Part shown: positions 1-64,000 of the stretch, one piece after another
Position numbering within the stretch: the first letter of the stretch is position 1
How the letters are laid out: the number at the start of each line of letters is the position of its first letter
Assembly: GCA_002869535.1 (NCBI GenBank)
Contig: PKUK01000009.1
Location: 1-64,000 of the forward strand
DNA length: 64,000 nucleotides
Reading direction: 5' to 3'
Origin: Arcobacter sp.
GTDB lineage: Bacteria; Campylobacterota; Campylobacteria; Campylobacterales; Arcobacteraceae
Translations under genes and position numbers: made by a program
Notes under the pieces: model-generated
Database searches by the model: none
Seen by the model: the letters and a program-made list of their open reading frames with translations, nothing else
Told to the model about the DNA's origin: nothing

Positions 1-29
1 TAAAAATTACTTACTTTTTTAAACCGTAG

Positions 30-44
30 TTTGTTAAAGAACTT
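30..44 (-). promoter_or_regulatory. boxA antitermination element of rrn leader
   Basis: Read on the minus strand the bases are GAAGTTCTTTAACAAA, which contains the TTCTTTAACA core of the bacterial boxA sequence bound by NusB/S10. It lies about 35 nt downstream of the predicted start site of the consensus promoter at 83-111, the usual place in an rRNA leader. Confidence 0.75.
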
Positions 45-75
45 CAACTCTTCGTGACTTCCATCACTCAAATTG

Positions 76-111
76 GACGGGAATTATAATAGGTTTTTTT
101 ACCTTTGTCAA
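76..111 (-). promoter_or_regulatory. rRNA operon promoter (leftward)
   Basis: On the minus strand there is a consensus sigma-70 promoter: TTGACA at 111-106 and TATAAT at 88-83 separated by exactly 17 bp. Transcription would start near 76 and run off the left edge. The strength of the promoter and the boxA that follows it point to a ribosomal RNA operon whose 16S gene lies outside the window. The rRNA itself is not visible, so the identity of the operon is an inference. Confidence 0.8.
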
Positions 112-162
112 GTGCTTTTCTTTAATTCTGGCTTAAATTTTTAAAGTTCTACGATTTGCTGT

Positions 163-801
163 TTATTGTTTTTCTATAAAGCCTGTTTTTGCGTATATTT
201 TAATATTTTTTGTTTCATTATTTTTTGACTTAAATTCTATTAAACAATCATTTTCTAGTAAATATGCATTGCTATCATTATCTATATTACTAAGTCTTGT
301 ATAAATATTGCCATCATTACCAAAAGATATTTGTCCTAATGAACTTGTATCATTACATGATATATTAATATTTTCTATTCCAAATTTTTTAGTTAAAAGT
401 ACATATTCACTATTTGAACTATTCTCTTGACATGAGTTTGAGGAGTAAATATTTTTTTTACTTAAGGGATCTTTTAAACTTTCGTCAGCATTTGGATGTC
501 CTGTCATATTTGTATCACTATATATAGTGTAATAAATACCTCCAACACTTTTTCTACAATTAAAAAACTTCAAAGTCCATCTTTGCTTATGCCATAAAGA
601 ATCTGATGAGGAAAATTTATCATCTATTAAAGCTTGTAATTTTGTTTGATTTAAATATATAACTAATCTATCAATTGCTGTGTCAAACTCTGGTTCTATT
701 TTTTTGGGAAGTATAATATATGAGAAAAAAGAGATAAGTAAAATTATAAAAATAAGCTCAATAAGGAAAAAAGCTTTTTTATTTTTCGATTTTATACACA
801 T
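163..801 (-). CDS. Type IV pilin-like / pseudopilin protein
   Basis: This 212-residue protein has a prepilin-type N-terminus: a short basic leader (Lys4, 6, 8, 9), then Ala10 before Phe11 and a hydrophobic helix to about residue 33 with Glu at position +5 of the mature chain (Glu15). Such proteins are cleaved by prepilin peptidase and join type II secretion or type IV pilus fibres. The rest is a globular domain with several Cys (around residues 82, 124, 149, 187) that could form disulfides. The start overlaps the end of the upstream glycosyltransferase frame by 23 nt, which suggests co-transcription. No pilus or secretion gene is next to it, so the partner machine is unknown. Confidence 0.65.
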   Translation of the reverse strand: MCIKSKNKKAFFLIELIFIILLISFFSYIILPKKIEPEFDTAIDRLVIYLNQTKLQALIDDKFSSSDSLWHKQRWTLKFFNCRKSVGGIYYTIYSDTNMTGHPNADESLKDPLSKKNIYSSNSCQENSSNSEYVLLTKKFGIENINISCNDTSSLGQISFGNDGNIYTRLSNIDNDSNAYLLENDCLIEFKSKNNETKNIKIYAKTGFIEKQ

Positions 802-1981
802 AAATATCTAATAACTCTTTTTCAAAATAGTTAATTGTAAATTTATAGTCATAGTTGGCTGGATTATATAAAGAGACTAAATAATCTTCTCCTTTTTTAA
901 TTCCGTAAAACTCTAATCTTTTTTGAAGTTTTTTATCATAAATTTTTACATTATTTATATTATTCTTTTTTATAATATCTGCAACCTCTTTTGCAAAGTG
1001 ATAATCATAAGCAAAATGTTTTTGAGGATTGTTTAAAAACAAATAGATAGGCTTATTATATATAAGTAAAAAAGTATTTACAAATAGCAAAAATAGAGTT
1101 ACCTTAACTATGTTGTAATGTGTTTTCCTAAATTCTGGTAATCTTACTCTTAATGAATGCATAAATAACTTTAACATGATAGGAATTGCTATTACTACAT
1201 AAGGTGCAAAATCTTCAATATATACTTTTTGTCTAAATGATAAAAGAAGAGAAAACACCATCGCCGTAGTTGAAATATACCAATATATTGAACGAGTTCC
1301 TTTTATCCCTACTCTATATAAGGAATAAAAGAAGTATAAAAATATCAAAGGAGAAAATATTGAAGCATATATTCCAAAAGTATCTAATAGATAACTTCTT
1401 GGCTTTCCAGTTGAATCAAAGCCATAAATATACATTTATAATCCAAATAAAGCTAATGAGATAATTAATAATCTATTCTCTTTTTTATTAAGTGAATAAA
1501 AAAATAGAGCTAAAAATAAAATAGCAAAAGAGTTATCTACAAATAAAAAAAATCCCAGTAAATAGTAATTATGTTTTGAATAGAGTTTATAATAATAAAG
1601 ATAAGACAAGGTACAGAAGATTACAACTATAGAACTATTTATAAGTAGTGAGGCACTTACAACACCTGGTAAAAACATAAATATAAGTACACTTATTAAT
1701 CTATCTATCTCTTTTTTAAAATAATCTTTTGTTAGTAAATAGATTAAAATTACACTAAATACATAAAGAAGTATAAAAGGAAGTCTAATAGAGATATCAT
1801 TATTACCAAATATATAGGTGGTAGTTTTTGTAATATAAGAAAGTACAGACTTATTTACTAAAACATTTAGGGCTTCATCATATGAAATACTTAAAGTATT
1901 GGCAACAAAAATAAGTACAACAAAAAATATTGCTAGGATAGCTCCAAAGATACAGTTGTACAGTTTTTGTTTAGTAATCAT
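779..1981 (-). pseudogene. GT39/ArnT-like membrane glycosyltransferase, in-frame TAA
   Basis: Two same-frame reading frames (1981-1439 and 1435-779) are separated only by TAA at 1438-1436, giving about 400 codons in total. The N-terminal half has an acidic ISYDEA motif near residue 33 like the catalytic Asp-Glu of lipid-phosphate-sugar dependent (PMT/ArnT-like) transferases, followed by many membrane segments that continue across the stop. The second half begins at once with YIYGFDSTGKPR and has no ribosome binding site of its own, so it reads as one gene with a nonsense codon. A Ser codon TCA is the likely ancestor. Start ATG overlaps the TGA of the amidotransferase gene (ATGA), so the two are translationally coupled. 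Specificity is unknown. Confidence 0.7.
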
Positions 1982-2547
1982 ATTTTTAAAAAGTTATTAA
2001 TCATTTCATATCCATACTCACTCATAATTGACTCTGGATGAAACTGTACTCCATAGATTTTTTTGCCTTCTATTTCCAGCGACATTATTTCGTCATCATC
2101 TAAACTTCTAGATGTAACTTTTATACAAGAAGGAAGATTTTCTTTCTCTACGATAAGTGAATGATATCTTGTTTGTGTAAATTCTTTTGGTAAACCATTA
2201 AATAAAACAGTATCTTCAGATATTTTTATTTTTGATGTTTTACCATGCATCATATTGTTGGCTCTAACTACCTTAGCACCAAATACTTGTGCAATACTTT
2301 GGTGACCTAAACAAATACCAAAAATAGGTTTTTTATCAGCAAAGTATTTGATAACATCTAAACAAACACCTGCATCATCTGGTGTTGCAGGACCTGGAGA
2401 GATTATGATTTTTTCTGGGTTTAACTTCTCTATCTCTTCTACACTTAACTCATCATTTCTTATTACTTTTAAATCAGCTCCCAATTCTAAACAATATTGC
2501 ACAATATTGTATGTAAAGGAATCATAATTATCAATCATTAGTATCAT
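1978..2547 (-). CDS. trpG: Anthranilate/aminodeoxychorismate synthase glutaminase subunit
   Basis: Class I glutamine amidotransferase of 189 residues that supplies ammonia to the chorismate-using subunit in tryptophan or p-aminobenzoate synthesis. The nucleophile is Cys79 in GICLGHQ and the other catalytic residues are His170 and Glu172 in QFHPES; the oxyanion motif SPGPATP is near residue 50. Length is normal. TrpG and PabA cannot be separated by sequence alone, and no trpE or pabB lies beside it, so it may serve both pathways. The stop codon TGA overlaps the start of the downstream glycosyltransferase. Confidence 0.85.
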   Translation of the reverse strand: MILMIDNYDSFTYNIVQYCLELGADLKVIRNDELSVEEIEKLNPEKIIISPGPATPDDAGVCLDVIKYFADKKPIFGICLGHQSIAQVFGAKVVRANNMMHGKTSKIKISEDTVLFNGLPKEFTQTRYHSLIVEKENLPSCIKVTSRSLDDDEIMSLEIEGKKIYGVQFHPESIMSEYGYEMINNFLKI

Positions 2548-2732
2548 TTAAGATTTATCCTCAACTATTCACTTAGAATAGATTATTTTATTGGCAAATA
2601 TTATAACCACTATTAAATTGTTTTTAAATTAATTTATTTTTAATTGGCAAGTTCCAATTTTTAGTCTTTATTATCAAATAAAAAATGTTACAAAATTATA
2701 CAGTAAAATTATTTTATTATCAACAAACAAGA

Positions 2733-2751
2733 CATAATGATAATCATTCTT
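2733..2751 (+). promoter_or_regulatory. Fur box upstream of fbpA
   Basis: The core AATGATAATCATT at 2736-2748 is identical to the centre of the 19-bp Fur consensus, with partial match on both flanks. It lies about 70 nt before fbpA in a 275-nt AT-rich intergenic region (2548-2822) that holds no gene. Iron repression of the fbp importer is expected from this site. Confidence 0.8.
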
Positions 2752-2822
2752 ACAATTAAGTAGCTATTAAGTTTTATTTCTTTAGTATATCAATATTAAT
2801 TATCAATATAGAAAGGTAAAAA

Positions 2823-3830
2823 ATGTTAAAAAAGTTATTATTAGGAATGTTAGTTCTTGCAAGTTCAATCTTTTCAAGTGCAGAAGTAAATGTCTATTCA
2901 CATAGACACTATGATACAGACAAACAACTGTTTAAAATGTTTGAAGAAAAGACAGGAATAAAAGTAAATGTTGTAAAAGCTGATGCAAATGCATTGGTTA
3001 AAAGATTAGAAACTGAGGGAAGTAAATCTCCTGCTGATGTTTTAATCACAGTTGATGCTGCAGGTCTTTATAAAGCTAAAAGTAAAGATTTATTACAGTC
3101 AATCAATTCAGAATATTTAGAAAAAAATATTCCTGCAAAACTAAAAGATAAAGATAACCAATGGTTTGCTCTTACAAAAAGATCAAGAGTTACTGTTTAT
3201 AAAATAGGTTATGGAATAGAAAATGAATTATCAACATATGAAGATTTAGCAAGTCCAAAATTTAAAGGTCGAATTATGATTAGATCTTCAAATAATGCTT
3301 ACAATCAATCTTTGTTAGCAGCCGTTATTGCACACCATGGAGAAGAATATGCTCTAAAATGGGCGAAAGGTATAGTTGCTAATATGGCAAAAGACCCAAA
3401 AGGGAATGATAGATATCAAGTAAAAGCAATAGCAAATGGTATTGGAGAAATTGCAATTGTTAATACTTACTATGTAGGGAAAATGGTTGATAATAAAGAT
3501 TTATCACAAGCAGATGCTGTAAAAAAAGTTAAAATCTTTTTTCCAAAATTTGAAAATGGTGGAACACATGTAAATGTAAGTGGTGCTGGTGTTGCAAAAT
3601 ATTCTCCTAATAAAGAAAATGCTATTAAATTTATAGAATTCTTAGCGAGTCCAGATGCTCAAAAACTTTTTGCAGAAGGAAATTTTGAATACCCAGTATT
3701 AAAAGATGTAAAAGCTTCAGGATTGGTTCAATCATGGGGAACTTTTTAAGATGATACTATTTCAATTAACACTTTAGGTGAAAACAATGCAAAAGCTGTT
3801 AAAATCTTCGACTTAGCCGGATGGAAATAA
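2823..3830 (+). pseudogene. fbpA: Ferric iron ABC transporter substrate-binding protein, in-frame TAA
   Basis: Periplasmic Fe3+-binding protein of the FbpA/FutA family. Signal peptide about residues 1-20 (cleavage near SSA), then an extracellular-solute-binding fold; the adjacent tyrosines in NTYYVGKM are the usual iron ligands. TAA at 3747-3749 follows SWGTF, yet the same frame continues through DDTISINTLGENN to LAGWK and a second TAA at 3828-3830, which is the normal FbpA C-terminus. The full gene is 335 codons; the truncated product would have 308 residues and lose the C-terminal helix. Followed after 20 nt by fbpB. RBS AAAGG precedes the start. Confidence 0.85.
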
Positions 3831-3850
3831 TAGAAAGGTTTTTTAAGTAA

Positions 3851-5428
3851 TTGAACTATTTTAATAAACTAACAATAAGTAGTGTTTTATTAACACTACT
3901 TATTTCAATGCCAGCTTTATTGCTCTTATCAAATATATTTTCAAGTAGTGATAATTGGTCTCATCTTGTAGATACTGTACTATTTGAATATGTTTTTAAT
4001 TCATTATATATTATGTTTGGAGTTGCACTACTAACTTCAGTTATAGGCTTTTCAACAGCTTATATAACTTCACTTTTTACTTTTACGGGCTCTAAGTTTT
4101 TTCATTATGCCCTAATACTACCCTTTGCCATTCCTACATATATAGTCTCGTATGTTTATGGGGGAATGTTTGATATAACAGGAAGTGTAACTACTTTTAT
4201 CTTAGATTTAATGGGAAAAGATTTAAGTGAAGTATATTTCTTTGATATTATGTCAATAGAAGGTGCAATTATAGTAATGTCACTGGTTTTATATCCATAT
4301 GTTTATTTGATTTCAAAAACATATTTAAAATCTGAATCATCATCTATTATTGATGCTTCCAAGACTTTTGGCTTTACAAACTTTCAAATATTTTACAAAG
4401 TGATTATTCCCATATCAAGACCGGCCATTGTTGCAGGTGTAATCTTAGCAGTTATGGAAGCAGTTGCTGATTTTGGTGTTATGGATTATTATGGAGTTTC
4501 AACCTTTGTTACAGGTATATTTAGAACTTGGTTTGGACTAGGAAGTGTCGAGGATGCTTCAAAACTTGCATCCATGCTTATGCTTTTTATATTTATTTTA
4601 ATCTTTTTAGAAAAGTATCAAAGAAGAAACATAAGATACCGAAGTGCTGGAAAAGATTTTAAACCAATTACAAAAGAAAAATTAAAAGGCTACAAAAATG
4701 TCTTAGCATTTACAATATGCTTTATTCCTTTTTTCTTAGGTTTTTTACTTCCCTTTACACAAATGAGTTATTGGTTCTATCTTTCATATGAATCAACAAT
4801 AAGTGAAGAGTTTTTAACTGTCTTTTACCAAACACTTTTTTTAGGAGTTACAACATCTGTTTTGATTACTTTTTTAGCATTTGTTTTTACTTTTAATATA
4901 AGAGTTCACAAAAGTAAATTAGCTGATTATTTAACACAAATTTCTAAACTAGGGTATTCAATTCCAGGGGCTGTAGTTGCAGTTGGGATTCTGTCATTCT
5001 TTTTACTTATCAACCAAACTCTTGACATACTCTTAGTAGGAAGTGTTGTGGCTGTTATCTTTGGTTATGTAGTTAGGTTTTTAGCTATTTCCATAAATAA
5101 TTATGAATCGGGGTTTTCAAAAATACCTCAAACCTATGATGATGCGTGTAAAACGATGAATCTTGGCTCTTTTAGAACTTTTTATAAAGTGATACTTCCC
5201 CTAATAAAAAACTCTATTATGGCAAGTTTGATTATTGTATTTATTGAAGTAATAAAAGAGTTACCTTTAACTATGATATTAAGACCATTTAATTTTGATA
5301 CTTTAGCTGTATTATCCCATGAATTAGTAGGTCAAGCACAAGTTGTGGAATCTAGTGTTCCGGCTATGTTTATTGTAGTTCTTGGAATAATATCAGTTTT
5401 GATATTAGCAAATAAAATGAAAGATTAA
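3851..5428 (+). CDS. fbpB: Ferric iron ABC transporter permease
   Basis: Inner-membrane permease of 525 residues with two fused binding-protein-dependent transport domains, as is usual for FbpB. Each half carries an EAA-type loop that docks the ATPase: DASKTFGFTNFQ near residue 173 and DACKTMNLGSFR near residue 433. About twelve membrane segments are visible. The only plausible start is TTG at 3851, giving NYFNKLTISS before the first membrane helix; GAAAGG lies 12-17 nt upstream. Works with FbpA and FbpC to import Fe3+. Confidence 0.88.
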   Translation: MNYFNKLTISSVLLTLLISMPALLLLSNIFSSSDNWSHLVDTVLFEYVFNSLYIMFGVALLTSVIGFSTAYITSLFTFTGSKFFHYALILPFAIPTYIVSYVYGGMFDITGSVTTFILDLMGKDLSEVYFFDIMSIEGAIIVMSLVLYPYVYLISKTYLKSESSSIIDASKTFGFTNFQIFYKVIIPISRPAIVAGVILAVMEAVADFGVMDYYGVSTFVTGIFRTWFGLGSVEDASKLASMLMLFIFILIFLEKYQRRNIRYRSAGKDFKPITKEKLKGYKNVLAFTICFIPFFLGFLLPFTQMSYWFYLSYESTISEEFLTVFYQTLFLGVTTSVLITFLAFVFTFNIRVHKSKLADYLTQISKLGYSIPGAVVAVGILSFFLLINQTLDILLVGSVVAVIFGYVVRFLAISINNYESGFSKIPQTYDDACKTMNLGSFRTFYKVILPLIKNSIMASLIIVFIEVIKELPLTMILRPFNFDTLAVLSHELVGQAQVVESSVPAMFIVVLGIISVLILANKMKD

Positions 5429-5439
5429 GAAGGAATTTA

Positions 5440-6426
5440 ATGATTGGAATTAGTATAAAAGACTTTTCAATATCTTTTGGAAATAATGAAATATTAAAAA
5501 ATATCTCATTTGATGTACAAGCAGGAGAAATTGTCACAATCTTAGGACCTAGTGGTTGTGGGAAAAGTACAATATTAAGAAGTATTGCCTCACTTGAAAA
5601 TGGATATGAAGGCTCTATTTATCTAAATGAAACATGTTTAATAAATAGTTCAACCACTTGCAATAAAGATATTGGTTATATCTTCCAAGATTATGCGCTA
5701 TTTCCACATTTGAATGTAAGAGAAAATATTGAGTTTGCTCTATTTAAATTAAGTACAAATGAAAAACAAAGAAGAGTTGATACTCTACTAAAACAGTTTG
5801 ATTTAGTTGAACATAAAAATAAACAAATTCATGAATTAAGTGGTGGTCAACAACAGCGTGTATCAATCGCAAGAGTTATTGCCTATGAACCAAAGGTTTT
5901 ACTTCTTGATGAGCCTTTTTCTAACCTTGACTCCATATTAAGAGCTAAAACAAAATTATGGCTAAAAAATCTAATTAAAGAGCTAGGACTATCTGCTATT
6001 TTGGTAACACATGACCAAAAAGAAGCCCTTTCAATGTCTGATAAAATTGGAATAATTCATAATAAAACAATTGAACAATTTGACACACCTAAAAACATAT
6101 ACAAAAATCCAGAAAGTTTTTATATAGCAAACTTTTTAGGAGAGGTTAATACCTTACCAAAATTTATTGTAGATGATTTAAACAAAGATTTAAATAAAAC
6201 TCATATTCTTAGGATTTATGATACAAAAATCACAAACAATATTAATAATTACAAGTTAACTATTATAGATACTCTTTATTGTGGTGAGTATGAAGAGTTA
6301 ATATTATCTTTTGAAAAAGATTCAAAATGTCTAATTAAAATAAGACTCAATTTAGATGAAGAAATATCTAAAAATAAAGAGCTGTTTTTAGATATAAATG
6401 AAGCAAAAATAATAAGTGTAAATTAA
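5440..6426 (+). CDS. fbpC: Ferric iron ABC transporter ATP-binding protein
   Basis: ABC ATPase of 328 residues. Walker A GPSGCGKST (about residues 37-45), signature LSGGQQQR (near 133), Walker B VLLLDEPFSNLD and H-loop VTHDQKEA are all intact, followed by a C-terminal TOBE-like regulatory extension. It lies 11 nt after fbpB with an AAGGA ribosome binding site and energises ferric iron import. Confidence 0.9.
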   Translation: MIGISIKDFSISFGNNEILKNISFDVQAGEIVTILGPSGCGKSTILRSIASLENGYEGSIYLNETCLINSSTTCNKDIGYIFQDYALFPHLNVRENIEFALFKLSTNEKQRRVDTLLKQFDLVEHKNKQIHELSGGQQQRVSIARVIAYEPKVLLLDEPFSNLDSILRAKTKLWLKNLIKELGLSAILVTHDQKEALSMSDKIGIIHNKTIEQFDTPKNIYKNPESFYIANFLGEVNTLPKFIVDDLNKDLNKTHILRIYDTKITNNINNYKLTIIDTLYCGEYEELILSFEKDSKCLIKIRLNLDEEISKNKELFLDINEAKIISVN

Positions 6427-6495
6427 AAAGTTTCAACTTTATAACTTTTCTACATATTTAATGAATAATAACTTTTAAATATGTTATTATTTTAA

Positions 6496-8754
6496 ATGAA
6501 ACACTTGTTATTAAAACTAATATTAATTAATCTATTTATTTTTACACTAAATGCTAAAGAAAATGAAAAAATCACATTAAGACTTGATTGGCTAAATCAA
6601 TTCCAATTTGCGGGATACTATATTGCAAAAGAGAAGGGTTTTTTCAATGAAGTTGGCCTTGATGTAGATATAAAAGAGTTTGAATATGGTATTGACCAAA
6701 TAGATGAAGTCTTGGAACAAAAAGCAAACTATGCCGTTGGAAAGTCCTCTTTAATTATTGATAAACTAAATGGAAAAGGTATTGTTGCCTTAGCTGCGAT
6801 TTTTCAAAGCTCTCCTATGATTTTATTAACAACTAATTTATCAATAAAAAAACCTGAGGATTTATTACATAAAAAAGTAATGCTTACCCCAGATGCAAGA
6901 ACAGCAATAGCAATTAATTCAATGATAACCTCAAGGGGTGTAAACCTTGAACATATTGATTTTCAACAACATAGCTTTAATTTAAATAATTTAATTAATG
7001 GAAAAACAGACGCCATGGGTTCATATATCTCAAATGAGCCTTTTTTACTAAAAAATAGAAATATAAAATTTAATATTTTAAACCCTAAAGATTATGGTTT
7101 TGATTTTTATGGTGGTATTTTATTTACCTCAAATATTGAACTAGAGAACAATCCAAAAAGAGTGCAAGACTTTCAAAAGGCTGTTTTAAAGGGCTGGGAA
7201 TATGATTTTTTAAATATTGAAGAGAGTATTGAAATCATAATGAATAAGTACAATACTCAAAATAAGACTTACTCTGCGCTTTTTTACGAAGCAAACTCTT
7301 TAAAAAAGTTATCTGGAATAGATGAAAATAAGTTAGGTCTTATAGAAAAGAGTAAACTTGAAGAGATTCAATACATATATACTATGCAAAAATATGTTCA
7401 AGCAAATCAAAAATTATCTAACTTTATTGTTTATCCTTCGGATGTAATATTAAGCTCCATTGAAAAGAATTATTTAAAAAGAAATACTCTCACATATTTA
7501 TCTAAAATTAATGCACCATTTAACAATGGATTAGGAATTTCTAGTATCGAACTTGACTATATTGATGCTCTTAAAAGCAAAGCAAATATGGATATAAAAA
7601 TTAAAAATGACTCAAATATTGAAGAATCATTAGATTTATTAAATAAAAATCAAGCATATTTTAAAGCTGACTTCTCAAATACTCCAAAATCAAGTGATTA
7701 TTTATACACTCAAGCAATTGCTACTTTTGACTTAGCAATAGCAACTAATTTATCAAAAACATATATATCTTCAACAAGTATATTAGAAAATAAAAAAGTT
7801 GCTATTAGAAAAGATTGTTTACTATTAAAAGAACTTGAAAAAAAATATCCAAATATTAAGCTAATTAAAACAGAATCCACAAGTGATGCTTTAAAATTAC
7901 TCTCTGATGATAAGGTTTATGCCGTAATAGACTTATTACCACTATTAAATTTAAATATTTTAGAAAATAATAATACCTCAACAAGAATATCAGGTGTTAC
8001 AGGTTTGAAATTTGAATTAAAATATATTTTAAATAAAGAAGATAAAGTATTACAAACTATTTTAAATAAAATTATTCAAAGAATAGATGAAAAAGTAAAA
8101 AATGAAATCAATGAAAAATATAATATACTCAATTATGAAACAACTGAAAATATCTCTTTATTTTACAAAATATTAATTGTATTAGTTCTTCTATTATTTA
8201 TTTTTGTTCTTTATAATATAAAATTAATAAATGAAATGAAAAGAAGAAAAGAGTTAGAAAAAGAGCTGCATAAAATAGCAGATACGGATGAACTAACGAA
8301 CTTAAATAATAGAAGAAAAATGATTAAGATATTAATAAATTCTATCACTATTTCAAGACAATATAAAACACCCTTATCTATCATATTTATAGATATTGAT
8401 GATTTTAAAATAATAAATGATACAAAAGGTCATGCCATAGGTGATAATATATTAAAAGAGTTTTCTAAACTAATAAATAAAAATATTAGATCAACAGATA
8501 CCTTTGGAAGATGGGGAGGAGAAGAGTTTTTATTAATCCTTCCAGATACTTCTACAGAAAATGCAAAAAGAACTGCTGAAAATCTAAAAGAGATAATTTC
8601 TTCACATAAATTTAAATCAAAAGACAGTATTACAAGTAGTTTTGGAGTAACAACTTTAAAAGAGGATGATGATAAAAAGAGTTTTATAAAAAGAGCTGAT
8701 GAAGCTATGTATTTTGTAAAAGAAAATGGAAAAAATGCAGTTAAAGTAGATTGA
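6496..8754 (+). CDS. Periplasmic NMT1/SBP sensor diguanylate cyclase
   Basis: Predicted membrane-bound cyclic-di-GMP synthase of 752 residues. Signal sequence 1-20; an NMT1/THI5-like binding domain from about 22 to 240 with the family motif LDWLNQFQFAGYY; a second binding-protein-like region about 330-550; membrane helix about 556-578; GGDEF domain to the end. The active site is GGEEF at 674-678, and an RSTD inhibitory I-site lies exactly five residues before it, so feedback inhibition by c-di-GMP is expected. The ligand is unknown. It follows fbpABC after 69 nt. The stop codon is TGA. Confidence 0.85.
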   Translation: MKHLLLKLILINLFIFTLNAKENEKITLRLDWLNQFQFAGYYIAKEKGFFNEVGLDVDIKEFEYGIDQIDEVLEQKANYAVGKSSLIIDKLNGKGIVALAAIFQSSPMILLTTNLSIKKPEDLLHKKVMLTPDARTAIAINSMITSRGVNLEHIDFQQHSFNLNNLINGKTDAMGSYISNEPFLLKNRNIKFNILNPKDYGFDFYGGILFTSNIELENNPKRVQDFQKAVLKGWEYDFLNIEESIEIIMNKYNTQNKTYSALFYEANSLKKLSGIDENKLGLIEKSKLEEIQYIYTMQKYVQANQKLSNFIVYPSDVILSSIEKNYLKRNTLTYLSKINAPFNNGLGISSIELDYIDALKSKANMDIKIKNDSNIEESLDLLNKNQAYFKADFSNTPKSSDYLYTQAIATFDLAIATNLSKTYISSTSILENKKVAIRKDCLLLKELEKKYPNIKLIKTESTSDALKLLSDDKVYAVIDLLPLLNLNILENNNTSTRISGVTGLKFELKYILNKEDKVLQTILNKIIQRIDEKVKNEINEKYNILNYETTENISLFYKILIVLVLLLFIFVLYNIKLINEMKRRKELEKELHKIADTDELTNLNNRRKMIKILINSITISRQYKTPLSIIFIDIDDFKIINDTKGHAIGDNILKEFSKLINKNIRSTDTFGRWGGEEFLLILPDTSTENAKRTAENLKEIISSHKFKSKDSITSSFGVTTLKEDDDKKSFIKRADEAMYFVKENGKNAVKVD

Positions 8755-8763
8755 CTACTTTAA
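8741..8763. terminator. Convergent hairpin between diguanylate cyclase and ubiD-like gene
   Basis: Arms TTAAAGTAG (8741-8749) and CTACTTTAA (8755-8763) form a perfect 9-bp stem with a 5-nt loop. It spans the ends of two convergent genes and overlaps the TGA of the left gene. There is no strong T-run, so termination efficiency is uncertain. Confidence 0.45.
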
Positions 8764-8764
8764 C

Positions 8765-10576
8765 TTATATTTGAAACTTAGAGATAAGTTCATCAGAACA
8801 CTCTAATATTCCACGTTCTCTTAAATCATCAATTACACTTTTTGTACAATCAACATCATCAGGCCATCTTCTTTGAAAATTATCATATGAGTTCTTATTT
8901 GTAGCATCAACACCTAAAGTATCATTTGCTATAAAAATATCTCTATTTGAATCTATATTATTACAAACTCTCCAAATAAGCATGTAAGGGTTGCTCACAT
9001 CATTTTTAGCCTCATCTACTATGATTAAGATTCTTAAGTGCTCATAGAGAGGTTTAAGCTCTTCAAATAGATATTTTTGACTCCTAGTTTTATTTACAGT
9101 TATTATCGTAACTGGATTTTTTGTATATTTGAAATATTGTTTTAAATTAATAATATCACTTGAAATCTCTTTCATTTTAGTTAATAACTCAACATCACCT
9201 AAAACTTTTACTCCACTATCACTAATTTCATCACTAGTACAATCAAGACCTAGTTTTCCACCAACTGCAAATTTGGGACTTGAATGGTCAAGTGCATCAA
9301 CTACACCCCTTGAGATAAACAGGTCATTTATATCTATTCTATTTAGAATATGTTTTGTTATCTCTTCATGGTTTGTAAGTTCTGGTGCATCATGGTTTAC
9401 AAAAATCGCATGTTTTACAAAACTCATTTGCCCTACTCCCCAAAACGCATGCATCATTTGACTTGCATGTCCAGGATATAGTGTTTTGATTTTGGCAATT
9501 ATAAGATTATGAAAAACTCCATTTTCAGGCATATAATAATCAATCAAATCAGGAGCTGTAGTTTTAAGTAAAGGTAAAAATATTCTTTCAGTTGCATGCC
9601 CCATATATTTATCTTCTAATGGTGGTTTACCAACAACTGTTGCTAAAAATGTTGGTTTTGCTTTACTTGTAATTGCTGTAACTTCCATAAAAGGATACTC
9701 TTCTTCAAGGGTATAATAACCAGTATGATCTCCAAATGGTCCCTCTATTCTCATCTTAGATGGGTCTACAAAACCTTCTATAATAAAGTCATTATCCCTT
9801 GGAACATAAATATCATTTGTAATTGATTTTACAAGTTGAGCATTTTTATTTTTTACAAAACCATAAAGCATAAGTTCAAATATACCTATTGGCAAAGGTG
9901 CTTGTCCACACCAAATATACATAGGATCACCGCCAACTCCAATAGATACTGGCATTTTTTTACCTGCAGCTTTATATTCATGGAAAAAATGATTACTATC
10001 TTTGTGTATTTGCCAATGCATTCCTAAAGTATGATCATCATAAACTTGAAGTCTATACATTCCTAAGTTTTTAAGTTCACCATTCAGACTTGTCGTATAA
10101 ACTTGCCCCATAGTAATAAAAGGCCCACCGTCTTGCTCCCAAGTTGTTAATACTGGCAAGTCAGATAGTTTGGCATCACTTCCTAGTTTTATAACTTGTT
10201 GGCACTCACCTTTTCCTTTACTTTTTTTAGGAATAGTATTTTTTAGTGCAAATAGTTTTCCAAAAGTTGAAAGTTTTTCACTAAATGTTGTTGGTGGTTT
10301 CATTTTTAGTAAGCTTTCTATCTCACTTCCTATCTTATCTCCATCACCAATAAACAGTTTTACTGCTTTTTCATTACAAAATACATTCATCAAAACTGGA
10401 ATATCAAATTTCTTTCCAGATTTTTTATCAATAGGATTTGTAAATAAAATCGCTTTTGAATCCTCTTTTTTAACCTCTACATATGCGATGTGTGGTATTT
10501 CTAAGTATATATCCAACTCATCATCAATAACTTTTAATAAATCATTCTTTTTAAGTAGCTCTATTGCTTTTTCCAT
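8765..10576 (-). CDS. UbiD-family decarboxylase (menaquinone biosynthesis type)
   Basis: UbiD/MenA-decarboxylase family protein of about 603 residues, a prenylated-FMN enzyme. The family motifs IEGPFGDHTGYY and ATERIFLPLLKTTAPDL are present and uninterrupted. In Campylobacterota such proteins act in the futalosine menaquinone route or other aromatic acid decarboxylations. I chose ATG at 10576 (MEKAIELL) because GAGGG lies just upstream; the longer frame from 10597 adds seven residues without a better RBS. Convergent with the diguanylate cyclase. Substrate is inferred, not shown. Confidence 0.82.
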   Translation of the reverse strand: MEKAIELLKKNDLLKVIDDELDIYLEIPHIAYVEVKKEDSKAILFTNPIDKKSGKKFDIPVLMNVFCNEKAVKLFIGDGDKIGSEIESLLKMKPPTTFSEKLSTFGKLFALKNTIPKKSKGKGECQQVIKLGSDAKLSDLPVLTTWEQDGGPFITMGQVYTTSLNGELKNLGMYRLQVYDDHTLGMHWQIHKDSNHFFHEYKAAGKKMPVSIGVGGDPMYIWCGQAPLPIGIFELMLYGFVKNKNAQLVKSITNDIYVPRDNDFIIEGFVDPSKMRIEGPFGDHTGYYTLEEEYPFMEVTAITSKAKPTFLATVVGKPPLEDKYMGHATERIFLPLLKTTAPDLIDYYMPENGVFHNLIIAKIKTLYPGHASQMMHAFWGVGQMSFVKHAIFVNHDAPELTNHEEITKHILNRIDINDLFISRGVVDALDHSSPKFAVGGKLGLDCTSDEISDSGVKVLGDVELLTKMKEISSDIINLKQYFKYTKNPVTIITVNKTRSQKYLFEELKPLYEHLRILIIVDEAKNDVSNPYMLIWRVCNNIDSNRDIFIANDTLGVDATNKNSYDNFQRRWPDDVDCTKSVIDDLRERGILECSDELISKFQI

Positions 10577-10661
10577 ATTTCCCTCTAAAGTAAACAAATA
10601 ATTAGTATAAATCTTATATCATTTTATCAATAAATAATAGTTTATAATAGAGGTTTTATAT

Positions 10662-11810
10662 ATGTTTGATAAAATAATTGATAGAAAAAATAGCTCATGC
10701 ACTAAGTATGATGATTTAGAACACTATTTTGGCAATGCCAACTTGGATCCATTTTGGGTGGCAGACATGGATTTTGAAATACCTCCTTTTATTCAAGAAG
10801 CTATTCAAAAAAGAGCTTCACATAATGTATATGGATATGGGAAACAAAATAAAGAGATTTTTGAAGCAATAAAAAACTGGATGAAATCTCAACACTCATG
10901 GGATATTGATACGTCATGGATATCATTATGTAATGGAGTTGTTCCAGCATATGCAGCTTGTGTTGAGGCTTTTAGCAATATTGATGATGAAATCATTGTA
11001 CAAACTCCCGTATACTTTCCTCTATTTCAATGCATTAAATCTAATAATAGAAAAGTTTTATACAATCCATTAAAACAAATAGATGGTTATTACACTATGG
11101 ATTTAGAACATTTAAAATCAATCATTACACCAAAAACAAAAATATTAACACTTTGTTCACCTCACAATCCAGTTGGAAGAGTTTGGAGTAAAGAAGAGTT
11201 AGAAGAGTTGGCTAATATATGTATTAAAAATAATATTACTATAATAAGTGATGAGATACATGCCGACTTAGTATTTAAAAAGTTTACACCACTTGCTTCA
11301 ATAAATGACAAAATATCAAATTGTACAATTACTCTAAACTCTTCAGGAAAAACATTTAATATAGCAGGGTTAAATGCTTCATATTGTATCACTTCAAACA
11401 ATGAATTAAAAGATAAATTGGATAAAGTCATAAAACAAAGAGTTATAAACTCAGTAAATGTATTTGGGCTAATTGCGATGCAAAGTGCCTATGAAAATGG
11501 CACTGTATGGCTAAACGACTTAAAAGACTACATCTCATCAAATATAGATTTCACAATAGAGTATTTACATAAAAATAGTAAAATAAAAGTGCATAGACCA
11601 GAAGCGACATACCTATTATGGCTTGATTTTAGTGAATATAACTTAGCTCATAATAAAATAAAAGAGATGCTATTACAGGAGTGTAAAATTGCACTTAATG
11701 ATGGATTAACATTTGGAAAAAATGGAAAAAACTACTTTAGATTTAATAGTGCCACATCAAAAATACAACTTAAAAATGGATTAAATAAAATTATTAGTAT
11801 TTTTAAGTAA
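10662..11810 (+). CDS. patB: MalY/PatB-family PLP aminotransferase / C-S lyase
   Basis: Fold-type I pyridoxal phosphate enzyme of 382 residues related to cystathionine beta-lyases of the MalY/PatB group. PLP is bound by Lys230 in NSSGKTFN, with Asp197 in SDEIHADLV contacting the pyridine ring. The N-terminal motif FWVADMDFE near residue 31 is typical of the group. It starts 61 nt from the divergent ubiD-like gene, with AGG eight bases before the ATG. The role (C-S lyase versus aminotransferase) cannot be set from sequence. Confidence 0.82.
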   Translation: MFDKIIDRKNSSCTKYDDLEHYFGNANLDPFWVADMDFEIPPFIQEAIQKRASHNVYGYGKQNKEIFEAIKNWMKSQHSWDIDTSWISLCNGVVPAYAACVEAFSNIDDEIIVQTPVYFPLFQCIKSNNRKVLYNPLKQIDGYYTMDLEHLKSIITPKTKILTLCSPHNPVGRVWSKEELEELANICIKNNITIISDEIHADLVFKKFTPLASINDKISNCTITLNSSGKTFNIAGLNASYCITSNNELKDKLDKVIKQRVINSVNVFGLIAMQSAYENGTVWLNDLKDYISSNIDFTIEYLHKNSKIKVHRPEATYLLWLDFSEYNLAHNKIKEMLLQECKIALNDGLTFGKNGKNYFRFNSATSKIQLKNGLNKIISIFK

Positions 11811-11944
11811 ATAAATTCATAGAATAAAGTATTACCTTTTTTCTCACTTTTTTCTCTTTGGTTTTATTTTGTAACAAATGCTTAAGAAATTGCCACAAAG
11901 TTAGTGTACAATCATTCTACATATTATTATGAAATGGATTAAGC

Positions 11945-12307
11945 ATGTCAAATGAACTATTATTGTCAGCAACAATTTTTATTGTAATAGGTATTGTAGT
12001 TGTATCAATATTTATACTTTCAAAATTTGTTGGACCTCAAAACAAAGAGGATAAATCAAAAAATACCGTTTATGAATCTGGGGTAAGTAACCCAGTTGGT
12101 GGAACTAAACTTAGGTTTAGTATCAAATTCTATTTAGTAGCAATTTTATTTGTACTATTTGATGTCGAAATAATTTTCATGTTTCCATGGGCTGTAAATA
12201 TTAGAGAGTTAGGGTTCTTAGGACTATTTGAAATGTTTATGTTTATGGGATTATTATTTGCAGGTTTAATTTACATCTATAAGAAAAAGGCATTATCATG
12301 GGACTAG
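11945..12307 (+). CDS. nuoA: NADH-quinone oxidoreductase subunit A
   Basis: First gene of the complex I operon; 120 residues with three membrane helices. The conserved loop [19 protein letters not shown] with its acidic FDVEIIF segment (about residues 65-80) is intact. The 134-nt gap before it after patB must hold the operon promoter; an extended -10-like TGTACAAT is seen at 11905-11912 but no clear -35. Ends 10 nt inside nuoB. Confidence 0.93.
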
Positions 12308-12813
12308 GAGCAGAATCAATATTAGGTGATTCAATAATCACAACAAGACTTGACAAAGCAGTAAACTGGGCAAGATCATATTCCTTATGGCCTATGGTAT
12401 TTGGTACAGCATGTTGTGGGATTGAGTTTATGTCAGTTGCAGCAGCAAAATATGATATATCAAGATTTGGGGCAGAGGTTGTAAGATTTTCTCCAAGACA
12501 AGCTGACTTGCTTATTGTTGCAGGTACTATTACATATAAACAAGCACCTGTATTAAAAAAGATTTATGATCAAATGTGTGAGCCTAAATGGGTTATATCA
12601 ATGGGAGCATGTGCAAGTTCTGGTGGTTTTTATGATAACTACACAACTTTACAAGGGATTGATGCAGTTATTCCAGTTGATGAATATGTTTCAGGTTGTC
12701 CACCAAGACCTGAAGCTGTACTAGATGCAATTATGAATATACAGAAAAAAGCTCAAAATGAATCTATTATTGTAGATAGAGTAAAAGAGTTCAAAGGAAT
12801 CCTTGATGCTTAA
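12298..12813 (+). CDS. nuoB: NADH-quinone oxidoreductase subunit B
   Basis: Peripheral-arm subunit of 171 residues that holds cluster N2, the last Fe-S centre before quinone. Ligands are the tandem Cys39-Cys40 in TACCGIEF plus the cysteines in GACASSGG and [10 protein letters not shown]. Overlaps nuoA by 10 nt and nuoC/D by 8 nt, showing tight translational coupling. Confidence 0.95.
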
Positions 12814-14440
12814 ACCAGATATGTTAATTTCACAAAATGAGATTAAGTCAACTATCAAAAAACTAAAAGATGAAGAAGGTTATAACTTACTTCTTGATAT
12901 TACAGCAATTGATTACTTGAAATATCCAGATGTAACTCCTTCAAGATTTGCACTTATCTATATATTAAGAGATAAGACTTTCAAAAAACAAATTGTTATA
13001 AAAGCATATGTTGCTGATAACAACTTAAATGTTGATACTATTAGTGATTTATATGAAGCTGCAAACTGGGCAGAGCGAGAAACTTTTGACCAATATGGTA
13101 TTAACTTCATTGGTCATCCAAATATGAAAAGACTTCTAAACCACCATCAGTTTGTTGGATATCCATTAAGAAAAGATTACAATATTACTGATGGACAAAT
13201 TTGTACTGAAACTGAAGATTTAATGGATGAAATGATTCCTTTACTAAAATCAAAAGGTCATAGTGAGACAAGTTTAGAAGAACTTATGTTATTAAATGTT
13301 GGTCCTTCACACCCTGCTTCTCATGGTACAATTAGAAACTTCGTTGCAATGGAAGGTGAAACAATCACTGCCTGTGTTACAGAAATTGGTTATTTACACA
13401 GAGGTTTTGAAAAAGCATGTGAAACACATAACTATTCACAAGTTATTCCATATACGGATAGACTTAATTACTGTTCAGCAATATTAAACAATGTTGGATA
13501 TGCAAAAGCTGTTGAAGATATGTTAGGTATAGATATCACACCAAGAGCAAAAATGATAAGAATTGTTATTGGAGAATTAAGTAGAATAACTGACCACCTT
13601 GTTTGTAATGCAGCAAATATGGTTGATATGGGTGGTTTAACAAACTACTGGTATCTTTTTGCTCCAAGAGATAAAGCTTATGATATTTTATCAAAACTAA
13701 CAGGTGCTAGATTAACTAACTCTTATACAAGAATTGGTGGTTTAGAGTTTGATTTATATGATGGTTTTGAAGCTGACTTAAATGAAGTTTTAAGAGATGT
13801 AGAAAAAGCAATTGATGATGCTTTATCATTAGTTGAAAGAAATAGAATCTTCCAAGATAGAACACAAGATGTTGGTGTTATAAATGCAGATTTTGCTTTA
13901 AGTGCTGGAATTACAGGTCCAAACTTAAGAGCTGCTGGAGTTGCATTTGACTTAAGAAAAGATAAGCCTTACTATGGTTATGAAAACTTCGATTTTGATG
14001 TTGTAGTTGGTTCTCATGGTGATGTTTATGATAGATTTATGTGTAGATTTGAAGAGATGAAACAATCTATTAGAATCATTGAACAAGCGATGAAAGAGAT
14101 GCCAGATGGTCCTATTAATGTAGGAGCTCCAGGAATATTCTTACCAGCTAAAAAAGATGTTTATGGAAACATTGAAGGTTTAATGAATAAATTTAAACTT
14201 ACATTTGAAGGTATTAAAGTTCCAAAAGGTGAATATTATGGATTTACTGAAGGTGGAAATGGTGAGTTAGGTTTCCACATTACAAGTGATGGAACAGGAA
14301 CACCTTATAAAGTAAAATGTAGACCACCTAGTTTCTATTCACTTGCAGCATATGCAAAAATTGTAGAAAATTCAATGTTAGCTGATGCAGTTATTACAAT
14401 GGCATCAATGAACTTTATTGCAGGGGAGTTTGATAGATAA
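12806..14440 (+). CDS. nuoCD: NADH-quinone oxidoreductase fused subunits C/D
   Basis: A single reading frame of 544 residues contains both the 30-kDa NuoC domain (about 1-150, with the signature [16 protein letters not shown]) and the 49-kDa NuoD domain (from about 160, beginning [13 protein letters not shown] and including HRGFEKACE, which lines the quinone site). The same fusion is known in enterobacterial complex I. I prefer ATG at 12806 to the TTG at 12803. The gene starts inside nuoB and ends one base into nuoE. Confidence 0.93.
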
Positions 14441-14916
14441 TGGCAAAATTTCAATATACAAAAGAAAATGAAGAAAAATTCCAAGTTACAGCTAAAAAAT
14501 ACCCAAAAATAGATGCAATGATGCTACCAGCATTATGGCTAGTTCAAGAACAAGAGGGATGGGTAAGCCCTGAAGCTATGATATTTGTAGCTGATAAAGT
14601 AGGTAAACAACCTATTGAAGTTTATGAATTTGCAACATTTTATACAATGTTTAATCTAAAACCAATTGGAACATACCACATAGAGTTATGTAAAACATTA
14701 TCATGTATGGTAATGGGAGCAAATAATCTTAAAAAATTCATAAAAGATACACTAGGAATCGAACCAGGGCAAACAAGTGCTGATGGTAAATTTCACCTTA
14801 GTGAAGTTGAGTGTCAAGGAGCTTGTGGAGGTGCACCAATGATTGCACTAAATCACACTTATCACGAAAACTTAACTGTTGACAAACTTAAAAAAATCAT
14901 TGAGGAGTGTAAGTAA
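14440..14916 (+). CDS. nuoE: NADH-quinone oxidoreductase subunit E
   Basis: Subunit of 158 residues of the NADH-oxidising module. The four [2Fe-2S] ligands are seen in CKTLSC and CQGACGG. Helicobacter and Campylobacter lack NuoE and NuoF, so its presence, as in Arcobacter, implies that this complex I can use NADH. It shares one base with each neighbour. Confidence 0.94.
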   Translation: MAKFQYTKENEEKFQVTAKKYPKIDAMMLPALWLVQEQEGWVSPEAMIFVADKVGKQPIEVYEFATFYTMFNLKPIGTYHIELCKTLSCMVMGANNLKKFIKDTLGIEPGQTSADGKFHLSEVECQGACGGAPMIALNHTYHENLTVDKLKKIIEECK

Positions 14917-16193
14917 TGGCTGCGAATGATATGATTGTAAAAATAGTAAGTAAGAACTTTGATATTCCAAATTCACATAAATTAGAAGTTGCGTTAAAAA
15001 ATGGAAGATACTCTTCTATTGACAAACTTTTTACTATGGCTCCTGATGATGTAACAGAAGAAGTTTGTAAAAGTGGATTAAGAGGAAAAGGTGGTGGTGG
15101 AGCTGCTTGTGGACCTAAGTGGAAACTTATGCCTCCTGTTGATGAAAGACCAAGATATTTAATCTGTAATGGTGATGAGTCAGAACCTGGAACTTTTAAA
15201 GATAGACAAATTTTCCAATATGACCCACATCTTTTAATAGAGGGAATTATCTGTTCATGTTATGCAATTGGTGCACATGATGCATATATTTATATTAGAG
15301 GTGAGTATAAGTTTTTTATTGACCAACTAAACAATGCTATTGATGAAGCTTATGAAGCTGTAATTATTGGTGATAAAGTTATGAACAAATATGACTTTAG
15401 AGTTAATATTACAGTTCATAGAGGTGGTGGAGCATATATTTGTGGAGAAAAATCTGCACTTATTGAATCAATTGAAGGTAAAAGAGGACACCCAAGACTT
15501 AAACCACATGGTAAAGAGTGTGAGTGGTTCTATGATATGCCTGCAACTGTAAACAATGTTGAAACTATTGCTTCTGTTCCTAATATTGTTGAAAATGGTT
15601 ATGAATCATATACAAAATATGGAACTGAAAAGGCTCCAGGAACTATGCTATTTGCAATGAGTGGTCCTGTTAAAAATCCAGGTGTTTATGAATTACAATA
15701 TGGTTGTAAAATGACTGATGTAATAGAACAAATTGGTGGAGGAATGCAAGATGGGCTTAAATTAAAAGCTGTAATCCCTGGAGGAGCATCTTGTCCAATT
15801 TTGACAGCTGAAGAAGTTGAAAAAGCATATTTAGATTATGAATCTATGTGGGATATTGGTTCAACGCTAGGGACAGGTGGAATGATGATTATTCCAGAAG
15901 GTACTTCTATGGTTGATGTGGCAAAAAATTTAATAGAATTTTACCATCACGAATCTTGTGGACAATGTACACCGTGTAGAGAGGGTACAGGTTGGATTGA
16001 TAAAATTTTAAGAGATTTATTAGAAGGTCTTGGAAAAGAAGAAGATTTAAATACTATTTTAGATGTTTGTGAAACTATGAACGGTAAAACTGTTTGTGTT
16101 TTTGCACCAGCTGTAAAAGATATTATTAAAAGTATTGTTCAAAAATATAGACATGAATTCGTTGAATTAATCGAAAAAACAAAAATAAACTAG
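14916..16193 (+). CDS. nuoF: NADH-quinone oxidoreductase subunit F
   Basis: Flavoprotein subunit of 425 residues carrying the NADH site, FMN and cluster N3. The glycine-rich FMN/NADH loop is LRGKGGGGAACGPKW (near residue 54), the second flavin motif ICGEKSALIESIEG is near 176, and the [4Fe-4S] motif ESCGQCTPCREG is near 348. The gene ends with TAG, showing that this organism also uses TAG as a true stop. Confidence 0.95.
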   Translation: MAANDMIVKIVSKNFDIPNSHKLEVALKNGRYSSIDKLFTMAPDDVTEEVCKSGLRGKGGGGAACGPKWKLMPPVDERPRYLICNGDESEPGTFKDRQIFQYDPHLLIEGIICSCYAIGAHDAYIYIRGEYKFFIDQLNNAIDEAYEAVIIGDKVMNKYDFRVNITVHRGGGAYICGEKSALIESIEGKRGHPRLKPHGKECEWFYDMPATVNNVETIASVPNIVENGYESYTKYGTEKAPGTMLFAMSGPVKNPGVYELQYGCKMTDVIEQIGGGMQDGLKLKAVIPGGASCPILTAEEVEKAYLDYESMWDIGSTLGTGGMMIIPEGTSMVDVAKNLIEFYHHESCGQCTPCREGTGWIDKILRDLLEGLGKEEDLNTILDVCETMNGKTVCVFAPAVKDIIKSIVQKYRHEFVELIEKTKIN

Positions 16194-16210
16194 AAATATA
16201 AGGAGAGAAT

Positions 16211-17497
16211 ATGGGAAAGAATACATTTACATTGACAGATAATAGAAATGGTAATACTTACGAGTATAATGTTATTGATGGAACAAGAGGACCTAGTGTA
16301 GTTGATATTAGATCATTTTATAAAGATACAGGAATGTTTACGTATGACCCTGGGTATACATCTACTGCATCTTGTGATTCTAAAATTACATTTATTGATG
16401 GTGAAAACTCTGAGTTAAGATATAGAGGTTATGATATTGCTGACTTAGCTGGTAAACACTCTTTTATGGATGTATCTTATCTTCTTATGAGAGGTCAACT
16501 ACCAACTGAACAAGCTTCAAAAAACTTTGATTTAGAGATTAGACATAGATCATTTTTAAATGAAGGTATTATAAGACTTTTTGATGCTTTACCAGATGGT
16601 GCTCATCCAATGGCAACAATGGGAGCTGCAACAATGGCTCTAGCTGCATTTTATAAAGATCACTTACATTTAGAAGATGAAGAACAATTCAAAATGATGA
16701 GAAGAAGAATCTTAGCAAAAATGCCAACAATTGCTGCTATGGCATATAGAAACTCAATTGGTACGCCACTTATTTATCCAGATGTAGATAAATATTTCAC
16801 TGAAAACTTCTTATATATGCTTAGAGCATATCCAGGTGGTAAAATGAAAAACCTTGGAAATGGAAAAAGTGATGAGATTAGACAAGTTGAAGTTGATGCA
16901 CTAGATGCAATCTTTACTTTACATGCTGATCATGAGCAAAATGCTTCTACAACAACTGTTAGAAATGTTGGTTCTACTGAAGCTCACCCATATGTTGCAA
17001 TTGCTTCTGGTATTTCTGCCTTATGGGGAAGTGCACACGGTGGTGCAAATGAAAAAGTTATGGATCAATTAAAAATGATTGGTGATGTTAAAAATGTACC
17101 TTCATATATTGCTAAAGCAAAAGATAAAAATGATCCATTTAGATTAATGGGATTTGGACATAGAGTTTATAAAAATAGAGATCCAAGAGCTGAAGCATTA
17201 AAAGGATTACAAGATAAATTAAGAGAAGAGTTAAACCTTGATTCTAAATTACTTGATATCGCAGCAGCAGTTGAAGAAGCAGCATTAAGTGATGATTACT
17301 TTAAACAAAGAGGTTTATATCCAAATATTGACTTCTATTCAGGGGTAATTTTAACAGCTCTTAGAATTCCAATTGCAATGTTTACACCAATCTTTGTTAT
17401 TGGTAGAACACCAGGTTGGTTAGCACAATGGTCTGAATTAAAACAAGATCCAACAGCTAAAATTGCTAGACCTAGACAGTTATATACTGGAAAATAA
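16211..17497 (+). CDS. gltA: Citrate synthase
   Basis: Type II (hexameric-type) citrate synthase of 428 residues, condensing acetyl-CoA and oxaloacetate. The catalytic residues are His276 (GSAHGGANE), His317 (FGHRVYKNRDPRA) and Asp374 (NIDFYSG), a constant shift of 12 from E. coli numbering. It sits between nuoF and nuoG, 17 nt after nuoF with its own strong AAGGAGAG ribosome binding site, so an enzyme of the TCA cycle is expressed with complex I. Confidence 0.96.
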   Translation: MGKNTFTLTDNRNGNTYEYNVIDGTRGPSVVDIRSFYKDTGMFTYDPGYTSTASCDSKITFIDGENSELRYRGYDIADLAGKHSFMDVSYLLMRGQLPTEQASKNFDLEIRHRSFLNEGIIRLFDALPDGAHPMATMGAATMALAAFYKDHLHLEDEEQFKMMRRRILAKMPTIAAMAYRNSIGTPLIYPDVDKYFTENFLYMLRAYPGGKMKNLGNGKSDEIRQVEVDALDAIFTLHADHEQNASTTTVRNVGSTEAHPYVAIASGISALWGSAHGGANEKVMDQLKMIGDVKNVPSYIAKAKDKNDPFRLMGFGHRVYKNRDPRAEALKGLQDKLREELNLDSKLLDIAAAVEEAALSDDYFKQRGLYPNIDFYSGVILTALRIPIAMFTPIFVIGRTPGWLAQWSELKQDPTAKIARPRQLYTGK

Positions 17498-17531
17498 TTA
17501 ATACAATAAACTATGAAGAGGATTTATTAAA

Positions 17532-18968
17532 ATGAGCGAAATGGTAAAACTGATAATCAATGATCAGGAGATGGAGGCAGAAAAGGGAAGTCTCTTAATT
17601 GATAAATTATTAGATGAAGAAATTCATATTCCTCATTTTTGCTATCACAAAGCATTGGGGAAAGATGGAAACTGTAGAATGTGTATGGTTGAAATCGCTG
17701 GACAAAAGAGACCTCAAATTGCCTGTGATACTCCTGTAAAAGACGGAATGGTAGTTAGTACAACAAGCGATAACATAATGGCTGTAAGAAGAGATATCTT
17801 AGAATTACAGCTTATTAATCACCCAATTGACTGTCCTACCTGTGACCAAGCTGGTGAATGTAAGCTACAAGATTTTTATATGTAATCAGGTTTCTATGAA
17901 TCTAGAGTAAATGTTGAAGAAAAAAACAATGCTAGAAAAAGAGAAGATTTAGGTGCTAATGTAATGTTAGACCAAGAGAGATGTGTTCTTTGTACTAGAT
18001 GTGTTAGATTTTGCTCAGATATCGTGGGAACAAACGAACTAGGAGTTATAAGTAGAGCTGACCATTCAGTTATTGGTACTTTTCCTGGACGTCCTTTAAG
18101 TAACCCATATGCAATGAATGTAGTTGACTTATGTCCTGTTGGTGCTTTAACTTCAAAAGACTTTAGATTTAAACAAAGAGTTTGGTTTATGGAATCATTC
18201 AATGCTATTTGTAATGGTTGTTCAAAGGGTTGTAATATCTTTGTTGACCATAGAAAAGAGAAGTATGAAGATGATAAAATATTTAGATTTAGACCAAGAA
18301 ATAATGCAGAAGTAAATGGTTATTTCATGTGTGATTATGGTAGATTATCTTATAAAAATGAAGAAGAAAATAGATTTGAAACAGCTTTAGTTAACAAAAA
18401 AGAAGATACTACAAGTAATGCAATAGCTTCTTTATATACAGAAGTTGCAAAAAACAATAATGCACTATTTCTAATAGGACCAAACTTATGTTTAGAAGAG
18501 ATGCAAAATATAAAAGCTTTTGCAGATGCTACAAAAGCAAATATCTCTGGATACTCTCCTCAATATATAGATGAAACATTTGGTGATGATTATCTAAAGA
18601 AAAATGATAAAAGTGCGAATAGAGCCTCTTTTAAAGAAGCAAATATAGATGAAGATGAAGCTTCATTTAAAAACTATTTTGATGCAGCATCACTAGTAGT
18701 AGTTTTTGATAATAACTACTTTGATAATAACTTAGATTTATTATCAGGTAAAAAAGTTATCTCTTGTTTTTCAAATCATGCAAAAACTATTGAAAAATCT
18801 GATGTTGCAATTCCAATTGCATCATTTTATGAAAAAAGTGGAACTTATATAAATGTTGATGGAATAAAACAAAAAGTTGCCTCAGGAATAAATAGAGATA
18901 AACAAGCAAAAACAATATCATCAATAGTTGAAACTATAAAAAGTATGATTGAAAAAGGAAATATATGA
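17532..18968 (+). pseudogene. nuoG: NADH-quinone oxidoreductase subunit G, in-frame TAA
   Basis: Electron-transfer subunit. The frame begins with a [2Fe-2S] domain (PHFCYHKALG, CRMCMVE), then the His/Cys cluster motif HPIDCPTCDQAGEC, and stops with TAA at 17883-17885 right after LQDFYM. The same frame goes on through SGFYESRVNVEEK to the next cluster motif CVLCTRCVRFC and CNGCSKGCNIF, ending at 18968. Total 478 codons: it lacks most of the molybdopterin-like domain that makes other NuoG about 800-900 residues, a short form. Without read-through, only 117 residues would be made, so complex I would be lost. The original residue was probably Glu (GAA), but this is inferred. Overlaps nuoH by 4 nt. 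Confidence 0.88.
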
Positions 18969-20248
18969 ATACAGCATCAATAGTTGTTATTATAGTAAAT
19001 ATTCTTTTAGCTGTAGTACTAGCAGTTGGTCTAACACCAGTTTTTGTATGGTGGGAAAGAAGAATAGCTGGATTTATTCAAGATAGATCAGGGCCAAATA
19101 GATGTCATATTGGACCAATGAGATTAGGTGGTTTAATCCAAAGTTTAGCAGATATGTTAAAACTTGTATTTAAAGAAGACTTTACTCCAGGGCATATTAA
19201 ATATAAATTTATGTTTACTATTGCTCCTTCAATAGTATTTGTTTGTTACTTTCTAACATTTGCAGTTATTCCTTTTGCGGACAATGTTGTAATAGATGGT
19301 CAATCACATGCAATGCAAGCCTTGCCAATGCAACTAGGGATTATGTGGTTCTTAGCATATGCTGGATTATCTGTATATGGGATTATCTTAGGTGGTTATG
19401 CTTCAGGAAGTAAATATGGACTTTTAGGTGCTATTAGAGCTTCAGCACAAGTTATATCTTATGAAGCATCAATGGCATTAGCACTTATATCTATGTTATT
19501 AACTTATGGTTCAATTCACTTAAATGAGATTGTACATTTTCAAGGTGGAACTTTCTTTGGAATAATTCCTTCATGGGGTCTACTTATGCAACCTCTTGCA
19601 GCTGTAATTTTTATTGTTTGTGCTTTTGCAGAGACAAATAGAACTCCTTTTGATATTGCAGAGGGTGAGTAAGAAATTGTTGCAGGTTATCATACGGAAT
19701 ATAGTGCGATGAGATTTGGACTTTTTCAAGTATCAGAATTCGCAGCTATGGCTGGTGCATCAGCTATTATTGTTACACTATTCTTTGGTGGATATCAAAT
19801 CCCTTGGTTAGATACACAAACATTAAAAGCAAATATTGATATTGTAATTATTGTACTTATGGCTTTATTACCTATCAAGATTTATATATTTACTAAATGG
19901 ATTAAAAAGAATAATGACTGGGCTGATAAAAGTGACTCAAGATCAAAAGAGACAGGAATCTTAGTAAAAGCATTTTGGACTATTGGTATAGTTTCATTTT
20001 TAGCTTTAGGTGCCTTGTTAGCTACAGGTTTAGGAGAAAATGGCTCAAGTATTGCAGTTGCTGTAATCCAAGTAGTAACTTTCTTAGTAAAATTTCTTAT
20101 GATGGTATTTGTATTTATGTGGGTTAGATGGACTTTATTAAGATTTAGATATGACCAACTACAAATGTTAGGATGGAAAATTTTACTACCACTATCACTA
20201 TTAAATATTGTTATAACTGCTTCAGTTATAGTATTGACAGGAATGTAA
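18965..20248 (+). pseudogene. nuoH: NADH-quinone oxidoreductase subunit H, in-frame TAA
   Basis: Membrane subunit that forms the quinone-site entrance with NuoB and NuoD. About eight helices; conserved loops FVWWERRIAGFIQDRSGPNR and ETNRTPFDIAEGE are present. TAA at 19670-19672 follows AEGE; the same frame continues EIVAGYHTEYSAMRFGLF and three more helices to 20248. NuoH proteins read EGESE at this point almost without exception, so the TAA stands in place of Ser (TCA to TAA). This is the second nonsense codon in the same operon. Total 427 codons, a normal length. Confidence 0.9.
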
Positions 20249-20249
20249 A

Positions 20250-20762
20250 ATGGGTATTAAAATAATAAAAAGACAAGGTCAAACTTTTAAAGATAAGCTT
20301 TTTATACCAGCTATTATGGGTGGTATGAAAACAACTTTTGGGCACTTTACAAAAAACTTAAAAGATGTATCAAATCTGAAAACAATTCAGTACCCAGAAG
20401 AAAATCCAACTGATGTTGCAACAAATGAGAGATACAGAGGAGTTCATAGACTTACTAAGTGGGAAGATGAATCAGAAAAATGTGTTGCATGTTATATGTG
20501 TGCAACTGCATGTCCTGCTGAGTGTATCTTTATTGACGCAGAAGAGAGATTTGATGGAAAAGCAGAAAAGAGACCTAAAGAGTTTAAAATAGACCTTTTA
20601 GAGTGTGTATATTGTGGATACTGTGTTGAAGCTTGCCCATGTGATGCAATTAGAATGGATACAGGTATTTTTAGTTTTACGGGAAGTTCAAGAGAAGAGT
20701 TCTTAGTAGATAAAAAATATTTAATGAATAACGAAAGAGCAAAGGATTTATCAGATGATTGA
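20250..20762 (+). CDS. nuoI: NADH-quinone oxidoreductase subunit I
   Basis: Ferredoxin-like subunit of 170 residues with two [4Fe-4S] motifs (clusters N6a and N6b): Cys78, 81, 84, 88 in CVACYMCATAC and Cys119, 122, 125, 129 in CVYCGYCVEAC. An additional Cys131 follows directly (CPCDAI) where many homologues have Val. Begins one base after nuoH. Confidence 0.95.
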   Translation: MGIKIIKRQGQTFKDKLFIPAIMGGMKTTFGHFTKNLKDVSNLKTIQYPEENPTDVATNERYRGVHRLTKWEDESEKCVACYMCATACPAECIFIDAEERFDGKAEKRPKEFKIDLLECVYCGYCVEACPCDAIRMDTGIFSFTGSSREEFLVDKKYLMNNERAKDLSDD

Positions 20763-21270
20763 TATTTTATTTATTGGTTTAAGTTTTATGGCAATAGCAG
20801 GTGGTGTAACTATGCTAATACATAAACAACCTATGTATGCAGCACTTGGATTATTAATTTCAATTTTAGCAGTATCTGGTCTATTTGCACTATTAAGTGC
20901 AACTTTCCTTTTCATGGTACAAATAATAGTTTATGCAGGTGCAATTATGACACTTCTACTATTTATCCTTATGTTTCTTAATATCGATGAACATGATATG
21001 CCACATGAGCCTAAAAAGTATAAAAATATTATTATTGGTGCAATAGTTATGTTACCTCTTAATATAGTAATCTTAAAAGCTGTTTCTGCTCTACCGCAAA
21101 AAGACTTGAGTATTATAGAGACTAATTTTGGTGGCATAAAAGAAGTGGGTATGCTTTTATACCAAAACTGGTTAATCTCATTTGAGTTAATTTCAATACT
21201 ACTTTTAGTTGCATTAGTTGGTGCAGTTGTGTTAGCTAAAAAGAAAAAACCTAGAGGAACCCAATCATGA
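20755..21270 (+). CDS. nuoJ: NADH-quinone oxidoreductase subunit J
   Basis: Membrane subunit of 171 residues with five predicted helices; the pi-bulge helix region FMVQIIVYAGAIMTLLLF (about residues 52-69) is typical of NuoJ/ND6. Overlaps nuoI by 8 nt and nuoK by 4 nt. Confidence 0.94.
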   Translation: MIDILFIGLSFMAIAGGVTMLIHKQPMYAALGLLISILAVSGLFALLSATFLFMVQIIVYAGAIMTLLLFILMFLNIDEHDMPHEPKKYKNIIIGAIVMLPLNIVILKAVSALPQKDLSIIETNFGGIKEVGMLLYQNWLISFELISILLLVALVGAVVLAKKKKPRGTQS

Positions 21271-21578
21271 TATCACTAACATCTTATGCATTTGTTTCAA
21301 TGATGCTTTTTTCAATTGGTGCAATTGGAGTAGTTGCAAGAAGAAATATTTTTGTAATTTATATGTCAATTGAATTAATGTTAAATGGAATAAATCTATT
21401 TTTAGTTACTTTTGCAAGATACCATTTCAATATGGATCCTCAAGTAATTACAGTAATGGTTATAGCAATTGCTGCAGCAGAGGCTGCTATTTTCTTATCA
21501 GTAATAATTTTATTATTTAGAACAAAAAAATCATTAGATACTGATTTATTTACAGCACTAAAACAAGGAGAAAAATAA
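21267..21578 (+). CDS. nuoK: NADH-quinone oxidoreductase subunit K
   Basis: Small membrane subunit of 103 residues with three helices. Both proton-path glutamates are present and at the usual numbers, Glu36 (SIELMLNGINL) and Glu72 (AAAEAAIFL). Shares overlapping start and stop codons with nuoJ and nuoL. Confidence 0.95.
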   Translation: MISLTSYAFVSMMLFSIGAIGVVARRNIFVIYMSIELMLNGINLFLVTFARYHFNMDPQVITVMVIAIAAAEAAIFLSVIILLFRTKKSLDTDLFTALKQGEK

Positions 21579-23467
21579 TGCATACAGATCTTTTAGTATG
21601 GATAATATTAGCTCCATTATTAGGTGCTATATTAAATGGTGGATTTTATTTCTACAATATTAAAAAAAGAGCTTTACCACAAAGACTATTTTCTTTAACT
21701 GGGACAATCGCTCCTATTATTGGTTTTATCTTTACCTTAATTATCTTTTTAGATATGGTTAAACATGGAACTATTTACCATCAAAATATATTTACTTGGT
21801 TAGAAGTTGACCAATTAACAATTGAGATGAAACTTTTAGGTGATAACTTATCTATTTTTATGGCTATGTTTGTAACTTTTGTTGGTTCTTTAATTCATAT
21901 TTATGCTGTTGGTTATATGCATAAGGATGAAGGTTTTGGTAAATTTTTTGCTTACTTCAATCTATTCTTAGCATCAATGTTAATATTAGTTTTAGCAGAC
22001 AACCCAATTATATTATTTATAGGATGGGAAGGTGTTGGAGTTTGTTCATACCTTTTAATTAAATTTTATTATGGTGATAAAGAAAATGTTCTTGCAGCAA
22101 ATAAAGCATTTATTGTAAATAGAGTTGGTGATTTTGGTTTTATATTAGGTGTTATTACACTATTTTTTGCAATTGGACAAGGTAACTTATCATTTGGTTC
22201 AATTGAAGCAAACTTAGATAATGCCTCAACTGAACTGCTTATTCTTTCTGGTTTCTTACTATTTGTTGGAGCTATGGGTAAATCAGCACAAATTCCATTA
22301 TATACATGGCTTCCAGATGCGATGGCAGGTCCTACGCCAATTTCAGCACTTATTCACGCAGCTACTATGGTAACAGCTGGGGTTTATATGGTTGCTAGAT
22401 TTCATTTTCTTTATGAGGGAATAGAAGGTATTGGTACATTTATTGCTTATATTGGTGCATTTTCAGCACTTCTAGCTGCAATTATTGCAACACAACAACA
22501 AGATATTAAAAAGATTCTTGCATATTCAACTATGTCACAATTAGGATATATGTTTATAGGTGTTGGTTTAGGTTTTTATTCAACTGGACTATTCCACGTA
22601 TTTACTCATGCATTCTTTAAGGCAATGCTATTCATGGCAGCTGGTGGTATGATTATGGCTCAACACCATGAGCAAAACATTTTCAAAATGGCACAGCACA
22701 GAGTTAGTACTCCTATAATTGGATTTTGTATGTTAGTTGGTGTTATTGCAATCTCTGGTATTCCTCCATTTTCTGGATTCTTTTCAAAAGATGCAATATT
22801 AGGTGCAGCTTTTCATGAAGGTCAATATATTATTTGGGGAATTGGGATGTTCACAGCATTTTTAACAGCATTTTATATGTTTAGAATGTATTTTATTCTA
22901 TTTGTTGCTCCAAACAACCATGCCAAAACAGACTATGTTTACACATCAAAAACAATTACACTACCACTTTTGATTTTATCAATTGGTGCAATTGGCGCTG
23001 GTTTCTTAAACTTACCAGGAGCATTAGGTGGTCATCATATGGTTGATACTTGGTTGGCTCAACTTAACTCAAAAGAGTTACATATGAGTCATACAACAGA
23101 GTATGTGTTAATGGCACTGTCAGTTATTATTGCAGCATCAGGAATTGGAGCTGCATATAACAAATATGCACACTTTGATGTTTCAAAACCTGAAAGTGAA
23201 GAAGGACTTATTGCTAATAAATTCTATGTTGATGAATTTTATAACAAAGTTTTTGTTCAGTCAACTAAAAAATTATCAACTTTTATTGATAAAGTTGTAG
23301 ATGAAAAAATCATTGATAGCTTCATCATGGGAAGTTGTAACCAATTTATTAACTTTGGTAAAGTAGTTGGAAGACTTCAAAATGCAAATGTAAGATTTTA
23401 TGGTCTATTCATGCTTGTAGGTATGAGTGCAATCTTCATTTATTTATTTATTTCGTTAGGATTGTAG
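21578..23467 (+). CDS. nuoL: NADH-quinone oxidoreductase subunit L
   Basis: Antiporter-like proton-pumping subunit of 629 residues. The key Lys lies in GAMGKSAQIPLYTWLPDAM and the neighbouring ALIHAATMVTAGVY and HAFFKAMLFMAAGG helices are conserved. The C-terminal lateral helix region that spans the membrane arm is present. Uninterrupted, unlike nuoG and nuoH upstream. Confidence 0.95.
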   Translation: MHTDLLVWIILAPLLGAILNGGFYFYNIKKRALPQRLFSLTGTIAPIIGFIFTLIIFLDMVKHGTIYHQNIFTWLEVDQLTIEMKLLGDNLSIFMAMFVTFVGSLIHIYAVGYMHKDEGFGKFFAYFNLFLASMLILVLADNPIILFIGWEGVGVCSYLLIKFYYGDKENVLAANKAFIVNRVGDFGFILGVITLFFAIGQGNLSFGSIEANLDNASTELLILSGFLLFVGAMGKSAQIPLYTWLPDAMAGPTPISALIHAATMVTAGVYMVARFHFLYEGIEGIGTFIAYIGAFSALLAAIIATQQQDIKKILAYSTMSQLGYMFIGVGLGFYSTGLFHVFTHAFFKAMLFMAAGGMIMAQHHEQNIFKMAQHRVSTPIIGFCMLVGVIAISGIPPFSGFFSKDAILGAAFHEGQYIIWGIGMFTAFLTAFYMFRMYFILFVAPNNHAKTDYVYTSKTITLPLLILSIGAIGAGFLNLPGALGGHHMVDTWLAQLNSKELHMSHTTEYVLMALSVIIAASGIGAAYNKYAHFDVSKPESEEGLIANKFYVDEFYNKVFVQSTKKLSTFIDKVVDEKIIDSFIMGSCNQFINFGKVVGRLQNANVRFYGLFMLVGMSAIFIYLFISLGL

Positions 23468-23468
23468 T

Positions 23469-24950
23469 ATGAGTGCAGAAAGTTTATCATTTATTATATT
23501 TTTACCAGCAGTTGTTGCCTTTGGTTTGATGATTACATCATCAAATGTTGAGTCAGTTAGAAATATAGCATTTTTAACTACTACAGTTATTTTAGCTTTA
23601 GTATTAAAAATCTATATCAATTTTGAACCAAGTTCAGGTATGCAGTTCTTTACTAACGTTCCTTGGATTGAAACTTATGGTATTAATTACTATATTGGTG
23701 TTGATGGTTTCTCTTTAACTATTTTGATGCTTATTGCTATTTTGATTCCTACTTCTTACCTTTTATTATGGGAAGGTAGAACAAAAGGTTATTGGATAAA
23801 TATGCTACTTGTACAAACAGGTGTTACAGGTGCATTATTATCTTTAGATGTAATCCTTTTCTACTTCTTCTGGGAAGTTATGTTATTGCCAGTATTCTTG
23901 ATGATTGGTATTAATGGGTTTGGAGATAAAGTATTTACAACTATTAAAGTTACTATTTATACAATGGCTGGGTCATTATTGATGTTCTTAGGTATTTTAT
24001 ATCTTGGTGTTACATTTTTTAATGAGTTTGGTTTTTGGTCTTTTCAATATACAGACTTTACAAAAATCACAACTTTATCATATAACGAGCAAGTATATCT
24101 GTTCTTATCATTTGTTATTGCCTTTGGTATTAAGATTCCAATTTTCCCACTACATACGTGGATCATGGATACATATAAAAATGCCCCTACTGGTGCCGTT
24201 TTCTTATTATCTTCTATCATGGCAAAACTTGGAGTTTATGCAATCGTTAGATTTATGATTCCAATTTTCCCTGAAATTTATATTGAGTATTCAACTTGGT
24301 TTGTATTTATTGGATTATTTGGTTTAATCTATTTTGGTATTGCTGCACTTATGCAAGATGATATTAAAAGAATGTTTGCTTACTCATCAGCATCTCACTT
24401 AAGTTTTATAGCTGCTGGTATCTTTTCATTAAATTCATATGGTATCAATGGTGCACTATATTTAATTATTGCACATGCAATAGCAACAGGTGCTCTATTT
24501 TTACTTGTTGGTGTTTTACATGATGAATCAAAATTTAAAACAATTAGTGACCTTGGTGGAATAGCGAAAGTTGCTCCTGTATTTACTTTTATTTTTGCAA
24601 TTATGTTATTTGCAAATGTAGGGTTACCAGGAACAAATGGATTCGTTTCTGAATTATTAATTATTTTTGGAATTTATCAATTTAATCATACTTTAGGTTA
24701 TATCTCTGCACTTACTGTAATCATTGGTGCTTCATATATGTTATGGATGTTCCAAAGAGCTATTTTACAAGATAGACAAGGTGAACAAAGAACTATGAGA
24801 CATCTTAAAATCAAAGAAATTATTGGTTTAACTCCATGGGTTATCCTAGTATTTTTAATGGGTATTTACCCAGAACCATTAATTGATAAGTTTGAGCCAA
24901 CAGTAACTCACTTTTTAAATGATATATTAAAGATTGGAGCGATGAAATAA
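23469..24950 (+). CDS. nuoM: NADH-quinone oxidoreductase subunit M
   Basis: Antiporter-like subunit of 493 residues. The conserved channel segment [20 protein letters not shown] and the Glu in [11 protein letters not shown] are intact, as is the [10 protein letters not shown] helix. One base after nuoL; the last base overlaps nuoN. Confidence 0.95.
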
Positions 24951-26452
24951 TGACTGAATTCTTATATCTAGTACCACATATAATAGTACTTGTAGGTGCT
25001 CTTGTATTAATGTTTATGAGTATGTATGAGAAGTTTACAATTAAACATTTCATTACTACTACGTCTATATTTTTAATTATAGCATTAGGTTTTGCTATTA
25101 CTGACTTTAGTGATTTACACTCAGCTAAACCTTTTAATGATATATTTAACAATGCCTTAGTATTTGATACTTATTCAAACTTTTTTGGTGTACTATTAAT
25201 TTTTGGTACACTGTTAACTGTTTTAATTGGTGAACATTACTTTTATGAACACTCATACTTTAAAGGTGAATTCTTTTCAGTATTAATGTTTGCTCTATTT
25301 GGGATGATGTTACTTGCAAATGCAAATGAACTAATCACTGCATATATTGCCTTAGAGATTGCATCATTTTCTGTATATATCCTAGTTGGGTTTCACAGTG
25401 AAGATGGTAAAAGAGTTGAAGCGATTTTTAAATATTTAGTTTTAGGTTCATTTATTGGTGCATTTTTCCTACTAGGTGCTGTATTAATTTATGGTGTAAG
25501 TGGAACAACAAACTTAAATGATATAGCTACATATATTACAACTCATAGCGGAAGTGATTTAAATCTAATCTATATTGGTTTAACTCTATTATTATTTACA
25601 TTCCTATTTAAAATTGCAGCATTCCCATTCCAGTCTTGGGTTTTAGATGTATATAGAGGTGCTCCAATGTTAGTTACTGCATATATGGCATCTACATTTA
25701 AAATAGCGATTTTCTCACTATTTTTAAGAGCATTTTTACAAACATTCTCAACAATCCAAAATTTCTGGGATCCAATTTTATATGTACTTATTATCTTTAC
25801 ACTTGCTTATGGAACATGGATTGCTATTACTCAAAAAATCATAAAAAGAATGCTTGCAGCATCTTCAATTGTTCATACAGGATATATCTTATTAGCATTT
25901 ATAGCTTTAGGACAAAATATTGATAGTGCTTATGCAATTATGTTTTACCTGCTTTCGTACCTTTTAACTGCAATTGGAGCATTTGGACTTATATCTCATA
26001 TTATCTCTGAAACAAAAGTTAGAGTTACATATGAAGACTTTAAAGGTTTAGCACATGAAAGACCTTTCTTGGCAGCTGCTATGACAATATTTTTATTCTC
26101 ACTTGCAGGTATTCCTTCAACAATTGGATTTATAGGTAAATTTTATGTGTTCACTGAAGCAATCAATGCAGGGTATGCGACTTTAACAATTATTGCAATT
26201 ATTGCAACAATCATTTCAGTTTATTACTACTTTAGATTAATAGCAATGATGTACTTCTATCCAACAAATGCTGCTTGTGCAACTGAAGGCTTTAATGATA
26301 AAAGAATTTCAACATATGTTGTAGCACTTTTAGCTGCTTTAGTTGTATGGGGTGGTATTGGTTCAGCAGTAGTATTCTTCTTTCCTGCACCAAATATTGA
26401 TGCAATTATTGATGTTTCTAAACTAGCAATAGAATCATTGTTTCTAAAGTAA
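24950..26452 (+). CDS. nuoN: NADH-quinone oxidoreductase subunit N
   Basis: Last antiporter-like subunit, 500 residues. The pump motif [20 protein letters not shown] is near residue 220 and [15 protein letters not shown] near 130. Ends the nuo operon; a strong terminator follows 65 nt downstream. Confidence 0.95.
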
Positions 26453-26513
26453 ACACTACTAAAATATTTGTTACTATCTAGTTTAACAAATATTTTACAC
26501 TACTATTTTTTTA

Positions 26514-26539
26514 AAAGCCCACATGGTGGGCTTTTTTTA
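26514..26539 (+). terminator. Rho-independent terminator of the nuo operon
   Basis: AAAGCCCAC and GTGGGCTTT form a GC-rich stem around the loop ATG, followed directly by a run of T. It closes the nuo operon and insulates it from frdCAB. Confidence 0.88.
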
Positions 26540-26623
26540 TTGACATGTACATTTTTTGTACAATGTAAAGACATTATTTATACATCAATTTTATATACAA
26601 TTCAAGATTATCTTAGATATAAT
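26540..26623 (+). promoter_or_regulatory. frdCAB upstream region with TGTACA inverted repeat
   Basis: TTGACA occurs at 26540-26545, overlapped on its right by an inverted repeat TGTACA-N5-TGTACA (26546-26562). A TATAAT hexamer lies at 26618-26623, about 70 nt before frdC, without a clear -35. Which of the two is the main promoter is not decided; the repeat could be an operator. Confidence 0.45.
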
Positions 26624-26693
26624 ATTACGATGTTTTCAAGAGAATATTTAGTTCTAAATATTAACCAATTAAATCAAACAGAAAGGATGTCAA

Positions 26694-27479
26694 ATGAGTG
26701 ACCTAATAGAAGGTTATTTAGGAAAGACTGTAGAGGGGAAAAAAAGTAGAGTTCCAGCAAAGCTTGATTATATTCAAAGTGCAACTGGATTATTTCTAGC
26801 ACTTTTTATGTGGGGGCATATGTTTATGGTCTCTTCAATTTTAGTTAGTAAAGATTTTATGTATTCAGTTACAAAATTCTTTGAAGCTAGTTTTATTTTT
26901 GATGGAGGAAATCCATTATTAGTTTCTATTTTAGCATTAGTAATTTTTATAATTTTTATTGTACATGCTGCTATGGGTATGAGAAAATTACCTGGTAACT
27001 TTAAACAATATCAAGTAATGAAAGCACATGCTGACAATATGGGGCATGAAGATACTAAGTTATGGTTTATACAAGCATTTACTGGTTTTGCAATGTTCTT
27101 CTTAGGTTCAGTACATATCTATATTATTATGACACATTCAGATGCAATTGGTCCATATGCAAGTTCAGATAGAGTTTGGTCTGAATGGATGTGGCCACTA
27201 TATATTCTTTTGTTATTAGCTGTTGAATTCCATGGAACAATTGGATTATACAGACTAGCTGTAAAATGGGGTTGGTTTGACGGTAAAGACCCTAAAGCTT
27301 CAAGAAAAAGATTAAAAACTTATAAAAAAGCTTTAACTTATTTCTTTTTAATTTTAGGTTTTGCAACTTTAGCTGCTTATATGAAAATTGGTATGGAACA
27401 TGCTGATAAAGCAGGTGAAAGATATGTACCAAGTGCAAAAGTAATGGAATATAAAATAAATAATGGGAGAGTGGCATAA
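26694..27479 (+). CDS. frdC: Fumarate reductase cytochrome b subunit
   Basis: Diheme membrane anchor of 261 residues for menaquinol:fumarate reductase. The four heme ligands expected from the Wolinella succinogenes protein occur at a constant offset of -2: His42 (MWGHMF), His91 (IVHAAMG), His141 (SVHIYI) and His180 (EFHGTIG). Glu64 matches the menaquinol-site Glu66 of Wolinella. Five membrane helices. RBS AAAGGATG; overlaps frdA by one base. Confidence 0.94.
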
Positions 27480-29464
27480 TGAAAATTAATTATTGTGATG
27501 CATTAGTTATTGGTGGAGGATTAGCAGGTCTAAGAGCTGCAGTTGCTGCACAGAAAAAAGGCTTAAGTACAGTAGTTTTATCACTTGTTCCAGTTAAAAG
27601 ATCTCATAGTGCTGCTGCACAAGGTGGTATGCAAGCAAGTTTAGGTAACTCTAAAATGAGTGATGGAGATAACGAAGATTTACACTTTGCAGATACTGTA
27701 AAAGGTTCGGATTGGGGATGTGACCAAGAAGTTGCAAGAATGTTCGTAAATACTGCACCAAAAGCTATTAGAGAATTAGCTGGTTGGGGTGTGCCTTGGA
27801 CAAGAGTTCGAGAAGGTGCAAGAGAAGCAGTTATTAATGCTAAAAAAACAACTATCACAGAAGATGCAGATAGACATGGTTTAATTACATCAAGAGATTT
27901 TGGTGGAACTAAAAAATGGAGAACTTGTTATACAGCGGATGCAACAGGACATACAATGTTATTTGGTGTTGCAAATGAAGCATTAAAACATGAAGTTGAT
28001 ATTAGAGATAGAAAAGAAGCTGTATCAATTATCCATGAAGATGGAAGATGTTATGGAGCAATCGTTAGAGATTTAATTTCTGGAGAATTAGAAGCTTATG
28101 TTGCAAAAGGTACATGTATCGCAACAGGTGGATATGGTAGAGTATTTAAACAAACAACAAATGCAGTTATTTGTGAAGGTATTGGAGCAGCTATTGCTTT
28201 AGAAACAGGTATTGCAACTTTAGGAAATATGGAAGCTGTACAATTTCACCCCACTCCAATCGTACCATCAGGTATTTTATTAACTGAAGGTTGTAGAGGT
28301 GATGGTGGAATCTTAAGAGATGTTGATGGACATAGATTTATGCCAGATTATGAACCTGAGAAAAAAGAACTTGCTTCAAGAGACGTTGTTTCAAGAAGAA
28401 TGATAGAACACATTAGAAATGGTAAAGGTGTTCCTTCTCCATATGGTGATCACATTTGGTTAGATATCTCTATTCTTGGTCGTGAGCATATTGAGAAAAA
28501 CTTAAGAGATGTACAAGAAATCTGTCAAATCTTTAATGGAATTGACCCTGCTGATGAAGGTCCAAAAGGTTGGGCTCCAGTTTTACCAATGCAACATTAC
28601 TCTATGGGTGGAATTAGAACAAAACCAACTGGTGAATCTCAAAACCTAAAAGGTCTGTTTGCGTGTGGTGAAGCTTCATGTTGGGATATGCATGGATTTA
28701 ATAGACTTGGAGGAAACTCTGTTTCTGAAACAGTTGTTGCTGGTATGATTATTGGTAACTATTTTGCAGATTTCTGTTTAGAAAATGACGTAACAATTGG
28801 TACAAAAACAGTTCAAAAATTCCTTGATGAAGAAGATGCATATTTAGATGAAATCTTAGCATATAATGGAACAGAAGATATATTTAGAATCAAAAATAGA
28901 ATGCAAAATCTAATGGATCAAAAAGTAGGTATCTTTAGAGATGGTCCACATTTAGAAGAAGCAGTTGAAGAGTTAAAAGATTTATTAGCTAAAACAAAAC
29001 AAATCAATGTTAAATCTAAAGAGAGAGTTGGAAATCCTGAACTTGAAGAAGCTTATAGAGTTCCAAAAATGTTAAAAGTTGCATTATGTGTTGCAAAAGG
29101 TGCAAGAGACAGAACTGAATCAAGAGGTGCTCACTATAGAGAAGACTTCTTAAAAAGAGATGATGCAAACTGGTTAAATAGAACATTAACTTCATGGCCA
29201 GATAAAGATGCCTTAGAGCCTGAAATCACATACGAAGAATTAGATATTATGACTATGGAAATGCCTCCAGCATTTAGAGGTTATGGTGCTAAGGGTATGA
29301 TTATTGAGCATGAATTATCTGCAAAAAGACAAGCAGAAGTTGATGAAATAACTGAAAAAATGCAAGCAGAAGGTAAAGATAGACATGAGCTACAGCATGC
29401 ACTTATGCCATTTGATTTACCTATGAATTATAAAGAAAAAAATGAAAGAGTAGGAGATAAATAA
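27479..29464 (+). CDS. frdA: Fumarate reductase flavoprotein subunit
   Basis: Catalytic subunit of 661 residues. N-terminal FAD-binding motif [10 protein letters not shown] at 12-21; His43 in [14 protein letters not shown] is the covalent FAD attachment residue. The active-site loops [19 protein letters not shown] and the C-terminal capping region are intact. Reduces fumarate in anaerobic respiration; similar enzymes can run as succinate dehydrogenase. Confidence 0.95.
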
Positions 29465-30195
29465 TGAGTGACCACAAAGGTAGAGAAGTTACTATAAAAG
29501 TACTTAAATTTAATCCAAGAAGCAAAATTTCTAAGCCTCATTATGTAGAGTACAAGTTAGAAGAGACACCAGGTATGACTCTTTTTATTGCACTTATGAA
29601 AATTAGAGAAGAGCATGACCCAGACTTATCTTTTGATTTCGTATGTAGAGCTGGTATTTGTGGAAGTTGTGGAATGGTTGTTAATGGTAAACCTGCACTT
29701 GCTTGTAGAACATTAATTGCTAACTATCCAGAAGGAACTATAACTTTACTTCCAATGCCTGCATTTGAACTAATCAAAGATTTATCAGTAAATACTGGTA
29801 AGTGGATGGATGCTATGTCTAATAGAGTTGAATCATGGATTCATACTAATCATAAACCAGACATTACAAAAATCGAAGAGAAAATTGATCCAGATATTGC
29901 AGATCAAACATTTGAATTAGATAGATGTATTGAGTGTGGAATTTGTGTTGCTTCTTGTGGAACAATGCTTATGAGACCAGACTTCGTAGGTCCTGTTGGA
30001 TTAAACAGAATTGCAAGATTTGAAGTAGATCCACATGATAATAGAACTGCTGAAGATTTTTATGAATTAGTTGGTGATGATAACGGTATCTTTGGTTGTA
30101 TGTCATTATTGGCATGTGAAGACCATTGTCCAAAACATTTACCACTACAAAATAAAATTGCATACTTAAGAAGAAGACTAGTAGCATTAAAATAA
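29464..30195 (+). CDS. frdB: Fumarate reductase iron-sulfur subunit
   Basis: Electron-transfer subunit of 243 residues with a [2Fe-2S] motif ([21 protein letters not shown]), a [4Fe-4S] motif ([11 protein letters not shown]) and a third cluster motif built from CMSLLAC and CEDHCPK. Completes the frdCAB operon in the order found in Wolinella and Campylobacter. Starts on the last base of frdA. Confidence 0.95.
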
Positions 30196-30196
30196 A

Positions 30197-30223
30197 TATA
30201 CAAGAGATTTTTTCTCTTGTATA
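30197..30223 (+). terminator. First hairpin after frdB
   Basis: Arms TATACAAGAG and CTCTTGTATA give a 10-bp stem with a 7-nt T-rich loop, just after the frdB stop. No T-run follows, so it may protect the 3' end or act with the next hairpin. Confidence 0.55.
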
Positions 30224-30235
30224 AATAAAAGATAT

Positions 30236-30274
30236 AAAAAGTTAATTACCCAATGGGTAATTAACTTTTTGTAT
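30236..30274. terminator. Strong bidirectional terminator after frdCAB
   Basis: AAAAAGTTAATTACCC (30236-30251) and GGGTAATTAACTTTTT (30255-30270) make a perfect 16-bp stem with loop AAT; A- and T-runs on the two sides make it usable from either direction. It separates frdCAB from the dynamin pair. Confidence 0.85.
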
Positions 30275-30350
30275 TTTAGGGATATTTTAAATTAGTTTAA
30301 TATTTTAAATTAACTTTTAGGTGTACAAAAAAACCTTTGTAGGAGAATAG

Positions 30351-32687
30351 ATGTCACTAGTCAACGATTACTTTTTACTATATCATGGAAAACATTGTGA
30401 GCAAAAAACCACATTTGGAACAGAACACTATAAAAATAGAGATGAATTCTTTGAAATAGCAGCTTTAGTTCTTGCACCAACAAGAAAAAACTATGAAAAA
30501 TATATATCTTTAGATAGCTTTAAAAAGTTAATTACAAATATCACAAACAAAGAAGTAAAAAGTTTAGATGATCTAAACCAACTCCAATTTTGTCTAATTG
30601 ATTCCATAGAAAAAGATACTACAAACTGTCAAATTGAAAAACTACATGAAAGCCTAGAATACCTTAAAAATGAACAAATCTTAGAGACATCAAATTTCAA
30701 TAAATTGATTTCTCTTTTTGACCCAAATGAACTAGGTCTTTGTGATGAAGAGTCAAAAGAAGAGATAATCCAAATAGATGAATCAAAATCATTTAAAGAG
30801 TTAAAAGTTGATTTTGAAGAGTTACTTCAAGAGTTACAAACTATTTTTAAATCTCAAGAGTACAAAGAAGAGCTAACTAGTACAAAAGAGTACCTAGAAA
30901 ACCAGAAATTCTCCATTGGAATTACAGGTGTTATGAATGCTGGTAAATCCACAATGTTAAATGCTCTTATGGGAGAAGAAATCCTTGGAAGTGCAGTTGT
31001 TCCAGAGACTGCAAATCTGACAATAGTAAAGCATGGTATTCCAGAAGCAAAAGTATTTTACTGGAACAAACAAGAGTGGGATAGAATAGAACAAGCCTCT
31101 AATCAATTGGATTCAATAAAAGAGTTTATAAAAGAGACTAAAAAAATCTTTGGAGATGATTTAGAAAAGTATATTAAAGAAGAATCATATAATGAGAAAG
31201 TTGATATTAAAAATCTTGCAGCTTATACTTCAGCAGAAGCTAGTGGTAAAAAGTGTAATTTAGTTAAATATGTAGAATTGAAATCTGATTTAAAGTTTTT
31301 AGAAGATGGAATAGAGATAGTTGATACTCCAGGACTAGATGACCCCGTTATTCAAAGGGAAGAGATAACAAAAGAGTACTTAAGTCAATGTGATTTAATG
31401 ATTCATTTAATGAATGTATCTCAAAGTGCTACTTTAAAAGATGTAGAGTTCATCATAGATGCCTTGCTTTATCAAAATGTAACTAAACTACTAATAGTAA
31501 TTACAAGAGCAGATACGGTTTCAAAAGAGCAGTTAGAAGAGGTAATTAACTACACAAAATCTTCAATTGAAGCTCAACTAAAAGCTCAAAACAAAGATAG
31601 TCAACTTGATTTTATACTTAGAAATATAAAGTTTATACCAATCTCTGGAAAAATGGCACTGTTACATAGAACAGGAAGAGAAAAAGAAGCCCTTGATGCA
31701 GGATTTAAAATAGAAGATACTGGTATTTTAGAGATTGAAGACTATTTAAGTGAGACATTGTTTGGAAAAAACTCTTCAAAAACTGACTTAATAATAAAAG
31801 GTGTAAAAACACAACTTAGAAAAACAGTAGAAAAAGAGATTAAATCTTTCAACTATGACTTGATTTTATTAAGTAAATCAAAAGAGGAACTACAAGCTGA
31901 CTTAAAAGAGTTTGCTAAGAAAAAATCCACAAATGAATCTATCTTTGAAGCTATGGAAGAAGATATAGCTGTTTATAAAAATGATGCAAAAAGTTATATT
32001 CTTACCCTAGAAACATTTTTAGAAAATGAACTATTAGACCTACAAGGAATAATCAGACAAAGAGTTTTTTCAGATGTAAAATACTCTTTTGAGAAGACAA
32101 AAAAACGTCCAGAATCAAAAAGAATAAAAGCTATTGTTGAAACTGCAATAAAAGATGGAATCGTTGATGTAATTAGAGATTATAGATATAAATTTATCAA
32201 AAAGTCTCAAAGTATTGGTGAAGTTTTTGGACAAAAGTACCAAGAAATGGGATTTTCTATAGGACATAAAAATGAGAGTTTTGATGCAAGAGGATTTTTT
32301 CAAAATGACTTTAAAAAAGGGTTTTTAACCTCCTCAAATGAAGTTTTAATAAACAAAATAATAAATGAAGTTGCAAAAAGTAAAGAGAGTAAACTATCAG
32401 AACTAGATAGAGCTATTCAAACATATATAAAAGATGAGTTTGATCCAATAGAAAAAAACATAAAACAAAAAGCAGAGAATGTTTCTAAAATATTAATAGA
32501 TAACTTCTTTAAACAAATTTCAGAACCATTAAAAGTTTTTGAGAAAAAACTCATAAAAGATGAAAAAACCTTAGAAGATAGAATCTCTTCTTTTGAAGAA
32601 AATGATTCAAAAAAAGATGAATTAACAATTGAAATTCACAAAAAAGTTAAAAAACTTGAATCTATAAACAAGGAACTTAAATCATGA
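30351..32687 (+). CDS. Dynamin-like GTPase, first of a tandem pair
   Basis: Large GTPase of 778 residues of the bacterial dynamin-like group. After about 185 residues of helical N-terminal region come the P-loop GVMNAGKST (193-201), the G3 motif DTPGLDD (near 324) and the G4 motif ITRAD (near 385). The rest is long charged helix and coiled coil, with a further lysine-rich tail. In Campylobacter jejuni two adjacent genes encode DLP1 and DLP2, which form a heterotetramer that tethers membranes; the arrangement here is the same. Overlaps the next gene by 4 nt. Confidence 0.85.
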   Translation: MSLVNDYFLLYHGKHCEQKTTFGTEHYKNRDEFFEIAALVLAPTRKNYEKYISLDSFKKLITNITNKEVKSLDDLNQLQFCLIDSIEKDTTNCQIEKLHESLEYLKNEQILETSNFNKLISLFDPNELGLCDEESKEEIIQIDESKSFKELKVDFEELLQELQTIFKSQEYKEELTSTKEYLENQKFSIGITGVMNAGKSTMLNALMGEEILGSAVVPETANLTIVKHGIPEAKVFYWNKQEWDRIEQASNQLDSIKEFIKETKKIFGDDLEKYIKEESYNEKVDIKNLAAYTSAEASGKKCNLVKYVELKSDLKFLEDGIEIVDTPGLDDPVIQREEITKEYLSQCDLMIHLMNVSQSATLKDVEFIIDALLYQNVTKLLIVITRADTVSKEQLEEVINYTKSSIEAQLKAQNKDSQLDFILRNIKFIPISGKMALLHRTGREKEALDAGFKIEDTGILEIEDYLSETLFGKNSSKTDLIIKGVKTQLRKTVEKEIKSFNYDLILLSKSKEELQADLKEFAKKKSTNESIFEAMEEDIAVYKNDAKSYILTLETFLENELLDLQGIIRQRVFSDVKYSFEKTKKRPESKRIKAIVETAIKDGIVDVIRDYRYKFIKKSQSIGEVFGQKYQEMGFSIGHKNESFDARGFFQNDFKKGFLTSSNEVLINKIINEVAKSKESKLSELDRAIQTYIKDEFDPIEKNIKQKAENVSKILIDNFFKQISEPLKVFEKKLIKDEKTLEDRISSFEENDSKKDELTIEIHKKVKKLESINKELKS

Positions 32688-34699
32688 GTATCTTAAATAG
32701 TTTTGTAAAAGAGTATGCTGACAAATTCTTTGAAAAAGAGGAAGTTTTTGAAACTGGTTTAGTAGGTGATATCAAGAAAGTAAGAGCAAGACTTTTAGAT
32801 GACAAGTTTTTACCATCTTTTCAACTAAGGTCAATATTAGATAAACAACTAAGACGGGCAAGATACCCTATGGAAGTAGCAATTACAGGGCAGTTTTCTT
32901 CAGGAAAATCAACATTTTTAAATGCCCTACTCTCTAAAAATATTTTACCAACGGGAATCACTCCCGTAACTTCAAAAGTAAACTTTTTAAATTATGGAGA
33001 AGAGTATAAACTTAAAATCACTTATTATTCAGGTGCTCAAGAGTTTGCTCCTATTGATGCAATCTCTGATTTTACAGATCAGCGTAAAGATGATATGAAA
33101 GATATCAAATATCTTACACTCTATGCTCCAATGGACATACTAAAAGATATCTCTTTTGTAGATACTCCAGGTCTTAATTCCCAAAGCCAAAGTGATACAG
33201 ATACTACAAGAAAAGTTCTAAGGGATGTTGGTGGTATTATTTGGCTAACACTTATAGATAATGCTGGTAAACAATCAGAAGCAGAAGTTCTTGAAGAGTA
33301 TATGGAGCAATTTAAAAATAAATCTCTTTGTGTACTTAATCAAAAAGATAAATTTACCCAAGAACAAATTGAAACAACTACTAATTATGTAAGAAAAAAG
33401 TTCTCAAAGTATTTTTCTCAAGTAACTCCAATCTCTGCAAAAATGGCACTTGAATCAAGAGCTCATCATAAAGATGTTCTTATTCAAGATGAGTATGAAA
33501 AATTTATATCTGAGTTTAAAAGTGATTTAAAAAATAATGATGTTGAATCATTAGAATTCTTTGAAAACAAATTTAAAGAGTACAAAAATACATTATCAAA
33601 AATAAATTTGGAAGATTCAAAAGATAATGCAAAACTTCTTGATGAATCAAATATTCAATTAGTAATTGATTTTATAAACAATACCATTAGACCACAAGCC
33701 CTTGAATCAAAAGAGTTCGCAATTAAAAGGGACCTTTTGGGTATTTGTGACATTTTAGTAAGTGAATATCAAAATATACTTAGTGTATATGATAGCCTTA
33801 TAGAGATACTAAGCTCATCAGAGAATGAAATCTTAAATGCCTTAGATGCAATACACAAAAAATACTCAAAAGAGTTATTTAATATCTATAATTCACTTGA
33901 AACTATTATGGAAAAAATGGCACATGAAACATATAAAAATATAAAAACAGTAAAAACCCATAGATATGAAAATAAAACTGGCTTTTTAAATAAAGAAAAC
34001 TATGCAAAAATAGAATATAACACCTATTGGATAGATAGTGACAATGTCTACAAAAATCTATTCTATGATGACCAAACTATAGATAAGATGTTTAAAAAGT
34101 CTATTAAAAACCTAAAACAAATAGAACTAAATGCAGATGAATCTTTTAGAGATGTTTATAGAATCATAAAAAGCAATGTTCACAGATGGCAAGAACCATA
34201 TGAACTAATCAAGAAAAATAGAGATGTAGCATCTGATGCTGAGTTTTCTACAACAAGACACTTTGCTGCAAAAGTTTATGAAAATGTATTAATATCTTAC
34301 CATAGAGCAATCTTAGAAAATATATCAGCCTTACGAAAAAAGTTTGCTTACTTTAATGGTGCGCTTTCATATAGTTATATTCAAACAACACAAGCAACTA
34401 TTGCTCACTTTGAACAACAAATTGCAGAATCAGTACTTTTATACGAAAAAGAACCAACAAAATTTTCAGTGTATCATCCAAGAGAAGATGAGATTCTTAC
34501 AAAATTAAAAGCAAACTTTGGATTTGAAAAAATCGAAGACTTTTTAACCTCAAAAAGAAACTACTTATTTAAGATTATCAAATACTCAAAAGAGCAATAT
34601 TTGGAAATAAATAAACAAAGAATCGAATTTGTTGAGTCAAAAAAAGGTGAATATATAAGCAAAATAGAAGATTTGAAAGAGATAAAAGAGGAAATTTAA
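32684..34699 (+). CDS. Dynamin-like GTPase, second of a tandem pair
   Basis: GTPase of 671 residues with P-loop GQFSSGKST (69-77), G3 DTPGLNS and G4 NQKDK, followed by a long helical stalk. It has a much shorter N-terminal region than its partner and starts inside the partner's stop codon (ATGA), so both are made in equal amounts. Expected to pair with the first protein at the inner face of the membrane. Confidence 0.85.
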   Translation: MSILNSFVKEYADKFFEKEEVFETGLVGDIKKVRARLLDDKFLPSFQLRSILDKQLRRARYPMEVAITGQFSSGKSTFLNALLSKNILPTGITPVTSKVNFLNYGEEYKLKITYYSGAQEFAPIDAISDFTDQRKDDMKDIKYLTLYAPMDILKDISFVDTPGLNSQSQSDTDTTRKVLRDVGGIIWLTLIDNAGKQSEAEVLEEYMEQFKNKSLCVLNQKDKFTQEQIETTTNYVRKKFSKYFSQVTPISAKMALESRAHHKDVLIQDEYEKFISEFKSDLKNNDVESLEFFENKFKEYKNTLSKINLEDSKDNAKLLDESNIQLVIDFINNTIRPQALESKEFAIKRDLLGICDILVSEYQNILSVYDSLIEILSSSENEILNALDAIHKKYSKELFNIYNSLETIMEKMAHETYKNIKTVKTHRYENKTGFLNKENYAKIEYNTYWIDSDNVYKNLFYDDQTIDKMFKKSIKNLKQIELNADESFRDVYRIIKSNVHRWQEPYELIKKNRDVASDAEFSTTRHFAAKVYENVLISYHRAILENISALRKKFAYFNGALSYSYIQTTQATIAHFEQQIAESVLLYEKEPTKFSVYHPREDEILTKLKANFGFEKIEDFLTSKRNYLFKIIKYSKEQYLEINKQRIEFVESKKGEYISKIEDLKEIKEEI

Positions 34700-34749
34700 T
34701 AGATTTAGACTTAAATTTCAGAATTTAGATAAGTTTAAGCAAAATACTA

Positions 34750-34778
34750 TTGACAATATAGAGTTTTTTTTATATTAT
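34750..34778 (+). promoter_or_regulatory. Promoter of the tRNA cluster
   Basis: TTGACA at 34750-34755 and TATTAT at 34773-34778 with 17 bp between; the first tRNA starts 16 nt later. All eight tRNA genes below run the same way with short spacers and are likely one transcript. Confidence 0.75.
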
Positions 34779-34794
34779 TTCAGTCCATTTTGAT

Positions 34795-34869
34795 TGGGGT
34801 ATCGCCAAGCGGTAAGGCCTCGGCTTTTGGTGCCGATATTCGCAGGTTCGAATCCTGCTACCCCATCCA
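34795..34869 (+). tRNA. tRNA-Gln (TTG)
   Basis: Acceptor stem TGGGGTA pairs with TACCCCA, T-loop GGTTCGAATCC is canonical and the anticodon loop reads CTTTTGG with anticodon TTG, decoding CAA. CCA is encoded. Confidence 0.95.
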
Positions 34870-34886
34870 TTATGTTTTTTTTATGT

Positions 34887-34973
34887 GCGAGTGTGGCGGA
34901 ATAGGTAGACGCGTGGGACTTAAAATCCCATTCCGGTTTCGGAGTGTGAGTTCGATTCTCACCATTCGCACCA
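34887..34973 (+). tRNA. tRNA-Leu (TAA)
   Basis: Class II tRNA with a long variable arm. Acceptor GCGAGTG pairs with CATTCGC; anticodon TAA in GGACTTAAAATCCC decodes UUA leucine, so it is not an ochre suppressor. CCA encoded. Confidence 0.95.
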
Positions 34974-34980
34974 TAAAAGA

Positions 34981-35057
34981 GCGGGAGTAGCTCAGTTGGC
35001 TAGAGCTTCTGCCTTCCAAGCAGATTGTCGCGAGTTCGAGTCTCGTCTCCCGCTCCA
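34981..35057 (+). tRNA. tRNA-Gly (TCC)
   Basis: Acceptor GCGGGAG pairs with CTCCCGC; anticodon TCC in CTGCCTTCCAAGCAG. CCA encoded. Confidence 0.94.
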
Positions 35058-35070
35058 CTTTATATGTAAT

Positions 35071-35146
35071 GACCCGTTAGCTCAGCTGGTAGAGCATCTC
35101 CCTTTTAAGGAGGTGGCCAATGGTTCGAATCCATTACGGGTCACCA
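35071..35146 (+). tRNA. tRNA-Lys (TTT)
   Basis: Acceptor GACCCGT pairs with ACGGGTC; anticodon loop CTTTTAA gives anticodon TTT. CCA encoded. Confidence 0.94.
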
Positions 35147-35163
35147 TTACAATTATTTTATAC

Positions 35164-35240
<77 letters not shown>

Positions 35241-35255
35241 AAATTTAGCCATAGT

Positions 35256-35332
35256 GTCAAGGTAGCTCAGCTGGCTAGAGCGCTGGTCTCATAAGCCGGA
35301 GGTCGGGAGTTCAAGTCTCCCTCTTGACACCA
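35256..35332 (+). tRNA. tRNA-Met elongator (CAT)
   Basis: Acceptor GTCAAGG pairs with TCTTGAC; anticodon CAT. It lacks initiator features, so elongator Met is most likely; tRNA-Ile2 with a lysidine-modified CAT cannot be excluded by eye. CCA encoded. Confidence 0.85.
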
Positions 35333-35344
35333 TTTCTAACACAC

Positions 35345-35421
35345 GCTGGTGTAGCTCAGTTGGCTAGAGCAGCTGATTTGTAATCAGCAGGTCGGGGGTT
35401 CAACTCCCTTCACCAGCTCCA
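35345..35421 (+). tRNA. tRNA-Thr (TGT)
   Basis: Acceptor GCTGGTG pairs with CACCAGC; anticodon TGT in GCTGATTTGTAATCAGC. CCA encoded. Confidence 0.94.
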
Positions 35422-35453
35422 TTAATACAAATTACACACCTAATAACAAAAAT

Positions 35454-35542
35454 AGAGAGTTGCCAGAGTTGGTCGAATGGACCGGTTTTGAAAACCGGCG
35501 AGGTTCACGCCTCCGAGGGTTCGAATCCCTTGCTCTCTGCCA
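35454..35542 (+). tRNA. tRNA-Ser (TGA)
   Basis: Class II tRNA with a long variable arm; acceptor AGAGAGT pairs with GCTCTCT; anticodon TGA in ACCGGTTTTGAAAACCGG decodes UCA. CCA encoded. It is the tRNA whose codon (TCA) appears to be replaced by TAA in nuoH, but its anticodon is normal. Confidence 0.94.
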
Positions 35543-35659
35543 CTATTTTCTATATACAAATAGAACTTAACTTAATAATAAAAATTAACTTAATAAAAAT
35601 AAATAGTAATATAAATTAATTTATGCTATATTTCCATAAAAATTTCATATTAAGGATAA

Positions 35660-37126
35660 ATGTTGAATTGTTTTTTAAGAATATTTTTAATAACAATAAC
35701 TTTTTCTACTATATTATTTGCAAATATTCAAAAAGACAAAATTTATAATGTTGCTGTATTTAAAAACTGGATGCCATATTATTCTGTTAATAACAAACAA
35801 AAACCAAGTGGATTTGCAGTTGATATTTTTGAAGAAATAGCAAAAGATATAGGTATAAAATATACGTATATAATTGTTGAAAATTGGAATGATTTTTGGC
35901 CCTTAGTTGATAGTGGTAAAGTTGATATAATACCGGATATAAGTGCTACAAAAAATAGAAAAAAATCTTTACTCTTTTCTGATCCTACAAATACTTTTGA
36001 GATAACTATATACAAAAGAGCTACTGCTAAAAAGTTAAAACAAATTAATGATTTTTATAATAAAACTGTAGCTGTTGTTAATAAAAATGTTGGGGTAAGT
36101 GTAATGAAAAGATACCCTCAAATTAAAACAAAAGTATTTGACAATAGATTTGATGCATTTTATGCACTACTTTCAGGTGAAGTTGATGGGATTTGTTATC
36201 CAAGACCTTTAACTAATTATTCATTAAGAAAACTAAACTTAGATGACAAAATTATACCATTGAGTGAAAATCTTTTTGAGATAAAAAGGTCTATGGGGGT
36301 TATATCTCATAATATTGAATTAGTAGATAAAATTAATCAATCAATATCAAAGATAAAAGAGAATAGAAGATATGCCGTAATATATAAAAAATGGTTTGAA
36401 AAAGAGAAAAATTTTGAGTTCTCTTATGAACAAATTTTTTATTTGGTAGTTATTGTAACCCTTATTATAATGGGAATTATGTCATTAATTATATTTTATG
36501 GTATTAGAAAAAAATGGCTAATTACCGAAAAAGGACTAAAACAAGAGTTAGATATACGTACTACAAAATTAGAAGAAGCCAATGAAGAATTAAAAAAATT
36601 AGCAAGAATAGATTATTTGACAAATATATTTAATAGAAGACATTTTTTTGATATAAGTAAAAAGTACTTTGAAATATCAAAACGTAATAATACAAAGTTG
36701 TGTATTATTTCACTAGATTTAGATAAATTTAAAGCTATCAATGATACCTATGGACATAAAGTGGGAGATATGGTCTTAATAGAGTTTACTAAAATAGTAG
36801 ATTTATTTATGAGAAAAAGTGATCTTTTTGGGCGTATAGGAGGAGAAGAGTTTTCAATACTTCTTCAAAATACCACTATTGAAGATACTTTGATAGTATC
36901 TGAAAAAATAAGAAAAAAAGTTGAAAGTACAAGCCTTAAATATGAAGATAAAACTGTACAATTTACTGTAAGTATGGGTATTGTTCAACTAATAAGTGAA
37001 AATACAGTAGACGAACTCCTAGAAAAATCTGATTTAGCTTTATATCAAGCAAAAGAGAATGGAAGAAATACAATTGTAAAATATGATTCAAAAATTGCAG
37101 ATAATTACAAAAACAAGAAATCATAA
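35660..37126 (+). CDS. SBP3-type sensor diguanylate cyclase
   Basis: Membrane-bound GGDEF protein of 488 residues. Signal or anchor helix 1-22; family-3 periplasmic binding domain about 28-250 (VAVFKNWMPYYSV, FAVDIFEEIAKDIG); membrane helix about 263-288; short coiled coil; GGDEF domain with the active site GGEEF at 394-398 and an RKSD I-site five residues before it. Predicted to make c-di-GMP in response to a small periplasmic ligand. Its stop overlaps the next start by one base (TAATG). Confidence 0.87.
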   Translation: MLNCFLRIFLITITFSTILFANIQKDKIYNVAVFKNWMPYYSVNNKQKPSGFAVDIFEEIAKDIGIKYTYIIVENWNDFWPLVDSGKVDIIPDISATKNRKKSLLFSDPTNTFEITIYKRATAKKLKQINDFYNKTVAVVNKNVGVSVMKRYPQIKTKVFDNRFDAFYALLSGEVDGICYPRPLTNYSLRKLNLDDKIIPLSENLFEIKRSMGVISHNIELVDKINQSISKIKENRRYAVIYKKWFEKEKNFEFSYEQIFYLVVIVTLIIMGIMSLIIFYGIRKKWLITEKGLKQELDIRTTKLEEANEELKKLARIDYLTNIFNRRHFFDISKKYFEISKRNNTKLCIISLDLDKFKAINDTYGHKVGDMVLIEFTKIVDLFMRKSDLFGRIGGEEFSILLQNTTIEDTLIVSEKIRKKVESTSLKYEDKTVQFTVSMGIVQLISENTVDELLEKSDLALYQAKENGRNTIVKYDSKIADNYKNKKS

Positions 37127-37482
37127 TGATAGAGTTAGAATATAGTGATGTATTTAATAAAACAATAGAAAAATTACAATTTTCAAAGAATCTAATAAAA
37201 CACCCATATAATGAGAAATCACTTTTTGCCATTTTAGTAGATGGCAAATCAATGGAACCTCTTATAAATGATAGGGCAATTGTAGTTGCTGACTTATCAA
37301 ATAAAACTTTAAAAAATGATGGGATATATTTAGTTTATTACAATAATAAAATGTGGATTAAAAGATATAATATAGAAAAGGATACCTTCTTTTCCATCAA
37401 TCCCGCTTTTTCCCATCTTATTTATAAAAAAGAAGAGATTCATATAGTAGCAAAAGTCTTACTTACTTTTACAAATTTATAA
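37126..37482 (+). CDS. S24/LexA-like peptidase-domain protein without HTH
   Basis: Protein of 118 residues that matches the C-terminal S24 (LexA/CI) fold: the serine motif is DGKSMEPLI (Ser near 47) and the second catalytic position corresponds to MWIKRYN (Lys near 85). No DNA-binding domain is present, and there is no room for one before the overlapping upstream gene. Function unknown; coupled to the diguanylate cyclase. Confidence 0.6.
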   Translation: MIELEYSDVFNKTIEKLQFSKNLIKHPYNEKSLFAILVDGKSMEPLINDRAIVVADLSNKTLKNDGIYLVYYNNKMWIKRYNIEKDTFFSINPAFSHLIYKKEEIHIVAKVLLTFTNL

Positions 37483-37866
37483 TCTAATATTTCTTTGTAA
37501 ATAAATTATCATATCTTTATTTATAAATGCCAATCCTTGAAGTGACTTTTCACTTGCTTTAATTTTGATTATTGAATTAATATAATGTTCTAACTTATCT
37601 GTTAACTTTTTATCCTTGACTAAAAGAATAATTTTTGCTGATGTTTTATTTATCTCTCTTATTTGTTTATCTATATTTGATGATTCAAGCGATAATATAT
37701 CTTCAGTTAATTTTGAAAACAGTTCTAATTTTGTATTTCTTATCCACCTATTTTGTTCCATTTTATTGTTAATTTTTGTAGAAATAAGTGTATCTACTAC
37801 TTTAGAAGCCACAGCTCCTACAAGAGCACTTTTTGCAAGTGAAGTAAATAATGTCAAATTTAACAT
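37477..37866 (-). CDS. Hypothetical protein with N-terminal hydrophobic helix
   Basis: Protein of 129 residues of no recognised family. A small hydrophobic, alanine-rich segment (about 8-30) is followed by charged helices. It converges on the S24-like gene with a 6-nt overlap and diverges from the Fur-box region that starts the metal locus; AAGGAT lies 5-10 nt before its ATG, so it could share the Fur-controlled region. Confidence 0.55.
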   Translation of the reverse strand: MLNLTLFTSLAKSALVGAVASKVVDTLISTKINNKMEQNRWIRNTKLELFSKLTEDILSLESSNIDKQIREINKTSAKIILLVKDKKLTDKLEHYINSIIKIKASEKSLQGLAFINKDMIIYLQRNIRL

Positions 37867-37919
37867 GCAAATCCTTTCATTTTTTTGATTATATGAATTA
37901 AAAACTTAATACTTTATTA

Positions 37920-37940
37920 TAATGATAATAAGTATCATTA
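37920..37940 (+). promoter_or_regulatory. Fur box in divergent intergenic region
   Basis: A symmetric site with arms TAATGATA and TATCATTA around a 5-nt centre. It lies between the minus-strand hypothetical at 37866 and the rightward metal operon, so it could control both. Confidence 0.72.
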
Positions 37941-37962
37941 ATATATACTTAAGTTTTTAAAA

Positions 37963-37988
37963 TGTATAATTTTGATAATCATAATTAA
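37963..37988 (+). promoter_or_regulatory. Promoter and second Fur-like site of the metal operon
   Basis: An extended -10 TGTATAAT lies at 37963-37970, followed at once by TTTGATAATCATAATTA, a Fur-like sequence that would cover the transcription start. The first gene begins at 37998. Confidence 0.6.
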
Positions 37989-37997
37989 GGTTAATAT

Positions 37998-38147
37998 ATG
38001 AAAAATATATCTTGTAATCAAAATGATGAAAAGAAATCTCTTCATCAAAAAAGTGTAAAGATTCATAACAATCTATGGATAGTCTATTGGTCTACACTTC
38101 TACTTACTGTTTGTATGCTCTTTATAAAAGATTTTATTAATGCATAA
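37998..38147 (+). CDS. Small single-helix membrane protein
   Basis: Open frame of 49 residues with AAGG 9 nt before the ATG; a polar, lysine-rich first half and a hydrophobic helix (about 29-44, IVYWSTLLLTVCMLF). Its end overlaps the start of the Fur-family gene by 8 nt, which supports it as a real, coupled gene. No family recognised. Confidence 0.6.
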   Translation: MKNISCNQNDEKKSLHQKSVKIHNNLWIVYWSTLLLTVCMLFIKDFINA

Positions 38148-38592
38148 AAAAGAAGTTACTAGCTTTGATATTGCATTAAAAAATTTTAGACAACATATTA
38201 CAAATTTGAATTTAAAAAATACTATTCAAAAAGATTACATTTTAAAAGTACTATATTATTCAAAAAAACATCTGACAGCTGATGAAATTGAGGCTGAACT
38301 ACTACTAAAATACAATATAAACATATCAACAACAACTGTTTACAAAGCTTTAAAACTTTTAGAAAAACTCAATATTATTTCTTCTCTTGAAGTTTTAGAG
38401 AGTGCAAAGTGTTATGAATTGAACTCAAACTTACCCCACGGACATTTAATATGTACAGTTTGTCATTCAATAATTGAGTTTAAAGACAACTCAATAGATA
38501 ATATACAATTAAAAATAGCAAATACTCATGCTTTTACTTTAACTAATCAGGTTATGACAATATATGGATACTGTCAAAAATGTCAAACATAA
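38140..38592 (+). CDS. Fur-family metal-responsive regulator
   Basis: Protein of 150 residues with the Fur winged helix (TADEIEAELLLKYNINISTTTVYKALKLL, about 47-80), the metal-sensing segment HGHLICTVCHSIIEF (about 105-119) with the first CxxC, and a second CxxC in GYCQKCQ at the C-terminus, the pair that binds structural zinc. Whether it senses iron, peroxide or zinc cannot be told. Its position at the head of the iron locus and between Fur-like boxes suggests local and self control. Confidence 0.85.
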   Translation: MHKKEVTSFDIALKNFRQHITNLNLKNTIQKDYILKVLYYSKKHLTADEIEAELLLKYNINISTTTVYKALKLLEKLNIISSLEVLESAKCYELNSNLPHGHLICTVCHSIIEFKDNSIDNIQLKIANTHAFTLTNQVMTIYGYCQKCQT

Positions 38593-38601
38593 TATTATTT
38601 A

Positions 38602-38618
38602 TTGATAATGATTACAAA
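38602..38618 (+). promoter_or_regulatory. Possible Fur-like site before the HMA-like gene
   Basis: TTGATAATGATTACAAA resembles half to two thirds of the Fur consensus. It lies in the 83-nt gap between the regulator and the next gene and could give a second promoter. Confidence 0.4.
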
Positions 38619-38674
38619 TTTATAATAAGTAATTATTAAGACAAAATCTATAAAATATAAACAAAGGAAATAAT

Positions 38675-38989
38675 TTGATTACTACACAAGATATTGTTAA
38701 TATAGCTAGTTTTTTTACAATAATTGCACATACTCCTGGAAGACTTAGAGTAAGAGTAAATCCAGAAATTAAAAATATAGAAGGAAACTTATCCTTAGAA
38801 GATATTGAAAATTTACCAAAAAAAATAGATGGAATAACAAATATCAAGATTAATAAAATAATTGCATCTGTAACAATTACATATGATCCAAATGTGTTTA
38901 GTCCAACTATTTGGGAAGATTTAGTTAATAATAGAAATATTGATGAAATATCTATTTTAATAAATAAATTAGCAAAGGAGGTTATATAA
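38675..38989 (+). CDS. HMA-like protein with HTPGRLRVR motif (FezC-like)
   Basis: Protein of 104 residues with the beta-alpha-beta pattern of a heavy-metal-associated domain but, in place of the usual CxxC, an arginine motif HTPGRLRVRV near residue 19. A replacement of CxxC by arginines is described for proteins of ferrosome (Fez) clusters. TTG start with AAGGAAA upstream. It directly precedes a ferritin-like gene and shares the arginine-type motif with the P1B ATPase N-terminus. Name by analogy only. Confidence 0.6.
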   Translation: MITTQDIVNIASFFTIIAHTPGRLRVRVNPEIKNIEGNLSLEDIENLPKKIDGITNIKINKIIASVTITYDPNVFSPTIWEDLVNNRNIDEISILINKLAKEVI

Positions 38990-39667
38990 TTGGAAACAAA
39001 CCTTGATCAAGAACTATTAACATCTGCAAGAGTAGATATTAATAGTGAAATTCCCATAACTACACAAATTCTTAGAATTGCTGTTTATGATGAGTTTAAA
39101 GCTTATGAAACATATACTAAGATAATTGAGTATTTTGGATTAGTACAACCTTTTGTAAATATTAAAGAGGCAGAAGCCATCCATTATGGAGTACTTATAA
39201 AACTAATGGAAAAATATGGGGTTGAAATACCTACAAATGATTGGTATTCTAAAATTGAAATTCCAAATACCTTAATAGAGTGCTGTGAAATGGGAGTTGC
39301 CGCAGAAATTAATAATATCGCTATGTATAATAATTTGTTAAGTCATGTGACACAAGATGATATTAAAAATGTGCTTTATCAACTTCAAGCTGCATCTTAC
39401 AATAATCATCTTCCAGCATTTAGAAACTGTGTACTTATGCATTATAATAGCAGTGAAAACCAGACTTTTAATCAAGAAGATATGATGGAAAAGTTAGGTG
39501 AATACCAAGGTATATTAGATGATATTATGTCAGGAAATATAGATGAAGACTCTATTACAAAAATATTTTCTAAATTGAATTTATCAATGACAAGTGGAGC
39601 CGTTTTTGGTGGTGCAATTATAGCACTTATGAATAGTTATATTTCAAACAAACAAAACAAGGAGTAG
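38990..39667 (+). CDS. Ferritin-like (DUF2202-type) protein
   Basis: Protein of 225 residues with four-helix ferritin-like spacing of ligands: Glu in YDEFKAYETY, ExxH-like EAEAIHYG, Glu in CCEMGVAAEINN and His in NNHLPAFRNC. C-terminal segment is hydrophobic (about 200-217) and could anchor it to a membrane. TTG start just after an AGGAGG site. A role in iron oxidation or storage is inferred from the fold and the neighbours. Confidence 0.68.
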   Translation: METNLDQELLTSARVDINSEIPITTQILRIAVYDEFKAYETYTKIIEYFGLVQPFVNIKEAEAIHYGVLIKLMEKYGVEIPTNDWYSKIEIPNTLIECCEMGVAAEINNIAMYNNLLSHVTQDDIKNVLYQLQAASYNNHLPAFRNCVLMHYNSSENQTFNQEDMMEKLGEYQGILDDIMSGNIDEDSITKIFSKLNLSMTSGAVFGGAIIALMNSYISNKQNKE

Positions 39668-39670
39668 AAA

Positions 39671-39907
39671 ATGCCTTTACCATTTATAGCAGGATTAGTA
39701 ATTGGAGCTGGTGCAGTAATTGCTTATAATAAATCAGAAAAAATAAAAAGCAACACAGATAAATTTGTTGATAAATCAAAAGAATTTGCAAATGAAACTT
39801 TTGAAAAAACAAAAAAGAACATGGATGAAATAAAAGAAAATATATGTTCAAAAAAAGAGACTAAAACAAAAACAGCAAAAAGCAAGGAAGAAAAATGCGA
39901 GGAATAA
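39671..39907 (+). CDS. Small YtxH-like membrane protein
   Basis: 78 residues: a glycine-rich membrane helix (about 4-20, FIAGLVIGAGAVIAY) followed by a lysine-rich coiled coil. Start has AAGGAG upstream. Overlaps the next gene by 13 nt. Such one-helix proteins with basic tails could bind mineral or lipid; no function known. Confidence 0.65.
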   Translation: MPLPFIAGLVIGAGAVIAYNKSEKIKSNTDKFVDKSKEFANETFEKTKKNMDEIKENICSKKETKTKTAKSKEEKCEE

Positions 39908-40266
39908 ATGACCTTACAATAGATACAGGAACTCCTAGAAATGTATTAGGACATGTAATAAGTGGAGCAATTGCCTCTGCTGTAGTTTCAGGAGCTATAA
40001 ACTATAAAAAAGTAAAAACCCAAGAAATAGAAAAAAAAGCAGCTATTAAAGATACTATTAAAAAAACTTCTCAAGGTGCAATTGCAACAGGTGCAGCAAT
40101 TGCAACTGCTAATTACTTAGGAGAAAAAGGTGGTTTACTAAAAGCTGTTACTGCTCTTTCAATTGGAGCTATGGGGATTTATGCTGTTGAAATGATTGAA
40201 GAAAAACTTGATCAAAAATATCTAACAAATGAAAACTATCTTTTAGAAGAGGAAACAAATGAATAA
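39895..40266 (+). CDS. Two-helix glycine/alanine-rich membrane protein, faintly MamC-like
   Basis: 123 residues with a first hydrophobic helix about 17-35 (HVISGAIASAVVSGAI), a basic loop rich in Lys (about 38-56), a glycine/alanine-rich second segment (58-100) and an acidic tail. The layout resembles the magnetosome protein MamC/Mms13, which has two helices and a charged loop; this is an observation on architecture and not a proven homology. ATG lies after AGGAAG; last 8 nt overlap the next gene. Confidence 0.5.
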   Translation: MRGINDLTIDTGTPRNVLGHVISGAIASAVVSGAINYKKVKTQEIEKKAAIKDTIKKTSQGAIATGAAIATANYLGEKGGLLKAVTALSIGAMGIYAVEMIEEKLDQKYLTNENYLLEEETNE

Positions 40267-40594
40267 TCAATACGATATAAATATTGAAAATACACGACCA
40301 AATAATGCAAAAGTAAATGCAAATATTAATCAAAACCCATATATAAATCAAAACTTTAATCCCGCAGCAAATACTTCACAACAAAACAACTCTGCAGGTG
40401 GTTTTAATACGGGTGACTTTGTAAAAGGTGCACTTATTGGTGCAGCAGTTACCTACTTACTTACAAATAAAACTGCACAAGAAAATGCATTTAAGGCATT
40501 TGGAAAAGGAAGTGAACTTTTCCAAGCTGGTATAGAAGAGTTAAAAGAGCGATATGAAGATGTAAAAGCTCAAATACAAGCAAATAAAGAATAG
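40259..40594 (+). CDS. YtxH-like protein with Asn-rich N-terminus
   Basis: 111 residues: about 45 residues rich in Asn and Gln, then one glycine-rich membrane helix (GDFVKGALIGAAVTYLLT) and an amphipathic charged helix to the end. Coupled to the gene before (overlap 8 nt) and 5 nt before the ATPase. Likely a structural membrane protein of the same compartment or complex. Confidence 0.62.
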   Translation: MNNQYDINIENTRPNNAKVNANINQNPYINQNFNPAANTSQQNNSAGGFNTGDFVKGALIGAAVTYLLTNKTAQENAFKAFGKGSELFQAGIEELKERYEDVKAQIQANKE

Positions 40595-40599
40595 CATTA

Positions 40600-42699
40600 A
40601 TGAAAAATAACTTTATTAAAGTACATCAAACATCTACAAGAGTTAGATATAAATATTTTTTACTTAAAGAAAAATTCATAGATGAAAATATTTTAAAAAA
40701 TCATCTTAAAAGAATTGATTATGTAATTGATGTACGAATAAATAAAAAAGCCTTTTCAATCATATTTGAAATACAAAAAGATATTACAGAAAAACTAGAA
40801 GAAATCTTAACTAAGCTAACCCTAGATGAGTTACTAAGTAATTGTGAAAATGAAGCAGTTTGTGTTTCTTGCGTCAGTGAGGAAGAACCTTCAATAAAAG
40901 GAATGCTTAATGCCTCAAGTGCTTTAATCTCTGAAAGACTTGTTAGAAATAATATGTTAAAGGCTGGTATAACAACTGCTGCTTCAATACCTTTATTAAT
41001 TGATGGGTCTAAAGAACTTTTATCCCAAGGCTTAACTTCAAAAGTTTTAGAGAGTGCTGCCGTTGCTATTTCTATTTATAGAAAAGATTATCTTGCTGCA
41101 AACTCTACAAATGTAATGCTTGAACTTGGCGAATATATTGAAGAGACGACTGTTCATAAAAGTGATGATTTATTAAAAGAGTTAGCCAAACCAAATGTGG
41201 AAGAAGCTTGGGTTGAAAAAGTAGTAGATGGAAAAACAACTGAAATCTTAATCAAAAGTTCTGAGGTTGAAGTTGGAGATATCGTGGTAGTTGGTATTGG
41301 AAATACAATACCAGTTGATGGACATATCTTAGAAGGTACAGGTAGTGTAAATCAAGTATCTATGACAGGAGAAGCAGAACCAATTGTAAAGTATAGAGGA
41401 GATAGAGTTATCTCTGGAACTATCATAGAAGAAGGAAGATTTAGGATTTGGGCTGAACATGTGGGCTCAAATACGGCTACTCAAAGAATCCGTCACTACA
41501 TAGAAAATTCACTAAATGAAAAATAATCTGTTCAACTAAAAGCAAATAAACTAGCAAACAAGCTAGTACCTGTAACACTAGGACTAGCAGGAGTTTCATA
41601 TATCTTCGCAAAAGATTTTGAAAGAGTAGCTTCTATTTTACAAGCTGACTACTCTTGTGCCTTAAAACTGGCAACCCCAGTTGCCTTTAAATCAACTATT
41701 TCAAAAGCTGGGCATAATGGAATTATGATAAAAGGTGCAAAATCTATTGAAGCACTTAGCAATGCAGATACCTTTGTATTTGACAAAACTGGAACTTTAA
41801 CTTGTGGAGAGCTTGAAGTAATCTCAGTAGAATCGTATAGTGATGATTGGACAGAAGAAGAAGTCCTTAATCTAACTGCTTCAACAGAAGAGCACTATTT
41901 CCACCCTGTTGCAGAAGCCGTTGTAAAAGCAGCAAAAGAGAGAGGTTTTGTACATATGCACCATGAAGAAGTTGAGTTCATAGTTGCACATGGAGTTAAA
42001 ACAGAAGTAAAAGGAAAATCAGTAGTAATAGGAAGTAGACACTTTGTGGAAGATGATGAAAAAATTGATTTTTCTGAACACAAAGATAAAATTAACAATT
42101 CACTTAAAAATGGTAAAACCCTACTTTATATTGGATACGATGGGAAACTTTTAGGAACTATTGGACTATCCGATGAATTAAGAGAAAATACAAAAGAATC
42201 AATTGCAAAACTTAAAAATCTTGGTGTAAAAAACATCATTATGCTAACAGGTGATACAAAAGAAAAAGCAAAACTAATTGCCGATGAGATTGGTATTGAT
42301 GAAGTAAGAGCTGAATTACTTCCTCAAGACAAAGCAAAAATAGTAAAAGAGCTTATGAGTGAAGGTAAAAAAGTGGCATTTATAGGTGATGGAATAAATG
42401 ATGCACCTGCACTTATATCTGCACATGTTGGAATATCTATGAGTAGAGGTGCCGATATTGCAAAAGCAACTGCTGACATTAGTCTTTTAAAAGATGATAT
42501 TGCCTGCGTTGTAGAAGCAAAAGAGTATGCTAATAAAACAATGAATTTGATTAATAACAATTTCAATGCAACAGTTGGAATCAACTCTTGTATACTTGCA
42601 GGTGCTACATTTGGTCTATTTTCTCCAATTGTAACAGCTGTTTTACATAATGGAACAACCATTGGATTATTGCTTAATTCAATAAGGGGTGTTAAGTAG
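40600..42699 (+). pseudogene. Atypical P1B-type ATPase (FezB-like), in-frame TAA
   Basis: Metal-transporting P-type ATPase of 699 codons. N-terminus has HQTSTRVRYKY (arginine motif where other P1B enzymes have CxxC); actuator motif MTGEAEP; membrane metal motif is SCA (DYSCALKLATPVA) in place of CPC; phosphorylation motif DKTGTLT; HP motif YFHPVAEAV; GDGINDAP hinge. SCA and arginine motifs fit the P1B-6 group found in ferrosome clusters. TAA at 41524-41526 follows YIENSLNEK; the same frame continues SVQLKANKLANKLVPVTLG. A second Ser (TCA) is expected there. Without read-through no phosphorylation domain would be made. Confidence 0.82.
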
Positions 42700-42750
42700 T
42701 AGTAATTGATAATAGTTATTATTTTTATTTAAGTTTTTTTAGATAAAATA

Positions 42751-42767
42751 TTGATAATTATTATCAA
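42751..42767 (+). promoter_or_regulatory. Perfectly palindromic Fur box
   Basis: TTGATAATTATTATCAA is a perfect 17-nt palindrome, a near-ideal core Fur site. It lies 11 nt before a small gene and downstream of the P1B ATPase, so the last two small genes probably form their own Fur-controlled unit. Confidence 0.78.
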
Positions 42768-42777
42768 AAGGATTAAT

Positions 42778-42897
42778 ATGCCATTTTTATTACCACTTGC
42801 AACAGCTTTAACAGCAGTTTTAACAGTAAAAACTGTACACAAAACTGCTAAAGTAATAGATAAAAGGAAAAAAAGAAATGAAAGAACTACCAATTGA
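42778..42897 (+). CDS. Small membrane protein (39 aa)
   Basis: Open frame with AAAGGA seven bases before the ATG: hydrophobic helix (FLLPLATALTAVLTVKTV) then a strongly basic tail with KRKKRNER. Overlaps the next gene by 20 nt. The Fur box and RBS directly before it argue that it is expressed. Confidence 0.55.
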   Translation: MPFLLPLATALTAVLTVKTVHKTAKVIDKRKKRNERTTN

Positions 42898-43105
42898 TTT
42901 AGAGATTCAAAAAGAAGCAGCCAAAATTGGAATGACAGCAACTTTAGGGGCTACTGTTGTAACTTCTATGTTTATGAAAAATAAAGTTGCCAAAAAAGTT
43001 CATGTAGTAGCTGGTGTTGCCTTTTGTGGATTTGCATTGTGGCATCATATGTTATATCAACCAAAAAACAAACCAAAAAAACCTATATCTTTGCAAAAAG
43101 CTTAA
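42878..43105 (+). CDS. Small membrane protein of the metal locus (75 aa)
   Basis: 75 residues with two hydrophobic segments (about 17-33 and 40-57) separated by KNKVAKKVH and ended by a Lys/Pro-rich tail. AAAGGAAAAAAAG precedes the ATG. No family recognised. It is the last gene before a bidirectional terminator. Confidence 0.6.
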   Translation: MKELPIDLEIQKEAAKIGMTATLGATVVTSMFMKNKVAKKVHVVAGVAFCGFALWHHMLYQPKNKPKKPISLQKA

Positions 43106-43125
43106 GGATTTACTCCTTAGGCTTT
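43098..43125. terminator. Bidirectional terminator of metal locus and flavodoxin unit
   Basis: AAGCTTAAGGA and its near-complement TCCTTAGGCTTT with a short loop form a hairpin with A and T on both flanks. It overlaps the end of the 75-residue gene and of the minus-strand 40-residue gene. Confidence 0.6.
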
Positions 43126-43232
43126 CTTAAAACTCTACCTTTTTTTATCTTTTTGTGAGTTAGTCCCACCTCTTCTTTTAATATTTTAATTTTTCTTAAT
43201 AACCTTTCTATATCTATCTCTTTATTTTCCAT
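43110..43232 (-). CDS. Small basic protein (40 aa) downstream of flavodoxin
   Basis: Frame starting MENKEIDIERLLRKIKILK with AGGAGA seven bases upstream; 40 residues, helical and lysine-rich. It follows the flavodoxin gene by 9 nt in the same direction, so it is probably co-transcribed. No family recognised. Confidence 0.5.
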   Translation of the reverse strand: MENKEIDIERLLRKIKILKEEVGLTHKKIKKGRVLRKPKE

Positions 43233-43241
43233 TATTTTCTC

Positions 43242-43742
43242 CTAATTAAAATTTTTCTTTAATAAAGTGGTCCACTCTTTTACTCTTTTGTTTGTTAGAG
43301 TATCTTGTGTATCCTCATCTAAGGCTAAGCCAACAAATCTATTGTCAATAAGAGCTTTTGATTCATCAAAACTGTATGACTCATCAATCTCCCACTCACC
43401 AATAATTTTTGCACCCATACTTTTTATTTGTTCGTAAAGTATGCCCATTGCATCTAAATATGTATCAGGATACCCATCTTGATCTCCTAAGCCAAAAAAA
43501 GCAACTGTTTTAGATGAAAAATCTACTTTTTTTAACTCTTCAAAATTATCATCCCAGTCATCTTGCAAATCACCATCTCCCCAAGTTGAAACTCCAAGTA
43601 TTACATTGCTATACTCATTTATTTTTTCTAAACTTATATCTGCGATGTCATATATTTCATCTATGGCTAGTTCACCTGCAATAATATTTGCTATGTTAGA
43701 AGTATTTCCCGTACTACTTGCATAAAATATTGCTGTTGTCAC
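43242..43742 (-). CDS. fldA: Flavodoxin
   Basis: Flavodoxin of 166 residues. The phosphate loop ASSTGNTS (8-15) binds FMN phosphate; the two isoalloxazine loops are STWGDGDLQDDW (about 51-62) and FGLGDQDGYPDTY (about 83-95). Carries electrons to pyruvate/2-oxoacid oxidoreductases and similar partners. The gene is preceded by a hypothetical gene that overlaps it by 29 nt and has Fur boxes before it, so induction in low iron is expected, as flavodoxin replaces ferredoxin. Confidence 0.92.
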   Translation of the reverse strand: MTTAIFYASSTGNTSNIANIIAGELAIDEIYDIADISLEKINEYSNVILGVSTWGDGDLQDDWDDNFEELKKVDFSSKTVAFFGLGDQDGYPDTYLDAMGILYEQIKSMGAKIIGEWEIDESYSFDESKALIDNRFVGLALDEDTQDTLTNKRVKEWTTLLKKNFN

Positions 43743-44157
43743 TGCAACTCCTTTTTTTTAAAATATCATTTAATGAATATGGGATTAGTTTTATCACATA
43801 ATCATTACAGGTATCTTCCAATATTGGAATTTTTACCTGAATGTGTTTATTGAACTCTTTATTCTTAGGATAAACAAAATATACATATTTAAATTCACTA
43901 TTAAGAACCACATCACAAGCAATTTTAACTTCATTGTCAATTGATAATTTATTCTTATTCATATTTGTAAACACAGGAACTACTTTTATTGAAGGGTGAT
44001 TTGATAATATAATATCAATGCTCTGTTCATTTTTTTCTACAAATCTATTTTTAGTATTTCTTGATATTTTTTTATATACGTACTCAAAAAAGTTTTCTTC
44101 TACACTTCTTGTATTTAAAATAGTACTTACTAAATTTTCACATTCATTGAAACTCAT
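43714..44157 (-). CDS. Hypothetical protein upstream of flavodoxin
   Basis: 147 residues, of no recognised family; soluble, with the motif KYVYFVYPKNKEF in the middle and a Cys-containing C-terminus. I start it at ATG 44157 (MSFNECEN) because AAAGG lies nine bases upstream; the longer frame with TTG at 44199 would run through the Fur box. Overlaps the flavodoxin gene by 29 nt. Confidence 0.55.
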   Translation of the reverse strand: MSFNECENLVSTILNTRSVEENFFEYVYKKISRNTKNRFVEKNEQSIDIILSNHPSIKVVPVFTNMNKNKLSIDNEVKIACDVVLNSEFKYVYFVYPKNKEFNKHIQVKIPILEDTCNDYVIKLIPYSLNDILKKRSCSDNSNILCK

Positions 44158-44170
44158 ATCTAAACCTTTA

Positions 44171-44190
44171 TATTGATAATCAGTATCATA
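44171..44190 (-). promoter_or_regulatory. Fur box before the flavodoxin unit
   Basis: TATTGATAATCAGTATCATA is an imperfect palindrome with ATTGATA and TATCAT arms, 14 nt upstream of the start at 44157. Iron repression of the hypothetical-flavodoxin-40aa unit is inferred. Confidence 0.65.
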
Positions 44191-44218
44191 TATAAACAAC
44201 TCTTAAAAGAGGCTTATT

Positions 44219-44235
44219 TTGATAATAGATATCAA
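44219..44235. promoter_or_regulatory. Second Fur-like palindrome between divergent genes
   Basis: TTGATAATAGATATCAA has perfect outer arms TTGATA and TATCAA. It lies 80 nt before the histidine kinase gene and 62 nt from the flavodoxin unit, so either could be its target. Confidence 0.55.
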
Positions 44236-44314
44236 TATAATTCTTAAAGTTTGCTATACTTATAAAATTAATAATAATTTGGGTAAAATCTTTTAGCTTT
44301 AAAGAAGAGAATGA

Positions 44315-46252
44315 ATGATATTTGAAAATGAAAAAAAAATCTTAAAGATTATAAAATATACGCCATCAGTTTTTATTATAATTGTCTCAATGATTGTATT
44401 AACTATACAATTCATAGAAAAAAATAATACTTTTCAAAAAGAAAAAGTAAAAATACAAAATGAATATTTAGATAGAAATAAAGAGTTAATCAAAGATCGT
44501 GTAAATGAAGTCTATACTTATATTCAAAATGAGAGAAAATCCACTGAAGAAAATTTAAAAGACTCTTTAAGTCTTGCAATTCAAAATGCCCATGCAATTG
44601 CACAATCAATCTACAGAAATAACAAAGATAAAGATCCCAAATTTGTGAAAAAATTAATCATAGAAGCTCTTAGAGATATTAGGTTCAATGAAGGTAGAGG
44701 CTATTATTTTATCTATGATAAAAAAGGTATCAATCATCTTTTACCATATAACAAAGAACTTGAAGGAAAAAGTTTTTGGAATCATGAAGATGCAAAAGGC
44801 GTACCAATTGTTAGACAAATGATTGAGGTTTTAAAAACAAAAGATGAAAGTTTTTGTCAGTGGCATTGGTATAATCCCCTAAATCCTGATGTTCAAAAAA
44901 GAAAAATAGGACTTGTGAAAAACTTTGAACCCTTTGATTGGTTTATAGGAACAGGAGAGTATGTAGAAGATTTTGAAGAAGATGTGCAAAATAGAATTTT
45001 AAAACATATCCGAGATATAAGATTTGGTAAAAGTGGTTATATTTTTATTATAAATTATGATTCAATCTACTTAAGTCACATAAGAAAAGAGTTTATTGGT
45101 CAAAATGCAGTAACAAACAATGATACAAAAGAGATTAAAAAAGTAATCGCAGATTTAATAAACATATCAAAAAATGGGCAAGGATACTATACCTACACTC
45201 AAAATAAAAAACCAGGAATCGAAAAACCTATCAATAAAACTAGTTATGTGAAAGGTTTAAATGATTGGTCATGGATGATAGGAACAGGTTTTTACCAAGA
45301 TGATATGGAAAAGTCTATCCAAGATAGAAAAGAATATCTTGACCAAGATTTCAAAGAACGTCTAGTTCAAACAATCCAAATAGAGGTATTACTTGTTTTT
45401 ATCTTACTTCTTTTTTCAATCTATTTTTCTAAAGTTTTACAAAATATATTTGAGAAATACACAAAAGATATAGAACATCATATAAAAACTAATAACAAAC
45501 AACAAAACATGTTGGCATATCAATCAAAAATGGCTGCAATGGGTGAAATGATTGGAAATATTGCCCACCAATGGAGACAGCCACTATCAGCTATTTCTAC
45601 AACCTCTACTGGACTAAAACTTCAAAAAGAGCTAAATATGCTTGATGATAAATTCTTAGTAAAAAGTCTTGAGGATATAAATGCTGCAGCTCAGTTTTTA
45701 TCTTCAACTATAGATGATTTTAGAAATTTCTTCAAAGTCAATAAGGAAAAAGCAACCTTTAGTATCAAAGATGTTCTTAAAAAGTCTATTTCTTTAGTAA
45801 GTGCACAATTTAAAAATCATGATATAGAAATCATAGAAGATATAGAAGATGTAAAAATAACTAATTTTCAAAATGAACTTATCCAAGTGCTAATAAATAT
45901 ATTAAATAATTCAAGGGATGAACTTGTAAAAAAAGATAAAAATTCTAAAAAACTAATTCTTATAAATACACAAATATTAAAAGAGAATGTAATTATTGAA
46001 ATAAAAGATAATGCACAAGGAGTACCGCCTGATATACTAGATAGAATTTTTTAACCATACTTTACAACTAAACACAAAAAGCAAGGTACGGGTATTGGTT
46101 TATTTATGAGTAGAGAGATTATTAATAAAAATATGAAAGGTGACATTAAAGCATATAATAGTACATTTTCACACCAAAACTGTGAGTACTACGGAGCTGT
46201 ATTTAGAATTTCACTCCCACTAGATAATATAAACTTGCATAAGGAACATTAA
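44315..46252 (+). pseudogene. Double-Cache sensor histidine kinase, in-frame TAA
   Basis: Membrane sensor kinase of 645 codons. N-terminal helix about 16-32, dCache_2 region with two similar lobes (DIRFNEGRGYYFIYDKKG and DIRFGKSGYIFIINYD), second helix about 353-370, then HisKA with phospho-acceptor His418 in NIAHQWRQPLS, N box NILNNSRDELV and G1 KDNAQG. TAA at 46052-46054 follows LDRIF; the frame goes on PYFTTKHKKQGTGIGLFMS to 46252. This family reads IFEPYFTTKH, so Glu (GAA) has become TAA. The truncated product would lack the F and G2 boxes and could not bind ATP properly. Confidence 0.88.
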
Positions 46253-46253
46253 T

Positions 46254-47036
46254 ATGAAGAGATTTTTAGGGAGTATTTTTGTATTACTTACACTTGTAAG
46301 TAGTATGCATGGGGACAAACTTGAAACAATAATGAAAGAAAATAGACTTAAAGTTTGCATTTGGCCAGGATATTATGGAATATCATATTTAGACCCAAGA
46401 ACTCAAGAACTTGCAGGAATAGATAGTGATTTAGCAAAAGAGCTAGCAAAAGATTTAAAAGTTGATTTAGAGTATGTACAAAGCTCTTTTGCAACACTAA
46501 TCAAAGATATAGATGAAAATAAGTGTGATATAGCTATGTTTGCTATTGGAAACACCCCATCAAGAAGAGAAAAAATAAGATTTACTACACCTCACTTATC
46601 TAGTGATATATATGCAATTACTACAAAATCAAATAATAAAATTCAAACTTGGGATGATCTAGATAAAAAAGGAAATATCCTTGCCGTTGCAAAAGGCACA
46701 TATCATGAACCAATTATGAAAGAGAAGTTAGAAAATGCAGAACTTTTAGTAGTAAATGGCTTTAAAGCAAGAGAACAAGAAGTTTTATCAGGAAGAGCTG
46801 ATGCATTTATGACAGATTATCCTTTTGGAAAAAGAATGTTAGCAAAAACTGATTGGGCTAAACTTATTATTCCACAAAAGGAATATTACAAAACTCCTTA
46901 TGCTTGGGCAATGGCATATGGAAATGACAAATTTTATGAAAGAGTTGAAAAATTTATCAGCGATATTAAAAAAGATGGTAGATTATTAAAACTATCAAAA
47001 AATAATGGACTGGAAGCAATAGCTAAATTAAATTAA
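46254..47036 (+). CDS. Family 3 periplasmic solute-binding protein
   Basis: 260 residues; signal peptide about 1-20 (MKRFLGSIFVLLTLVSSMHG), then a bilobal SBP_bac_3 domain as in amino-acid binding proteins (GIDSDLAKELAKDLKVDLEYV). It starts one base after one kinase gene and ends 4 nt before the other, with no transporter subunit nearby, so it may feed a ligand signal to the kinases instead of a permease. Confidence 0.85.
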   Translation: MKRFLGSIFVLLTLVSSMHGDKLETIMKENRLKVCIWPGYYGISYLDPRTQELAGIDSDLAKELAKDLKVDLEYVQSSFATLIKDIDENKCDIAMFAIGNTPSRREKIRFTTPHLSSDIYAITTKSNNKIQTWDDLDKKGNILAVAKGTYHEPIMKEKLENAELLVVNGFKAREQEVLSGRADAFMTDYPFGKRMLAKTDWAKLIIPQKEYYKTPYAWAMAYGNDKFYERVEKFISDIKKDGRLLKLSKNNGLEAIAKLN

Positions 47037-47040
47037 AAGT

Positions 47041-49503
47041 ATGAATAAACAGAATATAAAAGGCTTTACCAAAATACTTATTATTGCTATTTCAATGATT
47101 GGGATTGTTATTTGGAGTATAGTTTCATCCTTATCTATATTAAAAGATGAGGCTATAAAGACCCACCTTAAAATTGCACAAATTGAAGCAAATACCTTAT
47201 CAGCTCAAGTTTCACAAACCTTTGACAGTGTAGAGTTCATAATATCAAACTTAAAAGACTCTTTGAAAATAAATAATGATGAAACCCGTCTAAAAATGCA
47301 ATTTAACAATATATTAAAAAGTACTCCATATATTCGTTCTATTAATATTTTAAACAAAGATAAAAATGTTATCTATAGTTCAAACTATTTAAATACAAAC
47401 CTTACTTTAAATGATAATGATTTTTACCCAAAACCTCTATTCAATAAATCTATATTAAGATTTGGAAATCCATGGCTAGGAAGAGACTTAATTAATGCAA
47501 CAGATGTAACAAAATCTCAATCTTTAAAAGGAAATGAATCATCTTTTTTACCCATATTAAAAATGATAGATATAAAAGAGAAGAGCTATTTTGTATTGAT
47601 AAATATAAACACCTCATATTTTCTAAATAAAAATCAACAAATTCTTAAAAACCATGCCTTAAATTTCAATCTATACAGACTAGATGGTATTTTACTTTTT
47701 TCATCAAAAACCCCTAATAAAATAGGAAGTAAAATAAAAAGTACTCTACTCTTTGATGAATCAATCAAAAAAGATAAAGCCTCAGGTATTGAAATAGTAG
47801 ATAATATAAAATATATGAGTGCTTACCATCCTACAAATATTTATCCACTAAACATTGATATACAATTGGATTTTAAAAAAACACTTGTTGAATGGGAGAA
47901 AAAAAGAAAAAATATAATACTTATCATCTCAACATTAATCTCTCTATGTGTAATACTTGTGCTTGCCTTGATATATAAAAATAATTTAGAAAAAGAGCGT
48001 GAAATTGCATTTCAAAAAAATCAGTTAGCAGACAAAAGAAGATTTCAAATTCTATTTGAACAAGATATATTTTTAGCAATAACACTAAAATCTGATGGAA
48101 GAATAAGTGAGATAAATAATCTAGTACTACACTTTTTAAATATGAATAAAGATGAGATATTCAATAAAAAAATCTGGGAACTGCCTTGTTGGAATATAGA
48201 AGATAAGAAGTGGCTTGAAAAAGAGATTTTGTCATATGAAAAAAACAAAAAACTAGAAAAAATCTTATATCCAAAAAATAATAAGAATCAAATCAAGGTT
48301 TTTGACTTTAAATTAACTTCAATAGAATTATCAGAAACTATAGAACTTGTTGCCTTAGCTATTGATGTAACTCAAAAAATAGAAAAAGAAGAAAAGCTAC
48401 AACACGCATATATAGTTTTTCAAAATGCCCATGATGGAATTGTAATCACGGACAAAAGTGGAAAAATAATAACTGTAAATAAATCCTTTGCAAACTCTAC
48501 TGGATATAATCTTGAAGAAATAGTAGAACAAAACCCAAAAATTCTTAACTCTGGAATTCATGATAAAAAATTCTATACAAATATGTGGAATTCAATTTTA
48601 ACAAAAGGTTTTTGGGAAGGAGAATTAATCAATAAAAGAAAAGATAATTCCCTATATAATGAAAGATTGACTATCAATACTGTTTATGATGAAAATCAAG
48701 AAATCAAAAACTTCATAGGTATATTTTCTGATATAACAAAACAAAAACAACAAGAAAAAGCACTAAAAGAACAAGAACAAATACTTTACCAACAATCAAA
48801 ACTAGCTGCAATGGGTGAAATGATAGAGAATATCGCCCACCAATGGAGACAACCTCTATCTATAATATCTTCAGCAGTTACAGGTATGCAACTTCAAAAA
48901 GAGTTAAATATAAATAATAACCCAGAAGATGAAATCAAAAATTTAGTTTTAATAAATAAATCTGCCCAATATCTATCTAAAACAATTGATGATTTTAGAA
49001 ATTTCCTAAAAACTGATAATATAAAAGCAAATATACAAATAGAAAGCACTATCAAAAAAGCTTTAGATTTATTAAGCTCAAAACTTAAAAATAGAGATAT
49101 TGATATCATAGAAAATTTAGAAAACATTGAAGTTTTAGGTATTGAGAATGAGTTACTTCAAGTTATTATGAATATTATTAGTAATTCAAAAGATGCTTTA
49201 GAAGATAAAAATATTGAAAAGAAGATGATTTTTATTGATGCTTTTGTAGAAAATGCAGATGCGATTATTTTAATAAAAGATAATGCAGGTGGAATAAATG
49301 AAGAGATTATAAATAGAGTATTTGAACCATATTTTACTACAAAACATAAAAGTCAAGGTACTGGTATTGGACTTTATATGAGTGAAGAAATTATAAAAAA
49401 CCACATGGAAGGTACAATTTCTTGTACAAACACTAACTATACTTATCAATCAAAAGAATATAGCGGTGCAATGTTTAAAATCACTATTCCTTTAAGTAAA
49501 TAA
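47041..49503 (+). CDS. Cache-PAS-PAS sensor histidine kinase
   Basis: 820 residues. Helices near 10-30 and 293-313 flank an extracytoplasmic Cache-type domain; two PAS-like domains follow (about 330-450 and 455-575, the second with the motif AHDGIVITDKSGKIITVNKS), then HisKA with His600 (NIAHQWRQPL) and an intact ATPase domain: NIISNSKDAL, KDNAGGI, FEPYFTTKH and GTGIGLYMS. It shares the IAHQWRQP type phosphotransfer domain with the interrupted kinase upstream. No response regulator is adjacent. Confidence 0.88.
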   Translation: MNKQNIKGFTKILIIAISMIGIVIWSIVSSLSILKDEAIKTHLKIAQIEANTLSAQVSQTFDSVEFIISNLKDSLKINNDETRLKMQFNNILKSTPYIRSINILNKDKNVIYSSNYLNTNLTLNDNDFYPKPLFNKSILRFGNPWLGRDLINATDVTKSQSLKGNESSFLPILKMIDIKEKSYFVLININTSYFLNKNQQILKNHALNFNLYRLDGILLFSSKTPNKIGSKIKSTLLFDESIKKDKASGIEIVDNIKYMSAYHPTNIYPLNIDIQLDFKKTLVEWEKKRKNIILIISTLISLCVILVLALIYKNNLEKEREIAFQKNQLADKRRFQILFEQDIFLAITLKSDGRISEINNLVLHFLNMNKDEIFNKKIWELPCWNIEDKKWLEKEILSYEKNKKLEKILYPKNNKNQIKVFDFKLTSIELSETIELVALAIDVTQKIEKEEKLQHAYIVFQNAHDGIVITDKSGKIITVNKSFANSTGYNLEEIVEQNPKILNSGIHDKKFYTNMWNSILTKGFWEGELINKRKDNSLYNERLTINTVYDENQEIKNFIGIFSDITKQKQQEKALKEQEQILYQQSKLAAMGEMIENIAHQWRQPLSIISSAVTGMQLQKELNINNNPEDEIKNLVLINKSAQYLSKTIDDFRNFLKTDNIKANIQIESTIKKALDLLSSKLKNRDIDIIENLENIEVLGIENELLQVIMNIISNSKDALEDKNIEKKMIFIDAFVENADAIILIKDNAGGINEEIINRVFEPYFTTKHKSQGTGIGLYMSEEIIKNHMEGTISCTNTNYTYQSKEYSGAMFKITIPLSK

Positions 49504-49620
49504 AACTTACATTTTTATATCCCTTACAGTTTTATTATTAAGCGACTTTCTATGTCTATTTAGATATAAATGTGCAATTAGAAGTAAGAAAATTTACTGT
49601 GAATAAAATCCGGAGAAATT

Positions 49621-50793
49621 ATGAATCTACATGAATATCAAGCTAAAAACTTGTATAGAAAATATGATATTCCTACTACAAAAGGAAAACTTTTAACACA
49701 TCCTTCACAACTTGACGATATTTTGAGAAACGTTGGAAAAGATAGATGGGTTATAAAAGCACAAGTTCATGCTGGGGGAAGAGGAAAAGTTGGAGGAGTT
49801 GTTTTAGTTAATTCAAAACAAGAAGCCAACGAAGAGGTTAGAAGATTACTTGGAAGTACTCTAATAACTCACCAAACAACTGCGCAAGGTCAACCTGTAA
49901 ACTCTATATATATTGAAGAGCCTTGTGATATAAAAGATGAAATATATTTAGCTTTTATAGTTGATAGAACAAGTCAAAGAATTATGATAATTACATCTAG
50001 TGAAGGTGGAATGGATATTGAGGAAGTTGCAGATAAATTTCCTGAAAAAATACTAAGAAATCCTATTAATCCAATTGTTGGAATTATGCCAGCCCAATCT
50101 AGACAGATTTGTGAAGACTTAGGTTTTGACAAAGAGCTAAGTATCCAAATGATAGACTTGATGAAAAATATGTATAAAATGTTTGAGCAAAAAGATTTAT
50201 CATTGGTTGAAATAAATCCTTTAGTTGTAACAAAAGACAATAAACTAATCTGCTTAGATGGTAAAGTTGTAGTTGATAACTCAGCCTTATATAGACAAGC
50301 TAAAATGAATGAAATCAGAGATGATTCACAAGAAGATGAGAGAGAATTAAAAGCTGAAAAACTAGACTTAAATTATGTAAGTTTAGATGGAAATATTGCT
50401 TGTATGGTAAATGGTGCAGGTTTAGCAATGGCAACTATGGATTTGATTAAAACCCATGGAGGAGAACCTGCAAACTTCCTTGATGTTGGCGGAAGTGTCA
50501 ATGAAAAAAGAGTGGTAGAAGCCTTTGAAATTATTCTTTCAGATACAAAAGTAACTGGTATATTAGTCAATATTTTTGGTGGAATTGTAAGATGTGATGT
50601 TATAGCATCAGGTATCATTGGAGCAGTTAAAAAGATGGAAATTAGTATTCCAATCGTAGTAAGACTTGAAGGTACAAATGCAAAAGAAGGACTTGAATTG
50701 ATAAAAAATTCAAATGTTACAGTTTATGAAGAGGCAGACTTGGATAAGGCTACTCAAAAAATCATTGAACTATCAAATAAAGGAGCTAAATAA
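49621..50793 (+). CDS. sucC: Succinyl-CoA synthetase beta subunit
   Basis: ADP/GDP-forming succinate-CoA ligase beta subunit of 390 residues. The N-terminal ATP-grasp domain begins [16 protein letters not shown] and holds the nucleotide loop [15 protein letters not shown]; the C-terminal CoA-ligase domain carries [20 protein letters not shown]. Overlaps sucD by one base. Confidence 0.95.
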
Positions 50794-51665
50794 TGGCTAT
50801 TTTAATTGATAAAAACACAAAAGTATTAGTTCAAGGTTTAACAGGTGCACAAGCTAGCTTTCATACACAAAGAGCTCTTGCATACGGTACAAATGTAGTT
50901 TCAGGTGTAGTTCCTGGAAAACGTGGACAAAGACATCTTGATATTCCTATTTACAATACAGTTGAGTGTGCTAAAAGATTAACAGGAGCAAATGCTTCAA
51001 TTATCTATGTTCCTGCACCTTTTTGTAAAGATGCTATTATTGAAGCTAGTGAAAATGGTATAGAAACAATCGTATGTATAACAGAAGGTATTCCTACAAT
51101 TGATATGCTAGATATAAAAGCTGTTGTTGATTTAAATGGTTCAAGACTTATTGGTCCAAATTGTCCAGGAATAATAACACCAGACCAATGTAAGATGGGA
51201 ATTATGCCTGAAAGCATTCATATGGCAGGAAGTGTTGGTATTGTATCTCGTTCTGGAACATTGACTTATGAAGCAGTAAATCAATCAACTCTTGCAGGTT
51301 TTGGTCAAAGTACTTGTGTAGGTATTGGTGGAGATCCAGTTCCAGGAAGTGATTTTATAGATATTTTAAAGATGTTTGAAGAAGACCCTCATACAAAAGC
51401 CATCGTAATGATTGGTGAAATTGGTGGGGCAAAAGAAGAAGCTGCTGCTGAATATATAAAATCAAATATCACTAAACCTGTAGTTTGTTATATTGCAGGA
51501 GTTACAGCTCCAAAGGGCAAAAGAATGGGTCATGCAGGTGCTATTATTGATGGAGGTAAAGGAACAGCTGAAGAGAAATACTTAGCTTTAGAAAAAGCAG
51601 GTGTTAGAACAGTTAGAACTATTACAGCTATTGGTGCTGCTTTAAAAGAAGTCCATCCTAAATAA
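50793..51665 (+). CDS. sucD: Succinyl-CoA synthetase alpha subunit
   Basis: 290 residues; CoA-binding domain with [21 protein letters not shown], and phospho-His247 in the motif [11 protein letters not shown]. Forms the heterodimer with sucC in the TCA cycle. Fits the respiratory context with gltA and frdCAB in the same window. Confidence 0.95.
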
Positions 51666-51674
51666 GAAGAATAA

Positions 51675-52409
51675 ATGAAATTATCACAAGAACAAATTTA
51701 ACAATTTAATCAAGATGGCTTTTTACTTATCAAAGATTTTGCACCACATGATTTATGTGAAAAAATCTTAGAAAAAGCACAATACCATCTTGATAGAAAA
51801 ATCACTCCACTAGAAACAGAATCTGAGTACTTAGAAGCTAATGATGAAACAAATACAGTAAGACGGCTAAGACAGGTTTATCAAAGGGAAGATGTATTTA
51901 AAGAGTGGATGACTTATGAAGAGACTCTTCCAATGCTAAAACAACTATTTAATGAAGAAGTTGTTTTAACTTTAGCTCATCACAACTCTATCATGACAAA
52001 GATGCCAAAAGACTCTTCTAGAACTTCATGGCACCAAGATAGAAGATATTGGCACTTTGAAAACAATGATTTAATCTCTATTTGGCTTAGTCTTGATGAT
52101 GAGTTTATAGAAAATGGTCTTTTAGAATTTATTCCAGGAAGTCATAAACTAAGTCTTGAAAAAGAGCAATTTGATGAAAAATCTAACTTCTTAGATGAGC
52201 ACCCTAAAAATGTAGAGATAATCAAAAATAGAGTTCATACAAATCTTAAAAGAGGAGATATAGTTCTGTTTCATTGTAAAACTTTGCACCATGCAGGAAA
52301 AAACATAACAGACAAAGCAAAAATCTCTTTTGTATATACAACAAGAGCTAGTAGTAACAAACCTCTAAAAAACACAAGAAGTGATGTAGAAGAAGTACTT
52401 CTTGGATAA
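51675..52409 (+). pseudogene. PhyH-type Fe(II)/2-oxoglutarate dioxygenase, in-frame TAA
   Basis: 245 codons. Begins MKLSQEQI, then TAA at 51699-51701, then the same frame QFNQDGFLLIKDFAPHDLC to 52409. The QDGFLLIKDF start and the iron ligands His-x-Asp (SWHQDRRYW) and His (LHHAGKN) are typical of the phytanoyl-CoA dioxygenase family. A Glu (GAA) codon is a plausible ancestor of the TAA. Starts 9 nt after sucD and overlaps the tex gene by 8 nt. Substrate unknown. No good internal ATG exists before codon 79. Confidence 0.78.
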
Positions 52410-54513
52410 ACTAATAATACTTTTAGAAGAGAAAACCTCTTTTTCTAAAAGCGTTATCAAAAATATTTTACAACTTCTTGATGAGGGTTGTACTATTCCT
52501 TTTATTGCAAGATATAGAAAAGAGCAAACCTCAAATGCAAGTGATGAAGAGCTAAGAGTATTTGAAGAGATTTATAACTACTCACTAAAACTCTTAAAAA
52601 GAAAAGAAGAGATTTTAAATCTTCTACAAGAGAAAAACTTCTTAGATGAAAAAATCAAAGCAAATATAAATAGTGCCACAACACTTCAAGGCTTAGAAGA
52701 TATATACACACCCTTTAAAGACAAAAAATCATCAAGAACTACAATTGCTATAGAAAATGGCTTAGAGCCCTTAGCGAACTTCATACAGTGTTTAAAATAT
52801 AGTAAAAAAGAGTGTGAAGAAAAAGCAAAGAGTTTTTTAAATAAAGAATTTACAAGTGTAAATGATGCACTAAAAGGTGCAAGTGATATCATTGCCCAAA
52901 GATATGCAGATGATTTTAAATCAAAAGAAGTAGTTAGAAACAATATTTTAAATCATGGGACACTACAAACAAAGCCCACAAAAACATTTGATAAAAATGG
53001 TCTATATAAAAACTTATCAGAAGTAAATGAAAAAATAAAATATATAAAATCATATAGATTTTTAGCTATAAATAGAGCTACAAATGAAAAAGAGCTAACT
53101 TTTAAAATAGAAGTTGATGAAGACTTTATTTGTGAAAATATAAAAAAATACAAAATCCCAACATGGGCAAATAGTTCAAGTGAACTCGTATTTGAAGCCT
53201 ATAAAGATGGACTTAAAAGACTTCTTCTTCCTAGTTTAAAAAGGGAAGCCATAACTATTTTAAAAGAAAAAGCTTCATATGAAGCCATAAATCTTTTTGG
53301 TAAAAATCTAAAAGAGTTACTTTTAACTCCTCCACTTGTAAATCAAACTATTTTAGGACTAGACCCTGGATTTAGAACTGGTTGTAAAGTAGCTGTTATA
53401 AGTGATGATGGACTTTTTTTAGATAGCGCAGTTATATATCCCACAAAACCAAAAGAGGATTTTGTAAACTCTGCTAAAACATTATTATCTTTAATAAAAA
53501 AACATAATGTAAACTCTATAGCCATAGGAAATGGAACAGCTTCAAATGAAACTGCAACCTTTGTATCAAACTTTATAAAAGAGAACTCTTTAGATGTGAA
53601 GTTTGCAGTTGTAAGTGAAATAGGTGCAAGTGTTTATTCTGCTTCTAAAATAGCCAATGAAGAGTATCCCCAACTTGATGTTACAATCAGAGGTGCTATT
53701 TCAATAGCAAGTAGGCTTCGAGACCCAATGGCAGCCTTAGTTAAAATAGACCCAAAGTCACTTGGTATTGGACAATATCAACACGATGTAAACCAAAAAG
53801 ACTTAGCTTCAAAACTAGAAAATGTAACAATAGACTTAGTAAATAAAGTAGGAGTTGATATAAACTCTGCTTCATATAAGCTTCTATCTTTTGTCTCAGG
53901 TTTTAGTGAAACTATGGCAAAAAACATCATAGCTCACAGAGAAAAAATCAAAAAATTTAAATCAAAAAAAGAACTACTTGATGTAAAAGGAATAGGAGCA
54001 AAAGCCTATGAACAAGGGGTGGGATTTTTAAGAATAAAAAATGGAAGCTCTATTTTGGATAACACTGCAATTCATCCAGAAAACTACGCACTTGTAAACA
54101 CTTTAGAGAAAAAATACAAAGTAGAAGATATAAAAACAAGTGATATAGAGACTATCTCAAAAGAACTAAACACCTCAAAACTTCTTTTAGAAGATATTAT
54201 AAATGAGTTACAAAAACCAGGCTATGATGTAAGAAGTGAATTTGATGAAATAGAGTTTTCAGATGATATAAAAACAATCGAAGATTTAAAAGAAGGTTTT
54301 TTTGTCTCAGGAATAGTACGAAATATCACGGATTTTGGAGCTTTTGTAGATATTGGGCTTAAAAATGATGGCATGATACACATCTCACAAATGAGTGAAA
54401 AAAGAGTTTCACACCCAAGTGAAATACTAAGTATAAACCAACAACTTAAAAAGATAAAAATCATATCTATTGATTTAGAGAAAAACAAAGTAGGACTTAG
54501 TTTAAAACAGTAA
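52402..54513 (+). CDS. tex: Tex-family RNA-binding transcription accessory protein
   Basis: 703 residues: N-terminal helical domain (FIARYRKEQT near 30), a YqgF-like RNase H fold (LGLDPGFRTGCKVAVI near 320), helix-hairpin-helix segments (DVKGIGAKAYEQGVGFLRI near 530) and a C-terminal S1 RNA-binding domain (GIVRNITDFGAFVDIG near 635). Uses a TTG start inside the end of the dioxygenase gene. Complete. Confidence 0.9.
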   Translation: MDKLIILLEEKTSFSKSVIKNILQLLDEGCTIPFIARYRKEQTSNASDEELRVFEEIYNYSLKLLKRKEEILNLLQEKNFLDEKIKANINSATTLQGLEDIYTPFKDKKSSRTTIAIENGLEPLANFIQCLKYSKKECEEKAKSFLNKEFTSVNDALKGASDIIAQRYADDFKSKEVVRNNILNHGTLQTKPTKTFDKNGLYKNLSEVNEKIKYIKSYRFLAINRATNEKELTFKIEVDEDFICENIKKYKIPTWANSSSELVFEAYKDGLKRLLLPSLKREAITILKEKASYEAINLFGKNLKELLLTPPLVNQTILGLDPGFRTGCKVAVISDDGLFLDSAVIYPTKPKEDFVNSAKTLLSLIKKHNVNSIAIGNGTASNETATFVSNFIKENSLDVKFAVVSEIGASVYSASKIANEEYPQLDVTIRGAISIASRLRDPMAALVKIDPKSLGIGQYQHDVNQKDLASKLENVTIDLVNKVGVDINSASYKLLSFVSGFSETMAKNIIAHREKIKKFKSKKELLDVKGIGAKAYEQGVGFLRIKNGSSILDNTAIHPENYALVNTLEKKYKVEDIKTSDIETISKELNTSKLLLEDIINELQKPGYDVRSEFDEIEFSDDIKTIEDLKEGFFVSGIVRNITDFGAFVDIGLKNDGMIHISQMSEKRVSHPSEILSINQQLKKIKIISIDLEKNKVGLSLKQ

Positions 54514-54558
54514 AAATCTCAAACAACTTGACCACAATCAATGATAAATACCTTAATA

Positions 54559-54575
54559 TTGATTACAATTATCAA
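54559..54575 (+). promoter_or_regulatory. Fur-like palindrome before the CopD-like gene
   Basis: TTGATTACAATTATCAA has the outer arms TTGAT and ATCAA and differs from the perfect site at 42751 in a few inner bases. It lies 23 nt before the start codon at 54598. Confidence 0.5.
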
Positions 54576-54597
54576 AAATTAACTCAAGGTATTTATT

Positions 54598-55032
54598 ATG
54601 GAATATACATTAGTTCAAATTATTCATCTATTATGCGCAATCATATTCATTGGTTTTATTTTTGCAGATGTTGTTATTTTCCCTGTCATAAAAAATAAAT
54701 TAGGCGAAGAGACATACACAAATACTATAAATGCAATAGTAAGTCGTGGTCTTAAAATATATCCTCCAATTGTTTTAATCCTAATAGCAAGTGGTGGATA
54801 TATGTTTACAAAATATATCAATAGCGAGTTAGGGGTATTTAACACTTCTTTACAATGGATACTTTTACTTAAATTACTACTTGTACTTTTAATCGTTCTT
54901 GGTGTTATATATACTATGTATTGTAAACTTACAAAAAAAGAATCCGTAGCTTTTATGCAAAGATTTCATCTATATGCACTGATCCTTTCAATTGCAATTG
55001 TTATATTGGCTAAATTGATGTTTGTAGTATAA
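54598..55032 (+). CDS. CopD/DUF2269-like four-helix membrane protein
   Basis: 144 residues with four predicted membrane helices. The pattern QIIHLLCAIIFIGFIFADVV with a conserved His near residue 10 resembles CopD-type or SirB-like proteins that may hold heme or copper. A paralogue on the minus strand is at 59648-60067. Function not established. Confidence 0.65.
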   Translation: MEYTLVQIIHLLCAIIFIGFIFADVVIFPVIKNKLGEETYTNTINAIVSRGLKIYPPIVLILIASGGYMFTKYINSELGVFNTSLQWILLLKLLLVLLIVLGVIYTMYCKLTKKESVAFMQRFHLYALILSIAIVILAKLMFVV

Positions 55033-55062
55033 GCACAGCTATTGAGCTGTGCTTTGTTTATA
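55031..55062 (+). terminator. Rho-independent terminator, CopD-like gene
   Basis: AAGCACAGCT and AGCTGTGCTT form a perfect 10-bp stem with loop ATTG and a T-rich tail. The minus-strand thioesterase stop codon falls inside the stem. Confidence 0.85.
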
Positions 55063-55413
55063 AAGTTTATGTGGAGTTGGTTTTTTATTAAAATCAATTG
55101 TCACTAAAACTACCTCTTCAACTTGAACAATTACTTTGTTTGTAGTTTTGTTTCTTAGTTCACATTTTACAGTTATTGAAGTTTTACCAACACGTACTAA
55201 TTCTACGCCAGTAATAAGAATATCACCAATATTTGCTGCACTATTAAACACAACTTCTGATACTTTTGCAGTTGCGATTCTACTAGTATCAAGCAAATTT
55301 GCAGCAAAAACAGTAGCATCCGCGTCAATCCATGAAAGAGCCATTCCTCCACTTAAGATTCCTGCAGAACTTAAGTGTGGGTACATTACCATACGTTGAG
55401 TAGTATATTCCAA
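55039..55413 (-). CDS. Acyl-CoA thioesterase, hotdog fold (YciA-like)
   Basis: 124 residues with the hotdog thioesterase pattern: MYPHLSSAGILSGGMALSWIDADATVFA (about 10-37) includes the catalytic Asp of YciA/BACH-type enzymes, and VELVRVGKTSITVKCEL (near 70-86) is the typical strand. Hydrolyses acyl-CoAs of unknown chain length. Stop codon lies within the shared terminator hairpin. Confidence 0.8.
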   Translation of the reverse strand: MEYTTQRMVMYPHLSSAGILSGGMALSWIDADATVFAANLLDTSRIATAKVSEVVFNSAANIGDILITGVELVRVGKTSITVKCELRNKTTNKVIVQVEEVVLVTIDFNKKPTPHKLYKQSTAQ

Positions 55414-55550
55414 TTCAAAACCTTTTTTCTTATTTTTAACTATTTTTTATAAAATCTTGATTAAACAAAGAGTAAAACCCCTACATATTTCAAAATGCTT
55501 TTTAAATGATATACAAAAAAAGTATACTCCAAAATAAAAAGGAGTTATTC

Positions 55551-56663
55551 ATGCAGAAATTTTTATATATAACTGACCAGAATGAGTATAGCGATAATAG
55601 TTTTATTGGCCATTTATTTGAAAAATATTTAACCAAACATTATGATATAGATATCATCTACTTCTCTAAGTTTAAAGGAACTCTTGAAAAAAAAGATGAA
55701 AATAAAATCATCATTCCACTAGCTGATAAACTAAATGTTTTAGAAGTTTTAGAAAGCAATGGCATTAATCTAAAAGACTACGAATATGTAGCAGTTAGAA
55801 ATGATACAAAAATCTTAAAAGAGGTAATCAAAAGAAAAAATATCTATGGCTTTAAAGTGGCATTTAGATTATCTTTTCCAAAAAGAATTGCCAAACTTCA
55901 AATTGATGAAGCAAACAACAAAAAAAGCTATTTTGATATAATATCAAACAAAATCCAACTCCACCAAGAAACCTCTTTAATAAATGAATGTGATATTTTT
56001 CTTCCAACAACTAGAAAAATGAGAGACAACTATTTAAAAGATGTAAAAACAAGAACATTTGTTATTCCATCGGCTATTGACCCAGAAGTTTTACATGATA
56101 ATATTCAACATGAAGGTGAAGAAAAAAGATTTTTTTATGCTGGAACGTTAGATAAACTAAGAGAGTTTGAAACAGTTTTAGATGCTTTTGCTCTTCTTTC
56201 AAGTGGAAGCTTTAAGATTATGATTTCTACAAAAGATCCTGAGTATGCACAAGATTTATTGGCTAAATATCCTAACTTAAGAGAAAACATTGAACTATAC
56301 AATGCAACAACAAAAGAGGAGTTATTAAAGCTTATTGCAAAAGCTGATATTGGTTTATCAATCCTACCTGATATTACCCTATTTAACACTTCTACTCCTG
56401 TTAAAATTATGGATTATTATGCCTCTGCAGTTCCTTGTCTAATGTCAAAAAATGACAACAATCAATCAATCTTTGATGATAACAAAACAGCTTGGCTTTG
56501 TGATTTTGACAAAGATTCTATTAAAGAAAAACTTGATGAGATAATCAAACTTTCAAAAGATGAAGTAGCACTTGTAGGTGATAATGGACAACATAGGCTT
56601 TTAGATATAAGAAATTATAAAAGAATAGCTGATGATTTAGCACACCAACTAAATGTCTTATAA
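55551..56663 (+). CDS. Glycosyltransferase, GT4-like
   Basis: 370 residues with the two-domain GT-B pattern; the C-terminal part has the nucleotide-sugar motifs FYAGTLDKLREFETVLDAFALL and IGLSILPDITLFNTSTPVKIMDYYASAVP. I start it at ATG 55551 (MQKFLYITDQ) after AAAGGAG. The acceptor is unknown and no polysaccharide cluster surrounds it. Confidence 0.78.
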   Translation: MQKFLYITDQNEYSDNSFIGHLFEKYLTKHYDIDIIYFSKFKGTLEKKDENKIIIPLADKLNVLEVLESNGINLKDYEYVAVRNDTKILKEVIKRKNIYGFKVAFRLSFPKRIAKLQIDEANNKKSYFDIISNKIQLHQETSLINECDIFLPTTRKMRDNYLKDVKTRTFVIPSAIDPEVLHDNIQHEGEEKRFFYAGTLDKLREFETVLDAFALLSSGSFKIMISTKDPEYAQDLLAKYPNLRENIELYNATTKEELLKLIAKADIGLSILPDITLFNTSTPVKIMDYYASAVPCLMSKNDNNQSIFDDNKTAWLCDFDKDSIKEKLDEIIKLSKDEVALVGDNGQHRLLDIRNYKRIADDLAHQLNVL

Positions 56664-56690
56664 AAATATGCATTTTGCATATTTTTATAA
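56658..56690. terminator. Convergent terminator, perfect 15-bp stem
   Basis: TTATAAAAATATGCA and TGCATATTTTTATAA pair perfectly around a TTT loop and cover the stops of both the glycosyltransferase and the LysR gene. Suitable for termination from both directions. Confidence 0.78.
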
Positions 56691-57512
56691 CTTCACACTT
56701 TTTAAATAAGAGGCAATCTTAGGAATATAATCTTTTCTACATACTAAACAAGTGGGCATATTTGCTATCTCATTTGGCAAATTAGTAATCTTAAGTTCAT
56801 CTTCATATCTTAGTCTTTTTACAATACTAATTGGCAGTATTGATTTTCCCATTCCAGCTTTTACACAGCCAAGTATAGTTTCATAACTTCCAAACTCTAA
56901 TTTTTTGTGTTCAATTCCTGTAGTTTCAAACAGATAATTCTGTCCAAATTCATTGTATGCACAGCCCTTTTTAAAGCTCAAAAACACCTCTGGTACAAAG
57001 CTATCTTTAGGTTCAACTATAACTAATTTTTCATCAACTTTATTAAGAACTAAAAGTTCATCATGTTTTGGTACTCCACTTATAAAGGCAATATCAACTT
57101 GATAATCTAAAAGCATCTTTGTTACATCTTTTGTAGTGTTTGTTATAAGTTCTAACTGCATATTTGAGTAGTCTTTATGGAGTTTTAGTAAAAAATCAAC
57201 TATTCGTGTAACTGCATTTGATTCAGTTGAAGCAACTATTAGTTGCTCTTGATTTACCATATTTTTCATATCCAAAGTTGCCAATTCAACTTTATTTACT
57301 ATTTCAAGGGCATGGGGTAATAATCTATCCCCTTCATTTGTCAAAATAACACCTTTAGGTACCCTATGAAAGAGTTTATAACCCAAATCCTTTTCAAGTT
57401 GTTTTATTCTTGAGGTTACATTTGATTGAGCAAACTTTAAAGTGTTTGCAGCCTTTGATATACTTTTTTGTTTACTTACTTCCAAGAATATTTTTAAAAG
57501 ATTAAAATCCAT
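56685..57512 (-). CDS. LysR-family transcriptional regulator
   Basis: About 275 residues from the ATG at 57512 (MDFNLLKIFLEV), which has AAGGA upstream; the longer frame from 57539 lacks an RBS. N-terminal HTH: SISKAANTLKFAQSNVTSRIKQLEKDLG. The C-terminal effector domain is periplasmic-binding-like. Divergent from the MFS transporter gene with two strong palindromes between, so control of that transporter is likely. Confidence 0.88.
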   Translation of the reverse strand: MDFNLLKIFLEVSKQKSISKAANTLKFAQSNVTSRIKQLEKDLGYKLFHRVPKGVILTNEGDRLLPHALEIVNKVELATLDMKNMVNQEQLIVASTESNAVTRIVDFLLKLHKDYSNMQLELITNTTKDVTKMLLDYQVDIAFISGVPKHDELLVLNKVDEKLVIVEPKDSFVPEVFLSFKKGCAYNEFGQNYLFETTGIEHKKLEFGSYETILGCVKAGMGKSILPISIVKRLRYEDELKITNLPNEIANMPTCLVCRKDYIPKIASYLKSVKL

Positions 57513-57531
57513 ATCACTATTCCTTATATCA

Positions 57532-57585
57532 CTAATCATGATTAGATATTTGACATAATATCATTTATAGTGATATTATGTCAAA
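57532..57585. promoter_or_regulatory. Two palindromes in the lysR-MFS divergent region
   Basis: A 14-nt palindrome CTAATCATGATTAG occupies 57532-57545. A perfect 15-bp inverted repeat with arms TTTGACATAATATCA (57549-57563) and TGATATTATGTCAAA (57571-57585) and a 7-nt spacer follows. These are candidate operators for the LysR protein; the outer arms also contain -35-like TTGACA on each strand. Confidence 0.6.
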
Positions 57586-57602
57586 AAACAATTGGATTAA
57601 CT

Positions 57603-58787
57603 TTGAAAAATATAAACTTACTAGACAAAGATTCAAATGCCTCTATTATATTAGCTGGAATTCTTGCACTTATTATTGGAGTAGGAGTTGCTAGGTTTGT
57701 ATTTACTTCACTTCTTCCTCCTATGCTTGAAGATTATTTAACTGTTAGTTTTGCAGGTATTTTAGCCTCTGTTAATTATGTGGGATATCTTGCTGGGTCT
57801 ATTTTTAGTGTGTTTATTAAAGATGTGTATACAAAAGTAAAGTTTTTTAGACTGGGAATGATTCTATCTATTTTGACAACTTTAGTTTTAGGAACTACCC
57901 AAAATGAAACCCTATGGCTTATATCAAGAGTAGTTGCAGGGTTTGGTGCAGCTATGGCTTTAATTGTTGGTTCTGCTATTGTAATGAGCAAACTAAAAAT
58001 TGATAATAAAACAAAAGCCATGGGAATACATTTTTCTGGTATTGGTTTTTCTATTTTAGTTACAGATTTGATTGCAAGAGCAGTTTTTTATTTTGAGGGA
58101 ACATGGAGCGATGCTTGGATTGTTTTAACTATATTTGCTTTTTTTGTATCTTTTTATCCCATGTATATTTTATCTTTTGGCAAAAAAGTAAATACAAATA
58201 TAACCAAGCATCACTTTGATATAAAACTATTTACACCCTTTGTGATACTTCTTATCATGGCATATTTTTGTGAAGGTGTTGGGATGGTTGTGCAGTCAAC
58301 TTTTATACCTGATATTATTAACTCCCTTGAAGGGTTAGAAGGTTATGGAAACCTTACTTGGACACTTGTAGGACTTGCTGGAATCCCTTCTTGTATTATC
58401 TGGATGAACTTGGCACATAAATATGGAAGTGTAAATATAATCATCATTGCCATGTCACTTCAAGTAATAGGTATACTTATCTCTGCACTTACAAATAATA
58501 TGTACCTAAACTTATTATCTGGTATTTTATATGGTGGTACGTTTATAGGTCTTGTAGCACTATTTATGAGTTTGGGAGGAAAACTAGCAGGTGCAAACCC
58601 AGTTATTCTTATGGGAGCACTTACTACTTCTTATGGTATTGGTCAAGTTTTAGCACCACTTTATAGTGTTGCCTTAATAGAAAAGTTTGGAAACTATGAT
58701 TATGCACTTTATCTTACTGCATTTATAGTTTCAAGTGGAGTAGTTTTACTGCTCATTTCAAAAATGTTAAAAATAGTAAAAGATTAA
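57603..58787 (+). CDS. MFS transporter, YbfB/YjiJ-like
   Basis: About 394 residues from TTG at 57603 (KNINLLDKD), with GGAT before it; a GTG at 57570 would place the N-terminus inside the inverted repeat and is less likely. Twelve membrane helices; the segment GVGVARFVFTSLLPPM near the start is typical of the YbfB/YjiJ group. Substrate unknown. A tautomerase gene follows after 18 nt. Confidence 0.8.
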   Translation: MKNINLLDKDSNASIILAGILALIIGVGVARFVFTSLLPPMLEDYLTVSFAGILASVNYVGYLAGSIFSVFIKDVYTKVKFFRLGMILSILTTLVLGTTQNETLWLISRVVAGFGAAMALIVGSAIVMSKLKIDNKTKAMGIHFSGIGFSILVTDLIARAVFYFEGTWSDAWIVLTIFAFFVSFYPMYILSFGKKVNTNITKHHFDIKLFTPFVILLIMAYFCEGVGMVVQSTFIPDIINSLEGLEGYGNLTWTLVGLAGIPSCIIWMNLAHKYGSVNIIIIAMSLQVIGILISALTNNMYLNLLSGILYGGTFIGLVALFMSLGGKLAGANPVILMGALTTSYGIGQVLAPLYSVALIEKFGNYDYALYLTAFIVSSGVVLLLISKMLKIVKD

Positions 58788-58805
58788 GACAAGAAAGGAT
58801 TAAAC

Positions 58806-59021
58806 GTGCCATTTATAAATATAAAAATGACCCATGAAGATGGAGGAGCAACAAAAGAACAAAAAGAGAAATTAGCCAAAGGTATAACTGAACTTTTCTC
58901 TGATATCTTTGGTAGAGGAGCCTCTAGTGCTGTTGTTCTTATAGAGGAAGTTTCAACTGATAACTATGCAATTGGAGGAAAAACTATTACAAATATAAGA
59001 GAAGAGCAAAACTCTAATTGA
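58806..59021 (+). CDS. 4-oxalocrotonate tautomerase-family protein
   Basis: 71 residues starting from GTG, with Pro2 (MPFINIKMT) as the catalytic proton donor typical of the family once the Met is removed. Small, homohexamer-type enzyme. Co-directional with the MFS transporter and possibly part of the same small degradative unit. Confidence 0.82.
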   Translation: MPFINIKMTHEDGGATKEQKEKLAKGITELFSDIFGRGASSAVVLIEEVSTDNYAIGGKTITNIREEQNSN

Positions 59022-59087
59022 TTTAAATCATACTCTTTATTTATACTTTTTGATACTATAAATTTATCAAAAAAAAGTGATTTATAT

Positions 59088-59651
59088 ATGAAAAAGTTTT
59101 TTAAACAGTTTAAAAAAGTAAATACAGAACCTATTGAAAGATCAAATATTATTTGGTCTTGGATAGGTTCATTTCTTGGAATATTAGCCATCTCATTTTT
59201 TCATATGGATATTTTAAATGACAATGATTTAACCCTTGTCATAGGCTCATTTGGAGCAAGTGCAGTATTAGTTTATGGAGCTGTTAACTCTCCTTTGGCA
59301 CAACCTAGAAACCTTATAGGTGGACATATTTTATCAGCTCTTGTGGGAGTTGTCTCTTTTAAATTGTTCCATGGCAATATACTATTTTGTTCTGCTTTTG
59401 CAGTTGCTACATCTATTTTAATCATGCAATTAACCCTAACCCTTCATCCTCCAGGAGGAGCGACTGCACTTATAGCTGTAATTGGAAGTAATCAAATACA
59501 TGATTTAGGATTTTTATATGTCTTATATCCTGTAGCTTCAGGGGCGTTTATTCTTTTAATAATTGCAATAGTAGTAAACAATATCCCTTCTCACAGACAC
59601 TACCCTCAGTCATCTAAGATTTTTAATCCTAAATGGCTAGCAGAAGATTAA
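59088..59651 (+). CDS. HPP family membrane protein
   Basis: 187 residues with four to five membrane helices; the family motif is LTLHPPGGATALIAVIG (near residue 125), from which the name HPP comes. Plant and cyanobacterial members transport nitrite. Overlaps the convergent CopD-like gene by 4 nt. Confidence 0.85.
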   Translation: MKKFFKQFKKVNTEPIERSNIIWSWIGSFLGILAISFFHMDILNDNDLTLVIGSFGASAVLVYGAVNSPLAQPRNLIGGHILSALVGVVSFKLFHGNILFCSAFAVATSILIMQLTLTLHPPGGATALIAVIGSNQIHDLGFLYVLYPVASGAFILLIIAIVVNNIPSHRHYPQSSKIFNPKWLAED

Positions 59652-60067
59652 ACAGAAAACATAATTTGTGATAAAAATATAATAATTATTACTAAAATAA
59701 AAGGGAAAATGTGGCTTTTAAAGACTAAAGGCTGTATTGAAAAAAATACTTGTAAAATACCTCGAATACCTAGCCAAAGTCCAAGTACTGCTTTTATACC
59801 AAGCAGTATTTGAAAATTACTCAAGCCCTCATCTGCAATATCACCAAAATTTACAAAAAAGAGATAAATTCCAGAAGCAACAGCTACTAGTAAAGCTTTG
59901 GGAACTACTTTTCTAACATATTGCATAAAGTATTCTCGCACTTTTGAATGCTCTTTTTCACTTAGGTCTTTTTTTATTTTAGATAAAAATAGATTATCCG
60001 TAAATAAAAAACCACCATATATAAATACTGAAAAAATATGTATTAATTTTATTATGAGATATGTCAT
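59648..60067 (-). CDS. CopD/DUF2269-like membrane protein, second copy
   Basis: 139 residues, four predicted membrane helices, N-terminus YLIIKLIHIFSVFIYGGFLFTDNLF with the same His and spacing as the protein at 54598-55032. Start overlaps the gene upstream by 4 nt (ATGA), so they are coupled. Confidence 0.62.
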   Translation of the reverse strand: MTYLIIKLIHIFSVFIYGGFLFTDNLFLSKIKKDLSEKEHSKVREYFMQYVRKVVPKALLVAVASGIYLFFVNFGDIADEGLSNFQILLGIKAVLGLWLGIRGILQVFFSIQPLVFKSHIFPFILVIIIIFLSQIMFSV

Positions 60068-60270
60068 TTGTTTATTCCTGAAGATTTTTTAGGTTTTATA
60101 TATAATGAAATCCAATCTTTAAGTATAAGAATTATTGAGATTACTCCTAAAATATGCATTACAATATTTTGAGGAAAATTTAAATAAAAGTAAGAGACTG
60201 TAAGATATATCACAATTGGATATTTTACAAAATAAAAAAAGAATATAAAACTACCATAAATTTTATTCAA
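60064..60270 (-). CDS. Small two-helix membrane protein
   Basis: 68 residues, about two membrane helices with a basic C-terminus (IKPKKSSGINK). Coupled to the CopD-like gene by a 4-nt overlap. No family recognised. Confidence 0.55.
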   Translation of the reverse strand: MNKIYGSFIFFFYFVKYPIVIYLTVSYFYLNFPQNIVMHILGVISIILILKDWISLYIKPKKSSGINK

Positions 60271-60338
60271 AACAACTCCAAAGTCTTAATCTAAAAATTT
60301 ATTATAAAATAGTTCTAGCTTCTTTCCAATGATTCAAA

Positions 60339-60842
60339 TCAATCTTTTTTCACCCAAACTTTAAATTTCCAAGCTGGACTTTTTAGTTCATCATCTTCTA
60401 CTATTTCATCATAATCTTTCTGTTGTGCTAAATCCCATGTAGAAAAATCTATTGGCTCTAAAAAGGCATCTGCTACACCTGAAAAATCAACTTCAGTTAG
60501 ATACATTTTATCAACGTATGGGAAAAGTGTTTTATAGATATTTGCTCCACCTATGATAAAAAGCTCTTCTTCTCCATTTTCTCGTGCAAAATTAAAAGCA
60601 TCTTGAACCTCATCAAAAGTATGAACACCTTCATGTTCAAATCCACTCTTTGATAAAACAAGCGATGTTCTATTTGGAAGGGGCTTACCTATTGATTCAA
60701 AGGTTTTTCTACCCATCAAAAGATGGTGTCCAGAAGTTATATTTTTAAAGTTTTTAAAATCCTCAGAGATATGCCATAACATCTGATTATTTAGACCTAT
60801 TTCCCAATTATTTCCATATGCTACAATCATTGATACTATCAT
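60339..60842 (-). CDS. folA: Dihydrofolate reductase
   Basis: 167 residues. N-terminal Met20-loop VAYGNNWEIGLNNQMLWHI with catalytic Asp-equivalent Glu in EDFKNFK (near 30), NADPH motif GHHLLMGRKTFESIG and IIGGANIYKTLF. Regenerates tetrahydrofolate after thymidylate synthase, whose gene is just upstream on the same strand. Confidence 0.93.
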   Translation of the reverse strand: MIVSMIVAYGNNWEIGLNNQMLWHISEDFKNFKNITSGHHLLMGRKTFESIGKPLPNRTSLVLSKSGFEHEGVHTFDEVQDAFNFARENGEEELFIIGGANIYKTLFPYVDKMYLTEVDFSGVADAFLEPIDFSTWDLAQQKDYDEIVEDDELKSPAWKFKVWVKKD

Positions 60843-60860
60843 ACTGTATTCCTTTTAATT

Positions 60861-60965
60861 GGTTCCCAATAAAAAGGAACCATATTTTATATATCTACTT
60901 TTTAACAAAGGAAATAAATTCCTTTTAAAAGTAGCAAAATTCTAAAGAAGGCAATGAGTTGCCTT
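60861..60965 (-). terminator. Three hairpins between thyA and folA
   Basis: AAGGCAA-TGAG-TTGCCTT (60948-60965) is a terminator-like stem just after thyA. A larger hairpin at 60895-60934 pairs CTACTTTT with AAAAGTAG and AAAGGAA with TTCCTTT. A third, GGTTCC/GGAACC, is at 60861-60881. They may end thyA transcription or set the thyA:folA ratio. Confidence 0.55.
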
Positions 60966-60969
60966 TTGG

Positions 60970-61833
60970 CTATACAGCCATTACTGCTTTTATTCCTTCG
61001 TGACACTCATAATTTTCTAACTCAAAGTCTTCCATTTTGAAATCATTGATATCTTTTACACTTGGATTTATTTTCATTGTTGGTTTATGAAAAGGTTTTC
61101 TTGTTAATTGTAAATTTACTTGATCTATATGATTTGAATAGATATGTGCATCTCCAAAAGTATGTACAAAATCCCCAAGTTCTAAGTCACAAACTTGTGC
61201 CATCATCATAGTAAGTAGTGCATAAGAAGCTATGTTGAAAGGAACTCCCAAAAATACATCTGCACTTCTTTGATATAGTTGACAAGATAGTTTTCCATTT
61301 GCCACATAAAACTGAAAAAAAGTATGACAAGGAGGCAGTGCCATTTTTTCTATTTCACCCACATTCCAAGCTGATAAAATCAGTCTTCTTGAATCAGGAT
61401 TAGTTTTGATTTGATTTATCAAATCAGATAATTGATCAATAGCTTTTCCATCATGACCAATCCAAGAACGCCATTGAGCTCCATATACAGGTCCTAACTC
61501 TTTTACGGTATCTGTATTTGTATATCCTAAGGCTTTTCCTTGGGCATCTGCATTTGCAGTCCATACAGTTTTTTTACCCACTAAATTAGCAGCTACATCA
61601 CCAAAATTAATCTCAGCCAATCTTCGCTCATCTGTGCTACCCTCGATAAACCATAAAAGCTCAGAAATGATAGCTTTAAGATGTGTTTTTTTAGTAGTTA
61701 CAAGAGGAAAACCTTCACTCAAATCAAATCTCATTTGATATCCAAAAACAGATGTAGTTCCTGTTCCTGTTCTATCCTCTTTTTTAACACCATTGTCTAA
61801 AATATGTTGTAATAAATCTAGATATTGTTTCAA
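60970..61833 (-). CDS. thyA: Thymidylate synthase
   Basis: 287 residues. Catalytic Cys169 in [14 protein letters not shown]; arginines and His of the dUMP site in [18 protein letters not shown] are intact. Slightly longer than the 264 residues of E. coli ThyA. Uses methylene-tetrahydrofolate to make dTMP, pairing with folA downstream. Confidence 0.95.
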
Positions 61834-61962
61834 TGATATTCCTTATATTTTTTTAATATTGTATTCTAGCAGATTCATATTTAATCATTAGAATTTTTAT
61901 TCTAAACTCAAGGGAACGAAACTTGTATTAGCTATATTAACAAACATCTAAAAGGATTTAAA

Positions 61963-62055
61963 ATGTTCGCTTACCTCAGAAAGTTTTTATCAAAAGCCTT
62001 TGTTCCAAAATCTAGAAGTATTTACTCTTTTCATAGATACGATTCTACTTTTTAA
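61963..62055 (+). CDS. Possible small protein (30 aa)
   Basis: ATG preceded by AAAGGAT at the correct distance, then 30 codons (FAYLRKFLSKAFVPKSRSIY region) ending TAA ten bases before the recQ stop. It lies in the 232-nt gap between thyA and recQ. The basic, aromatic composition and good RBS suggest a real small protein, but there is no other support. Confidence 0.35.
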   Translation: MFAYLRKFLSKAFVPKSRSIYSFHRYDSTF

Positions 62056-62065
62056 TCAAGAGTAA

Positions 62066-64000
62066 TTAATTACTCTGTTTTTTCATATACTCATACAAGT
62101 ACAAGTATTGTCTTAGCTCTTTTAGCGTTTCATACTTTAGTCCTTGTTCAATCCATTGTTTAATCTCATCTGGGATTTCAAGTGGCTTTAGAAGTGCTTC
62201 TTTTTTCTCTTGTGATATTTTTTCATGCTCACTTAAAACAGAAATATGAGATAAAACAGAGCTCAAACCCAAATCTCGTATTTGTGCTATCTCTTCAACT
62301 GTCTTATTCTCTTGGATTAAATCAAAAGTCTCCAAATAAGTTTTTGTGAGTTTTTTTAGTGGTACTTTTTCTTCTAACTTTTCACTAAACTCTTCTTTGA
62401 TACTTTTACATAAAGTTAAAAAGGCTTCTCCATATTTTTCATATTTTACAAGACCTACGCCATTTATATCTAGCATCTCTTCTTTTGTAAGGGGAAGTTT
62501 TGAAGCTAACTCTTTTAAAGTCTTATCACCAAATATCACATAAGCTGGTACTTCATGTTCCAAAGCTATCTCTCTTCGCAAGGTTCTAAACTTCTCATAC
62601 AACTCTTCATCAAAACTAAGCTCAGTCACTTCCTCTTCAATCTTTTGAGCAATACCTAGCTTATCACTATCTATTAAAAGTTTTTCTTCACCTTTTAATA
62701 TTTGCATTCCTAGATTTGTTATTTTTAAAGCTCTAAACTCACCTAAATCTAGAGCTTTTAGGTCTATTAGTTTATCAGAAATTGCTATCCATTCATTTTT
62801 GCTTTTATCTGCTCCCAAGCCATAAACATTGAGCTTGTCATGTCCAAACTCTAGTAGCTTTTGATTTTTTGAGCCCCTTAATATATCGATAATATGATTT
62901 ACTCCAAATCTCTGTCCACTTCTATAAATAGCACTTAAAAACTTTTGGGCATCTACACTTACATCTACAAGTTCTACTTCACCCTTTGTACAATTATCAC
63001 ACAAGGTTTTACAATCATCTATCTCATCTTCAAAATAGTTTGCGATGATTTTATGCCGACAATTATTAGAGACACAGTATCGATACATAGCTTCAAGTTT
63101 ATCAAGACCAGTTTGCTTATATCCAGTATCTATAGCATCTTCTATTTGTATTTTTCTTTTTACCTCATCAGATTTTGAGTAAAGTAAGTACACATAAGAC
63201 ATATCACCATCACGCCCAGCACGACCAATCTCTTGATAATAGTTTTCAAGTGTTTTAGGCAAGCTTGTATGTATGACAAAACGAATATTTGACTTATCAA
63301 TTCCCATACCAAAAGCAATAGTAGCTACAACTATATCAATCTTCTCATAAACAAAAGCATCATAAACTTCATCTTTAACAGCAGGCGATAATCCCGCATG
63401 ATAAGCTTTTGAGGCATAGCCATTTTCACACAAAAACTGAGCTGTACCTTCTGCTTCTTTTCGAGTAAAGGTATAGATGATTACACATAAGCCTTTATGT
63501 GATTTTAGGAAACTTAATATCTGTTTCTTACCATTTGATATTCGTGGTTCTACTTTTATATCAAGATTATCCCTATGTGTTTTAGCACGAAAATGCCTAG
63601 CATTTTGCAAGTTTAAATTTGAAGCAATATCTGCTTCTACTTTTTTAGTAGCAGTTGCAGTAAATGCAGCAATAGGAGTACTAGGAAATAGTCTTTTAAG
63701 TTTATCAAGGTTCCTATACTCAGCTCTAAATTCATGTCCCCAAGCAGATACACAGTGTGCTTCATCTATTACAAAATAGTTTATATCAATTCGCTGTAAC
63801 ACTCCAACAAACTCATTAGAAGTAAATCTCTCAGGTGCCACATAAATAAACTTCAACTCACCTTTCAAAAGCTTCTGCATAGTAAAACCATTCTCTTCAC
63901 CACTTTGAGAAGAACTTATCATTTCAGCTTTTATATCTAAGTCATTGAGTGCTTTTATTTGGTCTTGCATAAGGGCGATTAGTGGAGAGATTACGACTGT
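62066..64000 (-). CDS. recQ: RecQ-type ATP-dependent DNA helicase (5' end outside)
   Basis: The gene continues past the right edge: the frame is open to 64000, where it reads TVVISPLIALMQDQIKALN, so only the first helicase motif (Walker A region) is missing. DEAH box in FVIDEAHCVSAWGHEFR, motif V/VI in IGRAGRDG, Zn-binding Cys of the RQC domain (CRHKIIANYFED, CKTLCDNC) and a C-terminal HRDC domain are visible. Unwinds DNA in recombination repair. No internal stop was found. Confidence 0.93.
   Translation of the reverse strand, partial: TVVISPLIALMQDQIKALNDLDIKAEMISSSQSGEENGFTMQKLLKGELKFIYVAPERFTSNEFVGVLQRIDINYFVIDEAHCVSAWGHEFRAEYRNLDKLKRLFPSTPIAAFTATATKKVEADIASNLNLQNARHFRAKTHRDNLDIKVEPRISNGKKQILSFLKSHKGLCVIIYTFTRKEAEGTAQFLCENGYASKAYHAGLSPAVKDEVYDAFVYEKIDIVVATIAFGMGIDKSNIRFVIHTSLPKTLENYYQEIGRAGRDGDMSYVYLLYSKSDEVKRKIQIEDAIDTGYKQTGLDKLEAMYRYCVSNNCRHKIIANYFEDEIDDCKTLCDNCTKGEVELVDVSVDAQKFLSAIYRSGQRFGVNHIIDILRGSKNQKLLEFGHDKLNVYGLGADKSKNEWIAISDKLIDLKALDLGEFRALKITNLGMQILKGEEKLLIDSDKLGIAQKIEEEVTELSFDEELYEKFRTLRREIALEHEVPAYVIFGDKTLKELASKLPLTKEEMLDINGVGLVKYEKYGEAFLTLCKSIKEEFSEKLEEKVPLKKLTKTYLETFDLIQENKTVEEIAQIRDLGLSSVLSHISVLSEHEKISQEKKEALLKPLEIPDEIKQWIEQGLKYETLKELRQYLYLYEYMKKQSN

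Follow-up and report, generated by a model that had tools for sequence, protein, structure and literature searches.

A probable Campylobacterota form of the ferrosome (fez) gene cluster that includes a ferritin-like protein with a predicted membrane anchor

Gene content, Fur-type boxes and conservation of the cluster

The window, the 64-kb stretch of DNA analysed here, belongs to a 2.68 Mb Campylobacterota genome in 12 contigs from the family of Arcobacter-type genomes. Between positions 37998 and 43105 it encodes, in order, a 49-aa ORF, a Fur paralogue, an HMA_2 protein, a ferritin-like protein, small proteins of 78, 123 and 111 aa, a P1B ATPase, and proteins of 39 and 75 aa (Table 1). The eight-gene run from the HMA_2 gene onwards (38675-43105) sits behind the Fur paralogue and Fur-type boxes.

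Table 1. Features of the predicted fez cluster, in window coordinates
Feature	Position	Strand	Details
Fur-type box	37923..37937	+	5' of the 49-aa ORF and Fur gene; 1 mismatch to TGATAATNATTATCA
49-aa single-helix small protein	37998..38147	+	Overlaps the Fur start codon; kept in loci L038, L039 and L041
Fur-family regulator	38140..38592	+	PF01475, 6e-28
Fur-type box	38603..38617	+	2 mismatches; 72 bases 5' of the HMA_2 start
HMA_2-domain protein	38675..38989	+	Arginine motif HTPGRLRVR replaces CxxC; PF19991 8e-8, above cut-off
Ferritin-like protein, DUF2202 type	38990..39667	+	C-terminal glycine-zipper tail, residues ~186-224
78-aa small glycine-zipper protein	39671..39907	+	Counterpart: gene 3 of the six-gene operon (weak similarity)
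123-aa small hydrophobic protein	39895..40266	+	Counterpart: gene 4 of the six-gene operon
111-aa YtxH-like protein	40259..40594	+	Zipper GALIGAAVTYLLTN
FezB-type P1B ATPase	40600..42699	+	HxTxxRxR N-terminus, DYSCALKL (SCA), DKTGT, GDGIND; one in-frame stop
In-frame TAA in fezB, codon 309	41524..41526	+	Ser in relatives
Perfect Fur-type palindrome	42752..42766	+	TGATAATTATTATCA; precedes the last two genes
39-aa single-helix protein	42778..42897	+	Conservation mainly within Arcobacteraceae
FezC, short DUF4405-like predicted b-type cytochrome	42878..43105	+	KKVHVVAGVAFCGFALWHHMLY; 75 aa; VH...HH

An earlier note on this DNA, made from the sequence alone, had described a ferrosome (fez)-like cluster. 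Its Fur-family regulator, its HMA-like protein with an arginine motif and its three small glycine-rich proteins were all found in place, and the protein that it had called ferritin-like matched both DUF2202 and Rubrerythrin just above the cut-offs. Among the several YtxH-like proteins that it had proposed, only the 111-aa protein gave a match, which was weak (0.019, below the cut-off). The two small proteins that it had placed behind a Fur palindrome are present, but the second had been left without a name and is here assigned as a predicted FezC, while the 49-aa ORF ahead of the Fur gene is additional to its list. The SCA motif and arginine-type N-terminus that it had reported for the ATPase are also there, but the gene is not a single open frame, the TAA at codon 309 having been missed.

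Three sites in the window match TGATAATNATTATCA with at most one mismatch, where 0.11 would be expected from shuffled sequence. Those at 37923 and 42752 flank the cluster, the latter being perfect, as the earlier note had observed. The third, at 44174, is shared by a downstream flavodoxin gene (43242-43742) and a gene for a 161-aa protein (43714-44199). Ten relatives have an equally perfect palindrome at the place that matches the one before the 39-aa gene, and degenerate Fur-type boxes recur about -72 to -82 5' of the HMA_2 gene in relatives. These predicted boxes, here and at matching places elsewhere, point to control by Fur and iron, and the fez genes of C. difficile are Fur-repressed (PMC12574912). 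The genome carries at least two Fur-type genes, and the nearest other copy is 40% identical to the one encoded here.

Synteny in other Campylobacterota, which the earlier note had suggested as a check, was seen in a first set of 20 Campylobacterota loci, taken around matches to the ferritin-like protein: gene order and strand are kept from HMA_2 through the ferritin-like, 78-, 123- and 111-aa proteins to the ATPase in all 20, and FezC follows the ATPase in 19 of them, which is much more conservation than chance would give. Among 299 Campylobacterales genomes the pump was found in 68 and the ferritin-like protein in 51. Most pump loci with a weak or absent ferritin-like score nevertheless encode a diverged copy at that position; two (L162 and L163) have no copy, and in L165 the contig ends before the slot. 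The cluster is also present on 133-kb plasmids of two Arcobacter isolates, and Malaciobacter halophilus (L137) is an example of a culturable Arcobacteraceae strain in which it is intact.

The P1B ATPase and its partners compared with known fez systems

NCBIfam places the ATPase in TIGR01525 with the labels 'heavy metal translocating' and 'cadmium family', which would suit an ordinary heavy-metal efflux locus consisting of a Cu, Zn or Co P1B ATPase and accessory membrane proteins. A maximum-likelihood tree, in which some reference branches are long, instead put 36 FezB-like pumps, including that of the window, on one side of a branch with 100/99 support; E. coli CopA and ZntA fell on the other side, together with references that include both CPC ATPases of this genome. 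The window's ATPase thus groups with FezB-like pumps from genera that include Rhodopseudomonas, Azospirillum and Magnetospirillum, and does not show the placement with ordinary Cu, Zn or Co P1B groups that the earlier note had named as counting against its reading. The SCA membrane motif, which we take to denote P1B-6, is kept in nearly all 36 pumps, the Cereibacter pump having YACP. A copper or zinc ATPase of the P1B-1 or P1B-2 type is rejected on the motifs (no CPC or CxxC) together with a tree position away from CopA and ZntA. An efflux locus is also difficult to reconcile with the arginine-type N-terminus, with the FezC and HMA_2 partners and with Fur-type boxes in place of metal-export regulators, and we regard it as very improbable.

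The SCA motif, the arginine-type N-terminus and membership of the FezB clade together mark the ATPase as a predicted FezB, for which homology suggests iron as the substrate. The comparison covered homologues, among which Rhodopseudomonas sp. BR0M22 (L088) is the nearest stand-in for the experimentally proven Fez proteins from Desulfovibrio magneticus, Shewanella putrefaciens, R. palustris CGA009 and C. difficile. The 75-aa protein aligned with the C-terminal FezC domain of an HMA_2 fusion protein (hhalign probability 96%, E 1e-8), while its DUF4405 score was below the Pfam cut-off; its paired histidines are consistent with a DUF4405-like predicted cytochrome, FezC being a haem-b protein (PMC10979944). 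The HMA_2 protein with its arginine motif has counterparts in alpha-, beta- and gammaproteobacterial fez operons, and the small glycine-rich proteins correspond to those of the six-gene operon described below, the 78-aa gene through weak similarity, order and size.

R. palustris forms ferrosomes from six fez genes. Its rpa2333-2338 genes have been grouped with metal transport (PMC6879726). An operon on an Azospirillum brasilense replicon encodes an HMA_2-FezC fusion, an HMA_2 protein, two small hydrophobic proteins, a YtxH-like protein and the ATPase, and the same set of six is found in Rhodopseudomonas sp. BR0M22. This six-gene operon of the R. palustris RPA2333-2338 type has in common with the window the HMA_2 protein, two small hydrophobic proteins, a YtxH-like protein, FezB and a FezC domain, with the middle block in the same order. 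In the present cluster FezC stands alone as a 75-aa protein encoded at the 3' end, whereas in the six-gene operon it is fused to the C-terminus of an HMA_2 protein at the 5' end. The cluster also has extra genes for the ferritin-like and 39-aa proteins and is preceded by the Fur paralogue.

In operons of Azotobacter, Thauera, Aromatoleum and Oligella the HMA_2, ferritin-like, small, YtxH-like and ATPase genes are ordered as in the window. In several of these ferritin-containing operons (for example L108 and L119) the FezC domain lies on the opposite strand about 5-6 kb away, whereas other ferritin-containing beta- and gammaproteobacterial operons have it in an upstream fusion. Fewer genes by far make up the fezXAB operon of C. 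difficile. Its resemblance to the window, as judged from its description, lies in a Fur-repressed FezB, the transporter that is accompanied there by the membrane protein FezA (PMC12574912).

Because FezC, HMA_2 and the small proteins are homologous to those of the six-gene operon, gene order is shared and the ATPase falls in the FezB-like clade, the locus is very probably a Campylobacterota form of the fez gene cluster with an extra ferritin-like protein that is predicted to be membrane-anchored. The ferrosome reading of the earlier note is supported by the same tree and homologies. Its further statement that the set is distinct from those described holds for the additional ferritin-like and 39-aa genes, with the qualification that the first of these is also found outside Campylobacterota. 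The literature searched contained no paper linking ferrosomes with Campylobacterota and none on DUF2202, its coverage leaving aside Grant 2022 and Pi 2023, which may list these clusters.

In the mechanism that we propose, iron shortage would free the boxes 5' of the first and last genes of the cluster from repression by Fur. The glycine-zipper proteins and the HMA_2 protein would help to shape or mark a vesicle membrane, across which FezB would import cytosolic ferrous iron and FezC would pass electrons, allowing control over the oxidation state in which iron is kept or released. The ferritin-like protein would be tethered to this membrane by its zipper tail and, where all five ligands are kept as here, would bind or oxidise iron beside the pump. 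Homology, gene order, Fur boxes, conserved ligands and a shared zipper motif are observed; from these we infer the transport substrate and its direction, vesicle formation and enzyme activity.

If the cluster works, ferrosome genes would be present in about a fifth to a quarter of the sampled Campylobacterales species (68/299), including small-genome lineages that are possibly host-associated. Ferrosomes have so far been demonstrated in few bacteria, and in a working cluster the ferritin-like subunit would link protein-shell with membrane-bounded iron storage.

The ferritin-like protein and its glycine-zipper tail

AlphaFold modelled a confident helical core for the ferritin-like protein (residues 20-150, pLDDT >90) and a low-confidence tail helix (residues 186-224). 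The best solved match by both fold and sequence is MJ0754 (PDB 3q4n/3q4r, DUF2202), which shares the ferritin-like fold but is only about 20% identical, with the zipper tail outside the matched region. The modelled four-helix fold and the conserved Glu and His ligands place the protein in the ferritin-like superfamily as a DUF2202-type member. Nearly all Arcobacteraceae-type copies, and many from beta- and gammaproteobacteria, retain the predicted metal ligands E35, E62, H65, E106 and H140. In six Campylobacterota copies that come from small genomes these positions are ERAEY or EKGEY, and the Azoarcus/Aromatoleum copies, whose ligands have partly decayed, have EARTQ. Since ligands have been lost in several Campylobacterota and betaproteobacterial copies, the iron chemistry of the protein cannot be indispensable in every lineage.

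Two tail glycines, 203 and 207, are invariant in two alignments of the protein. When 10,560 ORFs were searched with a profile of the tail, it also matched the 111- and 78-aa proteins, and the best match other than ferritin-like proteins was a protein rich in Gly and Pro that occupies the corresponding slot of a fez-like operon in Cereibacter. These matches suggest a ferritin-like domain joined to a common ferrosome-membrane tail. The gene is not confined to Campylobacterota, as other bacteria, among them Azotobacter, Thauera, Aromatoleum and Oligella, have it at the same place in the operon. We tentatively suggest, as an idea that somewhat more than half of our judgement still weighs against, that in Campylobacterota and some beta- and gammaproteobacteria ferrosomes possess a ferritin-like protein of their own. 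Tethered to the membrane, it would combine a ferritin-type iron site with the zipper tail common to several ferrosome proteins, so that two ways of storing iron are united in one organelle. If so, the loss of ligands with retention of the tail in some lineages would imply that the tail, in vesicle building, has the older or more basic job.

The position of the ferritin-like gene in mid-operon and its intact ligands could be expected of a membrane-associated ferritin/DUF2202 store that forms no vesicles, with the pump merely feeding this store at the inner membrane. Such an arrangement is improbable, however, given that the cluster persists in several lineages in which the ligands are lost, and that alphaproteobacterial operons of the same architecture, including that of Rhodopseudomonas, have no ferritin-like gene.

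An in-frame stop codon in fezB

The TAA in fezB leaves a first part of 308 aa and, starting past the SCA motif, an ORF of 324 aa, and no start codon that would permit a restart was found upstream of that motif. Codon 309 encodes Ser in both same-genus relatives (TCA in L038), and this Ser is invariant across the other aligned Campylobacterota copies. Among 69 FezB matches in the 299 Campylobacterales genomes, only that of the window has a stop. This isolate may thus have no active pump, or the TAA may contain an erroneous base.

A real nonsense mutation, with the rest of the ferrosome locus decaying in this isolate, would account for a stop that is unique among the FezB matches and has no usable restart 5' of the SCA motif. 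Every other gene of the cluster is nevertheless open and conserved, the remainder of fezB has no further change at residues that are invariant in the other Campylobacterota copies, and its dN/dS is low (0.09). Similar stops also occur in nuoG, nuoH and other conserved genes, as expected of an artefact or a general mutation load, and we consider a dead locus unlikely, although appreciably less so than the other alternatives discussed above.

A census of this assembly gave 22 candidate stops in 724 kb (21 of them TAA), and that of a relative gave 2 in 400 kb and 6 in 1.2 Mb. Comparison with orthologues identified 15 candidate stops in 14 of 148 genes, nuoG and nuoH among them, of which about 12 are clear and belong to one class, GAA, GAG or TCA changed to a stop through G:C to T:A. 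Sites of this kind in the window are at 17883 (nuoG), 19670 (nuoH) and 46052. As about a dozen such stops occur across these 148 genes, nuoG and nuoH included, the fezB stop is probably part of a genome-wide pattern, due to an assembly or DNA-damage artefact or to unselected mutation load, and not a selected loss; we lean towards an artefact.

Several other explanations for the stops were rejected. No TTA anticodon, as required for an ochre suppressor, was present among the tRNAs read from the 46 places found. TAA recoding does not fit stops that replace Glu as well as Ser, two of which are TAG, in a genome where TAA is the commonest terminator. An above-cut-off MutY is missing here but also from both same-genus relatives, so its absence does not explain why this genome in particular is affected. 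General G:C to T:A hypermutation was rejected because bulk counts show no increase (G>T 330 vs T>G 312; C>A 501 vs A>C 507), and a small unselected G:C to T:A excess is possible (E to stop 8; D to Y 8 vs 2).

In-frame stops in conserved genes

In-frame stops, nearly all of them TAA, are unusually frequent in conserved genes of the G000 assembly, to which the window belongs. About 12 of the 148 genes compared carry such stops, and the stop-bearing genes include nuoG, nuoH, fezB, sensor kinases, a chemoreceptor and CheV-like, SelB-like and trpB-like genes. Most of these stops correspond to a G:C to T:A change in a GAA/GAG or TCA codon, and no tRNA with a TTA anticodon was found in G000 among the tRNAs read from the 46 places found. 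They may stem from an artefact, a mutator or unselected load.

Positions of in-frame stops and of genes adjoining ferrosome clusters
Feature	Locus	Coordinates	Strand	Remark
In-frame stops	window	17883, 19670, 41524, 46052
In-frame stops	G000 loci L172, L182, L184-L187, L267 and others
Flavodoxin and 161-aa unknown protein	window	43242-44199	minus	behind Fur-type box
Second P-type ATPase	L050	8127-10307
Second P-type ATPase	L054	2457-4610
Second P-type ATPase	L159	1942-4053
Second P-type ATPase	L160	1826-4003
Second P-type ATPase	L167	1643-3745

Variant proteins in related clusters

The ATPase of a relative (G226; L042, 6664-8769) has the phosphorylation motif FDKTVTLT instead of FDKTGTLT and is possibly another inactive FezB. 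In L158, L159, L160, L161, L166 and L167, the ferritin-like protein retains its tail and has lost three of its five metal ligands, which suggests a non-catalytic form.

Cluster surroundings and plasmids

Two chicken-meat Arcobacter isolates carry the ferrosome cluster on 133-kb plasmids (CP129951.1, locus L063, and CP134847.1), and it may therefore move between strains. A further, more distant P-type ATPase lies directly upstream of the cluster in some Campylobacterota; in the two compared in detail (L050 and L054), the N-terminus is of the arginine type and a CPC motif is present. In the window, the Fur-type box preceding the genes for the flavodoxin and the 161-aa protein lies at 44174 and has one mismatch. 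One to three flavodoxins adjoin the cluster in several relatives.
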